A DNA stretch of 64,000 bases from Enterobacter vonholyi (lineage in GTDB: Bacteria; Pseudomonadota; Gammaproteobacteria; Enterobacterales; Enterobacteriaceae), in contig NZ_VTUC01000002.1 in the NCBI RefSeq assembly GCF_008364555.1, positions 248,001-312,000 of the forward strand. Reading direction: 5' to 3'. Each line of letters opens with the position of its first letter. Position 1 is the first letter of the stretch. The notes beneath the pieces are model-generated. The model was not told where the DNA came from, searched no databases, and saw only the letters and a program-made list of their open reading frames with translations. Of this stretch, positions 1 through 64,000 are shown piece after piece. A program made the translations under genes and the position numbers.

Positions 1-1011
1 ATCCACCAGCCTGATGCGGCAGCATCCGCAAATGCCTGCGCGACAGGAATACGGTACACGAATACCAGCCTGCTCCAGTTGCTCCAGTAATACCTGCTGG
101 TTGTTGCCACGGATGACGTTGCCCTGCCAGTGAATATCTATCGCGGAGGCGACATTCGTCACAACGTCGACCATTTCTTCTTCCTGCCCTGAGCCGTACA
201 CCCTTGCAGGCCCTCGGGCAAGAATCTCTACCTCATCACCGACGCGGATAGCGCCGCTGGAGCGCGGGATGAGGTTCTGGCCGAAATCCACATCGCCGTT
301 GTCCTGCGCGGTGCGGAATGACTGCAATGTCTTCAACGGTTCGCCGGAAGGGTGCTTCTGGCCTTTCTCCGGGCTAACCGTCGTGAAAATGCAGCGGCTG
401 CACGGCTTCACCACGTCAAAAATGACGCTGCCAATGCGGATCACTTTCCAGGTGTCTTCATCCCAGGCGTCGGCGCCCGTCACTACCAGGTTTGGACGGA
501 ACTGTTCCATCTGAACGCTGGCTTTACAGCGGCCTTGCAAATCACGCAGTGAAGCTTCGTTAGTCAGCAGGAACGGGAAGCCATCGGCGAAGGAGAGAGG
601 AACGGCGTCGTGGCGCTTCACGCGACGCGTCAGTTCAGGCCCAACCCAGCGCAGCTGCACGTCGCGGGAGAAGAAGCCGCTCAGCCAGCGGTTGATCTCA
701 TCCGGGGCGATGCGCGCGGTAAAATGATTGCCCCACACTTCCGTCGGCGCATCGACAGGCGCAAAATCAGCAAAGCGAATTATCGCGCTGGAACCGTCCG
801 GCGCGGTAAGGTGCAAACCGTCATGAAGCGGGGAAGGGGTAAAGCGAACCATCTGAGGGAACTGGCGTGCGGTAATGAACGTTCCGTCAGGCTCGGTGAC
901 CATAAAAATACGATCGAAGGCAAATCCGCTCATGTCGGCAAGCGCGTGAGAGACGCCGATGCCGCGCATGGATTTCACCGGATGAATAAAAAGCCTGGAT
1001 AACGTCGCCAC
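1..1011 (-). CDS. ycbX: YcbX, MOSC-domain / 2Fe-2S ferredoxin protein (3' end cut by window)
   Basis: This is the homologue of E. coli YcbX, a molybdenum-cofactor enzyme of the MOSC family involved with YiiM in reducing N-hydroxylated bases. It starts with GTG at 1011 and reads [14 protein letters not shown], matching the family start. The frame stays open to base 1, giving 337 codons of about 369 expected, so the C-terminus is missing. The first bases of the window encode the start of the C-terminal ferredoxin domain, with a CRAGICGCC stretch (C-x4-C-x2-C), where an extra Cys replaces the Ser of E. coli. It is divergent from rlmL, as in E. coli. Confidence 0.93.
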
Positions 1012-1109
1012 TGCACACTCCCTCGAATGAAAATAAGCCTTCAACTTTATGACATACACGCCATATTAGCTATAATGCGCGACAATTTTCTAAGAGTAAA
1101 AGTGACGAT

Positions 1110-3218
1110 ATGAATTCTCTGTTTGCCAGTACGGCCCGTGGGCTGGAAGAGCTGTTAAAAACTGAACTGGAAAGCCTGGGCGCGCAAGAGTGCCAGGTGG
1201 TTCAGGGTGGTGTCCATTTTGAGGGCGACACGCGGCTTATTTACCAGAGCCTGATGTGGAGCCGCCTGGCGTCGCGCATCATGCTGCCGATGAAGGAGTG
1301 CAAGGTCTATAGCGACCTTGATCTCTATACCGGCGTACAGATGATCGACTGGACAGAGATCTTCACCCCGAATGCCACCTTTGCGGTGCATTTCAACGGC
1401 GTGAACGACGAGATCCGTAACAGCCAGTATGGTGCCCTGCGCGTAAAAGACGCCATTGTGGACTGCTTCACCCGTAAAAATAAGGAACGTCCCAACGTCG
1501 ATCGTGAAAACCCCGATCTGCGTATTAACGTCTGGCTGAACGGCGACACGGCAAGCATCTCTCTCGATCTGAGCGGCGCGGGCCTGCACCTGCGCGGCTA
1601 CCGCGATCGTACCGGTATGGCACCCATCAAAGAGACCCTGGCGGCCGCCATTGTGATGCGCTCCGGCTGGCAGCCGGGCACGCCGCTGCTCGACCCGATG
1701 TGCGGTTCCGGTACCCTGCTGATTGAAGCGGCCATGCTGGCCACCGACCGCGCGCCGGGACTGCACCGCGGCCAGTGGGGCTTCAAAGGCTGGGCGCAGC
1801 ACGATGAAGCGCTCTGGAAAGAGGTCAAAGACGACGCGCAGACCCGCGCACGTAAGGGGCTGGCGGAATATACCTCTCATTTCTACGGCTCCGATAGCGA
1901 CCCTCGCGTCATTGAGCGCGCGCGCAGCAACGCCCGCCGTGCCGGTATCGGCGAGCTGGTCACCTTCGAAGTAAAAGACGTGGCAAACCTGACCAACCCG
2001 CTGCCAAAAGGCCCGTACGGTACCGTGATCAGCAACCCGCCATACGGCGAACGTCTCGACAGCGAACCGGCGCTGATTGCCCTGCACAGCCTGCTGGGCC
2101 GCAACATGAAGGACCACTTTGGCGGCTGGAACCTGTCTCTGTTTAGCGCCTCGCCGGAACTGCTGAGCTGCCTGCAGCTGCGTGCCGATCGCCAGTTTAA
2201 GGCGAAAAACGGCCCGCTGGACTGCGTGCAGAAAAACTACCATCTGGCGGAGAAGGCGGCCGACAGCAAGCCGTCCGGCGTGGCGGAAGATTACGCTAAC
2301 CGTCTGCGCAAGAACCTGAAGAAATTTGAGAAGTGGGCGAAGCAGGAGGGCATTGAATGCTACCGCCTGTATGATGCCGACCTGCCGGAGTACAACGTGG
2401 CGGTTGACCGCTACGCGGACTGGGTGGTGATTCAGGAATATGCCCCGCCGAAAACCATTGATGCGCAAAAAGCGCGTCAGCGCATGCTGGACGTCATCGC
2501 CGCCACCATCGCCGTGCTGGGTATTGCGCCAAACAAGCTGGTGCTGAAAACCCGTGAACGGCAGAAAGGCAAAAACCAGTACCAGAAGATGGGCGAGAAG
2601 GGCGACTTTATCGAAGTGGGCGAATACAACGCGCGCCTGTGGGTCAACCTGACCGACTATCTGGATACCGGTCTGTTCCTCGACCACCGTATCGCCCGCC
2701 GCATGCTGGGCCAGATGAGTAAAGGCAAGGACTTCCTGAATCTCTTCTCCTACACCGGCAGCGCCAGCGTGCATGCCGGTCTGGGCGGCGCGCGTAGCAC
2801 CACCACGGTAGATATGTCACGTACCTATCTGGAGTGGGCGGAGCGCAACCTGCGCCTTAACGGCTTAACCGGACGTCAGCATCGCCTGATGCAGGCCGAC
2901 GTGCTGGGCTGGCTGCGCGATACCGACGAGCAGTTCGACCTGATCTTTATCGATCCGCCGACCTTTTCCAACTCCAAGCGTATGGAAGATAGCTTTGACG
3001 TTCAACGCGATCACCTACGCCTGATGACCGACCTGAAGCGCCTGCTGCGCAAAGGCGGCACCATTATGTTCTCGAACAACAAACGCGGCTTCCGTATGGA
3101 TCATGACGGCTTAGCAGCCCTGGGACTGAAAGCACAAGAAATCAGCCAAAAAACGCTGTCTCAGGACTTTGCCCGTAACCGTCAAATCCATAACTGCTGG
3201 TTGATTACCGCGGTCTGA
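1110..3218 (+). CDS. rlmL: 23S rRNA m2G2445 / m7G2069 methyltransferase RlmKL
   Basis: Bifunctional 23S rRNA methyltransferase of 702 residues, the E. coli length. The N-terminal half (RlmL) carries a THUMP RNA-binding region followed by a Rossmann methyltransferase with DPMCGSG near residue 195 and the catalytic NPPYGERL near 309, and should make m2G2445. The C-terminal half (RlmK) is a second methyltransferase with [10 protein letters not shown] near 544 and IDPPTFSNS near 614, and should make m7G2069 in the same helix. The cytoplasmic enzyme acts during 50S assembly. The start fits the E. coli protein ([16 protein letters not shown]). uup follows after 12 bases, probably co-transcribed. 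Confidence 0.97.
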
Positions 3219-3230
3219 AAGGAAAAATAA

Positions 3231-5138
3231 ATGTCTTTAATTAGTATGCACGGCGCGTGGCTCTCTTTCAGCGACTCACCGCTTCTCGATAATGCAGAGC
3301 TGCACATCGAAGATAACGAGCGCGTCTGTCTGGTGGGCCGTAACGGCGCGGGTAAATCCACGCTGATGAAAATCCTTAACCGTGAACAGGGCCTGGATGA
3401 CGGACGCATTGTTTACGAACAGGATCTGATCGTCTCCCGCCTCCAGCAGGACCCGCCGCGTCACGTGACCGGCAGCGTTTACGATTTCGTTGCGGAAGGG
3501 ATCTCCGAGCAGGCCGAATACCTGAAGCGCTATCACGAGATTTCGCATCTGGTGATGACCGATCCGAGCGACAAAAACCTCAACGAACTTGCAAAAGTGC
3601 AGGAGATGCTCGATCACCACGGTCTGTGGCAGCTTGAAAACCGTATTAATGAAGTGCTGGCACAGCTCGGTCTGGAACCCGATATGGAGCTGTCGGCGCT
3701 CTCCGGCGGTTGGCTGCGTAAGGCGGCCCTGGGCCGCGCGCTTGTTAGCGGGCCGAAGGTGCTGCTGCTGGACGAACCGACTAACCACCTGGATATCGAA
3801 GCGATCGACTGGCTGGAGGGCTTCCTGAAAACCTTCAGCGGCACCATTATTTTCATCTCACACGACCGTTCGTTTATCCGCAATATGGCGACGCGTATTG
3901 TCGATCTCGACCGCGGCAAGCTGGTCACCTATCCCGGCGATTACGACACCTATCTGCTGGAGAAAGAAGAAAACCTGCGCGTGGAAGAGCTGCAGAATGC
4001 CGAGTTCGACCGCAAGCTGGCGCAGGAAGAGGTCTGGATCCGCCAGGGCATCAAAGCCCGCCGTACCCGTAACGAAGGCCGCGTGCGCGCCCTGAAGGCG
4101 ATGCGTCGCGAGCGCAGCGAACGCCGTGAAGTGATGGGCAGCGCCAAAATGCAAGTGGAAGAGGCGTCCCGTTCCGGCAAGATTGTCTTTGAAATGGAAA
4201 ACGTCAACTATCAGGTTGACGGTAAAGTGCTGGTGAAAGACTTCTCCGCACAGGTCCAGCGCGGCGACAAAATTGCCCTGATTGGCCCGAACGGCTGCGG
4301 TAAAACCACGCTGCTGAAGCTGATGCTGGGCCAGCTGCAGGCCGACAGCGGACGCATTCACTGCGGGACCAAGCTCGAGGTCGCCTACTTCGACCAGCAC
4401 CGCGCGGAGCTGGATCCGGACCGTACGGTGATGGACAACCTCGCCGAAGGTAAGCAGGAGGTGATGGTAAACGGCAAGCCGCGCCACGTGCTGGGCTACC
4501 TGCAGGACTTCCTGTTCCATCCGAAACGCGCCATGACGCCGGTGCGCGCGCTGTCCGGCGGTGAGCGCAACCGTCTTCTGCTGGCGCGCCTGTTCCTGAA
4601 GCCAAGTAACCTGCTGATTCTCGATGAACCAACGAACGACCTGGATGTCGAAACGCTGGAATTACTCGAAGAGCTGATCGACGGCTATCAGGGTACCGTG
4701 ATGCTGGTTAGCCACGATCGTCAGTTCGTTGACAACACCGTGACCGAGTGCTGGATCTTCGAAGGTGAAGGGCGAATTGGTCAATACGTAGGCGGTTATC
4801 ACGATGCAAAAGGGCAGCAGGCACAGTCGCTGGCGACGAAGCAGTCAAAGTCCAAAATTGGTCCTGAAGCTACTGTAACAAAAGCAGAAACTGTCAAGAA
4901 AACCTCGGCTAAACTAAGCTATAACCTGCAGCGCGAACTGGAGGGACTGCCGCAGCGTCTTGAAGAGCTGGAGGCCGCGCTTGAGGATCTGCAAAATCAG
5001 GTTGCTGATGCGTCATTCTTTACCCAATCGCATGACTATACTCAGAAAGTACTGTCAGAAATGTCCGCGGCTGAAAAAGCCCTGGAAGAAGCATTTGAGC
5101 GCTGGGAGTACCTTGAGTCTCTGAAAAACGGCGCATAA
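3231..5138 (+). CDS. uup: ABC-F family ATPase Uup
   Basis: Soluble tandem ABC ATPase of the ABC-F family, which acts on ribosomes and is linked to suppression of transposon excision. Two nucleotide-binding domains are visible: GRNGAGKS near residue 37, LSGGW near 157 and LLLDEPTNHLD near 179, then GPNGCGKT near 351, LSGGER near 441 and LLILDEPTNDLD near 461. An ABC-F linker rich in Arg and Lys lies between them, and the last 90 residues form the charged coiled-coil C-terminal DNA-binding domain typical of Uup. There are no membrane segments. Length 635 matches E. coli. It sits between rlmL and pqiA as in E. coli, with 13 bases to pqiA. Confidence 0.97.
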   Translation: MSLISMHGAWLSFSDSPLLDNAELHIEDNERVCLVGRNGAGKSTLMKILNREQGLDDGRIVYEQDLIVSRLQQDPPRHVTGSVYDFVAEGISEQAEYLKRYHEISHLVMTDPSDKNLNELAKVQEMLDHHGLWQLENRINEVLAQLGLEPDMELSALSGGWLRKAALGRALVSGPKVLLLDEPTNHLDIEAIDWLEGFLKTFSGTIIFISHDRSFIRNMATRIVDLDRGKLVTYPGDYDTYLLEKEENLRVEELQNAEFDRKLAQEEVWIRQGIKARRTRNEGRVRALKAMRRERSERREVMGSAKMQVEEASRSGKIVFEMENVNYQVDGKVLVKDFSAQVQRGDKIALIGPNGCGKTTLLKLMLGQLQADSGRIHCGTKLEVAYFDQHRAELDPDRTVMDNLAEGKQEVMVNGKPRHVLGYLQDFLFHPKRAMTPVRALSGGERNRLLLARLFLKPSNLLILDEPTNDLDVETLELLEELIDGYQGTVMLVSHDRQFVDNTVTECWIFEGEGRIGQYVGGYHDAKGQQAQSLATKQSKSKIGPEATVTKAETVKKTSAKLSYNLQRELEGLPQRLEELEAALEDLQNQVADASFFTQSHDYTQKVLSEMSAAEKALEEAFERWEYLESLKNGA

Positions 5139-5151
5139 ACAGGGATAACAT

Positions 5152-6405
5152 ATGTGTGACCAGCACCATGCCGACAGGCATATTTTATGCTCGCAATGCG
5201 ATATGCTCGTGGCGTTGCCAGAGCTTGGTCACGGACATAAAGCCCTGTGTCCACGTTGCGGTGCGACGTTGACAACCGAGTGGGACGCGCCGCGGCAGCG
5301 TCCCACTGCTTACGCTCTTGCAGCACTTTTTATGCTGCTGCTCTCCAATCTCTTCCCCTTCATCTATATGAAGGTGGGTGGGATAACCAGCCAGGTGGAT
5401 TTGCTTGAGATCCCGGGCGTGATGTTCTCAGAAGATTACGCCAGCCTCGGCACCTTTTTTCTCCTGTTTGTCCAGATAGTCCCGGCTTTTTGCCTGGTCG
5501 TAATCCTTTTGCTGGTCAACCGCGTCAGGATGCCCGCATCACTGAAAATCCGGCTTGCGCGTATCCTTTTTCAGCTCAAAAGCTGGGGCATGGCCGAGAT
5601 CTTTCTGGCGGGCATTCTGGTCAGTTTCGTGAAGCTCATGGCATACGGCGACGTGGGGATCGGCAGCAGCTTTATTCCGTGGTGTCTGTACTGTGTCCTC
5701 CAGCTGCGTGCATTCCAGTGCGTTGACAGGCGCTGGGCGTGGGACGATATCGCCCCGGCACCGACGCTTGCACAGACGGTGAAGGTCGGCGTGCCCGGAA
5801 TTCGTCAGGGGTTACGTTCCTGCCCATGCTGCACCGCCGTGCTGCCCGCCGATCTCGACGTTTGTCCGCGCTGCGAAACGAAAGGGCATGTGCGGCGTAA
5901 AAATAGTCTTCAGTGGACGATGGCGCTGCTGGTCACGTCCATCATGCTGTATCTGCCTGCCAATATTCTGCCAATTATGATCACCGATTTGCTCGGTGAC
6001 AAAATGCCCTCAACGATCCTGGCCGGGGTGATACTGCTTTGGGGCGAGGGTTCCTATCCGGTCGCTGGCGTCATCTTTATCGCCAGTATTATGGTGCCAA
6101 CCTTAAAAATGATCGCCATCGCCTGGCTCTGTTGGGATGCGAAAGGCCATGGAAAACGCGACAGCGAACGCATGCACCTGATTTATGAGGTGGTCGAGTT
6201 TGTCGGACGCTGGTCAATGATAGACGTGTTTGTCATCGCCGTTCTCTCTGCGCTGGTGCGGATGGGCGGTTTGATGAGTATTTATCCCGCGATGGGGGCT
6301 TTAATGTTTGCACTGGTCGTGATCATGACCATGTTTGCGGCCATGACCTTCGACCCTCGTTTATCGTGGGATCGTGAGCCTGAATCAAGCCATGAGGAAG
6401 AGTAA
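5152..6405 (+). CDS. pqiA: PqiA, inner-membrane component of the Pqi envelope transport system
   Basis: Polytopic inner-membrane protein of 417 residues, partner of the MCE protein PqiB and the lipoprotein PqiC in lipid transport across the envelope. Two zinc-ribbon-like cysteine pairs are visible, CSQCDM near residue 19 with CPRCGATL near 38, and CPCC with CPRCETKG in the middle of the protein. Each precedes a block of hydrophobic helices, so the protein looks like two repeats of a zinc ribbon plus membrane domain. The conserved segment GEGSYPVAGVIF is present. pqiB starts 4 bases after the stop, giving a pqiABC operon. Confidence 0.96.
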   Translation: MCDQHHADRHILCSQCDMLVALPELGHGHKALCPRCGATLTTEWDAPRQRPTAYALAALFMLLLSNLFPFIYMKVGGITSQVDLLEIPGVMFSEDYASLGTFFLLFVQIVPAFCLVVILLLVNRVRMPASLKIRLARILFQLKSWGMAEIFLAGILVSFVKLMAYGDVGIGSSFIPWCLYCVLQLRAFQCVDRRWAWDDIAPAPTLAQTVKVGVPGIRQGLRSCPCCTAVLPADLDVCPRCETKGHVRRKNSLQWTMALLVTSIMLYLPANILPIMITDLLGDKMPSTILAGVILLWGEGSYPVAGVIFIASIMVPTLKMIAIAWLCWDAKGHGKRDSERMHLIYEVVEFVGRWSMIDVFVIAVLSALVRMGGLMSIYPAMGALMFALVVIMTMFAAMTFDPRLSWDREPESSHEEE

Positions 6406-6409
6406 GAGC

Positions 6410-8050
6410 ATGGAAAATAAGAGTGGAGAGGCGAAAGTGCAGAAGGTCAAAAACTGGTCACCGGTGTGGATTTTTCCCATCGTGACCGCGCTGATCGGTG
6501 CATGGATCCTGTTTTATCATTACAGCCATCAGGGACCGGAAGTCACGCTGATAACCACCAATGCCGAGGGGATTGAGGGCGGTAAAACGACCATCAAAAG
6601 CCGTAGCGTGGATGTGGGCGTGGTCGAAAGCGCAACCCTGACCGACGATTTAACCCATGTGGAGATTAAGGCGCGCCTTAATGCCGGCATGGAGAAACTG
6701 CTGCACGGCGATTCCGTTTTCTGGGTCGTTAAACCGCAGGTGGGGCGTGAAGGGATCAGCGGCTTAGGAACGCTGCTTTCGGGCGCCTACATAGAGCTGC
6801 AGCCCGGCGCTAAGGGTAACCAGCCTGCCAAATACCAGCTTCTGGATTCACCGCCGCTTGCGCCGCCTGATGCCAAGGGCATCCGCGTGATCCTCGACAG
6901 CAAAAAAGCAGGTCAGCTCACGGCGGGCGACCCGGTACTGTTTCGCGGCTACCGCGTCGGGTCGGTTGAGAAAAGCACGTTCGATCCGCAGAAACGCGCA
7001 ATTAGCTATCAGCTCTTCATCAATGCGCCAAACGATCGTCTGGTCACCAGCAACGTCCGTTTCTGGAAAGACAGCGGGATCGCGGTGGATCTGACCTCGG
7101 CAGGCATGCGCGTTGAAATGGGTTCGCTGACCACGCTGTTTGGCGGCGGCGTGAGTTTTGACGTGCCGGAAGGCCTGGATTTGGGGCAGCCGGTCGCAGA
7201 GAACACCGCTTTCCGTCTCTTTGACGACCAAAAAAGCATTCAGGATGCGCTCTATACCGATCACGTTGACTTCCTGATGTTCTTCAAAGACTCCGTTCGC
7301 GGCCTGCAGCCGGGGGCGCCCGTTGAGTTCCGCGGCATTCGTCTCGGTACGGTTGGACAAGTGCCGTTCTTCGTCCCGGGCCTTCAGCAGGTGCTGGATG
7401 ATGATTACCGTATTCCGGTGCTGATCCGCATTGAACCAGAGCGTCTGCTTAACCAGATTGGTGAAAATCAGGATATCGCTACCCATATCACCCAACTGAT
7501 GGAACGCGGTCTACGCGGGTCGCTGAAAACCGGCAACCTGGTAACCGGCGCGCTGTATGTGGATATGGACTTCTACCCGAAAGCACCGCCGATTACCGGT
7601 ATCCGTGAATTCGGCGGCTACAAGATCATCCCAACGGTGAGCAGCGGTCTGGCGCAGATCCAGCAGCGTCTGATGGAGACGCTGGATAAGATCAACAATC
7701 TGCCACTGAATCCGATGATTGAAGCGGCGACAAACTCGCTGAGCGAAAGCCAGGCAACGATGCGCCGTCTGCAAACCACGCTGGATAACATCAACAAGAT
7801 CACGGCGAGCCAGAGCATGCAGCAGCTGCCGCAGGACATGCAGAAAACGCTGCGTGAGCTGAACCGCAGTATGCAGGGCTTCCAGCCGGGCTCTGCGGCC
7901 TATAACAAGATGGTGGCAGATATGCAGCGTCTTGATCAGGTCCTGCGTGAACTGCAGCCGGTGCTGAAAACGCTCAACGAGAAGAGCAATGCGCTGGTGT
8001 TCGAAGCAAAAGATAAAAAGGATCCTGAGCCGAAGAGGGCAAAAGAATGA
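6410..8050 (+). CDS. pqiB: PqiB, MCE-domain envelope-spanning protein
   Basis: Membrane-anchored MCE protein of 546 residues. A single transmembrane helix (about residues 18-38, reading WSPVWIFPIVTALIGAWILF) is followed by three MCE domains and a long alpha-helical C-terminal region rich in LxxLQ-type heptads, which in E. coli PqiB builds a hollow needle bridging the periplasm to PqiC. The ATG at 6410 is chosen because it gives the E. coli length and start. GTG 6374 and ATG 6392 upstream are in frame but overlap pqiA. The stop overlaps the pqiC start by 4 bases. Confidence 0.96.
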   Translation: MENKSGEAKVQKVKNWSPVWIFPIVTALIGAWILFYHYSHQGPEVTLITTNAEGIEGGKTTIKSRSVDVGVVESATLTDDLTHVEIKARLNAGMEKLLHGDSVFWVVKPQVGREGISGLGTLLSGAYIELQPGAKGNQPAKYQLLDSPPLAPPDAKGIRVILDSKKAGQLTAGDPVLFRGYRVGSVEKSTFDPQKRAISYQLFINAPNDRLVTSNVRFWKDSGIAVDLTSAGMRVEMGSLTTLFGGGVSFDVPEGLDLGQPVAENTAFRLFDDQKSIQDALYTDHVDFLMFFKDSVRGLQPGAPVEFRGIRLGTVGQVPFFVPGLQQVLDDDYRIPVLIRIEPERLLNQIGENQDIATHITQLMERGLRGSLKTGNLVTGALYVDMDFYPKAPPITGIREFGGYKIIPTVSSGLAQIQQRLMETLDKINNLPLNPMIEAATNSLSESQATMRRLQTTLDNINKITASQSMQQLPQDMQKTLRELNRSMQGFQPGSAAYNKMVADMQRLDQVLRELQPVLKTLNEKSNALVFEAKDKKDPEPKRAKE

Positions 8051-8613
8051 AAAAATGGCTATTGATGGTTGGCGCTCTGCTGTTAACGGCGTGCAGTTCA
8101 GGGGGCGATAATAAAAGTTATTATCAGCTGCCTGTGGCAACCCACAGCGGTGGGCAAAGCACGGCGAGTCAGGGAAACCGCCAGCTGTGGGTTGAGCAGG
8201 TCGCCGTGCCGGATTATCTGGCAGGGAACGGCGTGGTCTATCAGACCAGCGACGTTAAATACGTGATTGCGACCAACAACCTGTGGGCCAGCCCGCTGGA
8301 TCAGCAGCTGCGCAACACGCTGGTGGCTAACCTGGGCAGCCAGCTTCCGGGCTGGGTAGTCGCGTCGCAGCCGCTGGGTAACGATCAGGATACGCTGAAC
8401 GTCACCGTAACGGGCTTCCACGGCCGCTATGACGGTGCGGTGGTGATCAGCGGGGAGTGGTTGCTGAACCATCAGGGGCAGCTGATTAAGCGTCCTTTCC
8501 ATCTGGAGCTGAAGCAGCAGAAGGATGGCTATGACGAAATGGTGAAAGTCCTGGCTCAGGGTTGGGCGCAGGAGTCGGCCAGTATCGCGAGGGAGATTTC
8601 CCGGCTGCCATAA
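8047..8613 (+). CDS. pqiC: PqiC outer-membrane lipoprotein
   Basis: Lipoprotein of 188 residues (formerly YmbA). The signal peptide MKKWLLMVGALLLTACSS has a lipobox LTAC, so the mature protein is lipidated on Cys16. Residue +2 is Ser, which favours sorting to the outer membrane. In E. coli PqiC caps the PqiB needle there. The start codon overlaps the pqiB stop as ATGA, indicating translational coupling. A rho-independent terminator follows directly. Confidence 0.95.
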   Translation: MKKWLLMVGALLLTACSSGGDNKSYYQLPVATHSGGQSTASQGNRQLWVEQVAVPDYLAGNGVVYQTSDVKYVIATNNLWASPLDQQLRNTLVANLGSQLPGWVVASQPLGNDQDTLNVTVTGFHGRYDGAVVISGEWLLNHQGQLIKRPFHLELKQQKDGYDEMVKVLAQGWAQESASIAREISRLP

Positions 8614-8629
8614 GTAAAATTCATCATTA

Positions 8630-8668
8630 AAAACCGCAGTTGGCCTGTCGCTGATTGCGGTTTTTTTT
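8630..8668 (+). terminator. Rho-independent terminator of pqiABC
   Basis: Stem AACCGCA / TGCGGTT with a loop of about 15 bases, followed by eight T residues, starting 17 bases after the pqiC stop. Confidence 0.85.
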
Positions 8669-8868
8669 CGTTTTCAACTCAGGTTGTTACTTGTGCCACG
8701 TCACAATTTTTGTACAAATGAACTTCCATGTAGCTCACAAATATGACACCCGTATGAATTTTGAACATTGACGATGCGACTAATTCGGGGTATTCGTTAT
8801 CTGTGCCTGTGCAGATAGCGCAGACACTGTTTTCTTTCCACCAGACAAAAGAATGAGGGAAACGAGGC

Positions 8869-9036
8869 ATGAAGAGACAGAAACGAGATCGCCTGGAACG
8901 GGCTCATCAACGTGGTTATCAGGCCGGCATCGCTGGACGTTCTAAAGAAATGTGTCCTTATCAGACGATAAATCAAAGGTCACAATGGCTTGGAGGCTGG
9001 CGAGAAGCCATCGGCGACAGGGCACTCATAGCCTGA
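8869..9036 (+). CDS. rmf: Ribosome modulation factor RMF
   Basis: Small basic protein of 55 residues that dimerises 70S ribosomes into inactive 100S particles in stationary phase. It begins MKRQKRDRLERAHQRGYQAG and is nearly identical to E. coli RMF up to residue 48. The last residues (GDRALIA) diverge mildly. An AACGAGG ribosome-binding site stands just upstream of the ATG at 8869. The 200 bases between the pqiC terminator and this gene hold no ORF and presumably carry its ppGpp-responsive promoter. Its position before convergent fabA is as in E. coli. Confidence 0.97.
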   Translation: MKRQKRDRLERAHQRGYQAGIAGRSKEMCPYQTINQRSQWLGGWREAIGDRALIA

Positions 9037-9047
9037 TAACGTCTCTT

Positions 9048-9080
9048 TCAAAAAAGAAACCTCCGCATTGCGGAGGTTTC
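9048..9080 (-). terminator. fabA (and possibly bidirectional rmf) terminator
   Basis: Perfect 11-bp stem GAAACCTCCGC / GCGGAGGTTTC (9056-9066 and 9070-9080) with a 3-base loop. Read on the minus strand it is followed by a T-rich run, so it terminates fabA. It lies 20 bases after the convergent rmf stop. Confidence 0.85.
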
Positions 9081-9106
9081 GCCTTTCCGGGGTTCGAAAA
9101 GCACGA

Positions 9107-9625
9107 TCAGAACGCAGAAGTGTCCTGGAACAGGCCAACCTTCAGGTCGCTTGCGCTATAGATCAGACGACCGTCGACCAGTACTTCACCATCTGCCAGG
9201 CCCATAATCAGGCGGCGGTTTACGATGCGCTTGAAGTGAATACGATAGGTCACTTTCTTCGCTGTAGGCAGAACCTGTCCAGTGAATTTCACTTCGCCCA
9301 CGCCCAGTGCGCGGCCTTTACCTTCGCCACCCAGCCAGCCCAGATAGAAGCCAACCAGCTGCCACATGGCATCCAGGCCCAAACAGCCAGGCATTACCGG
9401 ATCGCCAATAAAGTGGCAACCGAAGAACCACAGGTCCGGGTTGATATCGAGTTCTGCTTCTACGTAACCCTTATCGAAGTTGCCGCCGGTTTCGGTCATT
9501 TTCACGACACGGTCCATCATCAGCATGTTCGGGGCCGGCAACTGTGGGCCTTTTGCGCCAAACAGTTCGCCGCGACCAGAGGCAAGAAGATCTTCTTTTG
9601 TATAGGATTCGCGTTTATCTACCAT
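9107..9625 (-). CDS. fabA: 3-hydroxydecanoyl-ACP dehydratase/isomerase FabA
   Basis: Bifunctional hot-dog-fold enzyme of type II fatty acid synthesis. It dehydrates 3-hydroxydecanoyl-ACP and isomerises trans-2 to cis-3 decenoyl-ACP, the branch point to unsaturated fatty acids. At 172 residues it has the E. coli length. The catalytic His71 lies in [14 protein letters not shown] and Asp85 in CLGLDAMW (70 and 84 without Met). Its upstream region carries FabR- and FadR-type operators (separate entries), so it is probably repressed by FabR and activated by FadR. lonH ends just upstream on the same strand. Confidence 0.97.
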
Positions 9626-9663
9626 GTTCTCAGTAAGCCTTATTTTAGTGAAGGACGCAGGAT

Positions 9664-9681
9664 AGCTAACACGTGTACGCT
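9664..9681 (-). promoter_or_regulatory. FabR-type operator of fabA
   Basis: On the minus strand this reads AGCGTACACGTGTTAGCT, an imperfect palindrome like the FabR site of E. coli fabA. It sits about 40-55 bases upstream of the fabA start. Confidence 0.7.
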
Positions 9682-9682
9682 G

Positions 9683-9699
9683 AACAAGTCCGATCAGTT
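9683..9699 (-). promoter_or_regulatory. FadR-type activator site of fabA
   Basis: On the minus strand this reads AACTGATCGGACTTGTT, fitting the 17-bp FadR pattern AACTGGTCNGACCAGTT at most positions and at the same place as in E. coli fabA. It overlaps the last codons of lonH. Confidence 0.7.
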
Positions 9700-11454
9700 C
9701 GAACTAAACCAGCCCAGCCAGCGTAACGGCCATGGATAACGGTGACGAGCATCCTGCTGTGTTGCCTGAGCAATGCGCTCCTGGATAGTCTGCATCAGGG
9801 TGGTTTGCCCTTCGCCATCCCATACCAGGTTTGTCAGTAAGGGTAGTGCATCCTCAATCCCTTCGATGGCCCAGATGGCGAACTGCTCTTGTTCAACCGC
9901 ATCCAGAATCTCCTGGCTGAGGCTTAAATGGCGTGCGTTGGGAGCAGGAATAATCACACCCTGCTTGCCGTTTAAACCGCGCTGCTGGCAGATAGAGAAG
10001 AAGCCTTCAATTTTTTCGTTGAGGCCGCCGACAGGCTGGGCACGACCGAATTGGTCCACCGAGCCGGTGATCGCGATGTTCTGATTGATGGGCACTTCCG
10101 CCAGGGCGCTGATTAAGGCGCACAGTTCAGCCATAGAGGCGCTATCGCCATCCACTTCGCTGTAGGATTGCTCAAACGTCAGCGAGGCGGAGAAGGGGAT
10201 CTGTTGCTCAAGCTGCAGCTCAGACATCAAAAACGCCTGCATGATCATCATGCCTTTGGCGTGAATGTTGCCGCCCAGCTCGGCTTTGCGTTCGATGTCG
10301 GTAAATTCGCCATCGCCAATATGCACAACGCAGCTGATACGGGACGGTTCCCCGAATGCGCGCGGATGGCCAGGAAATTCAATCACCGACAGGGCGTTGA
10401 TCTGCCCGACGCGTTCGCCTTCGGTTTCCACCAGAATTTGTTCCAGCAGAATTTCATCCTGCATACGGTCAGCAAGATAGCCTTCTCGCCACTCTCGCTG
10501 AGCCAGCATCTGGTTGAGCTGCTCTCCGGTGAACGCACCGTTACCGCTAATCACACCCACTTCACGCAGCTGTTTGCCGATCCAGAGCGGGCAGAGTGGC
10601 AGCGTTTCCTGGTCACCGGTATAGCGCACCGCTTCGCGTATCAGGCCTGGCCACGCGTCAGCCGCAGGTGTTGGCAGCGTAAAACGTTCAGCAATGGCCA
10701 TCACCCACTGGCACCACTGCGCCATATCGTCGGCATCGGCAATCTGGATATTATCTTCGTATTCGCTGTATACCGCCTGCTCAGCCAGTTCAGGCTCCAT
10801 TTCCTGGAAGTCCGCCAGCGACTCACGGTCGCCCGTCAGCACGACGGTTAACGACAGCGGCATAGACGGAACCGAGACAGGCAGGGGACGAGACTCATCG
10901 TAGCCGACCCAGTCGAAACGCTGCTGATGCACGATGGTTTTCAGACGCATCCACAGCAGCGGCTGCGAGAGGAGGGTACGCAGTGAGATGATGAGAACAC
11001 CGCCATTTGCGCGATGTACCAGCCCCGGCTGCAGCGAAAGTTCGCCGTTAAACTGGCGCAGACAACCAAAGAGTTGTTCCGCCTCGACCCAGTTAGCGAT
11101 AACCACCTCGCCCTTAGCGGCAAAACCGCCATCGGCCTGCGCCGCAGGTTCGAAAGTGACATCATGTCCTGCAATACGATACTGCCCGCCAAAAACGGCG
11201 TTCGCTTCCGGCTTCAGCTGGCGCACAGCATCTCCGAGCAGCGTCAGGTATTCCGCTTCTTCCGGGGCTTTGAGCAGCATGAAGGGTGCTGTTGCCCATG
11301 GGCTTAACATCTGCTCCAGCGCGTAATGCAAACGAGGCTGCGTATAGCTAAGGATGAATTCGTGGTCTTTTGCGAGTTCGGGCTGTGCAAACAGTTCCTG
11401 GTAACTTTCGGTATCCGGAACAAGGTCACGCCATGCAAGTTTCGTAATGGTCAA
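9694..11454 (-). CDS. lonH: Lon-like protease LonH (YcbZ)
   Basis: Homologue of E. coli YcbZ/LonH, 586 residues in both. The C-terminal domain is a Lon-type peptidase with the Ser-Lys dyad: Ser in [10 protein letters not shown] and Lys in [11 protein letters not shown], about 43 residues apart as usual for Lon. The N-terminal part corresponds to a degenerate AAA+ region in which I see no convincing Walker A motif. The physiological substrate is not established. It lies between fabA and divergent matP as in E. coli. Confidence 0.93.
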
Positions 11455-11640
11455 AGTTGATGTTTTTTAGTCAGATGTAAAAGCGTGGAGTATACCGTAA
11501 GCGGGGGGCTGTACCCAAGCAGGATTGGGGATTTCGACAGGGCGAATGCCTGCATTCACTCACAGGATATGATTTCTTTTCAGCAGATTGCTAAAAAACT
11601 GATATTCTGAACAGAGTTACGTGGTAACACTGAGATCGCA

Positions 11641-12093
11641 ATGAAATATCAACAACTGGAAAATCTCGAAAGCGGCTGGAAATGGAAATACCTGGTCAAA
11701 AAGCACCGTGAAGGGGAGCTGATCACCTGCTACATCGAAGCCAGCGCTGCGCAAGAAGCCGTGGATATTTTGCTGACCCTCGAAAATGAACCGGTACAGG
11801 TTAACGGGTGGATTGAGAAACATATCAATCCTGCGTTGTTAAACCGGATGAAGCAAACTATCCGCGCGCGACGCAAACGGCATTTTAATGCTGAGCATCA
11901 GCACACTCGCAAAAAATCAATCGACCTTGAGTTCGTTGTCTGGCAGCGCCTGGCCGGGCTGGCACAACGACGGGGTAAAACGCTGTCGGAAACCATCGTG
12001 CAGCTGATTGAGGATGCAGAACATAAAGAGAAGTACGCCAACCAGATGTCGACGCTGAAGAACGACCTTCAGGCTCTGTTGGGTAAAAAGTAG
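11641..12093 (+). CDS. matP: Macrodomain Ter organiser MatP
   Basis: DNA-binding protein of 150 residues that organises the Ter macrodomain by binding 13-bp matS sites and contacts the divisome through ZapB. The start [20 protein letters not shown] and the C-terminal ribbon-helix-helix plus coiled-coil segment match E. coli MatP. Its presence here is positional only; I found no clear matS site in the window. A strong terminator follows. Confidence 0.96.
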
Positions 12094-12116
12094 ATTTTTT
12101 ACTTTTCTTCAGACAA

Positions 12117-12145
12117 TAAAAAACCCCGCATGGCGGGGTTTTTTT
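12117..12145. terminator. Bidirectional terminator between matP and ompA
   Basis: Hairpin AACCCCGC / GCGGGGTT with a 3-base ATG loop, flanked by A-rich sequence on the left and a T-run on the right, so it can stop both convergent genes. Confidence 0.88.
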
Positions 12146-12158
12146 ATAAGACGATAAC

Positions 12159-13214
12159 TTATGCCGCTGGCTGAGTTACAACGTCTTTGATGCCTTTAAC
12201 TTCGATCTCTACGCGACGATCTGGAGCCAGGCAGTCGATCAGTGCAGCGCGAGCTTTCACGTTGTCACAGGTGTTGCCAGTAACTGGGTTAGATTCGCCC
12301 ATACCACGTGGGGAGATCTTGTTAGCTGGGATACCTTTAGAGATCAGGTAATCAACAACAGACTGAGCACGTTTCTCAGACAGTTTCTGGTTGTAAGCGT
12401 CAGAACCGATACGGTCGGTGAAGCCCAGAACCACTACAGAACCGTCTTTAGGATCCAGGTTGCTCAGCTGGGTGTACAGCTGATCCAGTGCCTGCTGACC
12501 TTCTGGTTTCAGAGTCGCTTTGTTGAAGTTGAACAGAACGTCAGACTTCAGAGTGAAGTGCTTGGTCTGTACTTCTGGTGCTGGAGCCGGCGCTGGAGCA
12601 ACAACTGGTGCTGCTTCTTCCTGCTGGCCGAAACGGTAGGAAACACCTACGCTCAGCATGCCGTTGTCTGGACGAACACCAACGGTGTTGCCGTCGCCGA
12701 TGTTGTTAACCCACTGGTATTCCAGACGGGTAGCGATGTCACGGGTCATAGCCCACTCAACGCCACCAGCGAATACTGGGGAAACACCGGTGTCATGGTT
12801 GTCGCCAGAAATGTTGTTGCTGGAGTCAGCACGCCATACCATGCCGCCCAGACGGGTGTACACGTCCAGATCGTCAGTGATTGGGTAGCCCAGTTTAGCG
12901 GTCAGTTGAACGCCCTGTGCTTTGAAAGCGCCGTTGATGGTGTCGCCTTTGTATGGCATACGACCTAACCAGTCGTAACCCATTTCAAAACCAACATACG
13001 GGTTAACCTGATAGCCACCGAACGCACCTGCACCAAGCTGGCTCTCGTGAGTTGGGCCATCATTGTTCAGGCTGCTGTTGTACCAGCCAGTGTCGTGGAA
13101 CTGAGACCAGCCCAGTTTACCACCTGCATACCAGGTATTATCTTTCGGAGCGGCCTGCGCTACGGTAGCGAAGCCAGCCAGTGCCACTGCAATCGCGATA
13201 GCTGTCTTTTTCAT
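12159..13214 (-). CDS. ompA: Outer membrane protein A
   Basis: Major outer-membrane porin-like protein of 351 residues. A signal peptide [21 protein letters not shown] precedes an eight-stranded beta-barrel (about residues 22-195), a Pro/Ala hinge ([11 protein letters not shown]) and an OmpA-like peptidoglycan-binding domain with [12 protein letters not shown] and the NxxLSxxRA-type segment [12 protein letters not shown]. The ATG at 13214 is chosen because AACGAGGCGCAAAAA stands before it as in E. coli and the signal peptide starts there. An in-frame GTG at 13301 lies inside the leader and is rejected. It should be strongly expressed and post-transcriptionally controlled through its long leader. 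Confidence 0.97.
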
Positions 13215-13346
13215 TTTTTGCGCCTCGTTATCATCCAAAATTCGCCATGAAAGTCTCAAGAGAGAATCACGGTTAAATCCTTCACCGGGGGGCGTGGTCA
13301 AATATAAATCTACCGATATCTTCGGCTTAGGCCGAGCACCCCTGGC
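13215..13346 (-). promoter_or_regulatory. ompA promoter-proximal leader (5' UTR)
   Basis: The minus-strand leader of about 132 bases closely follows the E. coli ompA 5' UTR, which folds into stabilising hairpins and contains the MicA sRNA target around the AACGAGGCGCAAAAA ribosome-binding site. The first hairpin (CTCGGC / GCCGA around 13320-13336) is visible. The transcription start near 13346 is inferred by comparison. The remaining stretch up to sulA (13347-13568) is AT-rich and I see no gene in it. Confidence 0.7.
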
Positions 13347-13568
13347 GATGTAAAGTCTACAACGTAGCTGAAAACTTACAAGTGTGAAGTCCGTCAGGCA
13401 TATGAAAAAAAAAGTTCCGTATACCGATTATTTAACATTTTTCGAACGAATTTTGTGCAATAAAATTAAGGAGAACCGCACCAGACAAGCCTTGCCGCAA
13501 TTTTCAGGTCGGGAACTTAAATCCCATCTTGCGGTCAAAAAAAATTCCAGGAAAAATCTTAATTTCAC

Positions 13569-14078
13569 TCAATGATACAAATTTGAGTGAATTTTTAGCC
13601 CAGAAAGTTGTCCTCTGCGGTAAGAATCCGATCGAACCGGACGCATAATGAACCCGATCGCATTCCCTTCTTCAGCGGCTTCAGTCAGACGGAAATGTTC
13701 TTCTTCAGTCAATTCTTCCGGTAACCATCCAATCACCACGCTGTAATTCCCTGTGCGTAACGCGCGAATCATCGACTCAACGGTATCGCAAGGCGAGAGT
13801 TGATTAATTTGCATGACTTTCGTCAGCGGCAGGCCGGCGGACTGAACCCACTCACGGCTCAGCTTTTGCTGAGGCGTGAGCCAAAGCTGCCAGCGCGATT
13901 GCTGACCGAGCTGTTGTAATAACGGCAGTAACAGAAGTTGCGTTAACAAGGGCTGGTCTTCACGATAAACCACTTCACTGATAAGCCCCGTGGAAACACG
14001 CTCGATGGAATTCTGCGAGACATTGCCTGCGGCAGAAGAGAGAGAGGTAGCGCGATTTGCATAGCCTGAAGTGTGCAT
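13569..14078 (-). CDS. sulA: SOS cell division inhibitor SulA
   Basis: Inhibitor of FtsZ polymerisation made during the SOS response, 169 residues as in E. coli. The conserved core ([30 protein letters not shown]) and the C-terminal Lon-recognition tail [10 protein letters not shown] are present. ATG 14078 is preferred because it gives the E. coli length and lies about 11 bases after the AGGGCTGG ribosome-binding site. ATG 14084 two codons upstream is an alternative. A LexA box overlaps the promoter. Confidence 0.96.
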
Positions 14079-14098
14079 ATTCATTCCAGCCCTGTAGT

Positions 14099-14118
14099 TA
14101 CTGTATGGATATACAGTA
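14099..14118 (-). promoter_or_regulatory. LexA (SOS) box of sulA
   Basis: TACTGTATGGATATACAGTA fits CTG-N10-CAG with extended TACTGTAT / ATACAGTA arms. It lies 20-40 bases upstream of the sulA start, as in E. coli. Confidence 0.93.
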
Positions 14119-14295
14119 ACCCCTGTATGCCCAAAGATCAACCTCATTTTCGGAAAGCGACTCGCAAAATTCATTCAATCTTGATGCTCCTCGAAAAATC
14201 ATCTTGCTCAACGACGATAAGTTGCCTATTTTCCTGCTAACGGATCCGCTAGTAAGAAATTTGGTTGTTACTTTATGATTTTGAAGGGAAATATC

Positions 14296-14922
14296 ATGAA
14301 AAAGATATCTTATGAACGGATTTATAAATCTCAGGAATACCTCTCCCCGTTGGGTGAGATTCATCACCGCGCGTTGTTTGGAGGCTATACCCTCGCGGTG
14401 GATGATGCGGTTTTTGCCATGGTCTCAGACGGCGAGCTTTATCTTCGCGCCTGTGAGGAAAGTGCGAAATACTGTGTAAAAAATGCCTCCTCTTTTTTGA
14501 CGTTGATGAAGCGAGGCCGCCCGGTGCTGCTCAACTATTATCGTGTGGATGACGGATTATGGCAGGACAGGGAGCGGTTACTTCAGCTCTCCTCGTTTGC
14601 GCTCAGTGCGGCAAGAAAAGAGCGTTATCAGCGCCATCAACGAAACCGACTCAAAGATCTGCCAAACCTGACCTTTCAGCTTGAAGTCTTGCTCTTTGAA
14701 GCTGGCATCACCAATGAGGAAATGTTGCGGGAGCTTGGAGCCAGGGCGAGCTGGCTAAAGATGCGGGCAAAAAACAAAGCGCTGAGTATAAAAGTTCTCT
14801 TCGCGCTGGAAGGGGCTATCGAGGGGCTGCATGAAGCGGCACTCCCGGCAGACATTCGCCGGGAGCTCACGGAGTGGTTTAATGCGTTGACTGAGCCACT
14901 GGAGAATCACTCCTCCAGCTAG
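14296..14922 (+). CDS. sxy: Competence co-regulator Sxy (TfoX)
   Basis: Homologue of Sxy/TfoX, 208 residues, the coactivator that lets CRP act at CRP-S promoters of competence genes. The N-terminal TfoX domain (YKSQEYLSPLGEIHHRALFGGYTL) and the C-terminal helical domain are both present, though divergent from E. coli in the middle. ATG 14296 follows a GAAGGGA ribosome-binding site and gives the family start. An ATG 21 bases upstream is unsupported. Its 3' end overlaps convergent yccS by 44 bases. Confidence 0.93.
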   Translation: MKKISYERIYKSQEYLSPLGEIHHRALFGGYTLAVDDAVFAMVSDGELYLRACEESAKYCVKNASSFLTLMKRGRPVLLNYYRVDDGLWQDRERLLQLSSFALSAARKERYQRHQRNRLKDLPNLTFQLEVLLFEAGITNEEMLRELGARASWLKMRAKNKALSIKVLFALEGAIEGLHEAALPADIRRELTEWFNALTEPLENHSSS

Positions 14923-17041
14923 CGATGTGTTGTTGCAGCCGGCAAATTTCAGGCAGCAGAGCGATAAGCAGGCCTATCTGCTGAAGCACCAGAGGTGCTT
15001 TACTGTCGTTTCCCGGGTCTAGATGCGCAATGCGTTGAGCCAGTTCATCCAGCGCCTGTTGAACGCGCGGCTCATCGGCTGGTCGATGATGAAGCGCGTC
15101 ATCGACATAACAGACGGCGTCATCAAGCAGGTTGAGAATACCCGAGTTGGTGAGTTTCTCACGGTGAGCACCCAGCGTCGAAATATAGCTGGTGAACGTA
15201 TGGTTCAGGCAGAGCAGGCGGAACGCGGTCTCTCGAATATCCGCCGTGGCGCGAGGCTCCGTCGACATGTTAGAGACTACGGAGGCCAGTTCCGCATCAC
15301 TGTTGTGCGCGTCGCGGCGGGCTATCCGGTAAGCCAGGCGGTTATCGCGGCCCTGATGATATTGCTCCAGGATCGCGTCAAGGTATCGACAGTTGGCGTT
15401 CATCGCCCTGTCTACCACGCGCGGCAAATTTCGGAAACGCCAGTCCGGCCAGATAAAGCTGACCGCGGCCCAGGCAATCGCACAGCCAATCAGCGTATCG
15501 ATCACTCGGGGCAGGGCGACTTCAAACCCTTCACCCAGCAGGTTAAAGCAGAGCAGCACCAGCAGCGTGATGAACATGGTGGCATGGGCGTACTGCACGT
15601 TGCGAAACGCGAAGAACAACACGCCGGTGATCACGATCAGGATCAATTGACCTTCAACGGAGGGCACGAAATAGAGCACCGGAAGGCCAATCGCGACGCC
15701 AACCAGCGTGCCGATAATACGCAGCGCAAGACGATGTCGGGTGGCATTATAGTTCGGCTGGCAGACAAACAGGCTGGTCAGCAGGATCCAGTAGCCGTGA
15801 TGCAGCCCGGTAATCTGGATAAAGGCATACCCCACGCACAGCACCAGCGACATTCGCACGGCGTGCCGAAAGAGAGCCGACTCCGGCGTAAAGTTGCGGC
15901 TCAGCCGTAGCCACATATCGCTAACGCTGTGTACGCTGTCATCAGCAAGCTGGTTTTCCACCTCACTGCCTGGCAGCGCCATCGCTTGTTCGGACTCAAT
16001 GGTTGCCAGCTGGGCATCAATCGCACGCAGGTTGTTAAGCAGAAAACCCAGCGCTTTGATGTGTTCCGGTGACGTTCCGCTGGCCCGAACGCGGTCGAGT
16101 GCCGCATCAAGATGGCTGAATACGCGTTCAAAGCGGGGGTCATGCTGATAGGGCGTTCGCAGCAGAATGGAGTGCGAGAGCTGTTGGCACGCCTGGGATT
16201 GCATGGACAGCAGACGCTGGAAACGGAACATCACGTCGCTGTAGCGGAACTTCTCGCGCAGGGCGGCATACTGAACGTGCGAGGAGCTGGCGCGTTCATG
16301 AATGTCCTGGGCTGCAAAATAGTAGTGAAGCGTCCGTCGTGTTCCGCGCTGACCGCGATCGCCGCGCAGACGGGTAAGCAGGGAAGCTTTTGTCTGATTA
16401 AGGGTGGCGACCAGCTGGCCATTTGCCAGGGCCAGATCGTAGAGCGGTGCCTGGCTTTCTTCCTCGATGTCCGGGTCGAACAGCCGGGATTTCAGTTCCA
16501 GATAGCGGGCTAGCTGCTCAAAGCTGCGGGCAAGGTTATCCTGCAGCGGGCGAACCGGGAAAAGCAGATGACCGGTTAGCGTCAGCAGGTTATACCAGAT
16601 GGCGCCCAGCAACAGCAGAACCGGCTGCTGGTACCACTGGTCGTACAGGGAAACGCCCAGCATGGTGTAGATAGCGATCAGCAATGCACCAAAAGCGATG
16701 GTGGCATAGCGCTGCCCAAGCCCGCCCAGCAAAATAAACCCGCTGGTTGAGAGCGTAAGGCCCAGGGCAAACAGCCAGGGCCACGGGAAAAGCAGCTCAA
16801 CGGAAGCTGACGCAATAAAAAAGCAGACGAGCGTAATGACCAGGTTACGTAAACGCCCGGCCAGACGGTCGTCCAGATCCGCCAGCGCCCCGGCCACCAC
16901 CCCCAGCGTGAGCGGAATGGTGAGCTTGACATCATTCAGCCACCAGGGCAGGGCAACCGTGCCGCAAAGCGCGATAAATATCCTGACGTTATAAAGCCAG
17001 GTGCTGTTCCAGGTATAACGGCGAAGCAGTGGGCTTAGCAT
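14879..17041 (-). CDS. yccS: Inner-membrane FUSC-family protein YccS
   Basis: Large inner-membrane protein of 720 residues, FUSC/YccS-YhfK family. It has two clusters of hydrophobic helices (about residues 15-150 and 400-520), each followed by a cytoplasmic helical domain, an arrangement resembling the aromatic-acid exporter AaeB. The substrate is unknown. The sequence tracks E. coli YccS along its full length. The start MLSPLLRRYTWNS follows yccF by 19 bases, so the two probably form an operon. Confidence 0.92.
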   Translation of the reverse strand: MLSPLLRRYTWNSTWLYNVRIFIALCGTVALPWWLNDVKLTIPLTLGVVAGALADLDDRLAGRLRNLVITLVCFFIASASVELLFPWPWLFALGLTLSTSGFILLGGLGQRYATIAFGALLIAIYTMLGVSLYDQWYQQPVLLLLGAIWYNLLTLTGHLLFPVRPLQDNLARSFEQLARYLELKSRLFDPDIEEESQAPLYDLALANGQLVATLNQTKASLLTRLRGDRGQRGTRRTLHYYFAAQDIHERASSSHVQYAALREKFRYSDVMFRFQRLLSMQSQACQQLSHSILLRTPYQHDPRFERVFSHLDAALDRVRASGTSPEHIKALGFLLNNLRAIDAQLATIESEQAMALPGSEVENQLADDSVHSVSDMWLRLSRNFTPESALFRHAVRMSLVLCVGYAFIQITGLHHGYWILLTSLFVCQPNYNATRHRLALRIIGTLVGVAIGLPVLYFVPSVEGQLILIVITGVLFFAFRNVQYAHATMFITLLVLLCFNLLGEGFEVALPRVIDTLIGCAIAWAAVSFIWPDWRFRNLPRVVDRAMNANCRYLDAILEQYHQGRDNRLAYRIARRDAHNSDAELASVVSNMSTEPRATADIRETAFRLLCLNHTFTSYISTLGAHREKLTNSGILNLLDDAVCYVDDALHHRPADEPRVQQALDELAQRIAHLDPGNDSKAPLVLQQIGLLIALLPEICRLQQHIASWRSDSPVAQSTH

Positions 17042-17060
17042 AAACGCGGCCAGTCCTTAT

Positions 17061-17507
17061 TTACTGAAAACGACGACGAGCGTTTGCTTCGCGCGCCGCT
17101 CTGGCCACTTCTACCGGAACAACCCTGCGACCAACGGGCCAAAGGGCGATAGTGGCGATCTTGAAGTTTGCGATCCCCACAGGAATACCAATAATCGTGA
17201 TGCACTGTGCAATACCGGCAAAAATATGCATGATGCACAGCCACCAGCCAAAGAAAATCAGCCACAGAATGTTAAGCAGGGTTCCGCCCGTATTCAGCAG
17301 GGCGTTTTTGCTCTCCGGATTCAGCTCGTCAACGTGGATAGCTTCATTCCCGTAGGGGATTAAGGAGAGTTTTGTGATTTCCCAGCAGGAACGGGTCAGG
17401 GGAAGCGTGAAAATCAGGACGATGCTCACCAGCGTGGCAAAAAGCCAGGAAAGGGTGGTGGCAAAACCGCCCAGCACAAAATTCAACACATTCAGAACGG
17501 TACGCAT
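17061..17507 (-). CDS. yccF: Inner-membrane protein YccF
   Basis: Small inner-membrane protein of 148 residues with two YccF-type repeats, each with two hydrophobic segments and a conserved Trp/Phe-rich core (LTRSCWEITKLSLIPYGNEAI; ALWPVGRRVVP). Its function is not known. It is divergent from helD and just upstream of yccS, as in E. coli. Confidence 0.92.
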   Translation of the reverse strand: MRTVLNVLNFVLGGFATTLSWLFATLVSIVLIFTLPLTRSCWEITKLSLIPYGNEAIHVDELNPESKNALLNTGGTLLNILWLIFFGWWLCIMHIFAGIAQCITIIGIPVGIANFKIATIALWPVGRRVVPVEVARAAREANARRRFQ

Positions 17508-17630
17508 AAACGCTCACTTCCTTTCGATATAATTAACGCCCAATGATTGTAACGTTTTTTTAGGCTGGAGCACCTTAAAACTGGCAGTTAAACTGTCAGG
17601 TAAATTATCTCTTCGTGGATTTGGCGGAAC

Positions 17631-19685
17631 ATGGAACTGAAAGCAACGTCGCTGGGCAAACGCCTGGCACAACACCCTTACGACAGGGTTGTTCTCCTTA
17701 ATGCCGGGGTGAAAGTCTCCGGGGAACGCCACGAATACCTTATTCCGTTTAATCAGCTTCTGGCTATTCATTGCAAACGCGGTCTGGTGTGGGGCGAGCT
17801 GGAGTTCGTTCTGCCTGACGATAAAGTCGTGCGCCTTCATGGTACCGAGTGGGCGGAAACCCAGCGTTTCCATCATCATCTGAACGCACTCTGGCAGCAG
17901 TGGAGCCAGGATATGAGCGTGATTGCCGCCCAGGTGCTGCAGCAGGTGCTGGACGATATCGCCCAGAGCAACGCGCAGCAAGCGTGGCTGACCCGTCAGC
18001 AGACTGCCGGGCTGCAGCAAAAGATCCGGCAGGCACTCTCGGCGCTGCCGCTCTCCGTGACGCGTCTCGACGAGTTTGACAACTGTCGCGACGCCTGGCG
18101 CCAGTGTCAGGCCTGGCTGAATGATAAGGATAAAAGCCGTCTCGCCCATAACCAGGCCTGGACGGATGCCATGCTTACCCAATACGCCGATTTTTTCAGT
18201 ACGGTGGAATCGTCACCGCTCAATCCGGCTCAGGCGCGAGCGGTGGTCAACGGCGAGCAGTCGCTGCTGGTGCTGGCGGGAGCCGGTAGCGGTAAAACGT
18301 CGGTGCTGGTCGCGCGTGCCGGCTGGCTGCTGACGACCGGAGAAGCGGTCGCCGATCAAATTCTGCTTCTGGCCTTTGGCCGTAAGGCCGCGCAGGAAAT
18401 GGACGAACGGATCCAGGAGCGCCTGCACACCCGGGATATCACGGCCAGAACATTCCATGCTCTTGCGCTGCATATTATTCAGCAGGGCAGTAAAAAAGTG
18501 CCTTCCATCAGTAAGCTGGAAAACGACGCGCAGGCGCGTCAGGAGCTGTTCATCAAAACGTGGCGCCAGCAGTGCAGTGAGAAAAAGGCGCAGGCGAAAG
18601 GGTGGCGTCAGTGGCTGGAAGAGGAACTCAACTGGGAGGTGCCTGAGGGCAGCTTCTGGCAGGATGACAAACTGGCGCGTCGGCTGGGTTCGCGACTTGA
18701 CCGTTGGGTCAGCCTGATGCGAATGCACGGTGGATCGCAGGCTGAGATGATTGAAAGCGCGCCGGAGGCAATCCGCGAGCTGTTTTCGAAGCGGGTCAAG
18801 CTGATGGCTCCGCTGCTGAAAGCCTGGAAAACAGCACTGAAAGAAGAAGATGCGGTCGATTTCTCCGGTTTGATCCATCAAGCCATCATCATTCTTGAAA
18901 AGGGACGTTTTGTCAGCCCGTGGAAACATATTCTGGTGGATGAGTTCCAGGATATTTCTCCACAGCGTGCGGCTCTGCTCTCGGCGCTGCGGGCACAAAA
19001 TAAACATACCTCTCTGTTTGCGGTGGGGGATGACTGGCAGGCCATCTATCGCTTCAGCGGGGCACAGCTTTCGCTGACGACCGCATTCCACCACTATTTT
19101 GGCGAAGGCGATCGCAGCGATCTGGATACGACCTACCGCTTCAATTCACGGATTGGTGAAATCGCCAACCGCTTTATCCAGCAGAACCCGCATCAGCTGG
19201 CAAAACCGCTCAATAGCCTGCGGCCTGGGGATAAAAAAGCAGTGACCCTGCTGGCGGACGATCAGCTGGAACCGCTGCTGGACAAGCTCAGCGGCTACGC
19301 GAAGCCCGATGAGCGTATCCTGGTGCTGGCACGCTACCATCACCTTAAACCTGAGGCGCTGGAAAAAGCCGCCACCCGCTGGCCGAAACTGCAGCTTGAA
19401 TTTATGACGATTCATGCCAGCAAAGGGCAGCAGGCCGATTATGTGATCGTGGTGGGGCTGAAAGAGGGGAGCGACGGTTTCCCGGCCCCGGCCCGCGAGT
19501 CGGTGATGGAACAGGCCCTGCTGCCGGAGCCGGAAGATTTCCCGGATGCCGAAGAGCGGCGTTTGCTGTATGTGGCAATGACCCGCGCGCGCCATCGCGT
19601 GTGGCTGCTGTTCAATAAAGAGGAGCCATCCGCGTTTGTCGATATTTTGAAGAGTATAGATGTGCCGGTGGCGCGGAAGCCATAA
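17631..19685 (+). CDS. helD: DNA helicase IV (HelD)
   Basis: UvrD-like superfamily 1 helicase, 684 residues as in E. coli. After an N-terminal domain of about 180 residues come motif I AGAGSGKTS (about residue 218), motif II VDEFQDISP (about 440), motif III VGDDWQAIYRF, and motif VI YVAMTRARHRVW near the end. It unwinds DNA 3' to 5' and acts in recombination and replication restart. It has its own promoter region shared with divergent yccF. A REP element follows the stop. Confidence 0.96.
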   Translation: MELKATSLGKRLAQHPYDRVVLLNAGVKVSGERHEYLIPFNQLLAIHCKRGLVWGELEFVLPDDKVVRLHGTEWAETQRFHHHLNALWQQWSQDMSVIAAQVLQQVLDDIAQSNAQQAWLTRQQTAGLQQKIRQALSALPLSVTRLDEFDNCRDAWRQCQAWLNDKDKSRLAHNQAWTDAMLTQYADFFSTVESSPLNPAQARAVVNGEQSLLVLAGAGSGKTSVLVARAGWLLTTGEAVADQILLLAFGRKAAQEMDERIQERLHTRDITARTFHALALHIIQQGSKKVPSISKLENDAQARQELFIKTWRQQCSEKKAQAKGWRQWLEEELNWEVPEGSFWQDDKLARRLGSRLDRWVSLMRMHGGSQAEMIESAPEAIRELFSKRVKLMAPLLKAWKTALKEEDAVDFSGLIHQAIIILEKGRFVSPWKHILVDEFQDISPQRAALLSALRAQNKHTSLFAVGDDWQAIYRFSGAQLSLTTAFHHYFGEGDRSDLDTTYRFNSRIGEIANRFIQQNPHQLAKPLNSLRPGDKKAVTLLADDQLEPLLDKLSGYAKPDERILVLARYHHLKPEALEKAATRWPKLQLEFMTIHASKGQQADYVIVVGLKEGSDGFPAPARESVMEQALLPEPEDFPDAEERRLLYVAMTRARHRVWLLFNKEEPSAFVDILKSIDVPVARKP

Positions 19686-19738
19686 CGCCGCCGGGCAAGG
19701 ATGGCTAGGCCGGGTAAGGCGTAGCCGCCACCCGGCAA
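19685..19738. repeat. REP-type palindromic element
   Basis: Contains GCCGGGT...ACCCGGC arms (19709-19736) around GGCGTAGCCGCC, preceded by an extra half (GCCGCCGGGC). The same palindrome recurs at 36187 and 51450. It lies between the convergent helD and mgsA ends. Confidence 0.85.
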
Positions 19739-19743
19739 AAAAG

Positions 19744-20202
19744 CTACTTCAGTCTGTCGGAAAGATAACGCTGGTAGTCCGGAATAAGGATATCAACCGG
19801 CGAGTTAAACTGCGGCGATTCGATGATGAAATCCGCCGTCGACAGGTTCGTCGCCACCGGAATATTCCACACCGTCGCCAGGCGCAGCAGCGCTTTGACA
19901 TCCGGATCGTGCGGAACCGCGTTCAGCGGGTCCCAGAAGAAGATCAGCACATCAATTTTCCCTTCGGAAATCTGCGCGCCGACCTGCTGATCGCCGCCCA
20001 TCGGGCCGCTCAGCATCGCATTCACCTGCAGACCCGTTTCGCGCTGGATCAGGTTACCGGTTGTACCGGTCGCCGACAGGGCGTGTTTTTCCAGCAAAGA
20101 CTGATGGCGGCGAACCCAGTTAAGCAGCATTTGTTTACAGTGATCGTGCGCCACGAGAGCAATGTGTTTGCGCTCAGGTAGCGTGCGTGTTGTCAGTTCC
20201 AT
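19744..20202 (-). CDS. mgsA: Methylglyoxal synthase
   Basis: Cytoplasmic enzyme converting dihydroxyacetone phosphate to methylglyoxal and phosphate, an overflow branch of glycolysis under phosphate limitation. It has 152 residues as in E. coli. Catalytic and binding residues are in place: His19, Asp71 in [10 protein letters not shown], Asp91, His98 and Asp101 in [12 protein letters not shown]. The ATG at 20202 gives the family start MELTTRTLP. An ATG four codons upstream is in frame but not conserved. Confidence 0.97.
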
Positions 20203-20282
20203 AATCATATCCATCAGGTTAACTGACTACACGATGACGGGAACCGTCTGACGCTGCAAGAGAAAGGCGTAAAAAATGTGGC

Positions 20283-20945
20283 TTATGATGAAGGTTGTTG
20301 TTTTGCCCACTGTAAAAAACGGGCCCGCGTGTCGGGATCGGCCTGCTGGAACCAGAATTTAAGGCGCTGTTCCGTCAGTGTCTGGGACTGAGGAGGAATG
20401 ACGTCCAGTTCAGAGACGCCGGACAAAAGCGTACTGTCGTCCGCCATCATGGTCGCAAACTGCGGAAGAGAGGCGCGTTTACCCGCTTTGTTATAGGTCT
20501 GGGTCGCTGCCTCGTAATCCGGGCCTTTCGGTGAGGTCGTCAGCGCCAGAATATCCAGCTTCACCGGAATCGGCATCGCATCCCCGTCCAGCAGTTCAAC
20601 GCGGGGTGAAGCGTCGAAGGCCGCAGACTCTTTCTCCGTTTCAAGGCGAGGCAGAGTGATGTTCACCTGACTGATTTGCCGGGTGTTAAAGCTGACGATC
20701 AGCGGCGGCGAGATGTACATCCTTTGTTCGTGATTCGCAAGCCCGATCGATTTTTCCACCCGGAAGACCAGCTGATGCGGCCCGTTATCCAATTCGATGC
20801 TGTCCGCACCGCGCAATAACGAGCTGGAGACCTTTTTTCCGTCCAGTACAAGGAGATCAATGTCGGTAGAGAGCCGGAGCGTGGTAGCAAAAACCCAGAC
20901 CGGCATCACTAACGCAATCAGAGCAGTGGCAATACCGGTTTTCAT
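20283..20945 (-). CDS. yccT: YccT/CsgI, periplasmic DUF2057 protein
   Basis: Secreted protein of 220 residues. The signal peptide is about 20 residues ([20 protein letters not shown]), after which the mature chain follows the DUF2057 family and E. coli YccT closely ([20 protein letters not shown]). In E. coli the protein was renamed CsgI because it inhibits curli subunit polymerisation. No csg genes are in the window. It has the same length and position as E. coli, upstream of mgsA on the same strand with an 80-base gap. Confidence 0.93.
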
Positions 20946-21118
20946 AAAAGGCTCCCGTCAGAAATCCTGTCGCCGCATTAATGTATCTAAATTTTTCGAT
21001 AATCACGTTTACTAACATATAGACATATTTCGCCGTTTTGCCCTCATGCATCTGTATGGGATGGATGGTTGAGATGTGCGGTTTGGCGTACACTTTTAAA
21101 AAAGCCAGGAGAAAAACC

Positions 21119-21532
21119 ATGAAAGAGAACGATATTGCCGAGATTCTGACATCTACGCGTACCATTGCGCTGGTGGGCGCGAGCGATAAACCCGATCGTC
21201 CAAGCTATCGGGTAATGAAATACCTTCTCGATCAGGGCTATCACGTCATCCCGGTCTCGCCAAAAGTGGCGGGAAAAACCTTACTGGGTCAGCAGGGGTA
21301 TGCCACGCTCGCTGACGTGCCGGAAAAAATTGATATGGTTGATGTCTTTCGAAATTCCGAGGCAGCGTGGGAAGTGGCGCAGGACGCTATTGCCGTCGGG
21401 GCGAAAACGCTGTGGATGCAGCTGGGCGTGATTAACGAGCAGGCTGCGGTGCTGGCGCGGGATGCGGGGCTGAACGTCGTCATGGACCGCTGTCCGGCGA
21501 TCGATATCCCCCGTCTGGGGCTGGCGAAGTAA
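21119..21532 (+). CDS. yccU: CoA-binding domain protein YccU
   Basis: Small protein of 137 residues with a Rossmann CoA-binding fold: TIALVGASDKPDRPSY near the N-terminus and DRCPAI near the C-terminus. The family is conserved but its biochemical role is not settled. ATG 21119 is chosen over the longer frame because the E. coli homologue starts there and a CCAGGAGAAA ribosome-binding site precedes it. A terminator follows at once. Confidence 0.95.
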   Translation: MKENDIAEILTSTRTIALVGASDKPDRPSYRVMKYLLDQGYHVIPVSPKVAGKTLLGQQGYATLADVPEKIDMVDVFRNSEAAWEVAQDAIAVGAKTLWMQLGVINEQAAVLARDAGLNVVMDRCPAIDIPRLGLAK

Positions 21533-21533
21533 T

Positions 21534-21563
21534 AAAAAAAAGCCCGTTCATCGGGCTTTTTTT
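21534..21563. terminator. Terminator between yccU and hspQ
   Basis: Hairpin AGCCCG / CGGGCT with a 5-base loop, an A-run on the left and seven T on the right. It serves yccU and, in the other direction, hspQ. Confidence 0.87.
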
Positions 21564-21569
21564 ACACGC

Positions 21570-21917
<348 letters not shown>

Positions 21918-21947
21918 TTATGTGCGGGCAATATTTCTCTTTTCAAG

Positions 21948-23138
21948 TTACATGACGCGACAGGCAAACCCTTTCAGATACAGTCCTTCCGGGTAGGTAG
22001 CAATCACGGGATGATCGGCTGCCTGACGGAACTGCTCTATAAATTGTACATCACGGCCAGCATCTATTGCGGCGTCGGCGATGATTTTCTGAAATAAATC
22101 TGTGGTCATCAGGCCGGAGCAGGAGAACGTGAGCAGAACCCCGCCCGGGTTCAGCAGCTGGATTGCCAGCATGTTGATATCTTTATACCCACGGCACGCG
22201 CCCATCAGCTGGCTTTTATTTTCCACAAACTTTGGTGGATCCATCACGATGACGTCGAACTTCTCGCCCTGATCGCGATATTTACGCAGCAGCTTGAACA
22301 CGTCATCGCGTACAAATTCCGCTTTGCTCAGATCCAGCTTGTTGAGCTCGACGTTCTGTTTTGCCACGTCCAGCGCTTCCTGCGAGGTATCCACGCTGAC
22401 AACCTGGGCGCAGCCGCCCATCAGAGCTGAAACGGCAAAACCGCCGGTATAGGAGAAGCAGTTCAGCACGCGTTTGTCGGCAACGTACTGACGCGTAGCC
22501 AGACGACTGTCTCGCTGGTCGAGGTAATAACCCGTTTTGTGCCCGCCCTGAATATCCACTAGCAGCTTCATGCCGTGCTCTTCAATCGGCAGCAGGGCAG
22601 GCGGCAGTTCGCCGGTCACTGGGCCTTGCGTCAGCTCCATGCCCTCTTTTTTGCGCACCGCCACATCGCTGCGGTCGTAAATGGCACACTGCGGGAACAG
22701 GGTTTGCAGGGCGCTAATCAGCGCGGCACGCTGGTATTCCGCCCCGGCGCTCAGAAGTTGCAGCACCAGGAAGTTGCCGAAGCGATCGATGGTTACACCT
22801 GGCAGCCCGTCGGACTCACCGGCAATCAGGCGGTAGCTGTCCAGCCCGTCGCGTTTTGCCAGCCATTCGCGCCACTGCTGCGCCTGCTGCAGGCGGCGGA
22901 CGAAGAAGTCGATATCGATGGTTTCATCTTTATCGAAGGTCCAGACGCGGGCACGGATCTGGGACGCTGGCGAGTAAGCGCCTCGCGCTAACCATTTCCC
23001 CTGATGGTCAACGATATCAATGGTTTCACCGAGGCTGGCTTTACCTTCCATACGGGCAACCGCGCCGGAAAAGACCCAGGGATGACGGCGCAGTAATGAT
23101 TTCTCGCGCCCTTTGGCTAACACTAAACGTACACTCAT
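21948..23138 (-). CDS. rlmI: 23S rRNA m5C1962 methyltransferase RlmI
   Basis: Cytoplasmic enzyme of 396 residues, as in E. coli. An N-terminal PUA RNA-binding domain ([20 protein letters not shown]) is followed by an EEHEE linker domain and a Rossmann methyltransferase with [10 protein letters not shown], the MDPPKF motif and the catalytic Cys in TFSCSGLM. It methylates C1962 of 23S rRNA. hspQ lies downstream on the same strand, 60 bases away. Confidence 0.96.
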
Positions 23139-23311
23139 AATTTGCTGTTCTGTCGATTTCAGGAAATGGCGCGTAGATTACCACATTCAGCAAGGCGCAA
23201 TCATCTGCGGATGCCGTTGAGCGTTTCGGCACAAAATCAAATCGCTTAGGCACATTACGATATTGCAGCTGGCTTTAGAGTGGGGCTTCCGGTACAGCAA
23301 AGGGAGCACCC

Positions 23312-23869
23312 ATGAAAAAGCGCAGTGTAATAGCCATAGCCGCTCTGGCGGCAATGAGTTCTCAGGTTTTAGCGGCAACGCCTTTCGGTATCACCAGCCG
23401 GGATATTTCCGGCGAACGGCGGTTAGCGACACAGCAGGTGTTTGAGGGGTTCGGCTGCCACGGTGGAAATACTTCACCACAGCTGGCATGGAAGAATCCC
23501 CCCGCCGGTACGAAAAGTTTTGCCGTTACGGTATATGACCCGGATGCACCTACCGGCAGCGGCTGGTGGCACTGGACAGTAGCCAATATTCCGGCGAAGA
23601 CAATGACGCTGCCTGCTGATGCCGGTAATCCGAACGGCGAGAAATTACCTGCCGGCACTGTGCAGGGGCGTAATGATTTCGGCTATTCTGGATTCGGCGG
23701 CGCATGTCCACCCGCCGGGGATAAGCCTCATCGCTATCAGATTACCGTCTGGGCGCTGGACGTGGATAAACTGCCCGTCGATAAAAATGCCAGCGGCGCG
23801 CTGGTCGGTTTTATGCTCAATAGTCACGCTCTGGCAAAGGCTCAGTTAACAGCAACCTATAGCAGATAA
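23312..23869 (+). CDS. Secreted YbhB/YbcL-family PEBP-like protein
   Basis: Protein of 185 residues with a signal peptide (MKKRSVIAIAALAAMSSQVLA) and a phosphatidylethanolamine-binding-protein fold. Family motifs are CHGGNTSPQLAW, YDPDAPTGSGWWHW and the GGACPPAGDKPHRY segment. It resembles periplasmic YbcL more than cytoplasmic YbhB because of the signal peptide. Its ligand and role are unknown. It is absent at this place in E. coli, where rlmI and acyP adjoin. The regulator gene behind it begins 10 bases after its stop, so the two are probably co-transcribed. Confidence 0.88.
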   Translation: MKKRSVIAIAALAAMSSQVLAATPFGITSRDISGERRLATQQVFEGFGCHGGNTSPQLAWKNPPAGTKSFAVTVYDPDAPTGSGWWHWTVANIPAKTMTLPADAGNPNGEKLPAGTVQGRNDFGYSGFGGACPPAGDKPHRYQITVWALDVDKLPVDKNASGALVGFMLNSHALAKAQLTATYSR

Positions 23870-23879
23870 GGATGGCAGG

Positions 23880-24668
23880 GTGCAGGAGTTTCATTTTCGA
23901 CATAAACATCTTACAGCGGGTGAAGTGACTGCCAGCAAAATGCATCGCCTGCACCAGGTTAAACTTTTTTTTCCGGCTATTTGTCATATCACTCACGGCA
24001 GTAAGGTGATTGTTCAGGATGATAACCGCCTGGAGGCGACACGGGATGAACTCATTATTATCCCTGCCAATACGTCGATGGAAATTATCAATCAGCCTGT
24101 AAACGGGCTGTTTCACTCGGATTTGCTAATGTTATCGCCGGAAATTGTTGCCGAGTTTAAAGCGCATTACCTGAAATCCTGGCCGCGCACGACGCTGCAT
24201 TCGCTCTGTGCTCCGCTGAGCGAGGGGCTGGCATTTATGTGGGACAACCTGCTGCACGCCGTGCGTCAGGAGTTACCGGAAGCGCTACAAAAGCATCAGG
24301 CCTTCGGTCTGTTGCTGGCCTTGCTGCATGATGGCGTGGCGGGTCCGCTGCTTGTTGAGCGAAACAGTAACCTGACCGAGCAGGTGCGGCAGTTCATTAT
24401 GCTGTCGCCCGCCAGAGACTGGACCGCGCAGGACGTTGCCAGCCGTCTCGCATTAAGCGTGCCGACGCTGCGCAGGCGGTTGCGTGAAGAGTCGCAGAGT
24501 TTTCGCCAGATTGTGGAGGAGGTGAGGATGGCCGTGGCTTTGTCACAGCTACAGTCAACACGATTACCGATCGGCGAAATCGCATTACAATGTGGATATC
24601 TTTCCAGCTCTCGTTTCACTGCCCGTTTCCGGCAACACTATGGCTGCTTACCGAAAACGCTACGTTAA
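23880..24668 (+). CDS. AraC-family transcriptional regulator
   Basis: Protein of 262 residues. The N-terminal half looks like a cupin-type effector domain. The C-terminal 100 residues form two helix-turn-helix motifs of the AraC family ([40 protein letters not shown]). It starts with GTG 23880, seven bases after an AAGGA ribosome-binding site. A nearby ATG at 23872 is out of frame. The effector and targets are unknown; the adjacent PEBP gene is the obvious candidate target. Confidence 0.85.
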
Positions 24669-24679
24669 GGAGAAGAAGA

Positions 24680-24961
24680 ATGTCTAAAGTCTGCACTATT
24701 GCCTGGGTTCACGGCGTTGTTCAGGGCGTCGGGTTCCGCTACAGCACCCAGCGCGAAGCGGTTGAGCTTGGGCTAACGGGATACGCGCGCAACATGGACG
24801 ACGGAAGCGTCGAAGTGGTCGCCTGCGGCGAAGCGGAGCAGGTCGACAAGCTGGTGGCGTGGCTGAAAGCGGGTGGGCCGCGCAGCGCGCGGGTTGATAA
24901 GGTCTTAACTGAACCCCATCAACCGGGGCGCGAATACGTAAACTTCGGTATTCGGTATTAA
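24680..24961 (+). CDS. acyP: Acylphosphatase
   Basis: Small enzyme of 93 residues hydrolysing acyl phosphates. The active-site loop [10 protein letters not shown] carries the phosphate-binding Arg20, and Asn38 lies in [15 protein letters not shown] 24680 follows GGAGAAGAAGA. Its stop overlaps the convergent tusE stop by 4 bases. Confidence 0.95.
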
Positions 24962-25287
24962 ATGCACTTCACCGGCTTAGGCAGGCCAGCAATTTTGGTG
25001 GCCTGTTTTGCCGGGCCTTTCGGGAACAGACGATACAGATAGCGGCTGTTGCCTTTCTCTTCACCGAACTTATTGGCCATCGCCTTGACCAGCATGCGGA
25101 TGGCCGGAGAGGTGTTGAATTCAAGATAGAACTCGCGAACAAAACGCACCACTTCCCAGTGTTCTGGAGAGAGGGTTATCCCTTCGTTTTCCGCAATTTT
25201 CTCCGCCAGCGGTTCGCTCCAGATCGTCGTATCTTTCAGATAGCCTTCGCTATCGGTCTCAATTTCCTGGCCTGCAAAAATGAACAT
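24958..25287 (-). CDS. tusE: Sulfur relay protein TusE
   Basis: DsrC-like sulfurtransferase of 109 residues. It takes persulfide sulfur from TusBCD and passes it to MnmA for 2-thiouridine synthesis at tRNA position 34. The essential Cys108 is in the C-terminal PVKCI. ATG 25287 gives the E. coli start; a longer frame to 25329 is not conserved. Confidence 0.96.
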
Positions 25288-25356
25288 AATTTTCTGTCGT
25301 GTGTGAAAAAACCGGCGACAGTGTAGCAAAAAAGAGGCCGCAGGATAAACCGTGCC

Positions 25357-25908
25357 CTACAGGAGGAGCTGCAGCAGATTATTGGCATTAAGCTTTTTCA
25401 GCGCGTTGCATTTATGGGTCGAAACCTGTTTCTCAGACATACGCGTCATGATGGCAATGTGGCGTACCGGCAACCCGGTAAGCATCAGATCGAGCACGTT
25501 GAATTCAAGGCCGGTAAGACAGCAGTCAAGACTTCGAACGCGACGGGGCTCTTTTGCCAGCAAATACGCCGCATCTGCAACGGCGATCCTGTCGTCGATG
25601 ATATAAAGCGTTAGCGTACCGAAACGCTTGCGTAAATGCGTCGCCAGCGCCCACCCTTTTTCATTGCAGACCAGATAAAGGCTGCCTTGCCAGCGGGCGG
25701 CTTCCAGTCTGAGTAAAATGTTAATCAGTGCCTGATGCGTACCCGCAACGGAAAAACGACAGCGTACGACAACCACGCGGCGGGAAAGCAGAGTTGGCTG
25801 CCATTGTACGGTATCGCTTATGACCTCTGGCTGGACGCCCCGACGCAGCAGCGCATAGCGCAACCCTTCGGCGTAAAATCGATTGTTGTCGAGAATGGCG
25901 TAACTCAC
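25357..25908 (-). CDS. LuxR-type regulator at the end of the fimbrial operon
   Basis: Protein of 183 residues. The N-terminal half is a receiver-like or otherwise unassigned domain (YAILDNNRFYAEGLRYALL). The last 60 residues form a LuxR/FixJ helix-turn-helix: LTGLEFNVLDLMLTGLPVRH followed by MSEKQVSTHKCNALKKL. The start is taken at GTG 25908, 7 bases after a GAGGT ribosome-binding site. The frame is open further upstream, but that would run into the tip gene. It lies 10 bases behind the tip subunit gene and so probably belongs to the fimbrial operon and regulates it or motility. I cannot name an orthologue. Confidence 0.8.
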   Translation of the reverse strand: MSYAILDNNRFYAEGLRYALLRRGVQPEVISDTVQWQPTLLSRRVVVVRCRFSVAGTHQALINILLRLEAARWQGSLYLVCNEKGWALATHLRKRFGTLTLYIIDDRIAVADAAYLLAKEPRRVRSLDCCLTGLEFNVLDLMLTGLPVRHIAIMTRMSEKQVSTHKCNALKKLNANNLLQLLL

Positions 25909-25918
25909 GGTGACCTCG

Positions 25919-27076
25919 TTATAACGTGCTGGGCGTATATATAACGCGCAGCGTGCCGGTGTAGTCGCCCGCGTTTTTGCTGCTAGCAGCAAACGCGGGG
26001 GTTTTCAGGATAATCGGTGCAGGAATGCACAGTACGCTCTCGCGTCCGCCGGGCAGCAAGACCTGACGCAGATACTGCGGATCGTTCGTGCCTTGCCAGA
26101 CAAGGGTTTTACCGTTCGAGACGGTTTCGGTTGCGCCTGTTATTGGATTGGTGACGGAGACCCTATAATCGAGACGATCCCGCGCATCGGTCTGGCTACC
26201 GCCACGTCGCCTGATAGAAAACGCGCCATCTGCACGGCCCGCTGACGTAAGTCCGTCGTCCTCAAACCGAAGGTAGGCGCGGGTGCTGGTACTGTTATTG
26301 CCGTCGTACAGGCACATATCCAGCGAGTTCTCACCCTGGATCTCACTGCCTCCCGGTCGCCCCGGGAAGTTGGTCAGGTTGAGGTTAACGATGGGCGTTG
26401 AGTGCGGAAAGGCTGGCAGATATATCTGCTGGTTTCCCGGGTCGACCACCTCAATGCGAATATTTGCCTGCCATTTGGCGATGGTGAGATAGCCAGGACA
26501 ACCGACATTTACGTCATTGAAGTTGCCGCCGCAGTCGGCGCTTCCCCACTGACGCAGGTTCTGCTTCAGCGTGGCGGTCCAGATCCCCGGCAGGGCGAGC
26601 TTATCCAGTTCGCTTTTCACGATATAGAAATCGAAATAAGGCTCTCTGTTCCAGTCAGCGATGGTGGCCGTTCCCCCTGTCACGAAGCTGGCAAAGGTAA
26701 ACACTTTGTTGTTGATAAACATGTAGTGATCGCCATACACCTTGATATCCGCCGTCTTGCCGGTGAGGGTATGCGTGAAACGTAAATTGATGGCATAGGG
26801 CGCGGCCGGGTTTGCCGAGAACCAGACCGGTGAGTTCATGCAGGCGCCGTTCGTGGTATCGGTACGGGACTGACAGGTCAGGGTATTGCGTCCCCACTTT
26901 TGCGGATCTGCGGCGTCAAAGCCGCCCGATTCATGAAACCAGATGTCAAAACGCGCGGGCGGCGCGGTGCGATCGAAGCTGATCCCTACGCTGGTGTTTC
27001 GTCCCGCGGGAGAGCCTGCCAGCGTCTGGCTGGCCCACAGGCTTATGAACAGTAAAATAAAGAGGCACTTAATCAC
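25919..27076 (-). CDS. CS1-type fimbrial tip subunit (CooD/CfaE-like)
   Basis: Secreted protein of 385 residues, signal peptide MIKCLFILLFISLWASQTLA. Size, position after the usher and the two-domain layout fit the tip adhesin/initiator of CS1-class (alpha) fimbriae such as CooD, CfaE and CblD. Several cysteines suggest disulfides (TCQSRTDTTNGACMNSP; SADCGGNFNDVNVGCPG). The start is GTG 27076, one base after the usher TGA, with AAAGGGA upstream, indicating translational coupling. The receptor is unknown. Confidence 0.85.
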   Translation of the reverse strand: MIKCLFILLFISLWASQTLAGSPAGRNTSVGISFDRTAPPARFDIWFHESGGFDAADPQKWGRNTLTCQSRTDTTNGACMNSPVWFSANPAAPYAINLRFTHTLTGKTADIKVYGDHYMFINNKVFTFASFVTGGTATIADWNREPYFDFYIVKSELDKLALPGIWTATLKQNLRQWGSADCGGNFNDVNVGCPGYLTIAKWQANIRIEVVDPGNQQIYLPAFPHSTPIVNLNLTNFPGRPGGSEIQGENSLDMCLYDGNNSTSTRAYLRFEDDGLTSAGRADGAFSIRRRGGSQTDARDRLDYRVSVTNPITGATETVSNGKTLVWQGTNDPQYLRQVLLPGGRESVLCIPAPIILKTPAFAASSKNAGDYTGTLRVIYTPSTL

Positions 27077-27077
27077 A

Positions 27078-29795
27078 TCATTTCCCTTTAGTGAGGCTAT
27101 CGGTGTTCATGGCAGTCGGGCCAGCAGGAACCGACCGTCCGGCCAGCATCAGCTGTGCCTGCTGCTGGACGGCATCCGGCAGGGCGGAGAAGGTTAACTC
27201 CTTACAGGGGATCGACCCGACATAACGCACCACGTCGCGCATACTCTTCACGTTCAGCGCACACTGATAAAACTGCTGCTGACGCACCAGGTAGAGGTTA
27301 TGCAGCAGGGCGTCGCTTTGGGCGCTAAACCCGCCGTTGCCAAGGTCGCTCCAGCCGTTCACGTTCAGCGGCACGCCGCCGATAAACGGCGAATGACGCT
27401 CGTCGGTTAACTGGCCGAGCCAGGTGTAGCTTGCGGTGGTTTGCACGTCCCGGCGCAGCAGTTTGCCAGGCACCATAAACAGCGTTCTGCTGCCCGATCC
27501 TTGCGTGATTTCACTGCTGGCTCCTCGTGAGACATCCAGCGATTCGTTAACCGTCAACGTTGTCTGCTGATAGCCCGGCACCGCGAAGAGGGCGCGGCTA
27601 TTGCCCGGAATATCTGCGCTGCCGCCGTTATCCAGCGACACGGCCACGCGCGGATCCTGAGCATCTTCCGGCGTGGTCACGTTCACCGCGACGGCGGAAG
27701 CAGGGCGACCGTCGCTCCAGCGGCCCAGCCACAGGCCAGAACGCGACAGCGCAAGGGTCGAGCTGTAGTTGCCGCTGCTGCTCAGCGTATGGCGCCGATC
27801 CTGACGATCCCAGGCGTCGCTGACGGTAAGACTGCCGTTGCCATATCGCCCGCCCTGGCGCGTATAGGCTGAGGTATTCAGCGAGTCGCTGTTAATGCCC
27901 GACGCGCTAAGGCCGTACTCATTTTCGCCGCGGGCATCGGCATACCAGTTATGCGCCACGCTGTAGCTCAGCTGGTTTTTTTCACGTTGCTGGTGCTGCC
28001 ATGTCGCGCCCAGAGAGGTGTAGCTTGATGCATCGCCCTGACGGTTATGCGTCATGGACAGGCTCACGCTCAGGTAGCCGCCTTTATCCCTGCCTTCGCG
28101 TGAGTCATCGTTACGCATGAACAGGTTAATGCTGCTGTTAATGTTCAGACCATGGGTGCTGAAGGCCTTGCTCAGGCCACCCTGCCAGGCCCGCGTACGC
28201 GAGCGGGTCATGTAGACTGATTCCCACGGCAAACCCGCATCGTGGCGATCGTCGCTGTCCGGGAGCTCCCGACGTGAAACGTACCGTCCTTCGTTGCGGT
28301 TATCCGAATACCCCAGGCTCGCATACCAGGCGCCGACCGGGACGGAGAACATCACCGAGAGGGTGCGATAACAGCCGTTCACGGCATCAAACCCTGTACT
28401 TCGGGTGTTGCAGTTTTCCGCTGATAGCGCGTTGCGATAGAGGCTAAGTGAAAAACCGTCGTTGTAGCTGATTTGCTGGATATTGCCTCGCTGGCCTTCG
28501 CTGCCGTAAAGGTAGCTAAACCGGGTACTCAGCACGCCATCGATCGGGCCCGCGTTGAAGCCCCGGCTCCAGTCGATCGCATTTTCCAGGAAACGCTGGT
28601 TTTTCTTGAACGTTGCGCCGCTGGTTAGCGCCAGCGACGGGGTCAGGGGCAGGCGTACGCCCGCCTGCGCAACCGCACGGCGTTCTTCGTTTTGTTCGCT
28701 GTTGTCGGTTTCGCCCGCCTGCAGGAACCACTCGACGCGGTCGAATGGCGTAATGCCGGTTCGGGTAAACGGCACCTGCTCGGTGCGCGTCAGCCGGTTA
28801 TTTTCATAGATGGAGAGCGTCACGGTGTAGCTCCCGTCCGGGAACGATCGCGTGTCCAGGGTTTGCGCCCCGGCATTCAGATAAAAGCTCGCCAGAAGCT
28901 GATTGCCCCGGCGGGCGTCGATACGCGCGTCATGGGAAAGTAGCACGGTAACAGGGGTTCCCTTCGACTGCTGAACCGGATTTATCCACGCCCTTGTCGA
29001 TCCCGTGCGCAGGCCGCGAATTTTGCCCAGCGGCAGCTGGCTGAGGTTAATATTTCCGCCAGCATTACTGAACAGATCGCGGGTATCCATCTCGCCTAGC
29101 TGGACATAGTACTGACGCAAGATATCCTGGCGGAACCAGGCGTTGTTGACGGTTATCTCCTGCTGCTGCTGACGCCGTGAACGCTGTCCCAGCCAGGTCC
29201 AGTCGAGATTAACATAGCCGTCCTGCGTGAGCGCCAGCGCGCCGTTGCCCTGCACGGTAGCCGACTGATAATCCCTGTCGGCAACGAAGTTAATGTTCTG
29301 CTGATGGATCAGCGCATTTTCAGTGTCCTGCGTGGGCTGATACCACTGATTTTCCGCGATGGCTTTAGGCAGAAATTTCTTGTCCAAAAACAGGCTAATG
29401 CGGGCGTTATTCTCGTCATAGATAATGGCCGCGCGGTCGGTATCAATGTAATCGCAGCCTGCTGCGGAGCCGTTGCTGCTGCAGGCCAGGTTGCCGTTAC
29501 GGGCAAGCGGAACGGCCAGCGCGGCAGACACGGTGGCAACGAGTGCAGGGGCGTCATTGAACCGTCGTTTGATGGCCGCAACCACGGTTTCAGGTGCGAC
29601 AAAGCTCACCGTTTCAAGGGTGATATCCGTTTCAAAAAGTCCAAGCGACTCGCCGTAGAGGTTGACCTCTGTCCACAGGCGCTGCGTTTTCGCCAGATCT
29701 TCAAAACCTGCCGGGACGGCCATCCCGGCGCAGGCGAGTTGGATGGAAGCGGGTAACAAAGCAACAAAGAGGAGGGTATTTCTGTGAAACGCCAT
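27078..29795 (-). CDS. CS1-type fimbrial outer-membrane usher (CooC/TcfC-like)
   Basis: Outer-membrane assembly platform of 905 residues with a signal peptide. It has the length and order of CooC/CfaC/TcfC ushers, which belong to the alternate chaperone-usher (alpha) class rather than the FimD class: an N-terminal domain, then a long central region of alternating beta-strand-like segments rich in Ser, Tyr and Trp, and a C-terminal domain with Cys pairs (QFYQCALNVKSM, GSIPCKELTF). It is preceded by a strong intergenic hairpin that separates it from the major pilin gene. Confidence 0.88.
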   Translation of the reverse strand: MAFHRNTLLFVALLPASIQLACAGMAVPAGFEDLAKTQRLWTEVNLYGESLGLFETDITLETVSFVAPETVVAAIKRRFNDAPALVATVSAALAVPLARNGNLACSSNGSAAGCDYIDTDRAAIIYDENNARISLFLDKKFLPKAIAENQWYQPTQDTENALIHQQNINFVADRDYQSATVQGNGALALTQDGYVNLDWTWLGQRSRRQQQQEITVNNAWFRQDILRQYYVQLGEMDTRDLFSNAGGNINLSQLPLGKIRGLRTGSTRAWINPVQQSKGTPVTVLLSHDARIDARRGNQLLASFYLNAGAQTLDTRSFPDGSYTVTLSIYENNRLTRTEQVPFTRTGITPFDRVEWFLQAGETDNSEQNEERRAVAQAGVRLPLTPSLALTSGATFKKNQRFLENAIDWSRGFNAGPIDGVLSTRFSYLYGSEGQRGNIQQISYNDGFSLSLYRNALSAENCNTRSTGFDAVNGCYRTLSVMFSVPVGAWYASLGYSDNRNEGRYVSRRELPDSDDRHDAGLPWESVYMTRSRTRAWQGGLSKAFSTHGLNINSSINLFMRNDDSREGRDKGGYLSVSLSMTHNRQGDASSYTSLGATWQHQQREKNQLSYSVAHNWYADARGENEYGLSASGINSDSLNTSAYTRQGGRYGNGSLTVSDAWDRQDRRHTLSSSGNYSSTLALSRSGLWLGRWSDGRPASAVAVNVTTPEDAQDPRVAVSLDNGGSADIPGNSRALFAVPGYQQTTLTVNESLDVSRGASSEITQGSGSRTLFMVPGKLLRRDVQTTASYTWLGQLTDERHSPFIGGVPLNVNGWSDLGNGGFSAQSDALLHNLYLVRQQQFYQCALNVKSMRDVVRYVGSIPCKELTFSALPDAVQQQAQLMLAGRSVPAGPTAMNTDSLTKGK

Positions 29796-29818
29796 GAACG
29801 AGCCTCGACATCATCCTG

Positions 29819-29846
29819 ACGTCAGAGGGTGGGCACCCTCTGACGT
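29819..29846 (-). other. Intergenic stem-loop between pilin and usher genes
   Basis: Stem of about 13 bp (ACGTCAGAGGGTG / CACCCTCTGACGT) with a 2-base loop and no T-run behind it. Such hairpins in fimbrial operons protect or process the pilin mRNA and limit usher expression. That role is inferred here. Confidence 0.75.
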
Positions 29847-29867
29847 TATTCCTTAGGTGCTGTGGTG

Positions 29868-30374
29868 TTACGCACCGCCTTCCGTGGTAGTCGCCTGCGT
29901 CAGCATCAGGCTGACAACGCCGCTGTACTGACCGGTTTTCAGAATGCCTTTGGTGGTCTGGGAAATGGTCAGCGGAAGTACCGCTGAACCGTTTTCGATG
30001 CTTCCCGGGAACAGTTCGGTACCGGTGTATTCAACATCTGCGGTAGAGAGGGTTTTATCGCCCAGCTTCACCGTCATTGGGATGGTCTCAGCGCCGTCGG
30101 CATTCGCCAGCTTCGCGGCGCTCACCAGACGGACTTTCACGTTGCTGGTGGCGGAGTTAGACCACACCTTGGTATTCAGACGATAGCTTTCCAGACCGCG
30201 GCCAGGCAGGTACTGCATATCGATGCTTGCCGGCAGCGGCGTGTTATCGGCCTGGGTCATATCCAGCTGTGAATCAACGCTGGCGTTGACGGTAATATCT
30301 TTTTGAATCGCCAGCGCGCTAACGGACGTGGTCATCGCGGCAACAATCATTAGAGGTTTAAAGTACTTACGCAT
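29868..30374 (-). CDS. CS1-type major fimbrial subunit (CooA/CfaB-like)
   Basis: Secreted pilin of 168 residues. The signal peptide ends at SALA, after which the mature chain begins IQKDITVNASVDSQLDMTQA, typical of the CS1/CFA-I major subunit family. There are no cysteines in the mature part, as in that class. ATG 30374 follows GGAGATATCA; a longer frame to 30419 is unsupported. It precedes the usher gene and is separated from it by a stable stem-loop, in keeping with a high pilin:usher ratio. Confidence 0.87.
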   Translation of the reverse strand: MRKYFKPLMIVAAMTTSVSALAIQKDITVNASVDSQLDMTQADNTPLPASIDMQYLPGRGLESYRLNTKVWSNSATSNVKVRLVSAAKLANADGAETIPMTVKLGDKTLSTADVEYTGTELFPGSIENGSAVLPLTISQTTKGILKTGQYSGVVSLMLTQATTTEGGA

Positions 30375-30449
30375 TGATATCTCCATATTTACAAATGAGC
30401 ACCCTGGCTCTTTAAACAAACCCTTTGGGGTCTTTACGGTGACGTCGTG

Positions 30450-31193
30450 TTATTGCACGACGGGTAAATCAGCTTCTTCAGCGGTTTTATTCACCCAGTT
30501 GAAGTAGCGGAATTTATATTTCTGGCCTTGTGTCTTTGTGAGCGTTTTTAATTTCCGTTCGGTGTCCGGATAAATCGTCGCGTCTTCTTTAACCCATTTA
30601 CACGACGAATCTGCGTTACAAATACCGATCTCTCTCAGCGGCACGCGCAACGTGCCGTTGTTTTTTAACGTGCCCCTGCGAGGGTCTATCGTCAGTGAAA
30701 CCACACTTTTTTCCGGTGCGAGATGGATCAGGGCGCCCCAGATCACATTGACGCCCAGTCTTGCCGTCGCCGCAGGGCTTTCTGCCTTGCCCGGAATAAT
30801 GCTGTCAGGCTGCTTTACTCCTTCAAAATAGACGCGCCAGGTCGTCTCTTTTTCCGGGGGCGTAAGCGATACCAGACGAACCACTCGCATTGCACCTGCC
30901 GCAAGGGCGAATTTTTCCGGTGTGACAACAACACCGCCTTCTTTCCACGAGGCCACATCAATCTCTTTTTCCTGGGCCGTGCCGGGATTAAGAATTTTCT
31001 TTTGCCTCACCCGAATGAACTGAATATCATCCGTTTTTGACGCCACCTTAATTTGCGCCGCACCGGACTTATCCACGTTAAGTTCCATGGGATACACGCT
31101 CATATTGGCGAGTGCCATTTCTGAGAAAAATGGCAGTGACAGCGCAGCGATATAAAAGGCAGTTGTCTTATTCACATTTTTTTTCTGTTTCAC
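30450..31193 (-). CDS. CS1-type fimbrial periplasmic chaperone (CooB-like)
   Basis: Periplasmic protein of about 247 residues, the first gene of the operon. It shows an N-terminal signal peptide (KKNVNKTTAFYIAALSLPFF...ALA) and two immunoglobulin-like domains, with the LAAGAMRVVRL segment resembling the chaperone G1/F1 region. Family and position fit CooB/TcfA-type chaperones. The start is uncertain: GTG 31193 follows AGGCGGA at good spacing and gives a normal signal peptide, while GTG 31244 is the longest frame and GTG 31175 the shortest sensible one. Confidence 0.82.
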   Translation of the reverse strand: MKQKKNVNKTTAFYIAALSLPFFSEMALANMSVYPMELNVDKSGAAQIKVASKTDDIQFIRVRQKKILNPGTAQEKEIDVASWKEGGVVVTPEKFALAAGAMRVVRLVSLTPPEKETTWRVYFEGVKQPDSIIPGKAESPAATARLGVNVIWGALIHLAPEKSVVSLTIDPRRGTLKNNGTLRVPLREIGICNADSSCKWVKEDATIYPDTERKLKTLTKTQGQKYKFRYFNWVNKTAEEADLPVVQ

Positions 31194-31244
31194 TTTCGGT
31201 CCGCCTGCGTTGAGTTCATTCCCGGAGCATTCACAACGGGACAC

Positions 31245-31501
31245 CCTCTGCTAACGTATCGCTTCAGGGCAGGGAAACTTTAACCAGAACAGCGGTTTGT
31301 GAAAATTTGTATTAATTAACTCGTTACATACAGTTTTTTATCCTGCTTTTCTGGCTTTAAGGTTGTATAGTTAAGCGAAAATACCGCGACCAGGGATGGA
31401 GAGAAAATTCCTTCTGATGAAAAAATAAGCAGATCGGGAGGCGATTTTCATGTCGATGTACCAGGGATTAAAAAGCATGCGGTAACAGCCGAGAATAAAA
31501 G
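31245..31501. promoter_or_regulatory. Divergent control region between fimbrial operon and CadC-like regulator
   Basis: AT-rich region of 257 bases that must hold the promoters for both directions. It contains a short leader ORF (31450-31485, separate entry). No operator could be assigned by eye. Confidence 0.5.
31450..31485 (+). CDS. Putative 11-residue leader ORF before the CadC-like regulator
   Basis: ATG 31450 follows a strong GGGAGGC ribosome-binding site and encodes MSMYQGLKSMR before TAA at 31483-31485, 16 bases before the regulator ATG. The regulator itself has only a weak site (CCGAGAA). This could couple or attenuate regulator translation. No homologue is known to me. Confidence 0.35.
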   Translation: MSMYQGLKSMR

Positions 31502-32257
31502 ATGTTTTTTATATGCAATAATTCGTTGTTATTTGATCCTGAAGCACATGCAATAAGTCTTGTTGGACACCCGGAATCTGTATTAACGCTTTCGGCACCC
31601 GCCGTTCGCCTCTTACAGGAATTTATTAAACACAAAGGGCACGACCTGAGTCGGGAGGAATTGATTACCCGCGTGTGGGAGGAGTTTGGCTTTACGCCAT
31701 CGGGAAATAATCTCAATAAAGCGGTGAGCGAATTACGGAAAAGCTTCCAGGCGCTGGGAGAGAGGTATGAATTTATCGTAACCGTGCCCCGTTATGGGTT
31801 TCGCTTTGAGGCCGATGTGATTTTTCAGCCTGGAGAGAATATTCAAACCGCCGAGCCGCAGCCTCCGTCTGCACCGCAACAGGAAAAGCGGCGACCCGCT
31901 TCCCTGAAAAGGTGGGGGATTCCTGCCGTATTGATTGTCGCTGTATTGGGAGCGAGCTTCTGCTTTAGCCGACAGCAGGGGATATTCGTCCCGGCGAAAC
32001 TCATGCCGGTTAAGGAGAAAATCGCGCGTTGCAGCATCTGGATTATCAACGATCACGGAAGACCGCTGGTGTTATCGAAATTAGCGGAGCGGCTGACGGC
32101 CAATAACGTGGCGTGCGAACGTGAGGAATACGACATTTATTATTTCAGCGCCCGTTTTTCTATTGCCACTGCAGATGAGGTGTTCATTGGCGCTTGCCCG
32201 GTCAGTAAATCCAGCCTGTGCAAAACCATCCGTTATAAAAGTGGGGCACAAAAATGA
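31502..32257 (+). CDS. CadC/ToxR-like membrane-anchored transcriptional regulator
   Basis: Protein of 251 residues. The N-terminal winged-helix domain of OmpR/CadC type covers about residues 1-105 (GHDLSREELITRVWEEFG; LNKAVSELRKSF; FIVTVPRYGFRF). A proline-rich linker precedes one transmembrane helix (about 138-157), then comes a periplasmic domain of about 95 residues with four cysteines. This layout is that of ToxR, CadC and MarT, regulators that bind DNA while sitting in the inner membrane. It is divergent from the fimbrial operon and coupled to a FidL-like gene, so control of the fimbriae is the natural guess. Confidence 0.88.
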   Translation: MFFICNNSLLFDPEAHAISLVGHPESVLTLSAPAVRLLQEFIKHKGHDLSREELITRVWEEFGFTPSGNNLNKAVSELRKSFQALGERYEFIVTVPRYGFRFEADVIFQPGENIQTAEPQPPSAPQQEKRRPASLKRWGIPAVLIVAVLGASFCFSRQQGIFVPAKLMPVKEKIARCSIWIINDHGRPLVLSKLAERLTANNVACEREEYDIYYFSARFSIATADEVFIGACPVSKSSLCKTIRYKSGAQK

Positions 32258-32730
32258 AAATAAAACTTCTTTTTGGGCTGGGTGGCGCATTGGTCGGCAG
32301 TGCCCTGGCGCTATTTTACTATTCCGGCTGTGTGTTTAAAAAGGATGTGCTGGCCTGCAGCACTGAATTTAACTTCACGCGCAATGAGGGAAAAGCCAGC
32401 GAAGTAAAGGTCAATACCGTTGCTCAGTTCTATTTTCACCGGGATGGTACAGGGGTAACTACCTATAAAGGCGCGGCAAGGGCTGACGGGCAAAATATGA
32501 TCGTTGACAGGGACGTGGACTTTACCTGGCAGCAGCGGGACGACGATAAGGTCATTGTATTGAGCTACACCGAAACCTGGCGTCGGCACAATGACAATAC
32601 GCCTGACGCACAGTGGGGGAGCTTTGCCAGTCCTACCGCACGTTATTACCTCACGATCTCTGAACTCTCGCCATCCGTGTGGCTGATTCAGGACCGGCGT
32701 TACCCCACCTATATTTGCCGGGGTGAGTAG
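32254..32730 (+). CDS. FidL-like membrane protein
   Basis: Protein of 158 residues with one N-terminal membrane segment (about 4-26) and a periplasmic domain with cysteines near both ends (CVFKKDVLACSTEF; YICRGE). Size and the ATGA overlap with the upstream CadC/MarT-type regulator match FidL, which accompanies MarT in Salmonella SPI-3. Its role is probably as a partner of the regulator's periplasmic domain, as ToxS is for ToxR, but this is inference. Confidence 0.8.
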   Translation: MKIKLLFGLGGALVGSALALFYYSGCVFKKDVLACSTEFNFTRNEGKASEVKVNTVAQFYFHRDGTGVTTYKGAARADGQNMIVDRDVDFTWQQRDDDKVIVLSYTETWRRHNDNTPDAQWGSFASPTARYYLTISELSPSVWLIQDRRYPTYICRGE

Positions 32731-32735
32731 GGCAT

Positions 32736-32772
32736 AAAAAAAGGAGAATGCCAGAGGCATTCTCCTTTTTAA
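32736..32772. terminator. Bidirectional terminator between fidL-like gene and yccA
   Basis: Stem AAGGAGAATGCC / GGCATTCTCCTT with a 3-base loop, flanked by A-run and T-run, serving both convergent genes. Confidence 0.88.
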
Positions 32773-32784
32773 TATCCGTTGTGC

Positions 32785-33444
32785 TTAATCGCGGCTGGCG
32801 AAGCCCAGGATGCTCAACAGGCTGACGAAGATGTTGTACAGCGACACGTAAAGGCTGACGGTGGCGCGGATATAGTTCGTCTCACCGCCGCGAATGATGT
32901 TGCTGGTTTCAAACAGGATCGCGCCGGAAGAAATCAGAATAAACACGGCGCTGATCGCCAGGTGCAGGGCAGGCAGCTGCAGGAAGATGTTAGCCACCAT
33001 GCCCACCAGCACCACAACAACACCCGCCATCAGCATACCGCCGAGGAAGGACATGTCCTTACGGGTGGTCAGCACGTAGGCCGAGCAGCAGAAGAATACC
33101 AGCGCGGTACCGCCCAGCGCCATGCCGATAAGGTCGCCCATACCGGCAGACAGATACGCGTTCAGCATCGGTCCCAGGATGTAGCCCAGGAAGCCGGTGA
33201 AGGCAAAGGCCGACAGAATACCGACCGGTTTGTCAGCGGTTTTGTAGGTCAGGAACATCAGACCATACATACCCACCAGCGTCAGGATCAGCCCTGGAGA
33301 CGGCAGCATCAGCACGGTGCTGGCTGTGGCGGTGATCGCTGAGAATGCCAGCGTCAGGCTGAGCATGAAATAGGTATTGCGCAGCACCTTGTGGGTGCTG
33401 AGTAGCGATGTGCGGTCGCGTGAGGAAGTAATTATACGATCCAT
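32785..33444 (-). CDS. yccA: YccA, BAX-inhibitor-1 family modulator of FtsH
   Basis: Inner-membrane protein of 219 residues with seven hydrophobic segments, of the BAX inhibitor-1/TMBIM family. In E. coli it is both a substrate and an inhibitor of the FtsH protease and protects jammed SecY. Sequence and length match E. coli YccA closely. Here it is separated from tusE by the fimbrial block. Confidence 0.96.
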
Positions 33445-33714
33445 GAGTCACTCTCTTATGACAGATGTAATTAACGGAAAGAATAGGAAACGGGGCGCCA
33501 GTCTCAAAGTGGTTTTACCCATCTTTACTCAGCAGGTTAGCGCTGGAGCTGGTTGTTTCTTCTGCATAAATACATTTCACCAGTATGAACAGCGGTTTGG
33601 CGCGATTAATCAGATCAACCTCTTATAGGTTACTGAAAATTATTGCGTTATTACCATAAGGCCGCTAAGAGTTATTTCCGGATCGTCACAAAAACAGACA
33701 ATAAGGCGAAGGAA

Positions 33715-35343
33715 ATGAAACCACAAACACGCACGCGCTTTACGCTCTCTTTACTTACCGCAGGGATCCTGTGCGCCAGCACGGCTACCTGGGCGGCTAA
33801 CGTGCCGGCAGGAACGCAGCTGGCCGATAAGCAGGAACTGGTCAGGAACAACGGTAATGAGCCCGCTTCGCTCGACCCGCATAAAGTCGAAAGCGACGTC
33901 GAATTCAATATTATCAGTGACTTATTCGACGGGCTGGTCAGCGTTTCCCCGTCGGGTGAAGTTCAGCCCCGACTGGCGGAAAAATGGGAGAACAAGGACA
34001 ACACCGTCTGGACGTTCCATCTGCGCCCGGGCATCACCTGGAGCGACGGTACTGCCATCACCGCGGAAGATGTGGTCTGGAGCTGGCAGCGTCTGGTTGA
34101 TCCTAAAACCGCTTCACCATATGCCAGCTATCCAGGCAACATGCACATCGTAAATGGTGCGGACATCGCTCAGGGGAAAAAAGCCCCCGATACGCTGGGC
34201 GTGAAAGCCATTAACGACACCACGCTGGAAGTGACATTGACTCAGCCTAATGCGGCATTCCTGGCAATGCTGGCGCACCCGTCACTGGTGCCTGTGGATA
34301 AAGTCCTGATTGGCCGCTTTGGCGACAAGTGGACCAAGCCTGAACATATCGTCACCAGTGGGGCGTATAAGCTATCACAGTGGGTGGTCAACGAACGCAT
34401 TGTGGCGGAGCGCAACCCGCGCTACTGGGATAATGCTCATACCGTGATCAACAAGGTGACGTATCTGCCTATCACCTCCGAAGCCGCGGATGTGAACCGC
34501 TATAAAGCGGGTGAAATTGATATCGTGTACACGGTGCCGATCAACCAGTTTGCCCAGCTTAAGAAGACTCTGGGCAGCCAGCTGGATGTCTCTCCGCAGC
34601 TGGCGACCTATTACTACGAATTCAATACCACCCGACCGCCGTTCAACGACGCCCGGGTGCGCAAGGCGCTGAACATGGCGCTCGATAAAGACATCATTGC
34701 CGGGAAAGTGTTAGGGCAGGGGCAGCGCCCGGCGTGGCTCATCAGCCAGCCGGATATCGGCGGCGTTAAGCTTCAGAACCCGGACTACGCCAGCTGGCCG
34801 CAGGACAAGCGCATCGCTGAGGCGAAAAAACTGCTCAACGAGGCCGGGTACAACGAAAGCCACCCTCTGAGCTTCAACCTGCTCTATAACACCTCTGAAT
34901 CGCACCAGCGTATCGCGATTGCGGCCAGTTCCATGTGGAAAAAGAACCTCGGCGTGGAGGCGAAGCTGCAAAATCAGGAGTGGAAAACCATGCTGGATAC
35001 CATGCACACCCACAACTTTGACGCGGTGCGGTACGCGTGGATTGCCGATTACGACGATGCGGCGACCTTCCTGAACACCTTCCGCACCGGCGACAGCGAA
35101 AACACCAGCCAGTACAGCAATCCGGAATACGACCAGGCGCTGGTGAATGCCGCAAAAGCCAAAACAACGGAAGAGCGGGGTAAGTTCTACCAGCAGGCGG
35201 AAGATCTGCTGGGTCGTGATGTGCCGGCCATTCCGGTTTATCACTACGTTCGCACGCACCTGGTGAAACCGTGGGTGGGTGGGTTTACGCCGGATAAGCT
35301 GGGGTACTATTACACCAAAGATATGTACATCAAAAAACACTAA
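33715..35343 (+). CDS. OppA-type periplasmic oligopeptide-binding protein (orphan)
   Basis: Secreted solute-binding protein of 542 residues, SBP family 5. The signal peptide is about 26 residues (MKPQTRTRFTLSLLTAGILC...WA). The mature chain follows OppA through its length (ELVRNNGNEPASLDPHK; NRYKAGEIDIVYT; LVKPWVGGFTPD). No permease or ATPase gene lies beside it, so it probably feeds the chromosomal Opp or a related transporter, or senses murein peptides like MppA. ATG 33715 is favoured by GGCGAAGGAA upstream and by the signal peptide. The 270 bases before it hold only regulatory sequence that I cannot resolve. Confidence 0.88.
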   Translation: MKPQTRTRFTLSLLTAGILCASTATWAANVPAGTQLADKQELVRNNGNEPASLDPHKVESDVEFNIISDLFDGLVSVSPSGEVQPRLAEKWENKDNTVWTFHLRPGITWSDGTAITAEDVVWSWQRLVDPKTASPYASYPGNMHIVNGADIAQGKKAPDTLGVKAINDTTLEVTLTQPNAAFLAMLAHPSLVPVDKVLIGRFGDKWTKPEHIVTSGAYKLSQWVVNERIVAERNPRYWDNAHTVINKVTYLPITSEAADVNRYKAGEIDIVYTVPINQFAQLKKTLGSQLDVSPQLATYYYEFNTTRPPFNDARVRKALNMALDKDIIAGKVLGQGQRPAWLISQPDIGGVKLQNPDYASWPQDKRIAEAKKLLNEAGYNESHPLSFNLLYNTSESHQRIAIAASSMWKKNLGVEAKLQNQEWKTMLDTMHTHNFDAVRYAWIADYDDAATFLNTFRTGDSENTSQYSNPEYDQALVNAAKAKTTEERGKFYQQAEDLLGRDVPAIPVYHYVRTHLVKPWVGGFTPDKLGYYYTKDMYIKKH

Positions 35344-35446
35344 GCCTGAGCGCGGGAGACTGTGCTGATAAAATCGTCGATGTGTCGTCAGTTCAACCGA
35401 TTAAACACGTTTTGACTATTTTTACAGCGAACGAGTGCAGCCACTC

Positions 35447-35475
35447 TTTACAGCACGCGGTGAGGTGTTTATAGT
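35447..35475 (+). promoter_or_regulatory. Sigma-70 promoter of the first tRNA-Ser gene
   Basis: TTTACA and TATAGT separated by 17 bases, followed by a TCGCC discriminator, ending 12 bases before the tRNA. The same layout stands before the second copy. Confidence 0.8.
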
Positions 35476-35487
35476 TCGCCTCACTTA

Positions 35488-35575
35488 GGAAGTGTGGCCG
35501 AGCGGTTGAAGGCACCGGTCTTGAAAACCGGCGACCCGAAAGGGTTCCAGAGTTCGAATCTCTGCGCTTCCGCCA
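35488..35575 (+). tRNA. serT: tRNA-Ser (anticodon UGA), copy 1
   Basis: Complete class II tRNA of 88 bases including encoded CCA. The anticodon loop CTTGAAA gives anticodon TGA. It has a long variable arm, TTCGAATC in the T loop, and acceptor stem GGAAGTG / CGCTTCC with one T-G wobble. It lies downstream of yccA, as serT does in E. coli. A terminator follows. Confidence 0.97.
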
Positions 35576-35581
35576 GATATA

Positions 35582-35614
35582 AACCCCAGGTTACTCGTGA
35601 ACCTGGGGTTTTTG
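35582..35614 (+). terminator. Terminator of tRNA-Ser copy 1
   Basis: Stem AACCCCAGGTT / AACCTGGGGTT with a 7-base loop, then a T-rich stretch. Confidence 0.88.
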
Positions 35615-35865
35615 TTTTGGATTGACCGATCCGCCTCACACTTTCAAGACCCCGTTATTTCCCCGCAAAAATCAGGCGCTATTATTCACCCCGTAAATAC
35701 CTTTTCATCTCTCATCGAGGCTTTGATGCTGGAGAATGTTTTCATCAGATAATCAGTTTCCCGACCTTTTCAGGACGGACTGGTTATCGCTGCGCTTAAA
35801 CCTTACGCACGCACCTGCGGGTGTGGGCTCGTTTTTACGCATGATGATTACACAGGTTTTCCAGT

Positions 35866-36123
35866 ATGAATTTATCCCGTCAGGAACAACGTACCTTACA
35901 CGTTCTCGCCAAAGGTGGGCATATTGTGCACGTCCGCGACAGTTCCGGCCGCGTTACGTCCGTAGAGTGCTATACCCGTGAAGGGCTGATACTGAGCGAC
36001 TGCACGCTCAGCGTCTTCAAAAAACTCCGCACCAAAAAGCTAATCCGCTCCGTGAACGGGCAGCCGTACCGGATCAACACCACCGGGCTGAACAACGTTC
36101 GCGCCCAGCTGGATAATCGCTAA
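35866..36123 (+). CDS. yjhX: YjhX/TopAI-family protein (orphan toxin-like)
   Basis: Protein of 85 residues closely matching E. coli YjhX ([40 protein letters not shown]). E. coli YjhX was reported as TopAI, an inhibitor of topoisomerase I whose toxicity is relieved by the YjhQ acetyltransferase. No YjhQ-like gene is adjacent here. The 250 bases upstream, after the tRNA terminator, contain no convincing gene. The ribosome-binding site is weak (TTTTCCAGT). Confidence 0.87.
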
Positions 36124-36186
36124 GCGGAATAGACAACGCCACCCTCGGGTGGCGTTCATGCATTAAACTGAATATTGTGGCGGAAT

Positions 36187-36219
36187 GTAGGCCGGGTAAG
36201 CGCAGCGCCACCCGGCAAG
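36187..36219. repeat. REP-type palindromic element
   Basis: GCCGGGT...ACCCGGC arms (36191-36216) around AAGCGCAGCGCC, the same family as the elements at 19685 and 51450. It lies between the convergent yjhX and hydrolase genes. Confidence 0.85.
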
Positions 36220-36229
36220 AAACGCAGCG

Positions 36230-37066
36230 TTATGAGCGAATGAAAGCCAGAATGTCCGCGTTGATAGTATCCGCATGGGTGGTATGCATCCCGTGCGGGA
36301 ACCCCGGATAAATTTTCAGCACGCTGTTCGCCAGCAGCTTGTCCTGCAGCAGGGCGGCATTCTTATACGGCACGACCTGATCGTCGTCGCCCTGCATCAC
36401 CAGAACGGGAACCGTGATGGTTTTTAAATCTTCCGTCTGATCGGTTTCAGAAAACGCCTTAATCCCCTCATAGTGGGCCTTGGCGCTGCCGATCATGCCC
36501 TGACGCCACCAGTTCTGAATCGTACCCTGTGAAATCTCGGCTCCCTCACGGTTAAAACCATAGAAAGGACCGCTGGCGACGTCGAGATAAAACTGGGCGC
36601 GGTTAGCCGCCAGCGCTTTGCGGAAGCCATCGAAAACCTCGATCGGCGTTCCGCCGGGGTTAGTCTCCGTTTTGACCATGAGAGGCGGAACAGAGCTGAC
36701 GAGCACCGCTTTGGCAACGCGCCCCTGCGGTTGGCCGTACCGGGCAACATAGCGGGCGACCTGGCCGCCGCCGGTGGAGTGACCGACGTGCACGGCATTA
36801 CGCAGATCCAGGCTTTCAACCACGGCTGACGCATCGGCCGCATAATGATCCATATCGTGCCCTTCACTCACCTGGTCCGAACGCCCGTGACCGCGGCGAT
36901 CGATAGCGATAACGCGATAGCCTTCAGCAAGGAAGAAGAGCATCTGGTTATCCCAGTCATCGGCACTCAACGGCCAACCGTGGTGGAAGACAATGGGCTG
37001 GGCCTCTTTGGGGCCCCAGTCTTTGTAGTAAATGTTGACGCCGTCTTTCGTGGTTACGAATGCCAT
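36230..37066 (-). CDS. Alpha/beta hydrolase (non-haem chloroperoxidase-like)
   Basis: Cytoplasmic alpha/beta-fold hydrolase of 278 residues. The nucleophile elbow GHSTGGG lies near residue 95, the acid is Asp in [11 protein letters not shown], and the His is in [11 protein letters not shown]. An oxyanion [12 protein letters not shown] is near residue 28. The overall sequence fits the esterase/cofactor-free haloperoxidase group. The substrate is unknown. No link to the neighbouring dlt genes is evident. It sits between a REP element and a 190-base non-coding stretch in which I see no gene. Confidence 0.88.
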
Positions 37067-37257
37067 ACTGCAGACTCCTCTGTTAAAGGCAAAACGATCG
37101 CAACCCGAGCGGAGAGCGAATCATTAATGCCTTAATTAAGTTGGCTTTTTTCTGTTTCCCGTACCGACAGTACCCCTAAAGTGTAGGTGAAATAGTAAAA
37201 GCAGTGGGTTTCATTCCTGTGAAAGGCAGCGTTTTGCTTTCAGGCGGGAGGGGGAAC

Positions 37258-37291
37258 GAAAAAAGGCTCTGGGGAGATCCTCCAGAGCCTT
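37258..37291 (-). terminator. Terminator of the dlt operon
   Basis: On the minus strand a hairpin GGCTCTGG / CCAGAGCC is followed by TTTTTT, about 30 bases after the dltC stop. Confidence 0.87.
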
Positions 37292-37317
37292 CAGGGCAGG
37301 ATTAACTGCAGGGGCGT

Positions 37318-37536
37318 TTAGCGGTTTTCTTCAATATAGCGGGCCAGGTCAGCCGGGGTTTTCAGCACCGTCGCTACGTCAGTTGGCGGGATCATACAGC
37401 CGTAAACGTCCTGCACTTCCAGCACCATATCGACCGCCAGGATGGAGTCGAGAATGTCGGATTCAATCAGTTCATCGTGAAAGCCCACCTTACGGGATAA
37501 CACTTTTTCGAACAGGGCGAGAATTTCTTGTTCCAT
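37318..37536 (-). CDS. dltC: DltC-like acyl carrier protein
   Basis: Acidic carrier protein of 72 residues. Ser in ESDILDSILAVDMV is the phosphopantetheine attachment site. It should receive the activated acyl or aminoacyl group from the DltA-like ligase and present it to the MBOAT DltB. ATG 37536 is preferred for its AGGA ribosome-binding site at good spacing. ATG 37554 overlaps the dltA stop (TAATG) and is an alternative. Last gene of dltDXBAC, followed by a terminator. The dlt symbols denote family membership; the cargo is not proven to be D-alanine. Confidence 0.85.
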   Translation of the reverse strand: MEQEILALFEKVLSRKVGFHDELIESDILDSILAVDMVLEVQDVYGCMIPPTDVATVLKTPADLARYIEENR

Positions 37537-37553
37537 AATTTTTCCTGGAGTCA

Positions 37554-38987
37554 TTAATTTGTGCGGGCGTAAGCGTCCAGCAGCTTGCGGTCAATTTTGC
37601 CGTTGGGATTCAGCGGCAAAGCGTCTTTTACGATAATTTGTGAAGGCACCATATAGTGCGGAACCACCTTAGACAGCGACGTTTTGATGGTATCCGGCGC
37701 CATATCGGTCACGCAGAACGCGGCAATGCGCAGCACGCTGCCGCAGGATTTCATCAGCGGCAGAACCACCGCTTCGTTGATGCCGGACATGGCCAGCAGG
37801 CGGTTTTCAATCTCGTTAATTTCAATACGGTAGCCATTCAGTTTGACCTGGCTATCGTTGCGGCCCTGGCAGTAGATAAGTCCCGCTTCATAGCCCAGAT
37901 CGCCGGTCCGGTAGCCGCGAAATGCTTCATTTTCCCGACGGAGTAATTTTTCTGCGTTCTCCTGCGGTAGGCCCAGGTAGCCGCGCATGACGTTTTTACC
38001 CCAGATAATCAGCTCGCCTTCAGCGGAAATTTCCATTCTGCTCTCTGGCATCATGACCCCCACCGGCAGCACGGCGCTGTCGCTGTTCAGGATCTCATCC
38101 GTGATTTCAACCACGGTGGTCGCGATGGTCGCTTCCGTTGGACCATAGGAGTTAATGATTTTTGCCTGCGGGAAGCGGCGGCGAAGCTGTTTAACCAGCG
38201 CTTTATTCAACACTTCACCAATGAAGATAAAGACGTTGAGTTCAGGTAAATACTCGCTGTTAAACTGCGGGGAAAGCAGCTGCTGGTAAGCAAAAGAGGG
38301 GGTGGAAATCCAGGCGGAGACGGCATTGCTTTTCAGTCGTTCCAGCCAGTTCTCTTTTTGAATGTCTTCTTTGGCGTTCAGCACGATGTGTCCACCCATC
38401 GCCAGATTCGCCAGCAAAGGGATCAGGGAGAGGTCAAAACTGAACACCGCGTGGTTCATCAGCACTGGTTTTTCCGGCAGCGAAAAGTCCTGGCTGACCC
38501 ATTTCATGAAGTGCCATACGCTTTCACGTCCAATCTGCACCCCTTTAGGCTTGCCGGTGCTGCCTGAGGTAAACATGATATAGGCCAAATCCTGCTCCTC
38601 CAGCACCTTGCCCGGTTCACCGGTGGCGATAAACTGCCGGGTCGCGACGTCGTAATAGTAAGGGGCGCTGGCCAGATGGCAGATCTCCCGCAGGCGCTCC
38701 TGCGGGTAAATGCAGTCCACCGGAATGTACGGAATGTTGTGCAGCAGGCAGCTATAAATCGCCACGGCGAACTCGGCCTGCTGGTGTCCGTACAAGACGA
38801 CCGGCGTACCGGCAACAGGCTGGCAACGCTCATAGCGCTGCGCCCAGTCCGTCACGGCCGCGGAAAGCTGCAGCCAGCTTAAGGCTTCGTCGCTGCCGCT
38901 GATGGCCAGCTGCTGCGGGGAGGCGGGATCGCATAATGCCGCACGCAAGAAATCGTGCATTTCCTGAAGATCGGAGTGATTTTTCAT
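37554..38987 (-). CDS. dltA: DltA-like adenylating ligase
   Basis: Adenylation-domain enzyme of 477 residues. Motifs are A3 YIMFTSGSTGKPKGV near residue 130, A5 NSYGPTEATIA near 290, A7 YRTGDLG near 375, A8 NGYRIEINEIE near 400, and A10 LPLNPNGKIDRK at the C-terminus. It activates an amino or other carboxylic acid with ATP and loads it on the adjacent carrier protein. Size and partners fit DltA (D-alanine), but AlmE-like enzymes use glycine, so specificity is open. The start overlaps dltB by 4 bases. Confidence 0.88.
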   Translation of the reverse strand: MKNHSDLQEMHDFLRAALCDPASPQQLAISGSDEALSWLQLSAAVTDWAQRYERCQPVAGTPVVLYGHQQAEFAVAIYSCLLHNIPYIPVDCIYPQERLREICHLASAPYYYDVATRQFIATGEPGKVLEEQDLAYIMFTSGSTGKPKGVQIGRESVWHFMKWVSQDFSLPEKPVLMNHAVFSFDLSLIPLLANLAMGGHIVLNAKEDIQKENWLERLKSNAVSAWISTPSFAYQQLLSPQFNSEYLPELNVFIFIGEVLNKALVKQLRRRFPQAKIINSYGPTEATIATTVVEITDEILNSDSAVLPVGVMMPESRMEISAEGELIIWGKNVMRGYLGLPQENAEKLLRRENEAFRGYRTGDLGYEAGLIYCQGRNDSQVKLNGYRIEINEIENRLLAMSGINEAVVLPLMKSCGSVLRIAAFCVTDMAPDTIKTSLSKVVPHYMVPSQIIVKDALPLNPNGKIDRKLLDAYARTN

Positions 38988-40105
38988 AGAGGTGACATTC
39001 CACTAAAGATGTAAAGGGAGCCCGCGGCGCTTCCCAGCGTCAGAATGCGTCCCAAAAATGCAACGGCCGGATACTGCAAGCCCCGGTGCAATGCCGGGCT
39101 GCGTTTGGCTAACCACAGCAGCATGTTATGAGTGACGGAAATCGCGCCAAACAGCGCGCCGCTGATGACGTAATGGCGTTCCAGGCCATTCCATGCCCCC
39201 ATGCAGAACAGGGTGCAAAAAATACCGATATTTTGCGCCAGCGTTTTGTTCTGACGGAAAAAGTTGAACTTCATCAGGTTCATATAAACGGGCATAAAGA
39301 CCACATCGCGCAGCCATTCAGACAGGCTGATGTGGAAGCGGCGCCAGAAATCCTGCGGGTTCTTTGCCAGAAGCGGCATATTGAAGTTTGCCGGAATGTT
39401 GAGTCCAAACAGGCGGCCTGCGCCGATGGCCATATTGCTGTAGCCCGCAAAATCAAAGTACAGATAGGCGCTATAGGCAATCGACATCACCACGCCCACG
39501 GTCAGCGTAAACGGCTTATGGCTCCAGGGCTGCACGACAAGTGAGTCAACCAGCATCGCAAACAGGAACTTCTGGATAATGCCGGTAATGATTTGCTCCA
39601 GCGCCACTAAAAACTGTTCGCGAGTAAGGGCAAAGACGGGCTTGCTGACGTCGCTCATCCATGTCCGCCAGCGGTACATTGGGCCCGCCAGAATAATAAA
39701 GGGCATAAACAGATAGCAGAAATAGTGCAGGAAATTCTGCCCTTCTTTTTTACTGCGATAGAGCAGCACGTCCACCGCGCGGAACGTCATAAAAGAGAGG
39801 CCGATCATGCCGAGATGGTGATTAACGTGCAGTTTCACCAAAAATAAAGGAAGCAGCGTTAACACAATCGCCTGCCAGGTTTTTAACCATCCTTTTTCTT
39901 TTAACGCGGCGACAAGGTAAAAACTAAAAAAAACGACCGCGGGAACACGGTAATCACCCTGAAAAATATAGCCCCAGCCTAATGCGGCCAGGACGGATAA
40001 GGCCGATAAATAAGTCAGGCGATGGCGTAATACGCGATTGACCAGCGCAAACGCCAGCGCGGATGAAAACAAATAAACAAAAAACATTCCTGAGCTATAC
40101 ATCAT
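38984..40105 (-). CDS. dltB: DltB-like MBOAT acyltransferase
   Basis: Polytopic inner-membrane protein of 373 residues with about ten hydrophobic segments, of the membrane-bound O-acyltransferase family. Hallmarks are WRRFHISLSEWLRDVVFMP and the catalytic His in WNGLERHYVISGA. In the Dlt pathway DltB takes the acyl group from the DltC thioester and moves it to the C-terminal Tyr of DltX on the outer face. It starts at ATG 40105 (an ATG follows in frame), 6 bases after the dltX stop. Confidence 0.9.
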   Translation of the reverse strand: MMYSSGMFFVYLFSSALAFALVNRVLRHRLTYLSALSVLAALGWGYIFQGDYRVPAVVFFSFYLVAALKEKGWLKTWQAIVLTLLPLFLVKLHVNHHLGMIGLSFMTFRAVDVLLYRSKKEGQNFLHYFCYLFMPFIILAGPMYRWRTWMSDVSKPVFALTREQFLVALEQIITGIIQKFLFAMLVDSLVVQPWSHKPFTLTVGVVMSIAYSAYLYFDFAGYSNMAIGAGRLFGLNIPANFNMPLLAKNPQDFWRRFHISLSEWLRDVVFMPVYMNLMKFNFFRQNKTLAQNIGIFCTLFCMGAWNGLERHYVISGALFGAISVTHNMLLWLAKRSPALHRGLQYPAVAFLGRILTLGSAAGSLYIFSGMSPL

Positions 40106-40111
40106 TCGGCC

Positions 40112-40234
40112 TCAGAATTTTTGATATTCAAAATGCAGCTGCATACTCATGCTGTCATCGACAGAGGTCCACGCGACGACGGTAATCGCCAGCAGGAGAT
40201 AAAGGAAAAAAAGACGGATCGCAATTTTCATCAT
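40112..40234 (-). CDS. dltX: DltX-like transmembrane microprotein with acyl-shuttle C-terminus
   Basis: Small ORF of 40 codons. One hydrophobic helix (about residues 7-22, RLFFLYLLLAITVVAW) follows a basic N-terminus, and the chain ends in HFEYQKF. The last six residues FEYQKF fit the FxYxxF-type C-terminal hexapeptide of Gram-positive DltX, whose Tyr carries the acyl group from DltB to DltD. The topology puts that tail in the periplasm. The start ATG at 40234 overlaps the dltD stop (ATGATGA), and dltB begins 6 bases after the stop, so it is translationally placed inside the operon. It is too short for standard ORF cut-offs. Confidence 0.82.
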   Translation of the reverse strand: MMKIAIRLFFLYLLLAITVVAWTSVDDSMSMQLHFEYQKF

Positions 40235-41388
40235 TTAAAACTCTGTGCAATAAAGCGAATCATAGGAACCCAGGCCAGTTCGGAAGGGTGCAAACGATCC
40301 CAGTTCCAGCCATTCTGATAAGGCATGGCGTACATATCTAAATAGGGGATCTGGTTCTTTTCCAGAATGGTTTTAATTTGCTTATCAACCGGGCGGAAGG
40401 TATCGGTGTTGTAAAGCGCCCAGGGGTTAACCGGGTCGACGATAGCAATCACCTGCACGTGATGTTCTTTCAGCAGCTGGACGGTTTTACTGAAAGCGGC
40501 GATTTGCGCAGGCACGACCGGCGTGTCGTCCCACTGTTGCCGCGTACCGTCCTCTTCGTAAATCGTTTTGTCCATCCACAGGGTGGCCGCGCTCTGCTGG
40601 CGTTTTTTATTTAACTCGCGGGCATTCGCCAGCTCTTTATCCCAGTCAGGGATAATGTGGGTGGCTGGCTGCGGCGGCCAGGTCTGAACCGTCTGGGGCC
40701 TAATGTTGAGCAGCGACAGCCAGTCGTTTTTTATCATGGTACAGACGTTCGCAAACTGGAAGCTCAGCTCGTCCCAGATCAGATCGGGATGCCAGCCAAA
40801 GACGCGCATTTGGCCAAAGGTTAAATGGCTTATTTCTTTACTATCAATATGCTTTAAATAATTAACCAGCAGCGGGCGCGCCTGCGGATCCTTCACCAGT
40901 GGATTAAAAATAGAGCCGGGGAAATTATCGGCATAAATAGCCGGTGGCAGCCCTTTTGAGTAAAAGCTGTCAGGCGCCAGCAGCAAAACAACTTTACTGT
41001 TTGCGTTAAGGCTATTTTTAAAGCGTGAGAATAGTAAAAATTGCGTTTCATCATCGACAAACGCATCGCCATACGCCACGACGGGTTTGTGTAATTGCTT
41101 ATTAAAGTAATTATATACAGCGTAATGTTCATCTTCTGAGGTGGCAACCTCAGACGCGCCAATGAAGAAAATAGCATTCCCTTCTAAGGCATGAGAAATA
41201 GTGGCAATTTTTTCCGCCTGTTCTTTAGGCGTACCCGCCATTGATTTAATCAGCGGCTGGAAAGTGAGCGGTGGATCGAAACTCGTCACCAGCGGGTGAA
41301 CACAGAGAAACAAAATGGCCAGCGTCGCCATCAGGAAATGTAAGCAAAGCGAATTTTTGATTTTCATCATCAACCAGTAACACTGCAT
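40231..41388 (-). CDS. dltD: DltD-like SGNH-type acyl transferase
   Basis: Protein of up to 385 residues with one N-terminal membrane anchor (about residues 12-36) and a periplasmic domain. The nucleophile Ser is in FFIGASEVA and the Asp/His pair in WDRLHPSELAW, the SGNH triad arrangement of DltD. It should move the acyl group from DltX to the final envelope acceptor, which in a Gram-negative cannot be lipoteichoic acid. First gene of the operon. The start is uncertain: ATG 41388 is the longest, and ATG 41370/41367 shorten it by six or seven residues; none has a strong ribosome-binding site. Confidence 0.85.
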   Translation of the reverse strand: MQCYWLMMKIKNSLCLHFLMATLAILFLCVHPLVTSFDPPLTFQPLIKSMAGTPKEQAEKIATISHALEGNAIFFIGASEVATSEDEHYAVYNYFNKQLHKPVVAYGDAFVDDETQFLLFSRFKNSLNANSKVVLLLAPDSFYSKGLPPAIYADNFPGSIFNPLVKDPQARPLLVNYLKHIDSKEISHLTFGQMRVFGWHPDLIWDELSFQFANVCTMIKNDWLSLLNIRPQTVQTWPPQPATHIIPDWDKELANARELNKKRQQSAATLWMDKTIYEEDGTRQQWDDTPVVPAQIAAFSKTVQLLKEHHVQVIAIVDPVNPWALYNTDTFRPVDKQIKTILEKNQIPYLDMYAMPYQNGWNWDRLHPSELAWVPMIRFIAQSFK

Positions 41389-41423
41389 GGCAGTAATTTC
41401 TAAATCTGTGGCTACTCAGATTT

Positions 41424-41440
41424 ATAACAATTACACAACA
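41424..41440 (-). promoter_or_regulatory. Possible PhoP-box-like direct repeat upstream of dltD
   Basis: On the minus strand TGTTGT and TGTTAT start 11 bases apart, the spacing of PhoP boxes (consensus TGTTTA-N5-TGTTTA), 36 bases upstream of the dltD frame. Each half matches at only 4 of 6 positions, so this is weak. The rest of 41441-41603 is AT-rich with no gene seen. Confidence 0.25.
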
Positions 41441-41603
41441 AATGACCGTTTATTTTTGTGGCATTCTATACCAGAGAGTTTTAAAACGATGAGTGTTGCT
41501 ATGTTACGGTATGTACAAGGTCGCGGAGAGTGATGTGAAGTCAGCGTTTGGGTGACTTTTTGCGCAGTCAAACGCCTGTGGGGAAAAATAGAAAAATTCC
41601 TGC

Positions 41604-41632
41604 TTTACAAGGCGCTAATAGATGTTTATAGT
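41604..41632 (+). promoter_or_regulatory. Sigma-70 promoter of the second tRNA-Ser gene
   Basis: TTTACA and TATAGT with 17 bases between, then a GCGCC discriminator, as before copy 1. Confidence 0.8.
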
Positions 41633-41644
41633 GCGCCTCACTTT

Positions 41645-41732
41645 GGAAGCGTGGCCGAGCGGTTGAAGGCACCGGTCTTGAAAACCGGCGACCCGAAAGG
41701 GTTCTAGAGTTCGAATCTCTACGCTTCCGCCA
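41645..41732 (+). tRNA. tRNA-Ser (anticodon UGA), copy 2
   Basis: Complete 88-base tRNA with encoded CCA and anticodon TGA. It differs from copy 1 at three bases. Acceptor position 6 is C instead of T, turning a T-G wobble into C-G. Two T-arm changes (C to T and G to A) form a compensatory pair. It has its own promoter and terminator. The GC-rich hpx cluster begins just behind it. Confidence 0.97.
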
Positions 41733-41740
41733 AATTCGAA

Positions 41741-41774
41741 AACTCTGCGATAGCAATATCGCAGGGTTTTTTTC
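41741..41774 (+). terminator. Terminator of tRNA-Ser copy 2
   Basis: Stem CTGCGATA / TATCGCAG with loop GCAA, followed by seven T. It overlaps the 3' end region of convergent hpxE. Confidence 0.88.
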
Positions 41775-41777
41775 GTT

Positions 41778-42713
41778 TTACAGCCCAATCACCAGCTCCC
41801 CGGAATGGCTTCGCGAACAGCACAGCGCCACCTGCTGGTTCGTCGCGCTTTTTTCCGCCTCCGACTGCACGCTATCCCGGTGATCCACCACGCCGTCAAT
41901 CACCGGCGTCAGGCACGCGCCGCAGATCCCCATTTCGCATGACAGCGGAATGTCCACCCCGTTTTCCTGTAATACCTGGGCGATGGTCTTATCCGCAGGC
42001 ACCGGCCAGCGCTCACCGGTGGAGGCCAGTTTGACCGTGAAAATCTCCCCGGTTTCACCGCCTGCGGCGGGCGCAACGGGTTGAAACGCCTCGCTGTGAA
42101 GTTGGGCGTCATCCCATCCCTTTGCAGTGGCGACCTCACACACTTTTTCCATAAATCCTGCCGGTCCGCATATCCAGGCGTGAAGCCCCGCCTCGGGCGC
42201 GGGGAGATGCTCTGCCAGCGTTATGCGCGGGCTGGCGGTATGAATGAGGCACTCATCGAACCGGGAGAGTTCACGCGTAAACGCCGCGCTTTCGCGGTTT
42301 CTGACGTAATAGTGCAGCGTAAACGGCGTTCCGGTCGCCTTCAGCTGCAGGGCCATCGCGTACAGCGGCGTAATGCCAATGCCCGCCGCCAGCAGCAAAA
42401 CCCGCTCAGCCTGCTGAAGCGGAAACAGGTTGCGCGGGGCCGATATCATCAGCTTCTGCCCGGGACGCAGCGTCTCGTGAACGTAGCGCGACCCGCCGCG
42501 CGAGGCGGTTTCACGCCCCACGCAAATAAGATAGCTCTCGTCCCCACATGCTCCGGTCAGTGAATACTGGCGCACCACGCCGCAGGGCAGGTGGACATCA
42601 ACGTGCGCGCCGGCCTGCCACGTCGGGAGCGCTTCGCCGTTTTCAGCCACCAGCCTGACGGCGAGGCTTTTGTCGCCCTCACGCCACAGCCCGTCAACAA
42701 TTACGCTCAGCAT
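41778..42713 (-). CDS. hpxE: HpxE, reductase of the two-component hypoxanthine/xanthine oxygenase
   Basis: Phthalate-dioxygenase-reductase-type protein of 311 residues. A flavin-binding domain (RQYSLTGA near residue 50) and a pyridine-nucleotide domain (LLAAGIGITPLYAMA) precede a C-terminal plant-type 2Fe-2S domain (SCEMGICGACL, later ALCC). It passes electrons from NAD(P)H to HpxD. In Klebsiella HpxDE replaces molybdenum xanthine dehydrogenase. ATG 42713 follows an ideal GGAGG ribosome-binding site. The gene overlaps hpxD slightly at the longer alternative start. Last gene of hpxO-hpxD-hpxE. Confidence 0.92.
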   Translation of the reverse strand: MLSVIVDGLWREGDKSLAVRLVAENGEALPTWQAGAHVDVHLPCGVVRQYSLTGACGDESYLICVGRETASRGGSRYVHETLRPGQKLMISAPRNLFPLQQAERVLLLAAGIGITPLYAMALQLKATGTPFTLHYYVRNRESAAFTRELSRFDECLIHTASPRITLAEHLPAPEAGLHAWICGPAGFMEKVCEVATAKGWDDAQLHSEAFQPVAPAAGGETGEIFTVKLASTGERWPVPADKTIAQVLQENGVDIPLSCEMGICGACLTPVIDGVVDHRDSVQSEAEKSATNQQVALCCSRSHSGELVIGL

Positions 42714-42724
42714 ATCGGCCTCCG

Positions 42725-43762
42725 TCATACCAGGAAAAATTCGCCAAAGCCCATCTTCTTCAGCCCCCGACGGTAGGCAATTGAGCTTTTATCTGCGGGA
42801 ATATGGGCTTCCAGCGTCAGATCCAGCGGCAGGCTTTCCGGGCGCTGGGTTTCGACCATCAGGCGATCCTCTTCAAAAATGCGCAGGTTAAAGGCATGCA
42901 CATCCTCCACCGGAATATGCAGGTCAAAGTTGCGGGCGATAGGGGCGAACATGCGGGTCACGCGCGACGACACGGGCGACGCGGCGTTCATGATCGCCAG
43001 CCGCGATTCACCCGGAAAATGAATCGTCAGGGTAGCGGTAAACGGCAGGTGCATTTCAAAATGGCGCAGCCACTGGAACCCTTCTGGTGCCTGCACGTCC
43101 GAACTGGCGGGATAGTTGCTCACGGAGCTCCAGTAATCCGCCACGAAGCCGAACGGCGTCTCCTGCGGCTGATAGGCAGGTACAAGCTGATTATTGGGGT
43201 CGGCAAAGGTTTCGGTGTGGATCCACGCAAAGTGCGCCACGTCCAGAAAACCCTCTACCTGACGTCCGGCAAAGCCGTTTACCTCAAACGCCGGGCAGTT
43301 AATCTGCTGAAATCCGTCGTCATCCCAGTGCGGCATGGCGGGCAGCGGCGCGGGGTTATCCGGATCAAAGGCCAGGCAGGTCCAGATCAGCCCGTACCGC
43401 TCTTCCACGGCGTAGTTAATCAGGTTCAGCTTCGCCGGAACGGGCTGGTCGGGGCTGGAGGGAATACGGTTGCAGCGCCCGTCCTCCCCAAAGCGTAAAC
43501 CATGATAGGGGCAGATAATCCCGTGCTCATCGTGAAAGCCGAGCGTCAGCGGCACGCCGCGGTGCGGGCAAACGTCACGGGCGACCACAACCTGGTCGTT
43601 TATCCGGTAAATCACCAGCTGTTCATCCAGCAGCGTCGCTTTGATCGGCGCCGGACCGACGTCGCAGGCGCGCGCGACCGGATGCCAGCATTTCGCCAGA
43701 CGCAGCCAGTCCTCTGGCTCAAACGTACAGTGGGCGGGTGGAGTCGGTTCTCTTTTCATCAT
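42725..43762 (-). CDS. hpxD: HpxD, Rieske non-haem iron oxygenase for (hypo)xanthine
   Basis: Oxygenase subunit of 345 residues. The Rieske 2Fe-2S ligands are in CPHRG and CPYHG near residues 67-90, and the mononuclear iron ligands in FLDVAHFAWIH near 190. With HpxE it hydroxylates hypoxanthine to xanthine and xanthine to urate. ATG 43762 (next ATG 43759) follows GAGGGATA and gives a start of MMKREPTPPAH. It lies 14 bases after hpxO, so urate formation and urate oxidation are co-expressed. Confidence 0.92.
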   Translation of the reverse strand: MMKREPTPPAHCTFEPEDWLRLAKCWHPVARACDVGPAPIKATLLDEQLVIYRINDQVVVARDVCPHRGVPLTLGFHDEHGIICPYHGLRFGEDGRCNRIPSSPDQPVPAKLNLINYAVEERYGLIWTCLAFDPDNPAPLPAMPHWDDDGFQQINCPAFEVNGFAGRQVEGFLDVAHFAWIHTETFADPNNQLVPAYQPQETPFGFVADYWSSVSNYPASSDVQAPEGFQWLRHFEMHLPFTATLTIHFPGESRLAIMNAASPVSSRVTRMFAPIARNFDLHIPVEDVHAFNLRIFEEDRLMVETQRPESLPLDLTLEAHIPADKSSIAYRRGLKKMGFGEFFLV

Positions 43763-43776
43763 TATCCCTCTTGCGT

Positions 43777-44931
43777 TCAGCCTAACGGGCCGCCCTGAAT
43801 GGTCTCGCACAGACCGTTGATGATGCGCTCTCCGGTCTCTTCGCTAAGCTCCTGATACCAGGCCTGCGTCAGCGCCATGTCTTTCCCGTGGGTGACGTCG
43901 CAGCGCTTACGCGCCTTCAGCACCAGGTCGCGCACCCGGTCGCAGCGCAGCGCCTCGTACTGCCGCAGCGCCAGCGTAATATTATGGTTTTCACGCAGGC
44001 ATTCCCCCAGCACTACGGCATCTTCCATCGCCGCGCAGCCGCCCTGGCCGATATCCGGCGTAGTGCTGTGCGCGGCATCGCCGAGCAGCGCGACGTTGCC
44101 GCGCACCAGGCTGTCGAACGGCTCGATATCGTGGATTTCGATGCGGTTGGTCGTTTCAGGATCCAGCGCCGCGATAAGCTTCTGCACCGGCGGCGCCCAG
44201 CCGCGGAAGTAGCCAGTGAGATCGGCGCGCAGGGTGGTGCGATCTTCCGCCAGGCCTGCGGGCAGCGGCACGTCAAAAAAGAAGTAGAAGCGTCCGCCGG
44301 AGACGGGCATCAGCGACACGCGTTTGCCTTCGCCAACGAACATGGTCCACTGGTGCGCCGGGGCGATCTCTTCGTCAATCTTCACCAGCCCGTTCCAGTT
44401 TACGTACCCGGCGTATCGGCGCTCCGGCGTGTATCCCAGCACGTACGGGCGAACCGCCGAGTGGCTGCCGTCGGCGGCAATCAGAAAATCGCCGGTTGCC
44501 GTGGTGCCATCGGTGAAGGTGACGTTCACGCCCGCGTCGTCTTCATGGACGTGTTCCACGCGCTTGCCGAACTGCACCCTGTCGCGCCCCCAGAAGTCCA
44601 GCATTTCGCGCTGGAGTTCAGCGCGCGAGACGGGGCAGGGACGCCCGCCGGTACGCTCAACCAGCGGGGCAAGGCTAAAGCGGGTCAGGGTATCGCCGCG
44701 CCGGTAATCCTTGTAGGCCATAAAACGCATCGGCCCGCCATAGGTCTCGATGATGTCGCCCATGCCGAGGTGCTGCATGCATTTCACGCCGTTAGGCCAG
44801 ATGGAGATGGCCGCCCCGACGGGCCTGATCTCCTTTACGGCTTCAAACACGGTACAGTCGATGCCCGCTTTCTTCAGCGCCACGGCGGCGCTCAGGCCGC
44901 CAATGCCCGCGCCAATCACGATTGCTTTCAT
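43777..44931 (-). CDS. hpxO: FAD-dependent urate hydroxylase HpxO
   Basis: Flavoprotein monooxygenase of 384 residues, the length of the Klebsiella enzyme. The FAD motif GAGIGGLSAA is at residue 7, DG near 155, and GDAAHSTTPDIGQGG near 285. It converts urate to 5-hydroxyisourate using NADH and O2. ATG 44931 follows GGAGAGAAGC. A strong sigma-54 promoter lies upstream (44965-44980). First gene of hpxODE, divergent from hpxQT. Confidence 0.95.
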   Translation of the reverse strand: MKAIVIGAGIGGLSAAVALKKAGIDCTVFEAVKEIRPVGAAISIWPNGVKCMQHLGMGDIIETYGGPMRFMAYKDYRRGDTLTRFSLAPLVERTGGRPCPVSRAELQREMLDFWGRDRVQFGKRVEHVHEDDAGVNVTFTDGTTATGDFLIAADGSHSAVRPYVLGYTPERRYAGYVNWNGLVKIDEEIAPAHQWTMFVGEGKRVSLMPVSGGRFYFFFDVPLPAGLAEDRTTLRADLTGYFRGWAPPVQKLIAALDPETTNRIEIHDIEPFDSLVRGNVALLGDAAHSTTPDIGQGGCAAMEDAVVLGECLRENHNITLALRQYEALRCDRVRDLVLKARKRCDVTHGKDMALTQAWYQELSEETGERIINGLCETIQGGPLG

Positions 44932-44964
44932 GCTTCTCTCCTTTTGCAGGGTGTAAAGACATTC

Positions 44965-44980
44965 AGCAATTTGCGTACCA
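44965..44980 (-). promoter_or_regulatory. Sigma-54 promoter of hpxODE
   Basis: Minus strand TGGTACGCAAATTGCT fits TGGCACG-N4-TTGCW at all but one position, with GG and GC 10 bases apart. The start of transcription would fall near 44953, 22 bases before hpxO. Confidence 0.82.
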
Positions 44981-45020
44981 GGCTGCAGCATGGCGAAAAC
45001 GGCGTTGTAAGGGAGACGTT

Positions 45021-45037
45021 TGCACTGCTAAGGTGCG
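45021..45037. promoter_or_regulatory. NtrC-like binding site between hpxO and hpxQ
   Basis: TGCACTGCTAAGGTGCG fits TGCACC-N5-GGTGCA at 10 of 12 positions. It lies 40 bases upstream of the hpxO sigma-54 promoter and about 85 upstream of the candidate hpxQ promoter. Confidence 0.65.
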
Positions 45038-45122
45038 TAAACGCGGTGAGCGTGCCTTTTTATGAATCAAAAATTTCCAGTTGAGCTATACGGAATCGAC
45101 TGTTTCACGCCCGCGTTCAGGG

Positions 45123-45138
45123 TGGCGTGGTTTGTGCA
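45123..45138 (+). promoter_or_regulatory. Candidate sigma-54 promoter of hpxQT
   Basis: TGGCGTGGTTTGTGCA has the required GG and GC 10 bases apart but a weaker -24 and -12 context. Transcription would start near 45149, 22 bases before hpxQ. Confidence 0.5.
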
Positions 45139-45170
45139 ATAGCCTGGAGAAGGATAATAAAGGAGACACT

Positions 45171-45671
45171 ATGATCGCACTGCACGACTTCAATCAGCTT
45201 CCTGAGAAAGATGCTCTTACGCTGCTTCTGCCCTGCGTGGCGATACCCGGCTGGGCCGACGCGCTGGCTCTGGGGCGGCCATACGCCAGCCGGGACGAAT
45301 TACTCAGTACGGCAAACGCGCTGACGCAAAACTGGGACGAAGCGGAGCTGGCGCAGGCCCTGAGCGCCCATCCGCGCATCGGGGAAAAGTCCGCGGGTTC
45401 AGCGGCGGAGGCGGCGCTGTCGCGTCAGGAGCAGGGCGCTGTGAACGATCGCGATGGTGCTCTTGCCCAGGCGCTGCGCGAGGGCAACGCCCGCTACGAG
45501 GCCCGCTTCGGACGCGTGTTTCTGATCCGCGCGAAGGGCCGCAGCGGCGAGGAGATATTGCGGGCCCTGCACGCGCGGCTGGAGAACAGCGACGCGCAGG
45601 AAGTCCGTGCCGCGCTGGAACAGCTGCGGGAAATTACGCTGCTTCGGCTGGAAGGAGTTATTAGCGAATGA
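45171..45671 (+). CDS. hpxQ: OHCU decarboxylase HpxQ
   Basis: Enzyme of 166 residues that decarboxylates 2-oxo-4-hydroxy-4-carboxy-5-ureidoimidazoline to S-allantoin. The catalytic His lies in LSAHPRIGEKS, and the Glu/Arg/Phe pocket in NARYEARFGRVFLIRAKGRS. ATG 45171 follows AAAGGAGA; the longer frame to 45081 is unsupported. hpxT overlaps its stop as ATGA. Confidence 0.94.
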   Translation: MIALHDFNQLPEKDALTLLLPCVAIPGWADALALGRPYASRDELLSTANALTQNWDEAELAQALSAHPRIGEKSAGSAAEAALSRQEQGAVNDRDGALAQALREGNARYEARFGRVFLIRAKGRSGEEILRALHARLENSDAQEVRAALEQLREITLLRLEGVISE

Positions 45672-45991
45672 GCACACTCAGCACCCATATTCTCGATATC
45701 TCAACGGGCAAGCCCGCGGAGGGCGTAACGGTTCATCTGCAACAGGACGGGAAGACGCTGGCCACGGGCGTGACCAACGCCCAGGGGCGCATCGCCGCGT
45801 TCGTTGCCTCTCTGCCCGCGGGCCGCTATCGGCTGGTGGCGGAGATCGGGGCGTGGTTTAGCGATACCGGCCGGGAGACAATCTACCCCTGTGCGCAAAT
45901 TGATTTTGTGACGGGAGAAACGGCAGACGAGCATTTCCATCTGCCGTTTGTGATTGCCCCCGGCGGGTGGTCAACCTACCGGGGCAGTTGA
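45668..45991 (+). CDS. hpxT: 5-Hydroxyisourate hydrolase HpxT
   Basis: Transthyretin-like enzyme of 107 residues, hydrolysing 5-hydroxyisourate to OHCU. It shows the N-terminal LSTHILDISTGKPA, the FHLP segment and the C-terminal signature YRGS. No signal peptide is present, so it is cytoplasmic. It is coupled to hpxQ. Its last 21 bases overlap the convergent guaD end. Confidence 0.95.
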   Translation: MSTLSTHILDISTGKPAEGVTVHLQQDGKTLATGVTNAQGRIAAFVASLPAGRYRLVAEIGAWFSDTGRETIYPCAQIDFVTGETADEHFHLPFVIAPGGWSTYRGS

Positions 45992-47290
45992 CCACACCCG
46001 CTCGCCGTTGACCCAGGTCTCGCTGATGTTGCGCTCGTCTCCGAGGGTCATCAGCACAAAAAGCTGCTCGTAGATATCCTGACAGCGGCGATTGCGCAGG
46101 CGCTGCAGCGGCGTCACGTCGGGATCGATGACCACAAAATCAGCCTCTTTGCCGGGTGTGAAGTTGCCAATCTTATCGTCCAGCCGGAGGGCGTGCGCGC
46201 CGCCCAGCGTGGCGTGGTAAAACGCCTCGCTGGCGCGCAGGCGGTAGCTTTGAAGCTGGCCGACCTTGTAGGCTTCCCCCAGCGTGCGCAGCATGCTGAA
46301 GGTCGTGCCCGCCCCAACGTCGGTGCCGATGCCCATCCGCACCCTGTGCTGCCAGCAGGCGGGGAGGCGAAACAGCCCGCTGCCGAGAAACAGGTTAGAG
46401 GTGGGGCAAAACGCCACCGCCGAGCCGGTGTCATGCAGGCACTGCCACTCGCTGTGGTGCAGATGGATCGCGTGGGCAAACACGCTGCGCTCGCCGGTCA
46501 GGCCGTAGTGGTGATACACGTCCAGATAGCGCTCGTGCTCCGGCCAGAGGTCGCTTACCCAGGCCACTTCGTTGGGGTTTTCGCTCAGATGGGTCTGCAG
46601 CCAGGTGTCCGGGAACTCCTCTCTGAGCAGGCTGACCGCCGCAAGCAGCTCGGGGGATGACGTCGGGGCAAAGCGCGGCGTAATGGCATAGCCCAGCCGT
46701 CCCCGATGGTGCCAGCGCTGGATTAGCGCCCGCGTCTGCCGGTAGCTCTGCTTCGCGTCTTCGCTCAGGTAGTCCGGCGCGTGTCTGTCCATCATCACCT
46801 TTCCGGCGATAAGGCGCATGTTGAGGCGCAGGGCCTCGGTAAACAGCGCTTCGACCGATTCCGGATGCAGCGTGCAAAACACCAGCGCGGTGGTGGTGCC
46901 GTTGCTAACCAGTTGCTGTATGAAAAATTCGGCGATCTCTTTCGCGTAGGCCTCATCGGCAAACTGGCTCTCCACCGGGAAGGTGTAGGTGGTCAGCCAC
47001 TCCAGCAGCTGTTCGCCAAAGGCGCCGATCATCTCCGTTTGCGGGTAATGGACGTGGGTGTCGACAAAACCGGGCAGCAGCAGCCTGCCGCGCAGGTCGG
47101 TATAGCCTTTGTGCGGGTCAAGATACTGCTCGCCCTCCTGCCACGGCATCTGCGCCAGAATTTTTCCGCTCTGTATAAACAGCAGCCCGTCCTCAAGGTA
47201 GCGCGCGTGTTGAGCAATGGCGTCTGCGCTGTCGCAGACCCGGGCAATATCAAAAAATGCACCGCGTATCGCAGTCTGGTATTCCATCAT
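45971..47290 (-). CDS. guaD: Guanine deaminase
   Basis: Amidohydrolase of 439 residues, the same length as E. coli GuaD. It deaminates guanine to xanthine, feeding HpxDE. Zinc ligands are visible in GFVDTHVHYPQ (HxH), TWLQTHLSEN, FAHAIHLH and GIGTDVGAGTT. ATG 47290 (next ATG 47287) follows AAGGCAGGAA. The long open frame upstream to 47446 would overlap the permease gene and is rejected. A consensus sigma-54 promoter lies 43 bases upstream. Confidence 0.96.
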   Translation of the reverse strand: MMEYQTAIRGAFFDIARVCDSADAIAQHARYLEDGLLFIQSGKILAQMPWQEGEQYLDPHKGYTDLRGRLLLPGFVDTHVHYPQTEMIGAFGEQLLEWLTTYTFPVESQFADEAYAKEIAEFFIQQLVSNGTTTALVFCTLHPESVEALFTEALRLNMRLIAGKVMMDRHAPDYLSEDAKQSYRQTRALIQRWHHRGRLGYAITPRFAPTSSPELLAAVSLLREEFPDTWLQTHLSENPNEVAWVSDLWPEHERYLDVYHHYGLTGERSVFAHAIHLHHSEWQCLHDTGSAVAFCPTSNLFLGSGLFRLPACWQHRVRMGIGTDVGAGTTFSMLRTLGEAYKVGQLQSYRLRASEAFYHATLGGAHALRLDDKIGNFTPGKEADFVVIDPDVTPLQRLRNRRCQDIYEQLFVLMTLGDERNISETWVNGERVWSTAPVG

Positions 47291-47332
47291 GGTTCCTGCC
47301 TTCGTGTTTGCGTAGCGGGGGTGAGAAGGCTC

Positions 47333-47348
47333 AGCAAGAACGGTGCCA
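47333..47348 (-). promoter_or_regulatory. Sigma-54 promoter of guaD
   Basis: Minus strand TGGCACCGTTCTTGCT is a full TGGCAC-N5-TTGCW match. Transcription would start near 47321. A GC-rich hairpin (47358-47378) that may end the upstream permease transcript stands just before it. Confidence 0.85.
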
Positions 47349-47390
47349 GAATGAAAGGGCCGCAGATAAGCTGCGGCCGGAGGACGAGGG

Positions 47391-48887
47391 TTACTCTTTT
47401 TGCGTTGCCACGCGGGAGCTGAACGACGTCGCGCCCGCCGTCTCACGATCTTCCCGCGCCAGCCAGCGGTAGGTCACGCCGCCGAGGAAGACGCCGATAA
47501 ACCAGCTGAAGTTCGCCACCTCATGCAGGGCCGGGATAAAGCTAATCACCAGGCCCACGGCAACGGATGGGATCAGCGCGCCAATAGCTTTCGGGTTAAA
47601 GCCGTTGCGGTACCAGTATTTACCCTTTGGCGTGTCGTCGAACAGATCGTCAACCGACACCTTGCCGCGCTTAATCAGGTAGAAGTCGGCAATCAGAATG
47701 CCGAACAGCGGGCCGATGAACGCCCCGAGCACGTCCAGGGTGTAGTGGATAAGCTCCGGCGAGTTGAACAGGTTCCACGGGGTGAGCAGGATCGAGCCGA
47801 CGGCGGCAATCATGCCCCCTGTGCGGAAGCTGATTTTCTGCGGCGAGCAGTTAGAGAAATCAAACGCCGGGGAGACGAAGTTTGCCACGATGTTGATCCC
47901 GATGGTGGCGGTGATCATCGTCAGCAGGCCAATCGCCACGGCCAGATCGTTGCCCACGCGGCTGACGGTCTCAATCGGGTCAGTGATCATGCGGCCAAAC
48001 AGCGACTGGGTGCCGGAGACAATCACTACGGTGACGATGGAGAACAGCAGGAAGTTAAACGGCAGGCCCCAGCGGTTGCCGCGGCGGATCTCGCCCATGC
48101 TTTTGCCGTAGCGGGAGAAGTCGCCAAAGTTGAGCAGCGGGCCGGAGAAGTAGGAGACCACCAGCGCGGTCGCGGTGATCATCTGCCAGGTCTGCTCGCC
48201 CGCGCTCAGGGATTTGCTGGCGAGGGTAAAGGAGATCCCGTCAAAACCGGTCTTGTATACAATCCAGCCTGCGAGGGCAAGCATCACCACGTAGACCGCC
48301 GGACCGGCGATATCAATAAAGCGCTTGATGGCGCTCATGCCGTGCCAGAAGACCATCGCCTGCAGGACCCACATAATAGCGAAGCAGATCCAGCCCAGAT
48401 GAGACAGGCCCAGGAACGCGCCGGCGGTGAGCGAAGAGAGCGATGGCCAGAACTTCAGCGCCACCAGCATCAGGGCGTTGGCGGCAAGATAGGTCTGGAT
48501 GCCGTACCACGCGAAGGCAATCAGCCCGCGGATCACCGCCGGAATATTGGCTCCGAAGACGCCGAACGCCTGACGGCTGATCACCGCATAGGGCACGCCA
48601 GCCATCTGGCTTGGTTTGGCCACCAGGTTGGCGCACAGCTGCACGATGCAAATCCCCACCAGCAGGCAGAGCAGCACCTGCCAGCTTGCCAGCCCGAGCG
48701 TAAAGAAGCTCGCGGCGACAACATAACCCCCCATGCTGTGAACGTCCGACATCCAGAACGAAAAGATGTTGTACCAGCTCCAGTTCTGGTCACGCGTCGG
48801 TGCCAGATCCTCATTGCAAAGACGTGGGCTGTAAACCGCACCGGAATCAGCGGCCGTACCTTGCTGTGCGTTTTGACTGTTTGGCAT
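47391..48887 (-). CDS. NCS1-family purine/allantoin permease
   Basis: Inner-membrane transporter of 498 residues with about twelve hydrophobic helices, of the nucleobase-cation symporter 1 family. The N-terminal segment LAPTRDQNWSWYNIFSFWMSD and GGVTYRWL near the C-terminus are typical, with PucI/allantoin permease as the nearest group. In this context it should import allantoin or a purine; the ligand cannot be fixed from sequence. ATG 48887 follows AGGAGCAGG. It is divergent from hpxS across 144 bases that carry candidate HpxS operators and a weak sigma-54-like site. Confidence 0.9.
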   Translation of the reverse strand: MPNSQNAQQGTAADSGAVYSPRLCNEDLAPTRDQNWSWYNIFSFWMSDVHSMGGYVVAASFFTLGLASWQVLLCLLVGICIVQLCANLVAKPSQMAGVPYAVISRQAFGVFGANIPAVIRGLIAFAWYGIQTYLAANALMLVALKFWPSLSSLTAGAFLGLSHLGWICFAIMWVLQAMVFWHGMSAIKRFIDIAGPAVYVVMLALAGWIVYKTGFDGISFTLASKSLSAGEQTWQMITATALVVSYFSGPLLNFGDFSRYGKSMGEIRRGNRWGLPFNFLLFSIVTVVIVSGTQSLFGRMITDPIETVSRVGNDLAVAIGLLTMITATIGINIVANFVSPAFDFSNCSPQKISFRTGGMIAAVGSILLTPWNLFNSPELIHYTLDVLGAFIGPLFGILIADFYLIKRGKVSVDDLFDDTPKGKYWYRNGFNPKAIGALIPSVAVGLVISFIPALHEVANFSWFIGVFLGGVTYRWLAREDRETAGATSFSSRVATQKE

Positions 48888-48938
48888 GAAACCTGCTCCT
48901 GTGAATGAAAACCCGTTAAGCGGGAGTGCAAACGGTGT

Positions 48939-48954
48939 TGCAGGATCCAGGCCA
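48939..48954 (-). promoter_or_regulatory. Weak sigma-54-like site upstream of the NCS1 permease
   Basis: Minus strand TGGCCTGGATCCTGCA keeps GG and GC 10 bases apart, but the -12 element is CTGCA and the rest is poor. It is listed because of the strong sites elsewhere in the cluster. Confidence 0.35.
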
Positions 48955-48966
48955 AAATAATAAATC

Positions 48967-48998
48967 TTGTATGCAATATTTTATTTTTATGTATACGA
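48967..48998. promoter_or_regulatory. Candidate HpxS (GntR/FadR-type) operators
   Basis: Two half-palindromic sites, TTGTATGCAA (48967-48976) and TATGTATACGA (48988-48998), have centres 22 bases (two helical turns) apart in the divergent control region next to hpxS. Confidence 0.5.
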
Positions 48999-49031
48999 TT
49001 CGATAACGAAGAGTAAAAGACGGAGTGGTGA

Positions 49032-49748
49032 ATGAACAACATAAACGCCCTGCAGACCGCGCCAGACCTGCATGACAAAGACGAATCGATCTTTCAGGCG
49101 CTGATGACCGCGATTGTCGAACATCAGCTGCTGCCGGGGAGCAAATTGCCGGAAGAGGCGCTGGCCGAGGTGTTTGGCGTAAGCCGCACGGGCATCCGCA
49201 AGGTGCTTCAACGACTCGCCGCTGTGCAAATGGTCACCCTGACGCCCAAGCGTGGTGCACACGTCGCCAGTCCGACGGTGGAAGAGGCGCGACACATCTT
49301 TCGCACCCGCGCGCTGCTGGAGGTCGCTAACCTTCCGGACGTGCTGGCGCACTGCCAGCCGCCGCACCTTGCCGCGCTGGAGACCATTATTCGCCAGGAG
49401 CAGCAGGCGCACGAGGCCTATGACGGCCCGGCGGCGATTCGCCACTCCGCCAATTTCCACATTCAGCTGCAGGCCATCTCCGGCAACCAGGTGCTCACTG
49501 AGATGGTGACCAGCCTGAGCCAGCGTTCTTCGCTGGTGATTGCCACCTGGGGCGCGCCGTGGCGTCAGGGCTGCCGCTGCAACGATCACGAACAGCTTGT
49601 GGATCTGCTGCGCCAGAAGGCGCTTGAGCCATTAAGCGATGCCCTCATGCACCATTTTGAACATATCGTCGCCAGCCTCTGCTTCGAGCGGGCGGGCGAG
49701 TGCCTGCCTGATTTTGCCCGGCTGTTTGCCGGCCACAAGGAGTCGTAA
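49032..49748 (+). CDS. hpxS: HpxS, GntR-family (FCD) regulator
   Basis: Regulator of 238 residues. It has a winged helix-turn-helix of GntR type (LPEEALAEVFGVSRTGIRKVLQRL, about residues 38-62) and an all-helical FCD ligand domain (FRTRALLEVANLP to the C-terminus). It is first in hpxSAB and probably controls this operon and the divergent permease in response to allantoin or a product. Its stop overlaps the hpxA start as TAATG. Confidence 0.9.
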   Translation: MNNINALQTAPDLHDKDESIFQALMTAIVEHQLLPGSKLPEEALAEVFGVSRTGIRKVLQRLAAVQMVTLTPKRGAHVASPTVEEARHIFRTRALLEVANLPDVLAHCQPPHLAALETIIRQEQQAHEAYDGPAAIRHSANFHIQLQAISGNQVLTEMVTSLSQRSSLVIATWGAPWRQGCRCNDHEQLVDLLRQKALEPLSDALMHHFEHIVASLCFERAGECLPDFARLFAGHKES

Positions 49749-50488
49749 TGTCTGTCTGTATACAAGTGATCAACCCCAACACCAGCCTCGCCATGACGGA
49801 AACCATCGGCGCGGCGGCGCGCGCGGTGGCGGCGCCGGGGACGGAGATCCTCGCAGTCTGCCCGAGCGCGGGCGTGCCGTCTATAGAAGGCCACTTTGAT
49901 GAGGCCATCGCCGCCGTCGGTGTCCTGGAACAGATCAAAAAAGGCAGGGAACAGGGCGTGTCGGGTCACGTGATTGCCTGCTTTGGCGATCCGGGCCTGC
50001 TGGCGGCGCGCGAGCTGGCCCAGGGGCCGGTTATCGGCATTGCCGAAGCCGCGATGCACATGGCGACGCTGGTGGCGACGCGTTTTTCGGTGGTTACCAC
50101 GCTGCCGCGCACGCTGATTATTGCCCGTCATCTGTTGCACCAGTATGGCTTTCAGGACCATTGCGCGGCGCTGCACGCCATCGACCTTCCGGTGCTCGCG
50201 CTGGAGGATGGCAGCGGTCTGGCGCAGGAAAAAGTGCGCGCGCGCTGTATACAGGCGCTGAAAGAGGATGGCTGTGGCGCCATCGTGCTGGGCTGCGGCG
50301 GCATGGCAACGCTGGCGCAGGAGCTGACCCGCGAGCTGCGCGTGCCGGTGATAGACGGCGTCAGCGCGGCGGTGAAGATGGTGGAATCGCTGGTGGCGCT
50401 GGGGCTGTCGACCAGCAAGCACGGGGATCTGGCATTCCCGGAGAACAAACCGTTAAGCGGGCATTTTCAGGCATTGAATCCATTTTAA
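49748..50488 (+). CDS. hpxA: Allantoin racemase HpxA
   Basis: Asp/Glu/hydantoin-racemase-family enzyme of 246 residues. The two catalytic cysteines lie in VIACFGDPGL (about residue 77) and IVLGCGGMA (about 182). It interconverts S- and R-allantoin, needed because HpxQ makes S-allantoin while the PuuE-type allantoinase HpxB has its own stereopreference. It is translationally coupled to hpxS, and hpxB begins 15 bases later. Confidence 0.93.
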   Translation: MSVCIQVINPNTSLAMTETIGAAARAVAAPGTEILAVCPSAGVPSIEGHFDEAIAAVGVLEQIKKGREQGVSGHVIACFGDPGLLAARELAQGPVIGIAEAAMHMATLVATRFSVVTTLPRTLIIARHLLHQYGFQDHCAALHAIDLPVLALEDGSGLAQEKVRARCIQALKEDGCGAIVLGCGGMATLAQELTRELRVPVIDGVSAAVKMVESLVALGLSTSKHGDLAFPENKPLSGHFQALNPF

Positions 50489-50503
50489 TTTTTGGGGGTG
50501 GCA

Positions 50504-51436
50504 ATGGGGCTTTTTGAACAGGATTATCCGCGGGATCTGCGCGGCTACGCGGGCAACCCGCCGCACGCGCGGTGGCCTAATCAGGCGCGCATCGCCGTGC
50601 AGTTTGTGCTCAACTATGAGGAAGGGGCGGAAAACCACGTTCTGCACGGCGATGCCGGATCCGAGCAGTTCCTGTCGGACATTATCGGCGCGGCCAGCTA
50701 CCCGGATAAGCACATGTCGATGGACTCCCTCTACGAATACGGCAGCCGCGCCGGGTTCTGGAGGATCCACAATGAATTTCAAAAGCGCGGCCTGCCGCTA
50801 ACGGTCTTTGGCGTGGCGATGGCGCTGGCGCGTCACCCGGAGATCGTTGAGGCGATCAAAGCCGCAGATTACGACGTGGTCAGCCACGGCTGGCGCTGGA
50901 TCCATTATCAAAACATGGACATCAGCCAGGAGCGCGAACACCTGCATAAGGCGGTGCACGTTCTGACCGACCTGTTCGGCAAGCCGCCAGCGGGCTGGTA
51001 CACCGGGCGCGACAGCCCCAACACGCGCCAGCTGGTGGTGGAGCACGGTGGTTTTGACTACGACAGCGACTACTACGGCGACGATTTGCCCTTCTGGACG
51101 GAAGTAGCCTGCAGCGACGGCACCCGCAAGCCGCACCTGATTGTGCCGTATACGCTGGATGCGAACGACATGCGCTTCGCGACCGCGCAGGGGTTTAACA
51201 CGGCCGAGCAGTTCTATACCTACCTGAAGGACAGTTTTGACGTGCTGTACGAAGAGGGAGAAAGCGCGCCGAAGATGATGTCCATCGGCATGCACTGTCG
51301 CCTGCTGGGGAGACCGGGGCGTTTTCGCGCGCTGCAGAAGTTCCTGGATTATGTGCAGCAGCACGAGCGGGTATGGGTCTGTACCCGCCAGCAGATTGCC
51401 GACCACTGGCGGGAGGTGCATCCGTTTCAGAAATAA
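50504..51436 (+). CDS. hpxB: PuuE-type allantoinase HpxB
   Basis: Enzyme of 310 residues from the polysaccharide-deacetylase/PuuE family, unrelated to metal-dependent amidohydrolase allantoinases. It hydrolyses allantoin to allantoate. Family segments are GYAGNPPHARWPNQARIAVQ, VSHGWRWI, WYTGRDSPNTRQL and YDSDYYGDDLPFW. ATG 50504 follows GGGGGTGG. Last gene of hpxSAB; a REP element follows. Confidence 0.94.
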   Translation: MGLFEQDYPRDLRGYAGNPPHARWPNQARIAVQFVLNYEEGAENHVLHGDAGSEQFLSDIIGAASYPDKHMSMDSLYEYGSRAGFWRIHNEFQKRGLPLTVFGVAMALARHPEIVEAIKAADYDVVSHGWRWIHYQNMDISQEREHLHKAVHVLTDLFGKPPAGWYTGRDSPNTRQLVVEHGGFDYDSDYYGDDLPFWTEVACSDGTRKPHLIVPYTLDANDMRFATAQGFNTAEQFYTYLKDSFDVLYEEGESAPKMMSIGMHCRLLGRPGRFRALQKFLDYVQQHERVWVCTRQQIADHWREVHPFQK

Positions 51437-51449
51437 CTGAGCCGTCTTT

Positions 51450-51483
51450 AGCCGGGTGGCGGCTGCGCCTTACCCGGCCTACG
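51450..51483. repeat. REP-type palindromic element
   Basis: GCCGGGT...ACCCGGC arms (51451-51478) around GGCGGCTGCGCCTT, in the opposite orientation to the 19685 copy. It lies between the convergent hpxB and hpxZ. Confidence 0.85.
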
Positions 51484-51484
51484 A

Positions 51485-51871
51485 CTACGACATCAAACTC
51501 ACCTGCGCCGCCACGATCCGCCACCCGTAGGCAAACCGTACCCACGTCTGCTGCTGGCGGCCAATGCGTTCCGTCCCCGCGCGGGTAAACTCGGTGCTGC
51601 ACACGGCATAATCCTCCCCGAAGGTGGTAATCACTGTGTGGCGCAGCGTCCGCTGCAATCCGGCGGACGGGCGCGCCGCCCGAAAGGCGCGGATTTCATC
51701 AATCCCGTACAGGTTTTCACCCGCTCCGAGACGCACCGTGCTTTTGTCGTGCCAGAACAGCTCGTCCAGCACCGCAACGTTGTTGCTCACCAGCGCGTCC
51801 TCATAGCGGTAAAACGCGGCGGTCACCTCGGCAACCACCCACGGGAGGTTAATGTCATCGTGATTCATCAT
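51485..51871 (-). CDS. hpxZ: HpxZ, oxalurate catabolism protein (SnoaL-like)
   Basis: Small protein of 128 residues with an NTF2/SnoaL-like fold (DUF3225): ALVSNNVAVLDELFWHDKST and a C-terminal WRIVAAQVSL. It is last in hpxWXYZ, which handles oxalurate/oxamate in Klebsiella. The exact role of HpxZ is unknown. Its start overlaps the hpxY stop as ATGATGA. Confidence 0.9.
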   Translation of the reverse strand: MMNHDDINLPWVVAEVTAAFYRYEDALVSNNVAVLDELFWHDKSTVRLGAGENLYGIDEIRAFRAARPSAGLQRTLRHTVITTFGEDYAVCSTEFTRAGTERIGRQQQTWVRFAYGWRIVAAQVSLMS

Positions 51872-53265
51872 GCTGCTATCTCCGCCGGGCGGGCATCGGT
51901 GATGCCGTTCTCTTCCAGAACCCGCGCGACGCGCAGGCAGGCCTGCTCGTTAAACGGCGCGGCAATCAGCTGCAGGCCGATGGGCGCACCCTGCGCGGTG
52001 CGCAGGGGAACGGTGGTCACGGGCAGGCCCAAAAACGAAATTGGCTGGGTCAGCATCCCCATGCTGGCGCGAATGGGCAGCGGCTGGCCGTTAATCTCCA
52101 TGGTCTGCTCACCCGCCAGCGTGGCGCTGCGCGGAGTGGCCGGGGCGATCAGCACGTCGGCCTGCGCGAACAGGGTTTTGAACGCCTGCCGGGCGTGAGC
52201 GCGAAACCGCTGGGCCTGAATATACCAGGCTGAGGGGATCATCGCCCCGGCGAGCAGCCGTTCGCGAGAGTGCGGCTCAAAACGCGCCGGTTCATGGCGA
52301 AGCGCGGGCAGGTATTGATTTCCCCCTTCGGAGGCGCTGATGATAAACGCCGCCGAACGCGCCAGCTCGGCGTCAGGGAACTGCAGCTCATCCTGCACGT
52401 CGAGCGCCTTCGCCACCCGCGCCACGGCGGCTCTGGCGTCTGCGTCGCACCAGGTGGTGAAATAGCCGCCGAGCACCGCGCAGCGCAGGCCATCAAGCCC
52501 ACGATCGAGCAGGGGGCGCGTCTGTTCCCGGGAGCACTCGGCCTGAAAACCGTCGCTGGTATCCCGTCCCTGCAGCGCATCATACACGGACGCCAGGTCG
52601 CACACGCGGCGGGCGAAGGGGCCGATATGATCCAGGCTCGCGACAAACGGATGGCTGCCGGATCGCGACAGGCGGCCAAAGGTGGGCTTCAGGCCATAGA
52701 TACCGCACAGGGAGGCCGGAACGCGAATCGAGCCGTTGGTGTCGGTGCCGAGCGAAAAGTGCACCAGCCCGGCGGCCACCGCGGCGGCTGAACCGCCGGA
52801 CGACCCGCCCGCAATGCGCGTCAGGTCGTGCGGGTTACGCGTCGTGCCGTAGTGGCTGTTCTCGGTGGTAAAACCGTAGGCGTAGGCGTCCATATTGACC
52901 ATCCCGGTCAGCAGCCCGCCCGCGCTGCGCAGCTGGCGCACCGCAAAACTGTCAGCGGCGGCGGCAGGGCGCTGGCTGAACAATTCGGCTCCGGCGAGGG
53001 TGGTGTGACCGGCAACGTCGAACAGATTTTTTACCGCGTAGGGCACGCCCGCCAGCGGCGGCAGGGGGCGCTTTTCCCGTCGCAGGGTATCGATATTGTC
53101 GGCCTCGGCGAGCATGCGTGCTTCCGTCACGGCGGTCCAGGCGCCGATCTGCGGGTTAACGCGCGCAATCCCCTCCAGCGTCTGTCGGGCGATCTCGCGA
53201 GCGCTCAGCTCCCCAGCGCTTAGCGCCTGCTGGATCGCGCTGATACTCATCTCGTGTAGCGTCAT
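51868..53265 (-). CDS. hpxY: HpxY, AtzE-family amidase
   Basis: Amidase-signature enzyme of 465 residues. The catalytic Lys is in [10 protein letters not shown] (about residue 79), and the Ser-Ser pair in [17 protein letters not shown] and [12 protein letters not shown]. It probably cleaves oxalurate, with the small HpxX as partner, like the AtzE-AtzG pair. The start overlaps the hpxX stop by 4 bases. Confidence 0.9.
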
Positions 53266-53450
53266 GCTTTATAAACTCCTGCAATCTCCAGACGGTCGTC
53301 GAGCGGCAGCGCCATCAGCGGGGCGGCCATGGTGGCTATGCGGCTGAACTGCAGCTGCAGCTCGGCGCGGCGGGCGTCATCCAGCGTCACGCCGAGTACA
53401 GTTTCCATTTGCGCCAGGTATGCCTGCCAGTCGGGTTGGTGTGTCGTCAT
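53262..53450 (-). CDS. hpxX: HpxX, AtzG-like small subunit
   Basis: Protein of 62 residues, all helical by composition, of the DUF4089/AtzG-like family (WQAYLAQMETVLGVTLDDAR). AtzG stabilises the amidase AtzE, so HpxX probably does the same for HpxY, whose gene overlaps it. It lies 11 bases behind hpxW. Confidence 0.88.
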   Translation of the reverse strand: MTTHQPDWQAYLAQMETVLGVTLDDARRAELQLQFSRIATMAAPLMALPLDDRLEIAGVYKA

Positions 53451-53461
53451 TTTTTTTCTCC

Positions 53462-55045
53462 TCAGAATCCGGCGGCCGCGCCGTTGCTGCGCGGGTCAAA
53501 TGCCCCTTCGAACAGCCCGTTGGGGTGGCGGACAATCGCGCCCGCGTGGCCCATGGCTTCACTAAAGTCAGGGAAAAGCTCCACCTCGTGACCGAGTGCC
53601 CGCAGGCGCACGACCGTCTCGGGTGGAAAACGTCCTTCAAGCTTTAAGGTGTCCGAGGTTTGTCCCCAGGTGCGCCCCAGCAGCCAGCGCGGGCGGGAAA
53701 TGCTCTCCTGTAAAGGCACGCCCTGAATCGCGTAGCGGGTAAAGATCGCGGCCTGGGTCTGCGGCTGTCCGTCGCCGCCCATCGATCCGTAGACCATCAC
53801 GCGACCGTCCTTCAGACGCGCCGCCGCCGGGTTCAGGGTGTGGAACGGCTGTTTGCCCGGCGCGAGGGCCAGAAGATGGGCGGGATCGAGGCTGAATGAT
53901 GCCCCTCGGTTCTGCCAGACGATGCCGGTATCGGGCAGCACCACGCCGCTGCCGAACTCGTGATAAATGCTCTGGATAAACGACACGGCAAGCCCGCTGC
54001 TGTCCATCACCCCCATCCACACCGTATCGCCGGGGCCTTTTCCGGTTCCCCACGGTGCGGCCCGGCCGTCGTCAACCCTGTTGGCAAGCGCCTGCAGGGC
54101 GGCGGGATCCAGCAGATCCTGAATATCGGTTTTCAGCTCGCGCGGGTCGGTGATGTGGGCATCACGCAGGCCAAAGGCCAGCTTGGTGGCTTCAACGATG
54201 CGGTGAAGGGTTTCGGCGTCGTCGGCCTCCGCCATGTTCAGTCGGTCGGTGATGCCGAGTATCGCCAGCGAGACCAGCCCCTGCGTCGGCGGGGCGTGGT
54301 TAAAGATCTCCCCCTGCTGATGCTGCAGCGTCAGCGGCGCGGTGCGTCGGGCTGCGTGGGCGTGTAAATCGGCCAGCGTAACGGGCAGGCCCAGCGTCTC
54401 CATGCCGTGCGCCAGCACGTCCGCCAGCGGGCCGCGATAAAAACTGTCCAGACCGTCTTCCGCCAGGCGCCTCAGGGTTGTAGCCATGGCGGGCTGGTAA
54501 AAGCGGCTCCCGGCCTGCGGCGGCTTGCCGTCGACCAGCCAGGTTTCCGCGAAGCCCGGCACATCCTTCAGCTCGTCGAACTTGCTGGCAGTGGCGTGAG
54601 CCTGAGAGGCCGTGACCGGCGTGCCGTTCTGCGCGTAGTCAATGGCGTCGGCCAGCAGGCGGGCCAGCGGCAGCGACTTGCCGGTCATCTCACGGGAAAC
54701 CTTCAGCGCCTCGTCCCAGCCGCTGACCGTGCCGGCGACGGTTAGCGCCGCCTGCGGTCCGCGATGGGGGATCTGCGTGAGCCCATCGTAGGCGGCCAGC
54801 GTCGCGTGCGATCCCGCCGCGCCGCTGGCGTCAATGGCGATGGGGTCGCCTTCCGGCGGCACGATAAGCCAGAAGCCATCGCCGCCCAGCCCGTTCATAT
54901 GCGGGTAAACCACGGCGATGGTGGCCGCCGCCGCGACCATCGCTTCTATCGCGCTGCCGCCTTCGCGTAGCACCGTCAGCGCGCTCTGGCTGGCGAGGTG
55001 GTGCGGCGCAACCGCCATACCGTGTGTGGAGACATTACTTTGCAT
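53462..55045 (-). CDS. hpxW: Oxamate amidohydrolase HpxW
   Basis: Gamma-glutamyltransferase-fold Ntn hydrolase of 527 residues. The probable nucleophile Thr starts the small subunit in GPGDTVWMGVMDSSG, where the precursor would self-cleave. The oxyanion GSMGGDGQPQ region follows. The Klebsiella orthologue hydrolyses oxamate to oxalate and ammonia. No signal peptide is seen, unlike periplasmic GGT. First gene of hpxWXYZ, with a sigma-54 promoter 36 bases upstream. Confidence 0.92.
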   Translation of the reverse strand: MQSNVSTHGMAVAPHHLASQSALTVLREGGSAIEAMVAAAATIAVVYPHMNGLGGDGFWLIVPPEGDPIAIDASGAAGSHATLAAYDGLTQIPHRGPQAALTVAGTVSGWDEALKVSREMTGKSLPLARLLADAIDYAQNGTPVTASQAHATASKFDELKDVPGFAETWLVDGKPPQAGSRFYQPAMATTLRRLAEDGLDSFYRGPLADVLAHGMETLGLPVTLADLHAHAARRTAPLTLQHQQGEIFNHAPPTQGLVSLAILGITDRLNMAEADDAETLHRIVEATKLAFGLRDAHITDPRELKTDIQDLLDPAALQALANRVDDGRAAPWGTGKGPGDTVWMGVMDSSGLAVSFIQSIYHEFGSGVVLPDTGIVWQNRGASFSLDPAHLLALAPGKQPFHTLNPAAARLKDGRVMVYGSMGGDGQPQTQAAIFTRYAIQGVPLQESISRPRWLLGRTWGQTSDTLKLEGRFPPETVVRLRALGHEVELFPDFSEAMGHAGAIVRHPNGLFEGAFDPRSNGAAAGF

Positions 55046-55080
55046 GAAGAATCCTCGTAACCCTGAAAGTCACAAGGCGC

Positions 55081-55096
55081 TGCAAAAGCTGTTCCA
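55081..55096 (-). promoter_or_regulatory. Sigma-54 promoter of hpxWXYZ
   Basis: Minus strand TGGAACAGCTTTTGCA fits TGGCAC-N5-TTGCA with one mismatch and correct GG-GC spacing. It lies 36 bases upstream of hpxW. Confidence 0.78.
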
Positions 55097-55099
55097 GTT

Positions 55100-55117
55100 C
55101 TGAAAGAAAAGTTTCAG
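55100..55117. promoter_or_regulatory. Candidate HpxU operator
   Basis: Perfect inverted repeat CTGAAA-N6-TTTCAG next to the hpxWXYZ sigma-54 promoter and 71 bases before hpxU. Three AATGAAA direct repeats follow (55133-55166). RpiR-type repressors often bind such GAAA/TTTC arms; the assignment is inference. Confidence 0.45.
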
Positions 55118-55187
55118 TAAACTGGCACGTATAATGAAAGGTAGAATGAAAACCAAAATGTAATGAAACAAAAGTTACAGAGGCGCT

Positions 55188-56027
55188 ATGGAACAACTGG
55201 ATGAACGTCTGAAAGCACAATACCCGTCGCTGTCGCCGCAGGAGCAGCGGGTGGCGGACTTTATTTTTGATCATTTTGACGATCTCATTAGCTACAACAG
55301 CGCCGAGCTGGCGCAGCTGAGCGGGGTATCGAAAGCCACGGTGAGCCGTCTGTTTAAGCGTCTGGGCTATGAGAAATATAAGGACATGCGCGAAGAGCTG
55401 CGCACCCTGCGCCAGAGCGGGATGCCGCTCACCGATAACCGCGACGCGGTGCAGGGCAACACGCTGCTGGCACGCCACTACAAGCAGGAGATGGCGAACC
55501 TGACCCAGTGGATCAATGCCCTCGACGCGCAGCAGTTTGCCGACGCCATGGCCTGCATGGTGAAGGCGCGGCGGATCGTGATTATCGGCATGCGTAACGC
55601 CTATCCGGCGGCGCTCCACCTGCGCCAGCAGCTGCTGCAGGCGCGCGGTCAGGTGCTGGTCCTGCCGCAGCCGGGGCAGAGCCTGAGCGAGGAGCTGGTG
55701 GACTTAACGCCGGACGATCTGGTGGTCATGATGGCCTTCCGCCGCCGTCCGCGCATCATTCGCCCGCTGATGCAGCAGCTTCAGAGCAGCGGTATTCCGG
55801 TGCTGCTGATGTGCGAGCCGCAGGCCCACAGCCTGTTTCCGTTCGCCAGCTGGCAACTCTGCGCCCCGCTGGACAGCGTCTCGGCCTATGACAGCTATTC
55901 CTCGGTTAACAGTCTGATCAACCTGCTGGCGAACGCCTTCCTGCATGAGATCCTCGATAAAGGCCGTCCGCGCATTCACGATATTGCCTCCCTCTATCAG
56001 CAGCTGGACGAGCTCGAACAGCGATAA
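55188..56027 (+). CDS. hpxU: HpxU, MurR/RpiR-family regulator
   Basis: Regulator of 279 residues. It has an N-terminal RpiR helix-turn-helix (SPQEQRVADFIFDHFDD; LAQLSGVSKATVSRLFKRLG) and a C-terminal SIS sugar-isomerase-type ligand domain (RRIVIIGMRNAYPAALHLRQ). In Klebsiella pneumoniae the RpiR-type HpxU represses the allantoate genes. Here it sits between hpxWXYZ and hpxFGHIJK, the same arrangement. Confidence 0.9.
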   Translation: MEQLDERLKAQYPSLSPQEQRVADFIFDHFDDLISYNSAELAQLSGVSKATVSRLFKRLGYEKYKDMREELRTLRQSGMPLTDNRDAVQGNTLLARHYKQEMANLTQWINALDAQQFADAMACMVKARRIVIIGMRNAYPAALHLRQQLLQARGQVLVLPQPGQSLSEELVDLTPDDLVVMMAFRRRPRIIRPLMQQLQSSGIPVLLMCEPQAHSLFPFASWQLCAPLDSVSAYDSYSSVNSLINLLANAFLHEILDKGRPRIHDIASLYQQLDELEQR

Positions 56028-56048
56028 TGGGGCATCAGGCTGGTGCTT

Positions 56049-56065
56049 TGCATTAAAATGGTGCG
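56049..56065. promoter_or_regulatory. NtrC-like site upstream of hpxF
   Basis: TGCATTAAAATGGTGCG fits TGCACC-N5-GGTGCA at 9 of 12 positions, about 85 bases upstream of the hpxF sigma-54 promoter, the usual enhancer range. Confidence 0.55.
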
Positions 56066-56150
56066 TAATGGCGGGGCGAAAATGGAGAGCATTTCCGCCC
56101 CGTCCGCATTTTATCAGGCTTTACAAGAATATTTCCCGCTTCGCCTTATC

Positions 56151-56166
56151 TGGCACATTAGTTGCA
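56151..56166 (+). promoter_or_regulatory. Sigma-54 promoter of hpxFGHIJK
   Basis: TGGCACATTAGTTGCA is a consensus -24/-12 element. Transcription would start near 56177, about 42 bases before hpxF. Confidence 0.88.
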
Positions 56167-56218
56167 AAATCACATTCAAAGAATCTTTTGTTTCATGTTA
56201 ACGTTACGGGGAAGCACC

Positions 56219-57001
56219 ATGAAAAAATTGTTGATTGCACTGGCCGGGGCAGCATGCCTCTTCACGCAGCTGCCGGCAAAGGCTGACCAGCTACAGGATA
56301 TCGAGAAGCGCGGTACTATCCGTATTGCCGTTCCGCAGGACTTCCCGCCGTTTGGCTCGGTGGGGACCGATCTGCAGCCCCAGGGGTACGACATCGATAT
56401 GGCGCGCTATCTCGCCAAACAGATGAAGCTCAAGCTGCAGCTGGTGCCGGTGACCAGCGCCAACCGCGTGCCGTACCTGCAAACTGATAAGGTGGACCTG
56501 GTCATTTCCAGCCTCGGTAAAAACCCGGAGCGCGAGAAGGTGATCGACTTCAGCCGCGCCTACGCGCCGTTCTTCCTTGGCGTGTTTGGTCCAAAAGGGG
56601 CCGAGCTGAAGGACGCCGCCGCGCTGAGCGGAAAAACCATCGGCGTGACGCGCGGGGCGGTGGAGGACATGGTGCTGACTGGACTGGCGCCGAAAGACGC
56701 GGACGTGAAGCGCTACGAAGACAATAACACCACGCTCTCCGCTTACCTGTCGGGGCAGGTGCAGTACGTGGCAACCGGTAACCTCGTGGTGGCGGCCATT
56801 TCGCGCCAGAACGCGGATAAAGCCCCGGTGCCGAGCTTTATGCTGAAAGATTCGCCGTGCTTTATTGGCCTGAAGAAAAACGAACCGGCCCTGAAGGCAA
56901 AAGTGGATGCGCTGATTGAGCAGGGCATCAAGGACGGCACGCTGAACGGCCTGTCTGAGCAATGGCTGAAGGCCCCGCTGCCGGCAAACCTTGGCGCCTG
57001 A
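56219..57001 (+). CDS. hpxF: HpxF, amino-acid-type ABC transporter substrate-binding protein
   Basis: Periplasmic solute-binding protein family 3, 260 residues, with signal peptide MKKLLIALAGAACLFTQLPAKA. Typical segments are GTIRIAVPQDFPPFG, GYDIDMARYLAKQM and DLVISSLGKNPEREK. It probably binds allantoate or a related purine-derived compound, judged from the operon. ATG 56219 follows ACGGGGAAG. The symbol follows the six-gene hpxFGHIJK order of Klebsiella. Confidence 0.88.
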   Translation: MKKLLIALAGAACLFTQLPAKADQLQDIEKRGTIRIAVPQDFPPFGSVGTDLQPQGYDIDMARYLAKQMKLKLQLVPVTSANRVPYLQTDKVDLVISSLGKNPEREKVIDFSRAYAPFFLGVFGPKGAELKDAAALSGKTIGVTRGAVEDMVLTGLAPKDADVKRYEDNNTTLSAYLSGQVQYVATGNLVVAAISRQNADKAPVPSFMLKDSPCFIGLKKNEPALKAKVDALIEQGIKDGTLNGLSEQWLKAPLPANLGA

Positions 57002-57005
57002 GCCG

Positions 57006-57671
57006 ATGACTGAGCAACTTGATTTCTCCGCGCTCTGGCCGCACTGGCCGGAGCTGCTGGCAGGGCTGTGGGTCACCGTTCAGCTGACGGTGATGGCGAC
57101 CGTCGGCGGGCTGGCGATAGGGATTTTCGGGGCGGCGATCCGCAGCGGACGCACGACCTGGTTCAGCCGGATCTGGGGCGGCTACGTGGAGATCATCCGC
57201 AACACGCCGTTTGTGGTACAGCTGTTTTTCATTGTCTTCGGCCTGCCAAATCTTGGCCTGAAGATGACGGCGGGTGAAGCGGCGCTGCTGGCCATGGTGG
57301 TAAACCTGGGCGCCTACAGCACCGAGATTATCCGCGCGGGCATTCAGGTCACGCCGAAAGGGCAGTGGGAAGCCGGACGCGTGCTGGGGCTCACCCGCCT
57401 GCAGACCTTTATTCGCGTGGTGCTGCCGCCCGCGCTGCAGCGCATTTACCCGGCGCTGGTGAGCCAGTGCATCATCGTGATGCTCGGCTCGTCGGTGGTG
57501 TCGCAGGTCTCCTATGAAGAGCTGACCTTCGCCGCCAACCTGATCCAGTCCAGAACGTTTTTGAGCTTTGAGGTTTATCTGGTGACAACCGGGATTTACC
57601 TGGCGCTGTCGATAACCCTGCGCCAGCTGATGATGGCGGCAGGACGCAAATGGCTGGGGGTGCAGGCATGA
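57006..57671 (+). CDS. hpxG: HpxG, ABC transporter permease
   Basis: Inner-membrane permease of 221 residues, HisM/GlnP type, with about five helices. The ATPase-contact loop reads EAGRVLGLTRLQTFIRVVLP. The start ATG 57006 is 4 bases after the hpxF stop. The gene overlaps the next permease by 4 bases. Confidence 0.88.
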   Translation: MTEQLDFSALWPHWPELLAGLWVTVQLTVMATVGGLAIGIFGAAIRSGRTTWFSRIWGGYVEIIRNTPFVVQLFFIVFGLPNLGLKMTAGEAALLAMVVNLGAYSTEIIRAGIQVTPKGQWEAGRVLGLTRLQTFIRVVLPPALQRIYPALVSQCIIVMLGSSVVSQVSYEELTFAANLIQSRTFLSFEVYLVTTGIYLALSITLRQLMMAAGRKWLGVQA

Positions 57672-58327
57672 TGACCACCTTTACCGACTGGGACATTATT
57701 CGCAACCTGCTGCTGGCCGGACGCTGGACGGTGCTGCTGTCGCTGGTGGCGTTCGTCGGCGGGGCGGTGGTAACGCTGCCGCTCCTGCTGCTGCGCCTGA
57801 CGGGCGGGCGCACGGTGAAGCGCATTATCCGCGGCTATATTGAGCTGTTTCAGGGCACGCCGCTGCTGATGCAGCTGTTCCTGGCCTTCTTCGGCGTGGC
57901 GCTGTTCGGCATCGACGTCTCGCCGTGGACCGCCGCCTCGCTGGCGCTGACGTTTTACACCAGCGCGTTTCTGCTCGATATCTGGAACGGCTGCATTCGC
58001 GCTTTACCGAAGGGGCAGTGGGAAGCGTCGCGCTGCCTGGGGCTGACCTTCGGCCAGACCCTGTTTCGCGTCGTCGCCCCGCAGGCGCTGCGCATCGGCA
58101 TTGCGCCGACGGTCGGCTTTGCCGTGCAGGTGATCAAAGGCACCGCGCTGGCGTCGATTATCGGTTTTGTCGAGCTGACCAAGGCCGGGACCATGCTGAC
58201 CAACGTGACCTATCAGCCGTTTAAGGTCTTTGCGCTGGTGGCGCTCGGCTACTTTATTCTGTGTTATCCGCTGTCGCGCTACAGCCGCTATCTGGAGACG
58301 AAATTCAATGCCTCTCATCACCATTAA
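57668..58327 (+). CDS. hpxH: HpxH, ABC transporter permease
   Basis: Second permease of the pair, 219 residues, with the loop EASRCLGLTFGQTLFRVVAP. It starts at ATG 57668 overlapping the hpxG stop (ATGA). A longer frame from 57650 lies inside hpxG. It pairs with hpxG to form the membrane channel. Confidence 0.88.
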   Translation: MMTTFTDWDIIRNLLLAGRWTVLLSLVAFVGGAVVTLPLLLLRLTGGRTVKRIIRGYIELFQGTPLLMQLFLAFFGVALFGIDVSPWTAASLALTFYTSAFLLDIWNGCIRALPKGQWEASRCLGLTFGQTLFRVVAPQALRIGIAPTVGFAVQVIKGTALASIIGFVELTKAGTMLTNVTYQPFKVFALVALGYFILCYPLSRYSRYLETKFNASHHH

Positions 58328-59045
58328 TCAGGTGCAGAAGTACTACGGCGATAACCACGTGCTCAAGGGCGTCGATCTGGATATCGACATGGGCCAGGTA
58401 ATCTCCATTATCGGGCGCAGCGGATCGGGCAAAAGCACGCTGCTGCGCTGCATTAACGGTCTGGAAGGCTATCAGGACGGCAGCATCAAGCTGGGCGGCA
58501 TGACCATTACCGACCGGGATTCCCAGGCGCGTGAAATCAGCCGCTCGGTGGGGATGGTGTTCCAGAGCTTCAATCTGTTCCCGCACATGACGGCGCTGGA
58601 AAACGTGATGCTCGCCCCGCGTCGGGTGCTGAAGAAAAGCGCCGCCGAATGCCGCGAGCTGGCGCAGCGCATGCTGGAGAAGGTTGGCCTCGGCGATCGT
58701 CTGGATTACTACCCGTCGAGCCTCTCCGGCGGCCAGCAGCAGCGCGTGGCGATTGCCCGCGCGCTGGCGATGTCGCCGAAAGTATTGCTCTGCGACGAGA
58801 TCACCTCCGCGCTCGACCCGGAGCTGGTGGGCGAAGTGCTCAAAGTGCTGGAGCAGCTGGCGGCCGAGGGGATGACGCTCATACTGGTTACCCATGAAAT
58901 GAATTTTGCCCGCGAAGTGGGCGACCGCGTGGTGTTTATGCACCAGGGGAAAGTCTGGGAGCAGGGCGACAGCAAAACGCTGTTCGCCAACCCGCAGACC
59001 ACGGAACTGAAGCAGTTCATCTCCTCCGTGCGCGGCCTCAACTGA
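58308..59045 (+). CDS. hpxI: HpxI, ABC transporter ATP-binding protein
   Basis: ATPase of 245 residues, polar amino acid (GlnQ/HisP) type. Walker A is GRSGSGKST near residue 36, the signature LSGGQQQRVAIARAL near 137, and Walker B VLLCDEITSALDPE near 158. ATG 58308 overlaps the hpxH end by 20 bases. The Walker B variant has Cys in place of the commoner Phe. Confidence 0.92.
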   Translation: MPLITINQVQKYYGDNHVLKGVDLDIDMGQVISIIGRSGSGKSTLLRCINGLEGYQDGSIKLGGMTITDRDSQAREISRSVGMVFQSFNLFPHMTALENVMLAPRRVLKKSAAECRELAQRMLEKVGLGDRLDYYPSSLSGGQQQRVAIARALAMSPKVLLCDEITSALDPELVGEVLKVLEQLAAEGMTLILVTHEMNFAREVGDRVVFMHQGKVWEQGDSKTLFANPQTTELKQFISSVRGLN

Positions 59046-59058
59046 TAAGGACTTAACA

Positions 59059-60300
59059 ATGGATATCGCACACTTTCCGCAAATCAACCCGCCGCAGCGC
59101 CTGCTGATGGGGCCGGGCCCGATCAACGCCGACCCGCGCGTGCTGCGCGCCATGTCGAGCCAGCTGATCGGGCAGTACGATCCGGCCATGACCCACTACA
59201 TGAACGAGGTGATGGCGCTTTATCGCGGGGTATTCCGCACCGAAAACCGCTGGACGATGCTGGTGGACGGCACCTCCCGCGCGGGAATTGAAGCCATTCT
59301 GGTCTCCGCCATCCGCCCGGGAGATAAGGTGCTGGTGCCGGTCTTTGGCCGCTTTGGCCACCTGCTGTGCGAAATTGCCCGCCGCTGCCGCGCGGAGGTG
59401 CATACCATCGAGGTGCCGTGGGGCGAGGTGTTTACCCCGGACCAGGTCGAGGATGCGATTAAGCGTATTCGTCCGCGCCTGCTGCTGACCGTGCAGGGCG
59501 ACACCTCCACCACCATGCTGCAGCCGCTCGCCGAGCTGGGCGCGATCTGCCGCCGCTACGACGTGCTGTTTTACACCGATGCCACCGCGTCGCTCGGCGG
59601 TAACGCGCTGGAGACCGATGCCTGGGGGCTGGATGCCGTCTCGGCCGGGATGCAGAAATGCCTCGGCGGCCCGTCTGGCACCTCGCCGATCACCCTGAGC
59701 GCGCGCATGGAGGAGGCGATCCGCCGCCGCAAATGCGTTGAGGAAGGCATACGCACCGACGCCCACCGCGACGGCGACGAGGAGATGATCTACTCCAACT
59801 ACTTCGATCTCGGCATGGTGATGGACTACTGGGGGCCGGAACGTCTTAACCACCACACCGAAGCCACCACCGCGCTGTTTGGCGCCCGCGAGTGCGCGCG
59901 TCTGATCCTGCAGGAGGGGCTGGATAACGGCATCGCTCGCCACAGGCTGCACGGCGATGCGCTGCTGAAGGGCATTCAGGCGATGGGGCTGGAGACCTTC
60001 GGCGACCTGAAGCACAAGATGAACAACGTGCTGGGCGTGGTGATCCCGCAGGGCATCAACGGTGACCAGGTGCGTAAGCTGATGCTGGAGGATTTCGGGA
60101 TTGAAATCGGCACCTCGTTTGGCCCGCTGCACGGCAAAGTTTGGCGCATTGGCACCATGGGCTACAACGCACGCAAGGACTGCGTGATGACCACCCTGAG
60201 CGCGCTGGAGTCGGTGCTGAACTACCTGAAATTCTCCACCACGCAGGGGGCCGCCATGCAGGCCGCGTGGGACCACTATCGCCGCGAGACGCCGCAATGA
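59059..60300 (+). CDS. hpxJ: Ureidoglycine aminotransferase HpxJ
   Basis: Class V PLP enzyme of 413 residues. The PLP lysine lies in SAGMQKCLGGPSG (about residue 200) and the cofactor Asp in YTDATASLGG. The Klebsiella orthologue transfers the amino group of ureidoglycine to an oxo acid such as glyoxylate, giving oxalurate. This links HpxK with the HpxWXYZ branch. hpxK overlaps its stop by 4 bases. Confidence 0.94.
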   Translation: MDIAHFPQINPPQRLLMGPGPINADPRVLRAMSSQLIGQYDPAMTHYMNEVMALYRGVFRTENRWTMLVDGTSRAGIEAILVSAIRPGDKVLVPVFGRFGHLLCEIARRCRAEVHTIEVPWGEVFTPDQVEDAIKRIRPRLLLTVQGDTSTTMLQPLAELGAICRRYDVLFYTDATASLGGNALETDAWGLDAVSAGMQKCLGGPSGTSPITLSARMEEAIRRRKCVEEGIRTDAHRDGDEEMIYSNYFDLGMVMDYWGPERLNHHTEATTALFGARECARLILQEGLDNGIARHRLHGDALLKGIQAMGLETFGDLKHKMNNVLGVVIPQGINGDQVRKLMLEDFGIEIGTSFGPLHGKVWRIGTMGYNARKDCVMTTLSALESVLNYLKFSTTQGAAMQAAWDHYRRETPQ

Positions 60301-61559
60301 GCCCGGCGGCAGAGCGAGTGATGGCGCGCGCCGACGCGCTGGCCGCCATCAGCGAAACCCCGGACGGCCTGACGCGAGTCTATCTCTCCACGCAGCATCT
60401 GCAGGCTAACCAGCTGATCGGAGAGTGGATGTGCCAGGCGGGCATGACCGTCTGGCAGGACAGCGTGGGCAATATCTGCGGACGCTATGAAGGCCAGCAG
60501 GAGGGGGCGCAGGCGGTGCTGCTCGGCTCGCATCTCGATACCGTGCGCAATGCCGGGCGCTACGACGGCATGCTCGGCGTGCTTGCCGCCATTGAGGTGG
60601 TGGACAGCCTGCACCAGCAGGGTGTGCATCTGGCGCAGGCCATCGAGATTGTCGGCTTTTGCGACGAAGAGGGAACCCGCTTCGGCATTACGCTGTTAGG
60701 CAGCCGGGGGCTGACGGGCACCTGGCCGCAGGGCTGGCTGGAGAAAGCCGACGCCAGCGGCATCAGCGTGGCGCAGGCGATGACTCTGGTGGGGCTCGAT
60801 CCTGCACGCGTGTTGCATGCCGCGCGCCGTCAGGAGGATTTCAGCGCCTATCTGGAGCTGCATATTGAGCAGGGGCCGTGCCTTGAGCAGGAGGCGCTCG
60901 CCCTGGGCGTGGTGCAAGCCATTAACGGCGCGCGTCGTCTGAACTGCCGCTTTACCGGCGAGGCCGGGCACGCGGGAACCGTGCCGATGCACCACCGCAG
61001 GGATGCGCTGGCCGCCGCCGCCGAGTGGATGGTCATCATTGAAAACGCTACCCGACAGCAGGGCGGAAACCTGGTGGCGACGGTTGGCGAACTGCGCTGC
61101 CTGCCGGGGGCGGTGAACGTGATCCCCGGCGAGGTTCAGCTCTCGCTGGATATTCGCGGCCCGCAGGATGCGCCGCTGGATCGGTTGCTTAACGACCTGC
61201 TGGAGCATGCGCAGGCGATCGCATCGAGCCGCAATCTGGACTTCAGCGCCGAGGAGTTTTACCGCATTGCCGCCACGCCGTGCCATATCCACCTGCAAAA
61301 CGTGCTGGAGGAGGCGGTCAAATCGGTACAGGGTCGCTCGCTATCGCTACCCAGCGGTGCGGGCCATGATGCGATTGCCATCGCGGAACGCTGGCCGGTC
61401 GGCATGCTGTTTGTGCGCTGCAAAGGAGGCGTCAGCCACCATCCGGCGGAATCGGTGATGGCTGAAGATGTCGCCCTGGCGATTGAGGCGTTTTCGCGAG
61501 CGGTGATCCAGCTGGCGGACCGCGTTACTCCAGCCCCAGCGTATATTGCGCGATCTTAA
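60297..61559 (+). CDS. hpxK: Allantoate amidohydrolase HpxK
   Basis: M20/hydantoinase-carbamoylase-type metalloenzyme of 420 residues. The dinuclear metal ligands are in LGSHLDTVRNAGRYDGMLG (about residue 80), GFCDEEGTRFG (about 120) and LHIEQGP (about 190), with a C-terminal SGAGHDAIAI. It hydrolyses allantoate to ureidoglycine, CO2 and ammonia. Its last 35 bases overlap the convergent mgtE end. Confidence 0.94.
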   Translation: MSPAAERVMARADALAAISETPDGLTRVYLSTQHLQANQLIGEWMCQAGMTVWQDSVGNICGRYEGQQEGAQAVLLGSHLDTVRNAGRYDGMLGVLAAIEVVDSLHQQGVHLAQAIEIVGFCDEEGTRFGITLLGSRGLTGTWPQGWLEKADASGISVAQAMTLVGLDPARVLHAARRQEDFSAYLELHIEQGPCLEQEALALGVVQAINGARRLNCRFTGEAGHAGTVPMHHRRDALAAAAEWMVIIENATRQQGGNLVATVGELRCLPGAVNVIPGEVQLSLDIRGPQDAPLDRLLNDLLEHAQAIASSRNLDFSAEEFYRIAATPCHIHLQNVLEEAVKSVQGRSLSLPSGAGHDAIAIAERWPVGMLFVRCKGGVSHHPAESVMAEDVALAIEAFSRAVIQLADRVTPAPAYIARS

Positions 61560-62526
61560 AGTAGATAATCAGCCCGGTACCGTCGATAAGCGTCGCAATA
61601 AACGGCGCGGAGACGACAGCCGGGTCAATGCCGCAGCGCTTGAGCACCATCGGAATGACGGACGAGACAATCGCACTCCAGAGCGTAATGCACACCAGCG
61701 TCAGGCTGACGATGAGCGTAATCTCCAGCCCAATCCCCATCATCCAGGCGCGGATACACCCTGCGATACCGAGCGTGGCGGCAATCATCAGCGAGGTGGT
61801 CATCTCTTTACGCAGTACGCGGCCAACGTCGCGCAGACGCACTTCCCCCAGCGCCATGGCGCGCACCAGGGTGGAGGTGATCTGCGTCCCGCTGTTGCCG
61901 CCCGTGCCGATCAGCAGCGGAATAAAAAACGCCAGCGCGATGGCGGACTCCAGCGCCTCTTCGAAATGCTGGATCACCGAGCTGGTGTAGGCTTCTGCGA
62001 CAAAAAGCAGCAGCAGCCAGACGGAGCGTTTCTTCCACAGGCTATACGGACTGGTATCCAGATAGGGCTTCTCCAGCGGTAGCGTCGCCCCCTGAAGCTG
62101 GGCGTCTTCAGTGACGTCATCTTCCAGCAGATGGGCGATTTCGCGCTCCGTCAGGCAGCCGACGAGCTTGCCGTGGGTGACCACAGGCACCACATCCGCG
62201 CCGCCGTGCGCCAGCAGTCCGGCAACGTCGGCACGTTCATCCTCCGGTTTGACCTGCAAAAACTGCGAAATCATCAGCGATTTCACCGGCTGGACCGTGT
62301 CGGCGGTTTGCAGCAATTTACGCACGGCAATCATGCCCGCCAGGCGACCATTGTCTTCAATAAAAATATGAGACGGAATATCGTCGTCTTTTAATTTTTC
62401 GAAGAATTGCTCGCGCGCCAGCGCCACGCATAATGAAATATCAAGGACAATAAAATCGGTATTCATATATTGCGCGACAGCGCTGTCATTGAATGCCAGG
62501 TTTTGGTTGTGAATCGCGTAAGACAT
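61525..62526 (-). CDS. mgtE: MgtE-family magnesium transporter
   Basis: Protein of 333 residues. A CBS-domain pair fills about residues 25-150 (MISQFLQV...LAHGGADVVPVVTHGKLVGC). The C-terminal five-helix MgtE pore domain follows, with IGTGGNSGTQITSTLVRAMA and PFIATLIDGTGLIIYF, which carries the conserved pore Asp. The N-terminal helical domain of Thermus MgtE is missing or very short, as in many proteobacterial members. ATG 62526 follows AAAGGGA; the upstream frame to 62622 lies in the leader. It is probably controlled by an M-box. Confidence 0.9.
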   Translation of the reverse strand: MSYAIHNQNLAFNDSAVAQYMNTDFIVLDISLCVALAREQFFEKLKDDDIPSHIFIEDNGRLAGMIAVRKLLQTADTVQPVKSLMISQFLQVKPEDERADVAGLLAHGGADVVPVVTHGKLVGCLTEREIAHLLEDDVTEDAQLQGATLPLEKPYLDTSPYSLWKKRSVWLLLLFVAEAYTSSVIQHFEEALESAIALAFFIPLLIGTGGNSGTQITSTLVRAMALGEVRLRDVGRVLRKEMTTSLMIAATLGIAGCIRAWMMGIGLEITLIVSLTLVCITLWSAIVSSVIPMVLKRCGIDPAVVSAPFIATLIDGTGLIIYFKIAQYTLGLE

Positions 62527-62637
62527 AGTGAATTCCCTTTGAATAATAACATCTCTCAGGGGCGAGCAAGACAGGGCATGTCGAAGAGGAGATCCCCACG
62601 TCCTGGGTTCAGCACTGTACACCGTATCCCGTGAGGG

Positions 62638-62756
62638 AAGTTATACTGACAAAGCCTTGATTCGACAGTGCCTGTTTTACCCTGTGCCGGTTCTCTCGAA
62701 CCTACCAGAGCGATAACGTGTATTTGTACAGGAGCCTCGCCATAACGAGATCGTTG
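62638..62756 (-). ncRNA. M-box (ykoK) magnesium riboswitch of mgtE
   Basis: On the minus strand the mgtE leader reads CGTTATGGCGAGGCTCCTGT (62747-62728), matching the M-box CGTTAGGTGAGGCTCCTATA core. A GGTTCGAGAGAACC hairpin flanked by CTCTGG and CACAGGG, then AAAACAG, follows at 62712-62672, as in the M-box second domain. Boundaries are approximate. It should lower mgtE expression at high Mg2+. The stretch between it and mgtE (62527-62637) has no ORF. Confidence 0.72.
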
Positions 62757-62914
62757 TAAAACGAGGGAAATAATACGCCTGTTTAAATTTACCGCTCAGG
62801 AAATTAAATAATGTTTAAGAACGGTTTAGATAAATATTATTAATAAAGCGTTGAGGGTTTATTTAGGTTTATTCATTTTAAATGGAGGATTAAATAATTA
62901 ACGGAGGAGAGAAA

Positions 62915-63418
62915 ATGGCGTGGCTTGATAATCTGCTGAATCATTTTGCGCTGTATCCGGCACATCTTTTCGCGCTGTTATTTGTGATGGCGCTGAGTAA
63001 ATCGACGGTGCTGATCTCCTCCGTGCTGCCGCCCGCGTCGGTGATGCTGCTGGCGGGCATTACCGTCAGCCAGGGGAGCATGCATCCTGCGTTGGCATGG
63101 CTGGCTGTAGTGATGGGGGCAACGGCGGGATCGGTGCTGAACTACCACTTAGGGCAGCTGATGGGGCACACCCGGCTGGTCACGCGCTTTACGTCGAAGC
63201 ATGCCGCTACGTTTTTACGGGTACAGCATCAGCTGCAAAAGAACGGCGTCATCGCACTGTTTACGTCGCGCTTTCTGGCGGTGCTGCGTTACATCGTGCC
63301 GCTGGCAGCGGGTATGCTCAGGCTGAATGCAGCAAAGGTCTACGCCGTCAGCCTGCTTTCCGCCTGCGCGTGGGCGGCGCTGTATGTCGGCGCGGTCACC
63401 GGCATCAGCGCCTTTTGA
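62915..63418 (+). CDS. DedA-family membrane protein
   Basis: Protein of 167 residues of the DedA/VTT (SNARE-associated) family, shorter than the usual 200-220. It has about four hydrophobic segments with the family motifs GATAGSVLNYHLGQLMGH and FTSRFLAVLRYIVPLAAGMLRL. Members are undecaprenyl-phosphate or phospholipid flippases or affect membrane homeostasis. It starts at ATG 62915 after GGAGGAGAGAAA. The preceding 150 bases are AT-rich and hold its promoter region only. Confidence 0.87.
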   Translation: MAWLDNLLNHFALYPAHLFALLFVMALSKSTVLISSVLPPASVMLLAGITVSQGSMHPALAWLAVVMGATAGSVLNYHLGQLMGHTRLVTRFTSKHAATFLRVQHQLQKNGVIALFTSRFLAVLRYIVPLAAGMLRLNAAKVYAVSLLSACAWAALYVGAVTGISAF

Positions 63419-63419
63419 G

Positions 63420-64000
63420 TTACAGGCTCCCCATTCCACCATCCACCAGAAGCTCCGTTCCTACAGTGTAGCTCGACTCGTCGGACGCCAGATAGAGCGC
63501 GGCTTTTGCCAGCTCCGCCGTTGAGCCCATTCTGCCCAGCGGCACCATCTTGATGATTTCCGCCATCATCGCGTTAAGCGCCTCGTCGCTTAAGCCCGTT
63601 TTCGTAAACGCCGGGGTCTCCACCGGACCGGGGCTCAGGCCGTTGACGCGTATCCCGCGCGGCAGCAGTTCCGCCGAGAGCGTGCGCGCCAGCGACAGCA
63701 GGGCGGCCTTGCTCGCGGCATACACGCTGCTGGTGGGCAGGCCGATGCGCGCGCTCACGGAGCCGCAGAGGATCACCGACGACGGGTTATTCAGCAGCGG
63801 CAGCAGCGCCTGAATCAAAAAGAACGGTCCCTTCAGGTTGATGCCCATCAGGCGATCCCAGGTCTCTTCCCGCCACTCTTCCAGCGGCGCGTGCGTTACG
63901 TCGCCGGCGTTGAGAAACACCGCGTCCAGGCGTGGCCAGCGGGCGGCGAGGGTTTCCGCCAGGGCTTTTTGCGACGAGATATCGCCCGCATCGGTTGGGA
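63420..64000 (-). CDS. SDR-family oxidoreductase (5' end cut by window)
   Basis: Short-chain dehydrogenase/reductase, C-terminal 193 codons. Visible are the VFLNAGD segment, the catalytic Ser in LCGSVSARIG, the YAASK motif (Tyr-x3-Lys), VNGLSPGPVETPAF and a C-terminal LLVDGGMGS. The frame continues without a stop to base 63998, so the N-terminal cofactor-binding TGxxxGxG motif lies outside the window. The substrate is unknown. It converges on the dedA-like gene with one base between the stops. Confidence 0.9.
   Translation of the reverse strand, partial: PTDAGDISSQKALAETLAARWPRLDAVFLNAGDVTHAPLEEWREETWDRLMGINLKGPFFLIQALLPLLNNPSSVILCGSVSARIGLPTSSVYAASKAALLSLARTLSAELLPRGIRVNGLSPGPVETPAFTKTGLSDEALNAMMAEIIKMVPLGRMGSTAELAKAALYLASDESSYTVGTELLVDGGMGSL

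What the first reader, a model, noticed from the sequence alone, without database searches (positions are those of the whole stretch)
37318..41388. Complete five-gene dlt-type envelope acylation operon in an enterobacterium
Seen: adjacent, overlapping genes for an SGNH transferase (DltD-like), a microprotein, an MBOAT (DltB-like), an adenylating ligase (DltA-like) and a carrier protein (DltC-like) on one strand with one terminator. Known: in Firmicutes this set D-alanylates teichoic acids, and Bordetella carries a dlt-like dra locus. Inference: since enterobacteria have no teichoic acid, the final acceptor must be another envelope polymer (LPS, O-antigen, capsule or a periplasmic glucan), which could affect charge and resistance to cationic peptides.
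Basis: partly seen in the sequence, partly recalled or inferred. Interest (0 to 1): 0.85.

Follow-up and report, generated by a model that had tools for sequence, protein, structure and literature searches.

The report
Enterobacterial dlt operon, catalytic histidine missing
This is a complete, selected and mobile five-gene pathway that probably attaches an amino acid to the outer surface of gut and plant bacteria and helps them resist cationic peptides, and its membrane enzyme lacks the one histidine thought to be universal in its family.

Summary
Confirmed: window 37318-41388 (minus strand) holds dltD-dltX-dltB-dltA-dltC, closed by a strong terminator. The 'microprotein' is a DltX: one hydrophobic helix ending in the FXYXXF acyl-shuttle hexapeptide (FEYQ[K/Q]F in 89 of 89 loci). 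The kind is known: it is the dlt operon of Dickeya and Pectobacterium. Published dltB knock-out primers fit a Dickeya orthologue, and that mutant was polymyxin-sensitive (acceptor unknown). New here: (1) DltB of this clade carries Asn at the 'invariant' catalytic MBOAT His (S. thermophilus His336) in 59 of 59 distinct proteins, against His in 43 of 43 other aligned MBOATs. The second active-site His is kept, two neighbours changed (W288F, Y345S), the Asn codon alternates AAC/AAT, and dltB is under strong purifying selection: a rearranged active site, not decay. (2) DltA has Ile at the Cys that favours D-alanine (59 of 59), so cargo may be D-Ala or Gly. (3) In Enterobacter the operon is optional cargo between two tRNA-Ser genes (14 of 15 carriers; 15 of 60 genomes); a Phytobacter-like copy is on three plasmids. 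Best reading: aminoacyl-ester transfer to an envelope glycan, probably LPS, by an MBOAT using a swapped His/Asn dyad. Chemistry and acceptor are inferred.

The parts
40231..41388 (-). dltD: membrane-anchored SGNH acyltransferase (likely start about 41370/41367)
   Evidence: Pfam DltD 1.2e-21; Ser79, Asp364, His367 in 53 of 53 distinct homologues; one N-terminal hydrophobic stretch
40112..40234 (-). dltX: 40-aa acyl-shuttle microprotein ending in FEYQKF
   Evidence: FEYQ[K/Q]F at the C-terminus in 89 of 89 loci with a dltX hit; hydrophobic stretch; two Firmicutes DltX end in FIYNEF; no match over a cut-off in Pfam, none in NCBIfam or PDB
38984..40105 (-). dltB: MBOAT with Asn306 in place of the invariant catalytic His; His258 kept
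   Evidence: alignment to 6BUG/8JEM; Asn in 59/59, His in 43/43 others; neighbours F257, S315
37554..38987 (-). dltA: amino-acid adenylating ligase with Ile256 at the Cys269 position
   Evidence: best PDB hits are DltA 3FCC/3DHV/3E7W; Asp185 and Lys464 kept, Ile256 in 59/59 against Cys in 4/4 Firmicutes
37318..37554 (-). dltC: carrier protein (likely start about 37536, 72 aa)
   Evidence: PP-binding 5.9e-09; LDSI serine in the homologues listed; the NCBIfam DltC model scores it no better than an acyl carrier model (23 and 22.9 bits)
37256..37292 (-). intrinsic terminator after dltC
41389..41530 (-). upstream region with a TGTT direct repeat 11 bp apart (TTTGTTGTGTAATTGTTAT), ArcA- or PhoP-box-like (recalled consensus); function untested
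   Evidence: no site reached 10 of 12 to the PhoP consensus in the window
35488..35575 (+). tRNA-Ser(tga), one border of the cassette
41645..41732 (+). tRNA-Ser(tga), other border; 94.7% identical over 113 bp to the first

Best explanation
A five-gene aminoacyl-ester pathway. DltA adenylates a small alpha-amino acid (D-Ala or Gly) and loads it on DltC. DltB moves it through the membrane to the Tyr of DltX's C-terminal hexapeptide, DltX hands it to the Ser of periplasmic DltD, and DltD esterifies an envelope glycan, most likely LPS, lowering negative charge. DltB does this with a swapped dyad: His258 is the catalytic base and Asn306 (where every other MBOAT examined here has His) the polar partner, the mirror of the Asn/His arrangement in ACAT1, DGAT1 and PORCN. 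Shown here: gene set, motifs, conservation, selection. Shown by others in Dickeya: dltB matters for surviving polymyxin. Inferred: cargo, acceptor, the direction of the dyad, and DltD's role.
For: Motifs: DltX hexapeptide 89/89 loci; DltD Ser-Asp-His 53/53; DltA Asp185 and Lys464 59/59. Dyad: His258 in 59/59 and in 43/43 others; position 306 Asn 59/59 against His 43/43. A pattern survey of 63 loci, which include the loci of most of those 43, found the site in 61: 70 His and 1 Asn, the one being the window's own DltB (L185). Hand count along the 6BUG alignment agrees with PMC11035591 for W285, W288, H289, W335, H336 and Y345. Selection: codon 306 AAC 49, AAT 41 in the 90 operon-bearing loci; dltB dS 0.20-1.14 against dN 0.012-0.101 in 8 hand-picked pairs. 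Function: Dickeya dltB mutant 99% mortality in polymyxin, 'unknown substrate'; its primers hit Dickeya oryzae L064 at 7510 and 9184, bracketing dltB. Shuttle mechanism: PMC12148441.
Against: The same literature calls the MBOAT His universal and required, so loss of activity is the default expectation, and MBOAT-like proteins without it that are thought inactive exist (HHATL; recalled). A dltD mutant of Dickeya was as resistant as wild type (Pandin 2016, as cited in PMC5541007; the paper itself is not held), which does not fit a strictly linear DltB-DltX-DltD pathway for peptide resistance. In the aphid test the dltB mutant was not slower to kill. No acceptor gene is linked: 20 flanking genes of 10 loci, 16 with a Pfam hit, share no family. 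The AlphaFold model of DltB was too poor to place the residues (pLDDT 48.5). DltC is not clearly a DltC by HMM. The 43 comparison MBOATs are 5 from Firmicutes and 38 from Pseudomonadota only.
Confidence: 0.55

Rival explanations
1. DltB has lost acyltransferase chemistry and only forms the conduit or scaffold: the thioester of DltC reaches DltX or another acceptor without MBOAT catalysis, or DltB's role in polymyxin survival is indirect.
For: Loss of the residue that papers call universal and required; aromatic neighbours W288 and Y345 also changed; dltD dispensable for polymyxin survival in Dickeya.
Against: dltB is strongly conserved (dN/dS 0.06-0.10), the rest of the active site (His258, W254, W305, Y222, D218) is invariant in 59 of 59, and DltX keeps its Tyr hexapeptide in 89/89 loci, which is hard to explain without acyl transfer.
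Confidence: 0.2
2. Canonical D-alanylation: cargo is D-Ala exactly as in Firmicutes, and DltB's Asn simply replaces His without a swapped dyad.
For: DltA is nearest to DltA in PDB and NCBIfam; Asp, Leu and Lys of the pocket kept. Ile at the Cys269 place would be expected to clash with L-Ala at least as much, so D-Ala stays possible (inference from PMC4176424, passages).
Against: Cys to Ile and Met to Ile in the pocket in 59/59; Asn cannot act as a general base.
Confidence: 0.2
3. DltA and DltC serve a secondary-metabolite pathway unrelated to the envelope.
For: DltA is an NRPS-type adenylation domain.
Against: With dltX and dltB in 89 of 90 loci and split only by a record start in the other; no biosynthetic gene recurs beside it in 10 loci; the Dickeya dltB phenotype is polymyxin survival.
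Confidence: 0.02
4. The Asn is an alignment or assembly artefact, or the operon is a decaying pseudogene.
For: A few copies do decay: stops in dltB of Enterobacter sp. EA-1 (L037/L076) and short frames in L068, L075, L077 and L007/L135.
Against: Asn codon in all 90 operon-bearing loci, in an MGAWNG context aligned without gaps to MGFWHG; strong purifying selection in the 8 pairs.
Confidence: 0.01

Closest known systems
dlt operon of Dickeya dadantii and Pectobacterium (PMC3544676, abstract and passages; Pandin 2016, not held)
   Same: Same five genes in the same order in Pectobacterium L046-L049, L051-L053, L062, L065, L071, L077 and Dickeya L064, L070; DltB 80-85% identical; Asn306 there too; published dltB primers fit L064 (both) and L070 (the one tried).
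   Different: Different chromosomal place; in Enterobacter it sits between two tRNA-Ser genes. The His/Asn exchange is not mentioned in the passages I read.
Firmicutes dltXABCD (D-alanylation of teichoic acids)
   Same: Same five functions incl. DltX hexapeptide; DltA 31-38% identical to four Firmicutes DltA.
   Different: Gene order; no teichoic acid; DltB His336 to Asn, W288 to Phe, Y345 to Ser; DltA Cys269 to Ile; the four enzymes below NCBIfam equivalog cut-offs. DltB is about as far from Firmicutes DltB as from AlgI-type MBOATs.
PatA/PatB, AlgI/AlgJ and other MBOAT-SGNH pairs
   Same: MBOAT plus SGNH, acyl-Tyr hexapeptide (PMC12148441, abstract and passages).
   Different: They carry the hexapeptide on the MBOAT itself and use an acyl-CoA donor; here a separate DltX and a carrier protein are used, and the MBOAT His is missing.
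Vibrio cholerae AlmEFG (glycinylation of lipid A; recalled, not compared)
   Same: Ligase plus carrier that aminoacylate the Gram-negative surface and give polymyxin resistance (recalled).
   Different: AlmG is not an MBOAT-SGNH pair (recalled).

Membership tests
dlt operon (teichoic acid D-alanylation type) | five genes dltX, A, B, C, D together | tested here: met
   window, and 83 of 90 operon-bearing loci; 5 of the other 7 are cut by the locus end, 1 by a record start, 1 (L068) lacks a dltC hit
dlt operon (teichoic acid D-alanylation type) | DltX C-terminal FXYXXF | tested here: met
   89/89
dlt operon (teichoic acid D-alanylation type) | NCBIfam equivalog or subfamily cut-offs for DltA, DltB, DltC, DltD | tested here: not met
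   380/476, 194/375, 23/68, 44/150 bits
dlt operon (teichoic acid D-alanylation type) | DltA Cys269 favouring D-alanine | tested here: not met
   Ile in 59/59
dlt operon (teichoic acid D-alanylation type) | D-Ala ester on teichoic acid | not testable with these tools
   no teichoic acid in enterobacteria (established knowledge); chemistry needed
MBOAT (PF03062) | family HMM above gathering score | tested here: met
   41.4 against 27 bits
MBOAT (PF03062) | invariant catalytic His (His336 of S. thermophilus DltB) | tested here: not met
   Asn in 59/59; His in 43/43 others
MBOAT (PF03062) | second active-site residue (His289) | tested here: met
   His258 in 59/59
SGNH acyltransferase DltD | Ser and Asp-x-x-His catalytic residues | tested here: met
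   53/53
Dickeya/Pectobacterium dltDXBAC | orthology and gene order | tested here: met

The most novel reading that the evidence does not exclude
A whole clade of MBOAT acyltransferases that works without the family's 'universal' histidine, by handing the base role to the other active-site histidine, in a Gram-negative pathway that puts an amino acid other than (or besides) D-alanine, such as glycine, on LPS.
Probability: 0.3. Interest if true: 0.8.

Novelty: new variant of a known kind. Interest (0 to 1): 0.62.

Why it matters
The MBOAT histidine is treated as a defining catalytic residue. A selected enzyme, genetically needed for polymyxin survival in Dickeya, that replaces it in every member examined gives a direct natural test of what the two active-site residues do. 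The operon also gives an entry to a long-open question: what is aminoacylated on the surface of enterobacteria that have dlt genes but no teichoic acid. Its presence as a removable cassette in Enterobacter and on plasmids could explain why related strains differ in surface charge.

Tried and rejected
AlphaFold of DltB from alignment A1 (9 rows) gave pLDDT 48.5 and was not used; no fold search was run. Tree of 55 MBOATs: the enterobacterial, Firmicutes and other groups are each one clade, but an unrooted three-clade tree cannot say which two are sisters, so I claim no origin. TIGR04091 over 150 genomes of the phylum: 0 of 150 over the cut-off, the window scoring 193.6 bits against 187.4 for the next MBOAT, so 'DltB' by HMM alone would be weak. 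One gene on either side of the operon in 10 loci away from the tRNA-Ser(tga) site: 16 of 20 had a Pfam hit, no family recurs, no acceptor gene. PhoP-box scan: no site at 10 of 12 or better in the window; two weak sites only in L072. DltB-like hits in phage records (45 records, none covering 80% of the query, all under 60% identity) were not followed. Secondary-metabolite reading set aside. Literature: the paper searches listed no paper whose title points to this operon in Enterobacter or to an Asn-bearing MBOAT; for most papers I saw only title and start of abstract, four lists were cut (10 of 12, 10 of 24, 10 of 13, 12 of 33 shown), and the library lacks most subscription papers. Reviews PMC8941995 and PMC11279074 (passages) treat dlt as Gram-positive only in what I saw. 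Bordetella dra and V. cholerae AlmE were not compared by sequence.

Rows dropped before counts: DltB frames under 330 aa (4 of 90 loci: L013, L037, L075, L076), DltA under 470 aa (5 of 90: L037, L068, L075, L076, L077), DltD under 370 aa (12 of 89; 7 of these, L003, L038, L041, L062, L129, L130, L141, came out as 1-5 aa, which I read as my start-finder running into a stop upstream of the real start rather than as broken genes). Many loci are one genome fetched by two tools, so distinct-sequence counts (59, 59, 53) are the fairer ones. The 8 dN/dS pairs were chosen by hand to span distance; dltD of L129 was not computed there. In the His survey 2 of 63 loci (L187, L195) did not show the pattern at all.
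Full report
What is there. On the minus strand of the window five tightly packed genes run dltD (40231-41388), dltX (40112-40234), dltB (38984-40105), dltA (37554-38987), dltC (37318-37554). Pfam places four of them (DltD, MBOAT, AMP-binding, PP-binding). The 40-aa microprotein has no match over a cut-off in Pfam and none in NCBIfam or PDB, but it has one hydrophobic stretch and ends in FEYQKF. FXYXXF is the 'acyl shuttle' motif of DltX, whose Tyr carries the acyl group between DltB and DltD (PMC12148441, abstract and passages). Two annotated Firmicutes DltX proteins, read here, end in FIYNEF. FEYQ[K/Q]F is at the C-terminus in 89 of 89 loci with a dltX hit. A hairpin of -25.7 kcal/mol (z -4.87) ending in U6 closes the operon. 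Start codons of dltD and dltC are probably 18-21 bases inside the listed ORFs.

Where it occurs. A full-length DltB of at least 88% identity is in 15 of 60 genomes of the genus (own genome included; 3 further weak hits at 31-42% identity). In the family, 26 of 295 genomes and 12 of 154 genera have a match at 1e-40. In a sample of the order only 4 of 197, and of the phylum only 3 of 299, have a close copy; the other hits are MBOATs at 28-35% identity (order) or HMM matches (phylum), mostly in longer frames. The named-genome scan gave 40 loci, in Enterobacter, Lelliottia, Phytobacter, Kosakonia, Cedecea, Pluralibacter, Serratia, Pectobacterium, Dickeya and Symbiopectobacterium. Megablast found no match in the E. 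coli collection (5,426 genomes). Of 90 operon-bearing loci fetched, 83 show all five genes as D-X-B-A-C on one strand; of the rest five are cut by the locus end, L013 by a record start, and L068 has no dltC hit.

It is a mobile cassette. In the window the operon lies, with a hydrolase gene and a YjhX gene, between two tRNA-Ser(tga) genes 94.7% alike over 113 bp. Of 15 carriers in the genus sample, 14 (window, L128-L139 and G047 = L038) have it at this place; the fifteenth (G022) has it between two tRNA-Ser(gga) genes elsewhere, and its own tRNA-Ser(tga) pair is empty. Of 20 genomes without the operon, fetched out of 45, 5 have the two tRNA genes 121-133 bases apart, 2 carry the hydrolase only, 1 the hydrolase and YjhX, 8 other cargo, and 4 show one tRNA-Ser in the stretch. 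The other cargo includes FecCD-type transporters, a GH43 xylosidase-like protein, a mechanosensitive channel, BCCT and PQQ proteins (10 proteins of 5 loci scanned). In 10 loci at other places the operon sits among unrelated genes. Three plasmids (Klebsiella electrica, Enterobacter cloacae, K. pneumoniae) carry a copy 98.6-99.2% identical to the Phytobacter diazotrophicus chromosome over 2.3-4.7 kb (the shortest cut by a record start); the likeness ends about 0.1 kb after dltC, beside an IS1 gene, and 0.2-0.5 kb before dltD.

It is functional. In 8 hand-picked pairs dltB has dS 0.20-1.14 against dN 0.012-0.101, and the other four genes also have dN far below dS. [quoted passage not shown] dltBAC was induced in aphids, though the dltB mutant was not significantly slower to kill them (PMC3544676, abstract and passages). 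The primers printed there match the Dickeya oryzae locus L064 at 7510 (1 mismatch) and 9184 (2 mismatches), 1.67 kb around dltB (8001-9119), agreeing with the stated 1.7 kb. So the gene tested is an orthologue. Against a simple linear pathway: a dltD mutant was as resistant as wild type (Pandin 2016 as cited in PMC5541007, passages).

The unexpected part: DltB. phmmer aligns the window's DltB with S. thermophilus DltB (6BUG, 8JEM) without gaps through MGAWNG/MGFWHG and RRFHISLS/NRWHMSLS. Counting along the chain by hand reproduces the published numbers W285, W288, H289, W335, H336 and Y345 (PMC11035591, passages). His336, called 'invariant' there and 'universally conserved' in PMC12148441, is Asn306 here. 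All 59 distinct enterobacterial proteins (86 loci) have Asn; all 43 other MBOATs aligned (5 Firmicutes DltB, 38 from Pseudomonadota) have His. A pattern survey of 63 loci, overlapping with these, found the site in 61: 70 His and one Asn, the window itself. His289 is kept (His258, 59 of 59). W288 is Phe in 59 of 59 (Trp in 43 of 43) and Y345 is Ser in 59 of 59 (aromatic in 43 of 43). Codon 306 is AAC in 49 and AAT in 41 of the 90 operon-bearing loci: the base drifts, the Asn stays. PMC11035591 lists Asn/His pairs for ACAT1, DGAT1 and PORCN with Asn first (at the tip of the horizontal helix in ACAT1 and DGAT1, the 289 place) and His on TMH7 (the 336 place); here the two are exchanged. I therefore propose that His258 is the base and Asn306 the partner. 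This step is inference.

DltA. The nearest solved structures are DltA (3FCC, 3DHV, 3E7W). The Asp that binds the amino group and the catalytic Lys are kept, so an alpha-amino acid is expected; but Cys269, which lies close to the alpha carbon and favours D over L (PMC4176424, PMC8972799, passages), is Ile256 in 59 of 59, against Cys in 4 of 4 Firmicutes DltA, and a Met of the methyl cavity is Ile. A larger residue there should still exclude L-Ala and fits D-Ala or Gly (inference).

Family placement. By HMM the four enzymes fall below the NCBIfam Dlt cut-offs, and DltC scores the same with an acyl carrier model. DltB scores hardly better with the DltB model than the best AlgI-like MBOAT (193.6 against 187.4 bits). 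A tree of 55 MBOATs puts the enterobacterial DltB on a stem of 2.4 changes per site, as long as that of the Firmicutes. So it works like a dlt system and shares its five parts, but it is a deep, separate branch with defining features tested and not met (MBOAT His; DltA Cys; equivalog cut-offs).

Verdict. What deserves attention is the missing histidine in a selected enzyme, with the altered DltA pocket and the cassette mobility.

Noticed in passing
window 35488-41732; L108-L141: A tandem tRNA-Ser pair beside yccA is a cargo hotspot in Enterobacter: empty (121-133 bp), or filled with dlt, a hydrolase, YjhX, FecCD transporters, a GH43 protein, BCCT or PQQ genes; no integrase was looked for systematically.
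   Followed up: partly
L141 (G022:C1:1664000-1682000): The one off-site copy in the genus sample is also flanked by two tRNA-Ser genes, but of the gga kind.
   Followed up: no
L205 and L013 (NZ_CP063883.1): On K. pneumoniae plasmid pS90-2.2 the dlt copy lies near genes annotated pmrD, DedA family, undecaprenyl-diphosphatase, an ATP-grasp amidoligase and an MFS transporter, an envelope-related neighbourhood.
   Followed up: no
window 41389-41530 and upstream of dltD in L038-L077: TGTT-type direct repeats 11 bp apart recur upstream of dltD in several genera; they resemble ArcA or PhoP boxes (recalled consensus).
   Followed up: partly
L037/L076 (Enterobacter sp. EA-1), L068, L075, L077, L007/L135: Decaying or shortened copies: stops in dltB of EA-1, short frames in two Symbiopectobacterium loci, a short dltA frame in Pectobacterium sp. 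PL152, a 258-aa dltD frame in G039.
   Followed up: no
L072, L033-L036: A divergent branch (DltB 69-72%, DltD 42-54% identity) in some Enterobacteriaceae keeps Asn306 and FEYQQF.
   Followed up: no
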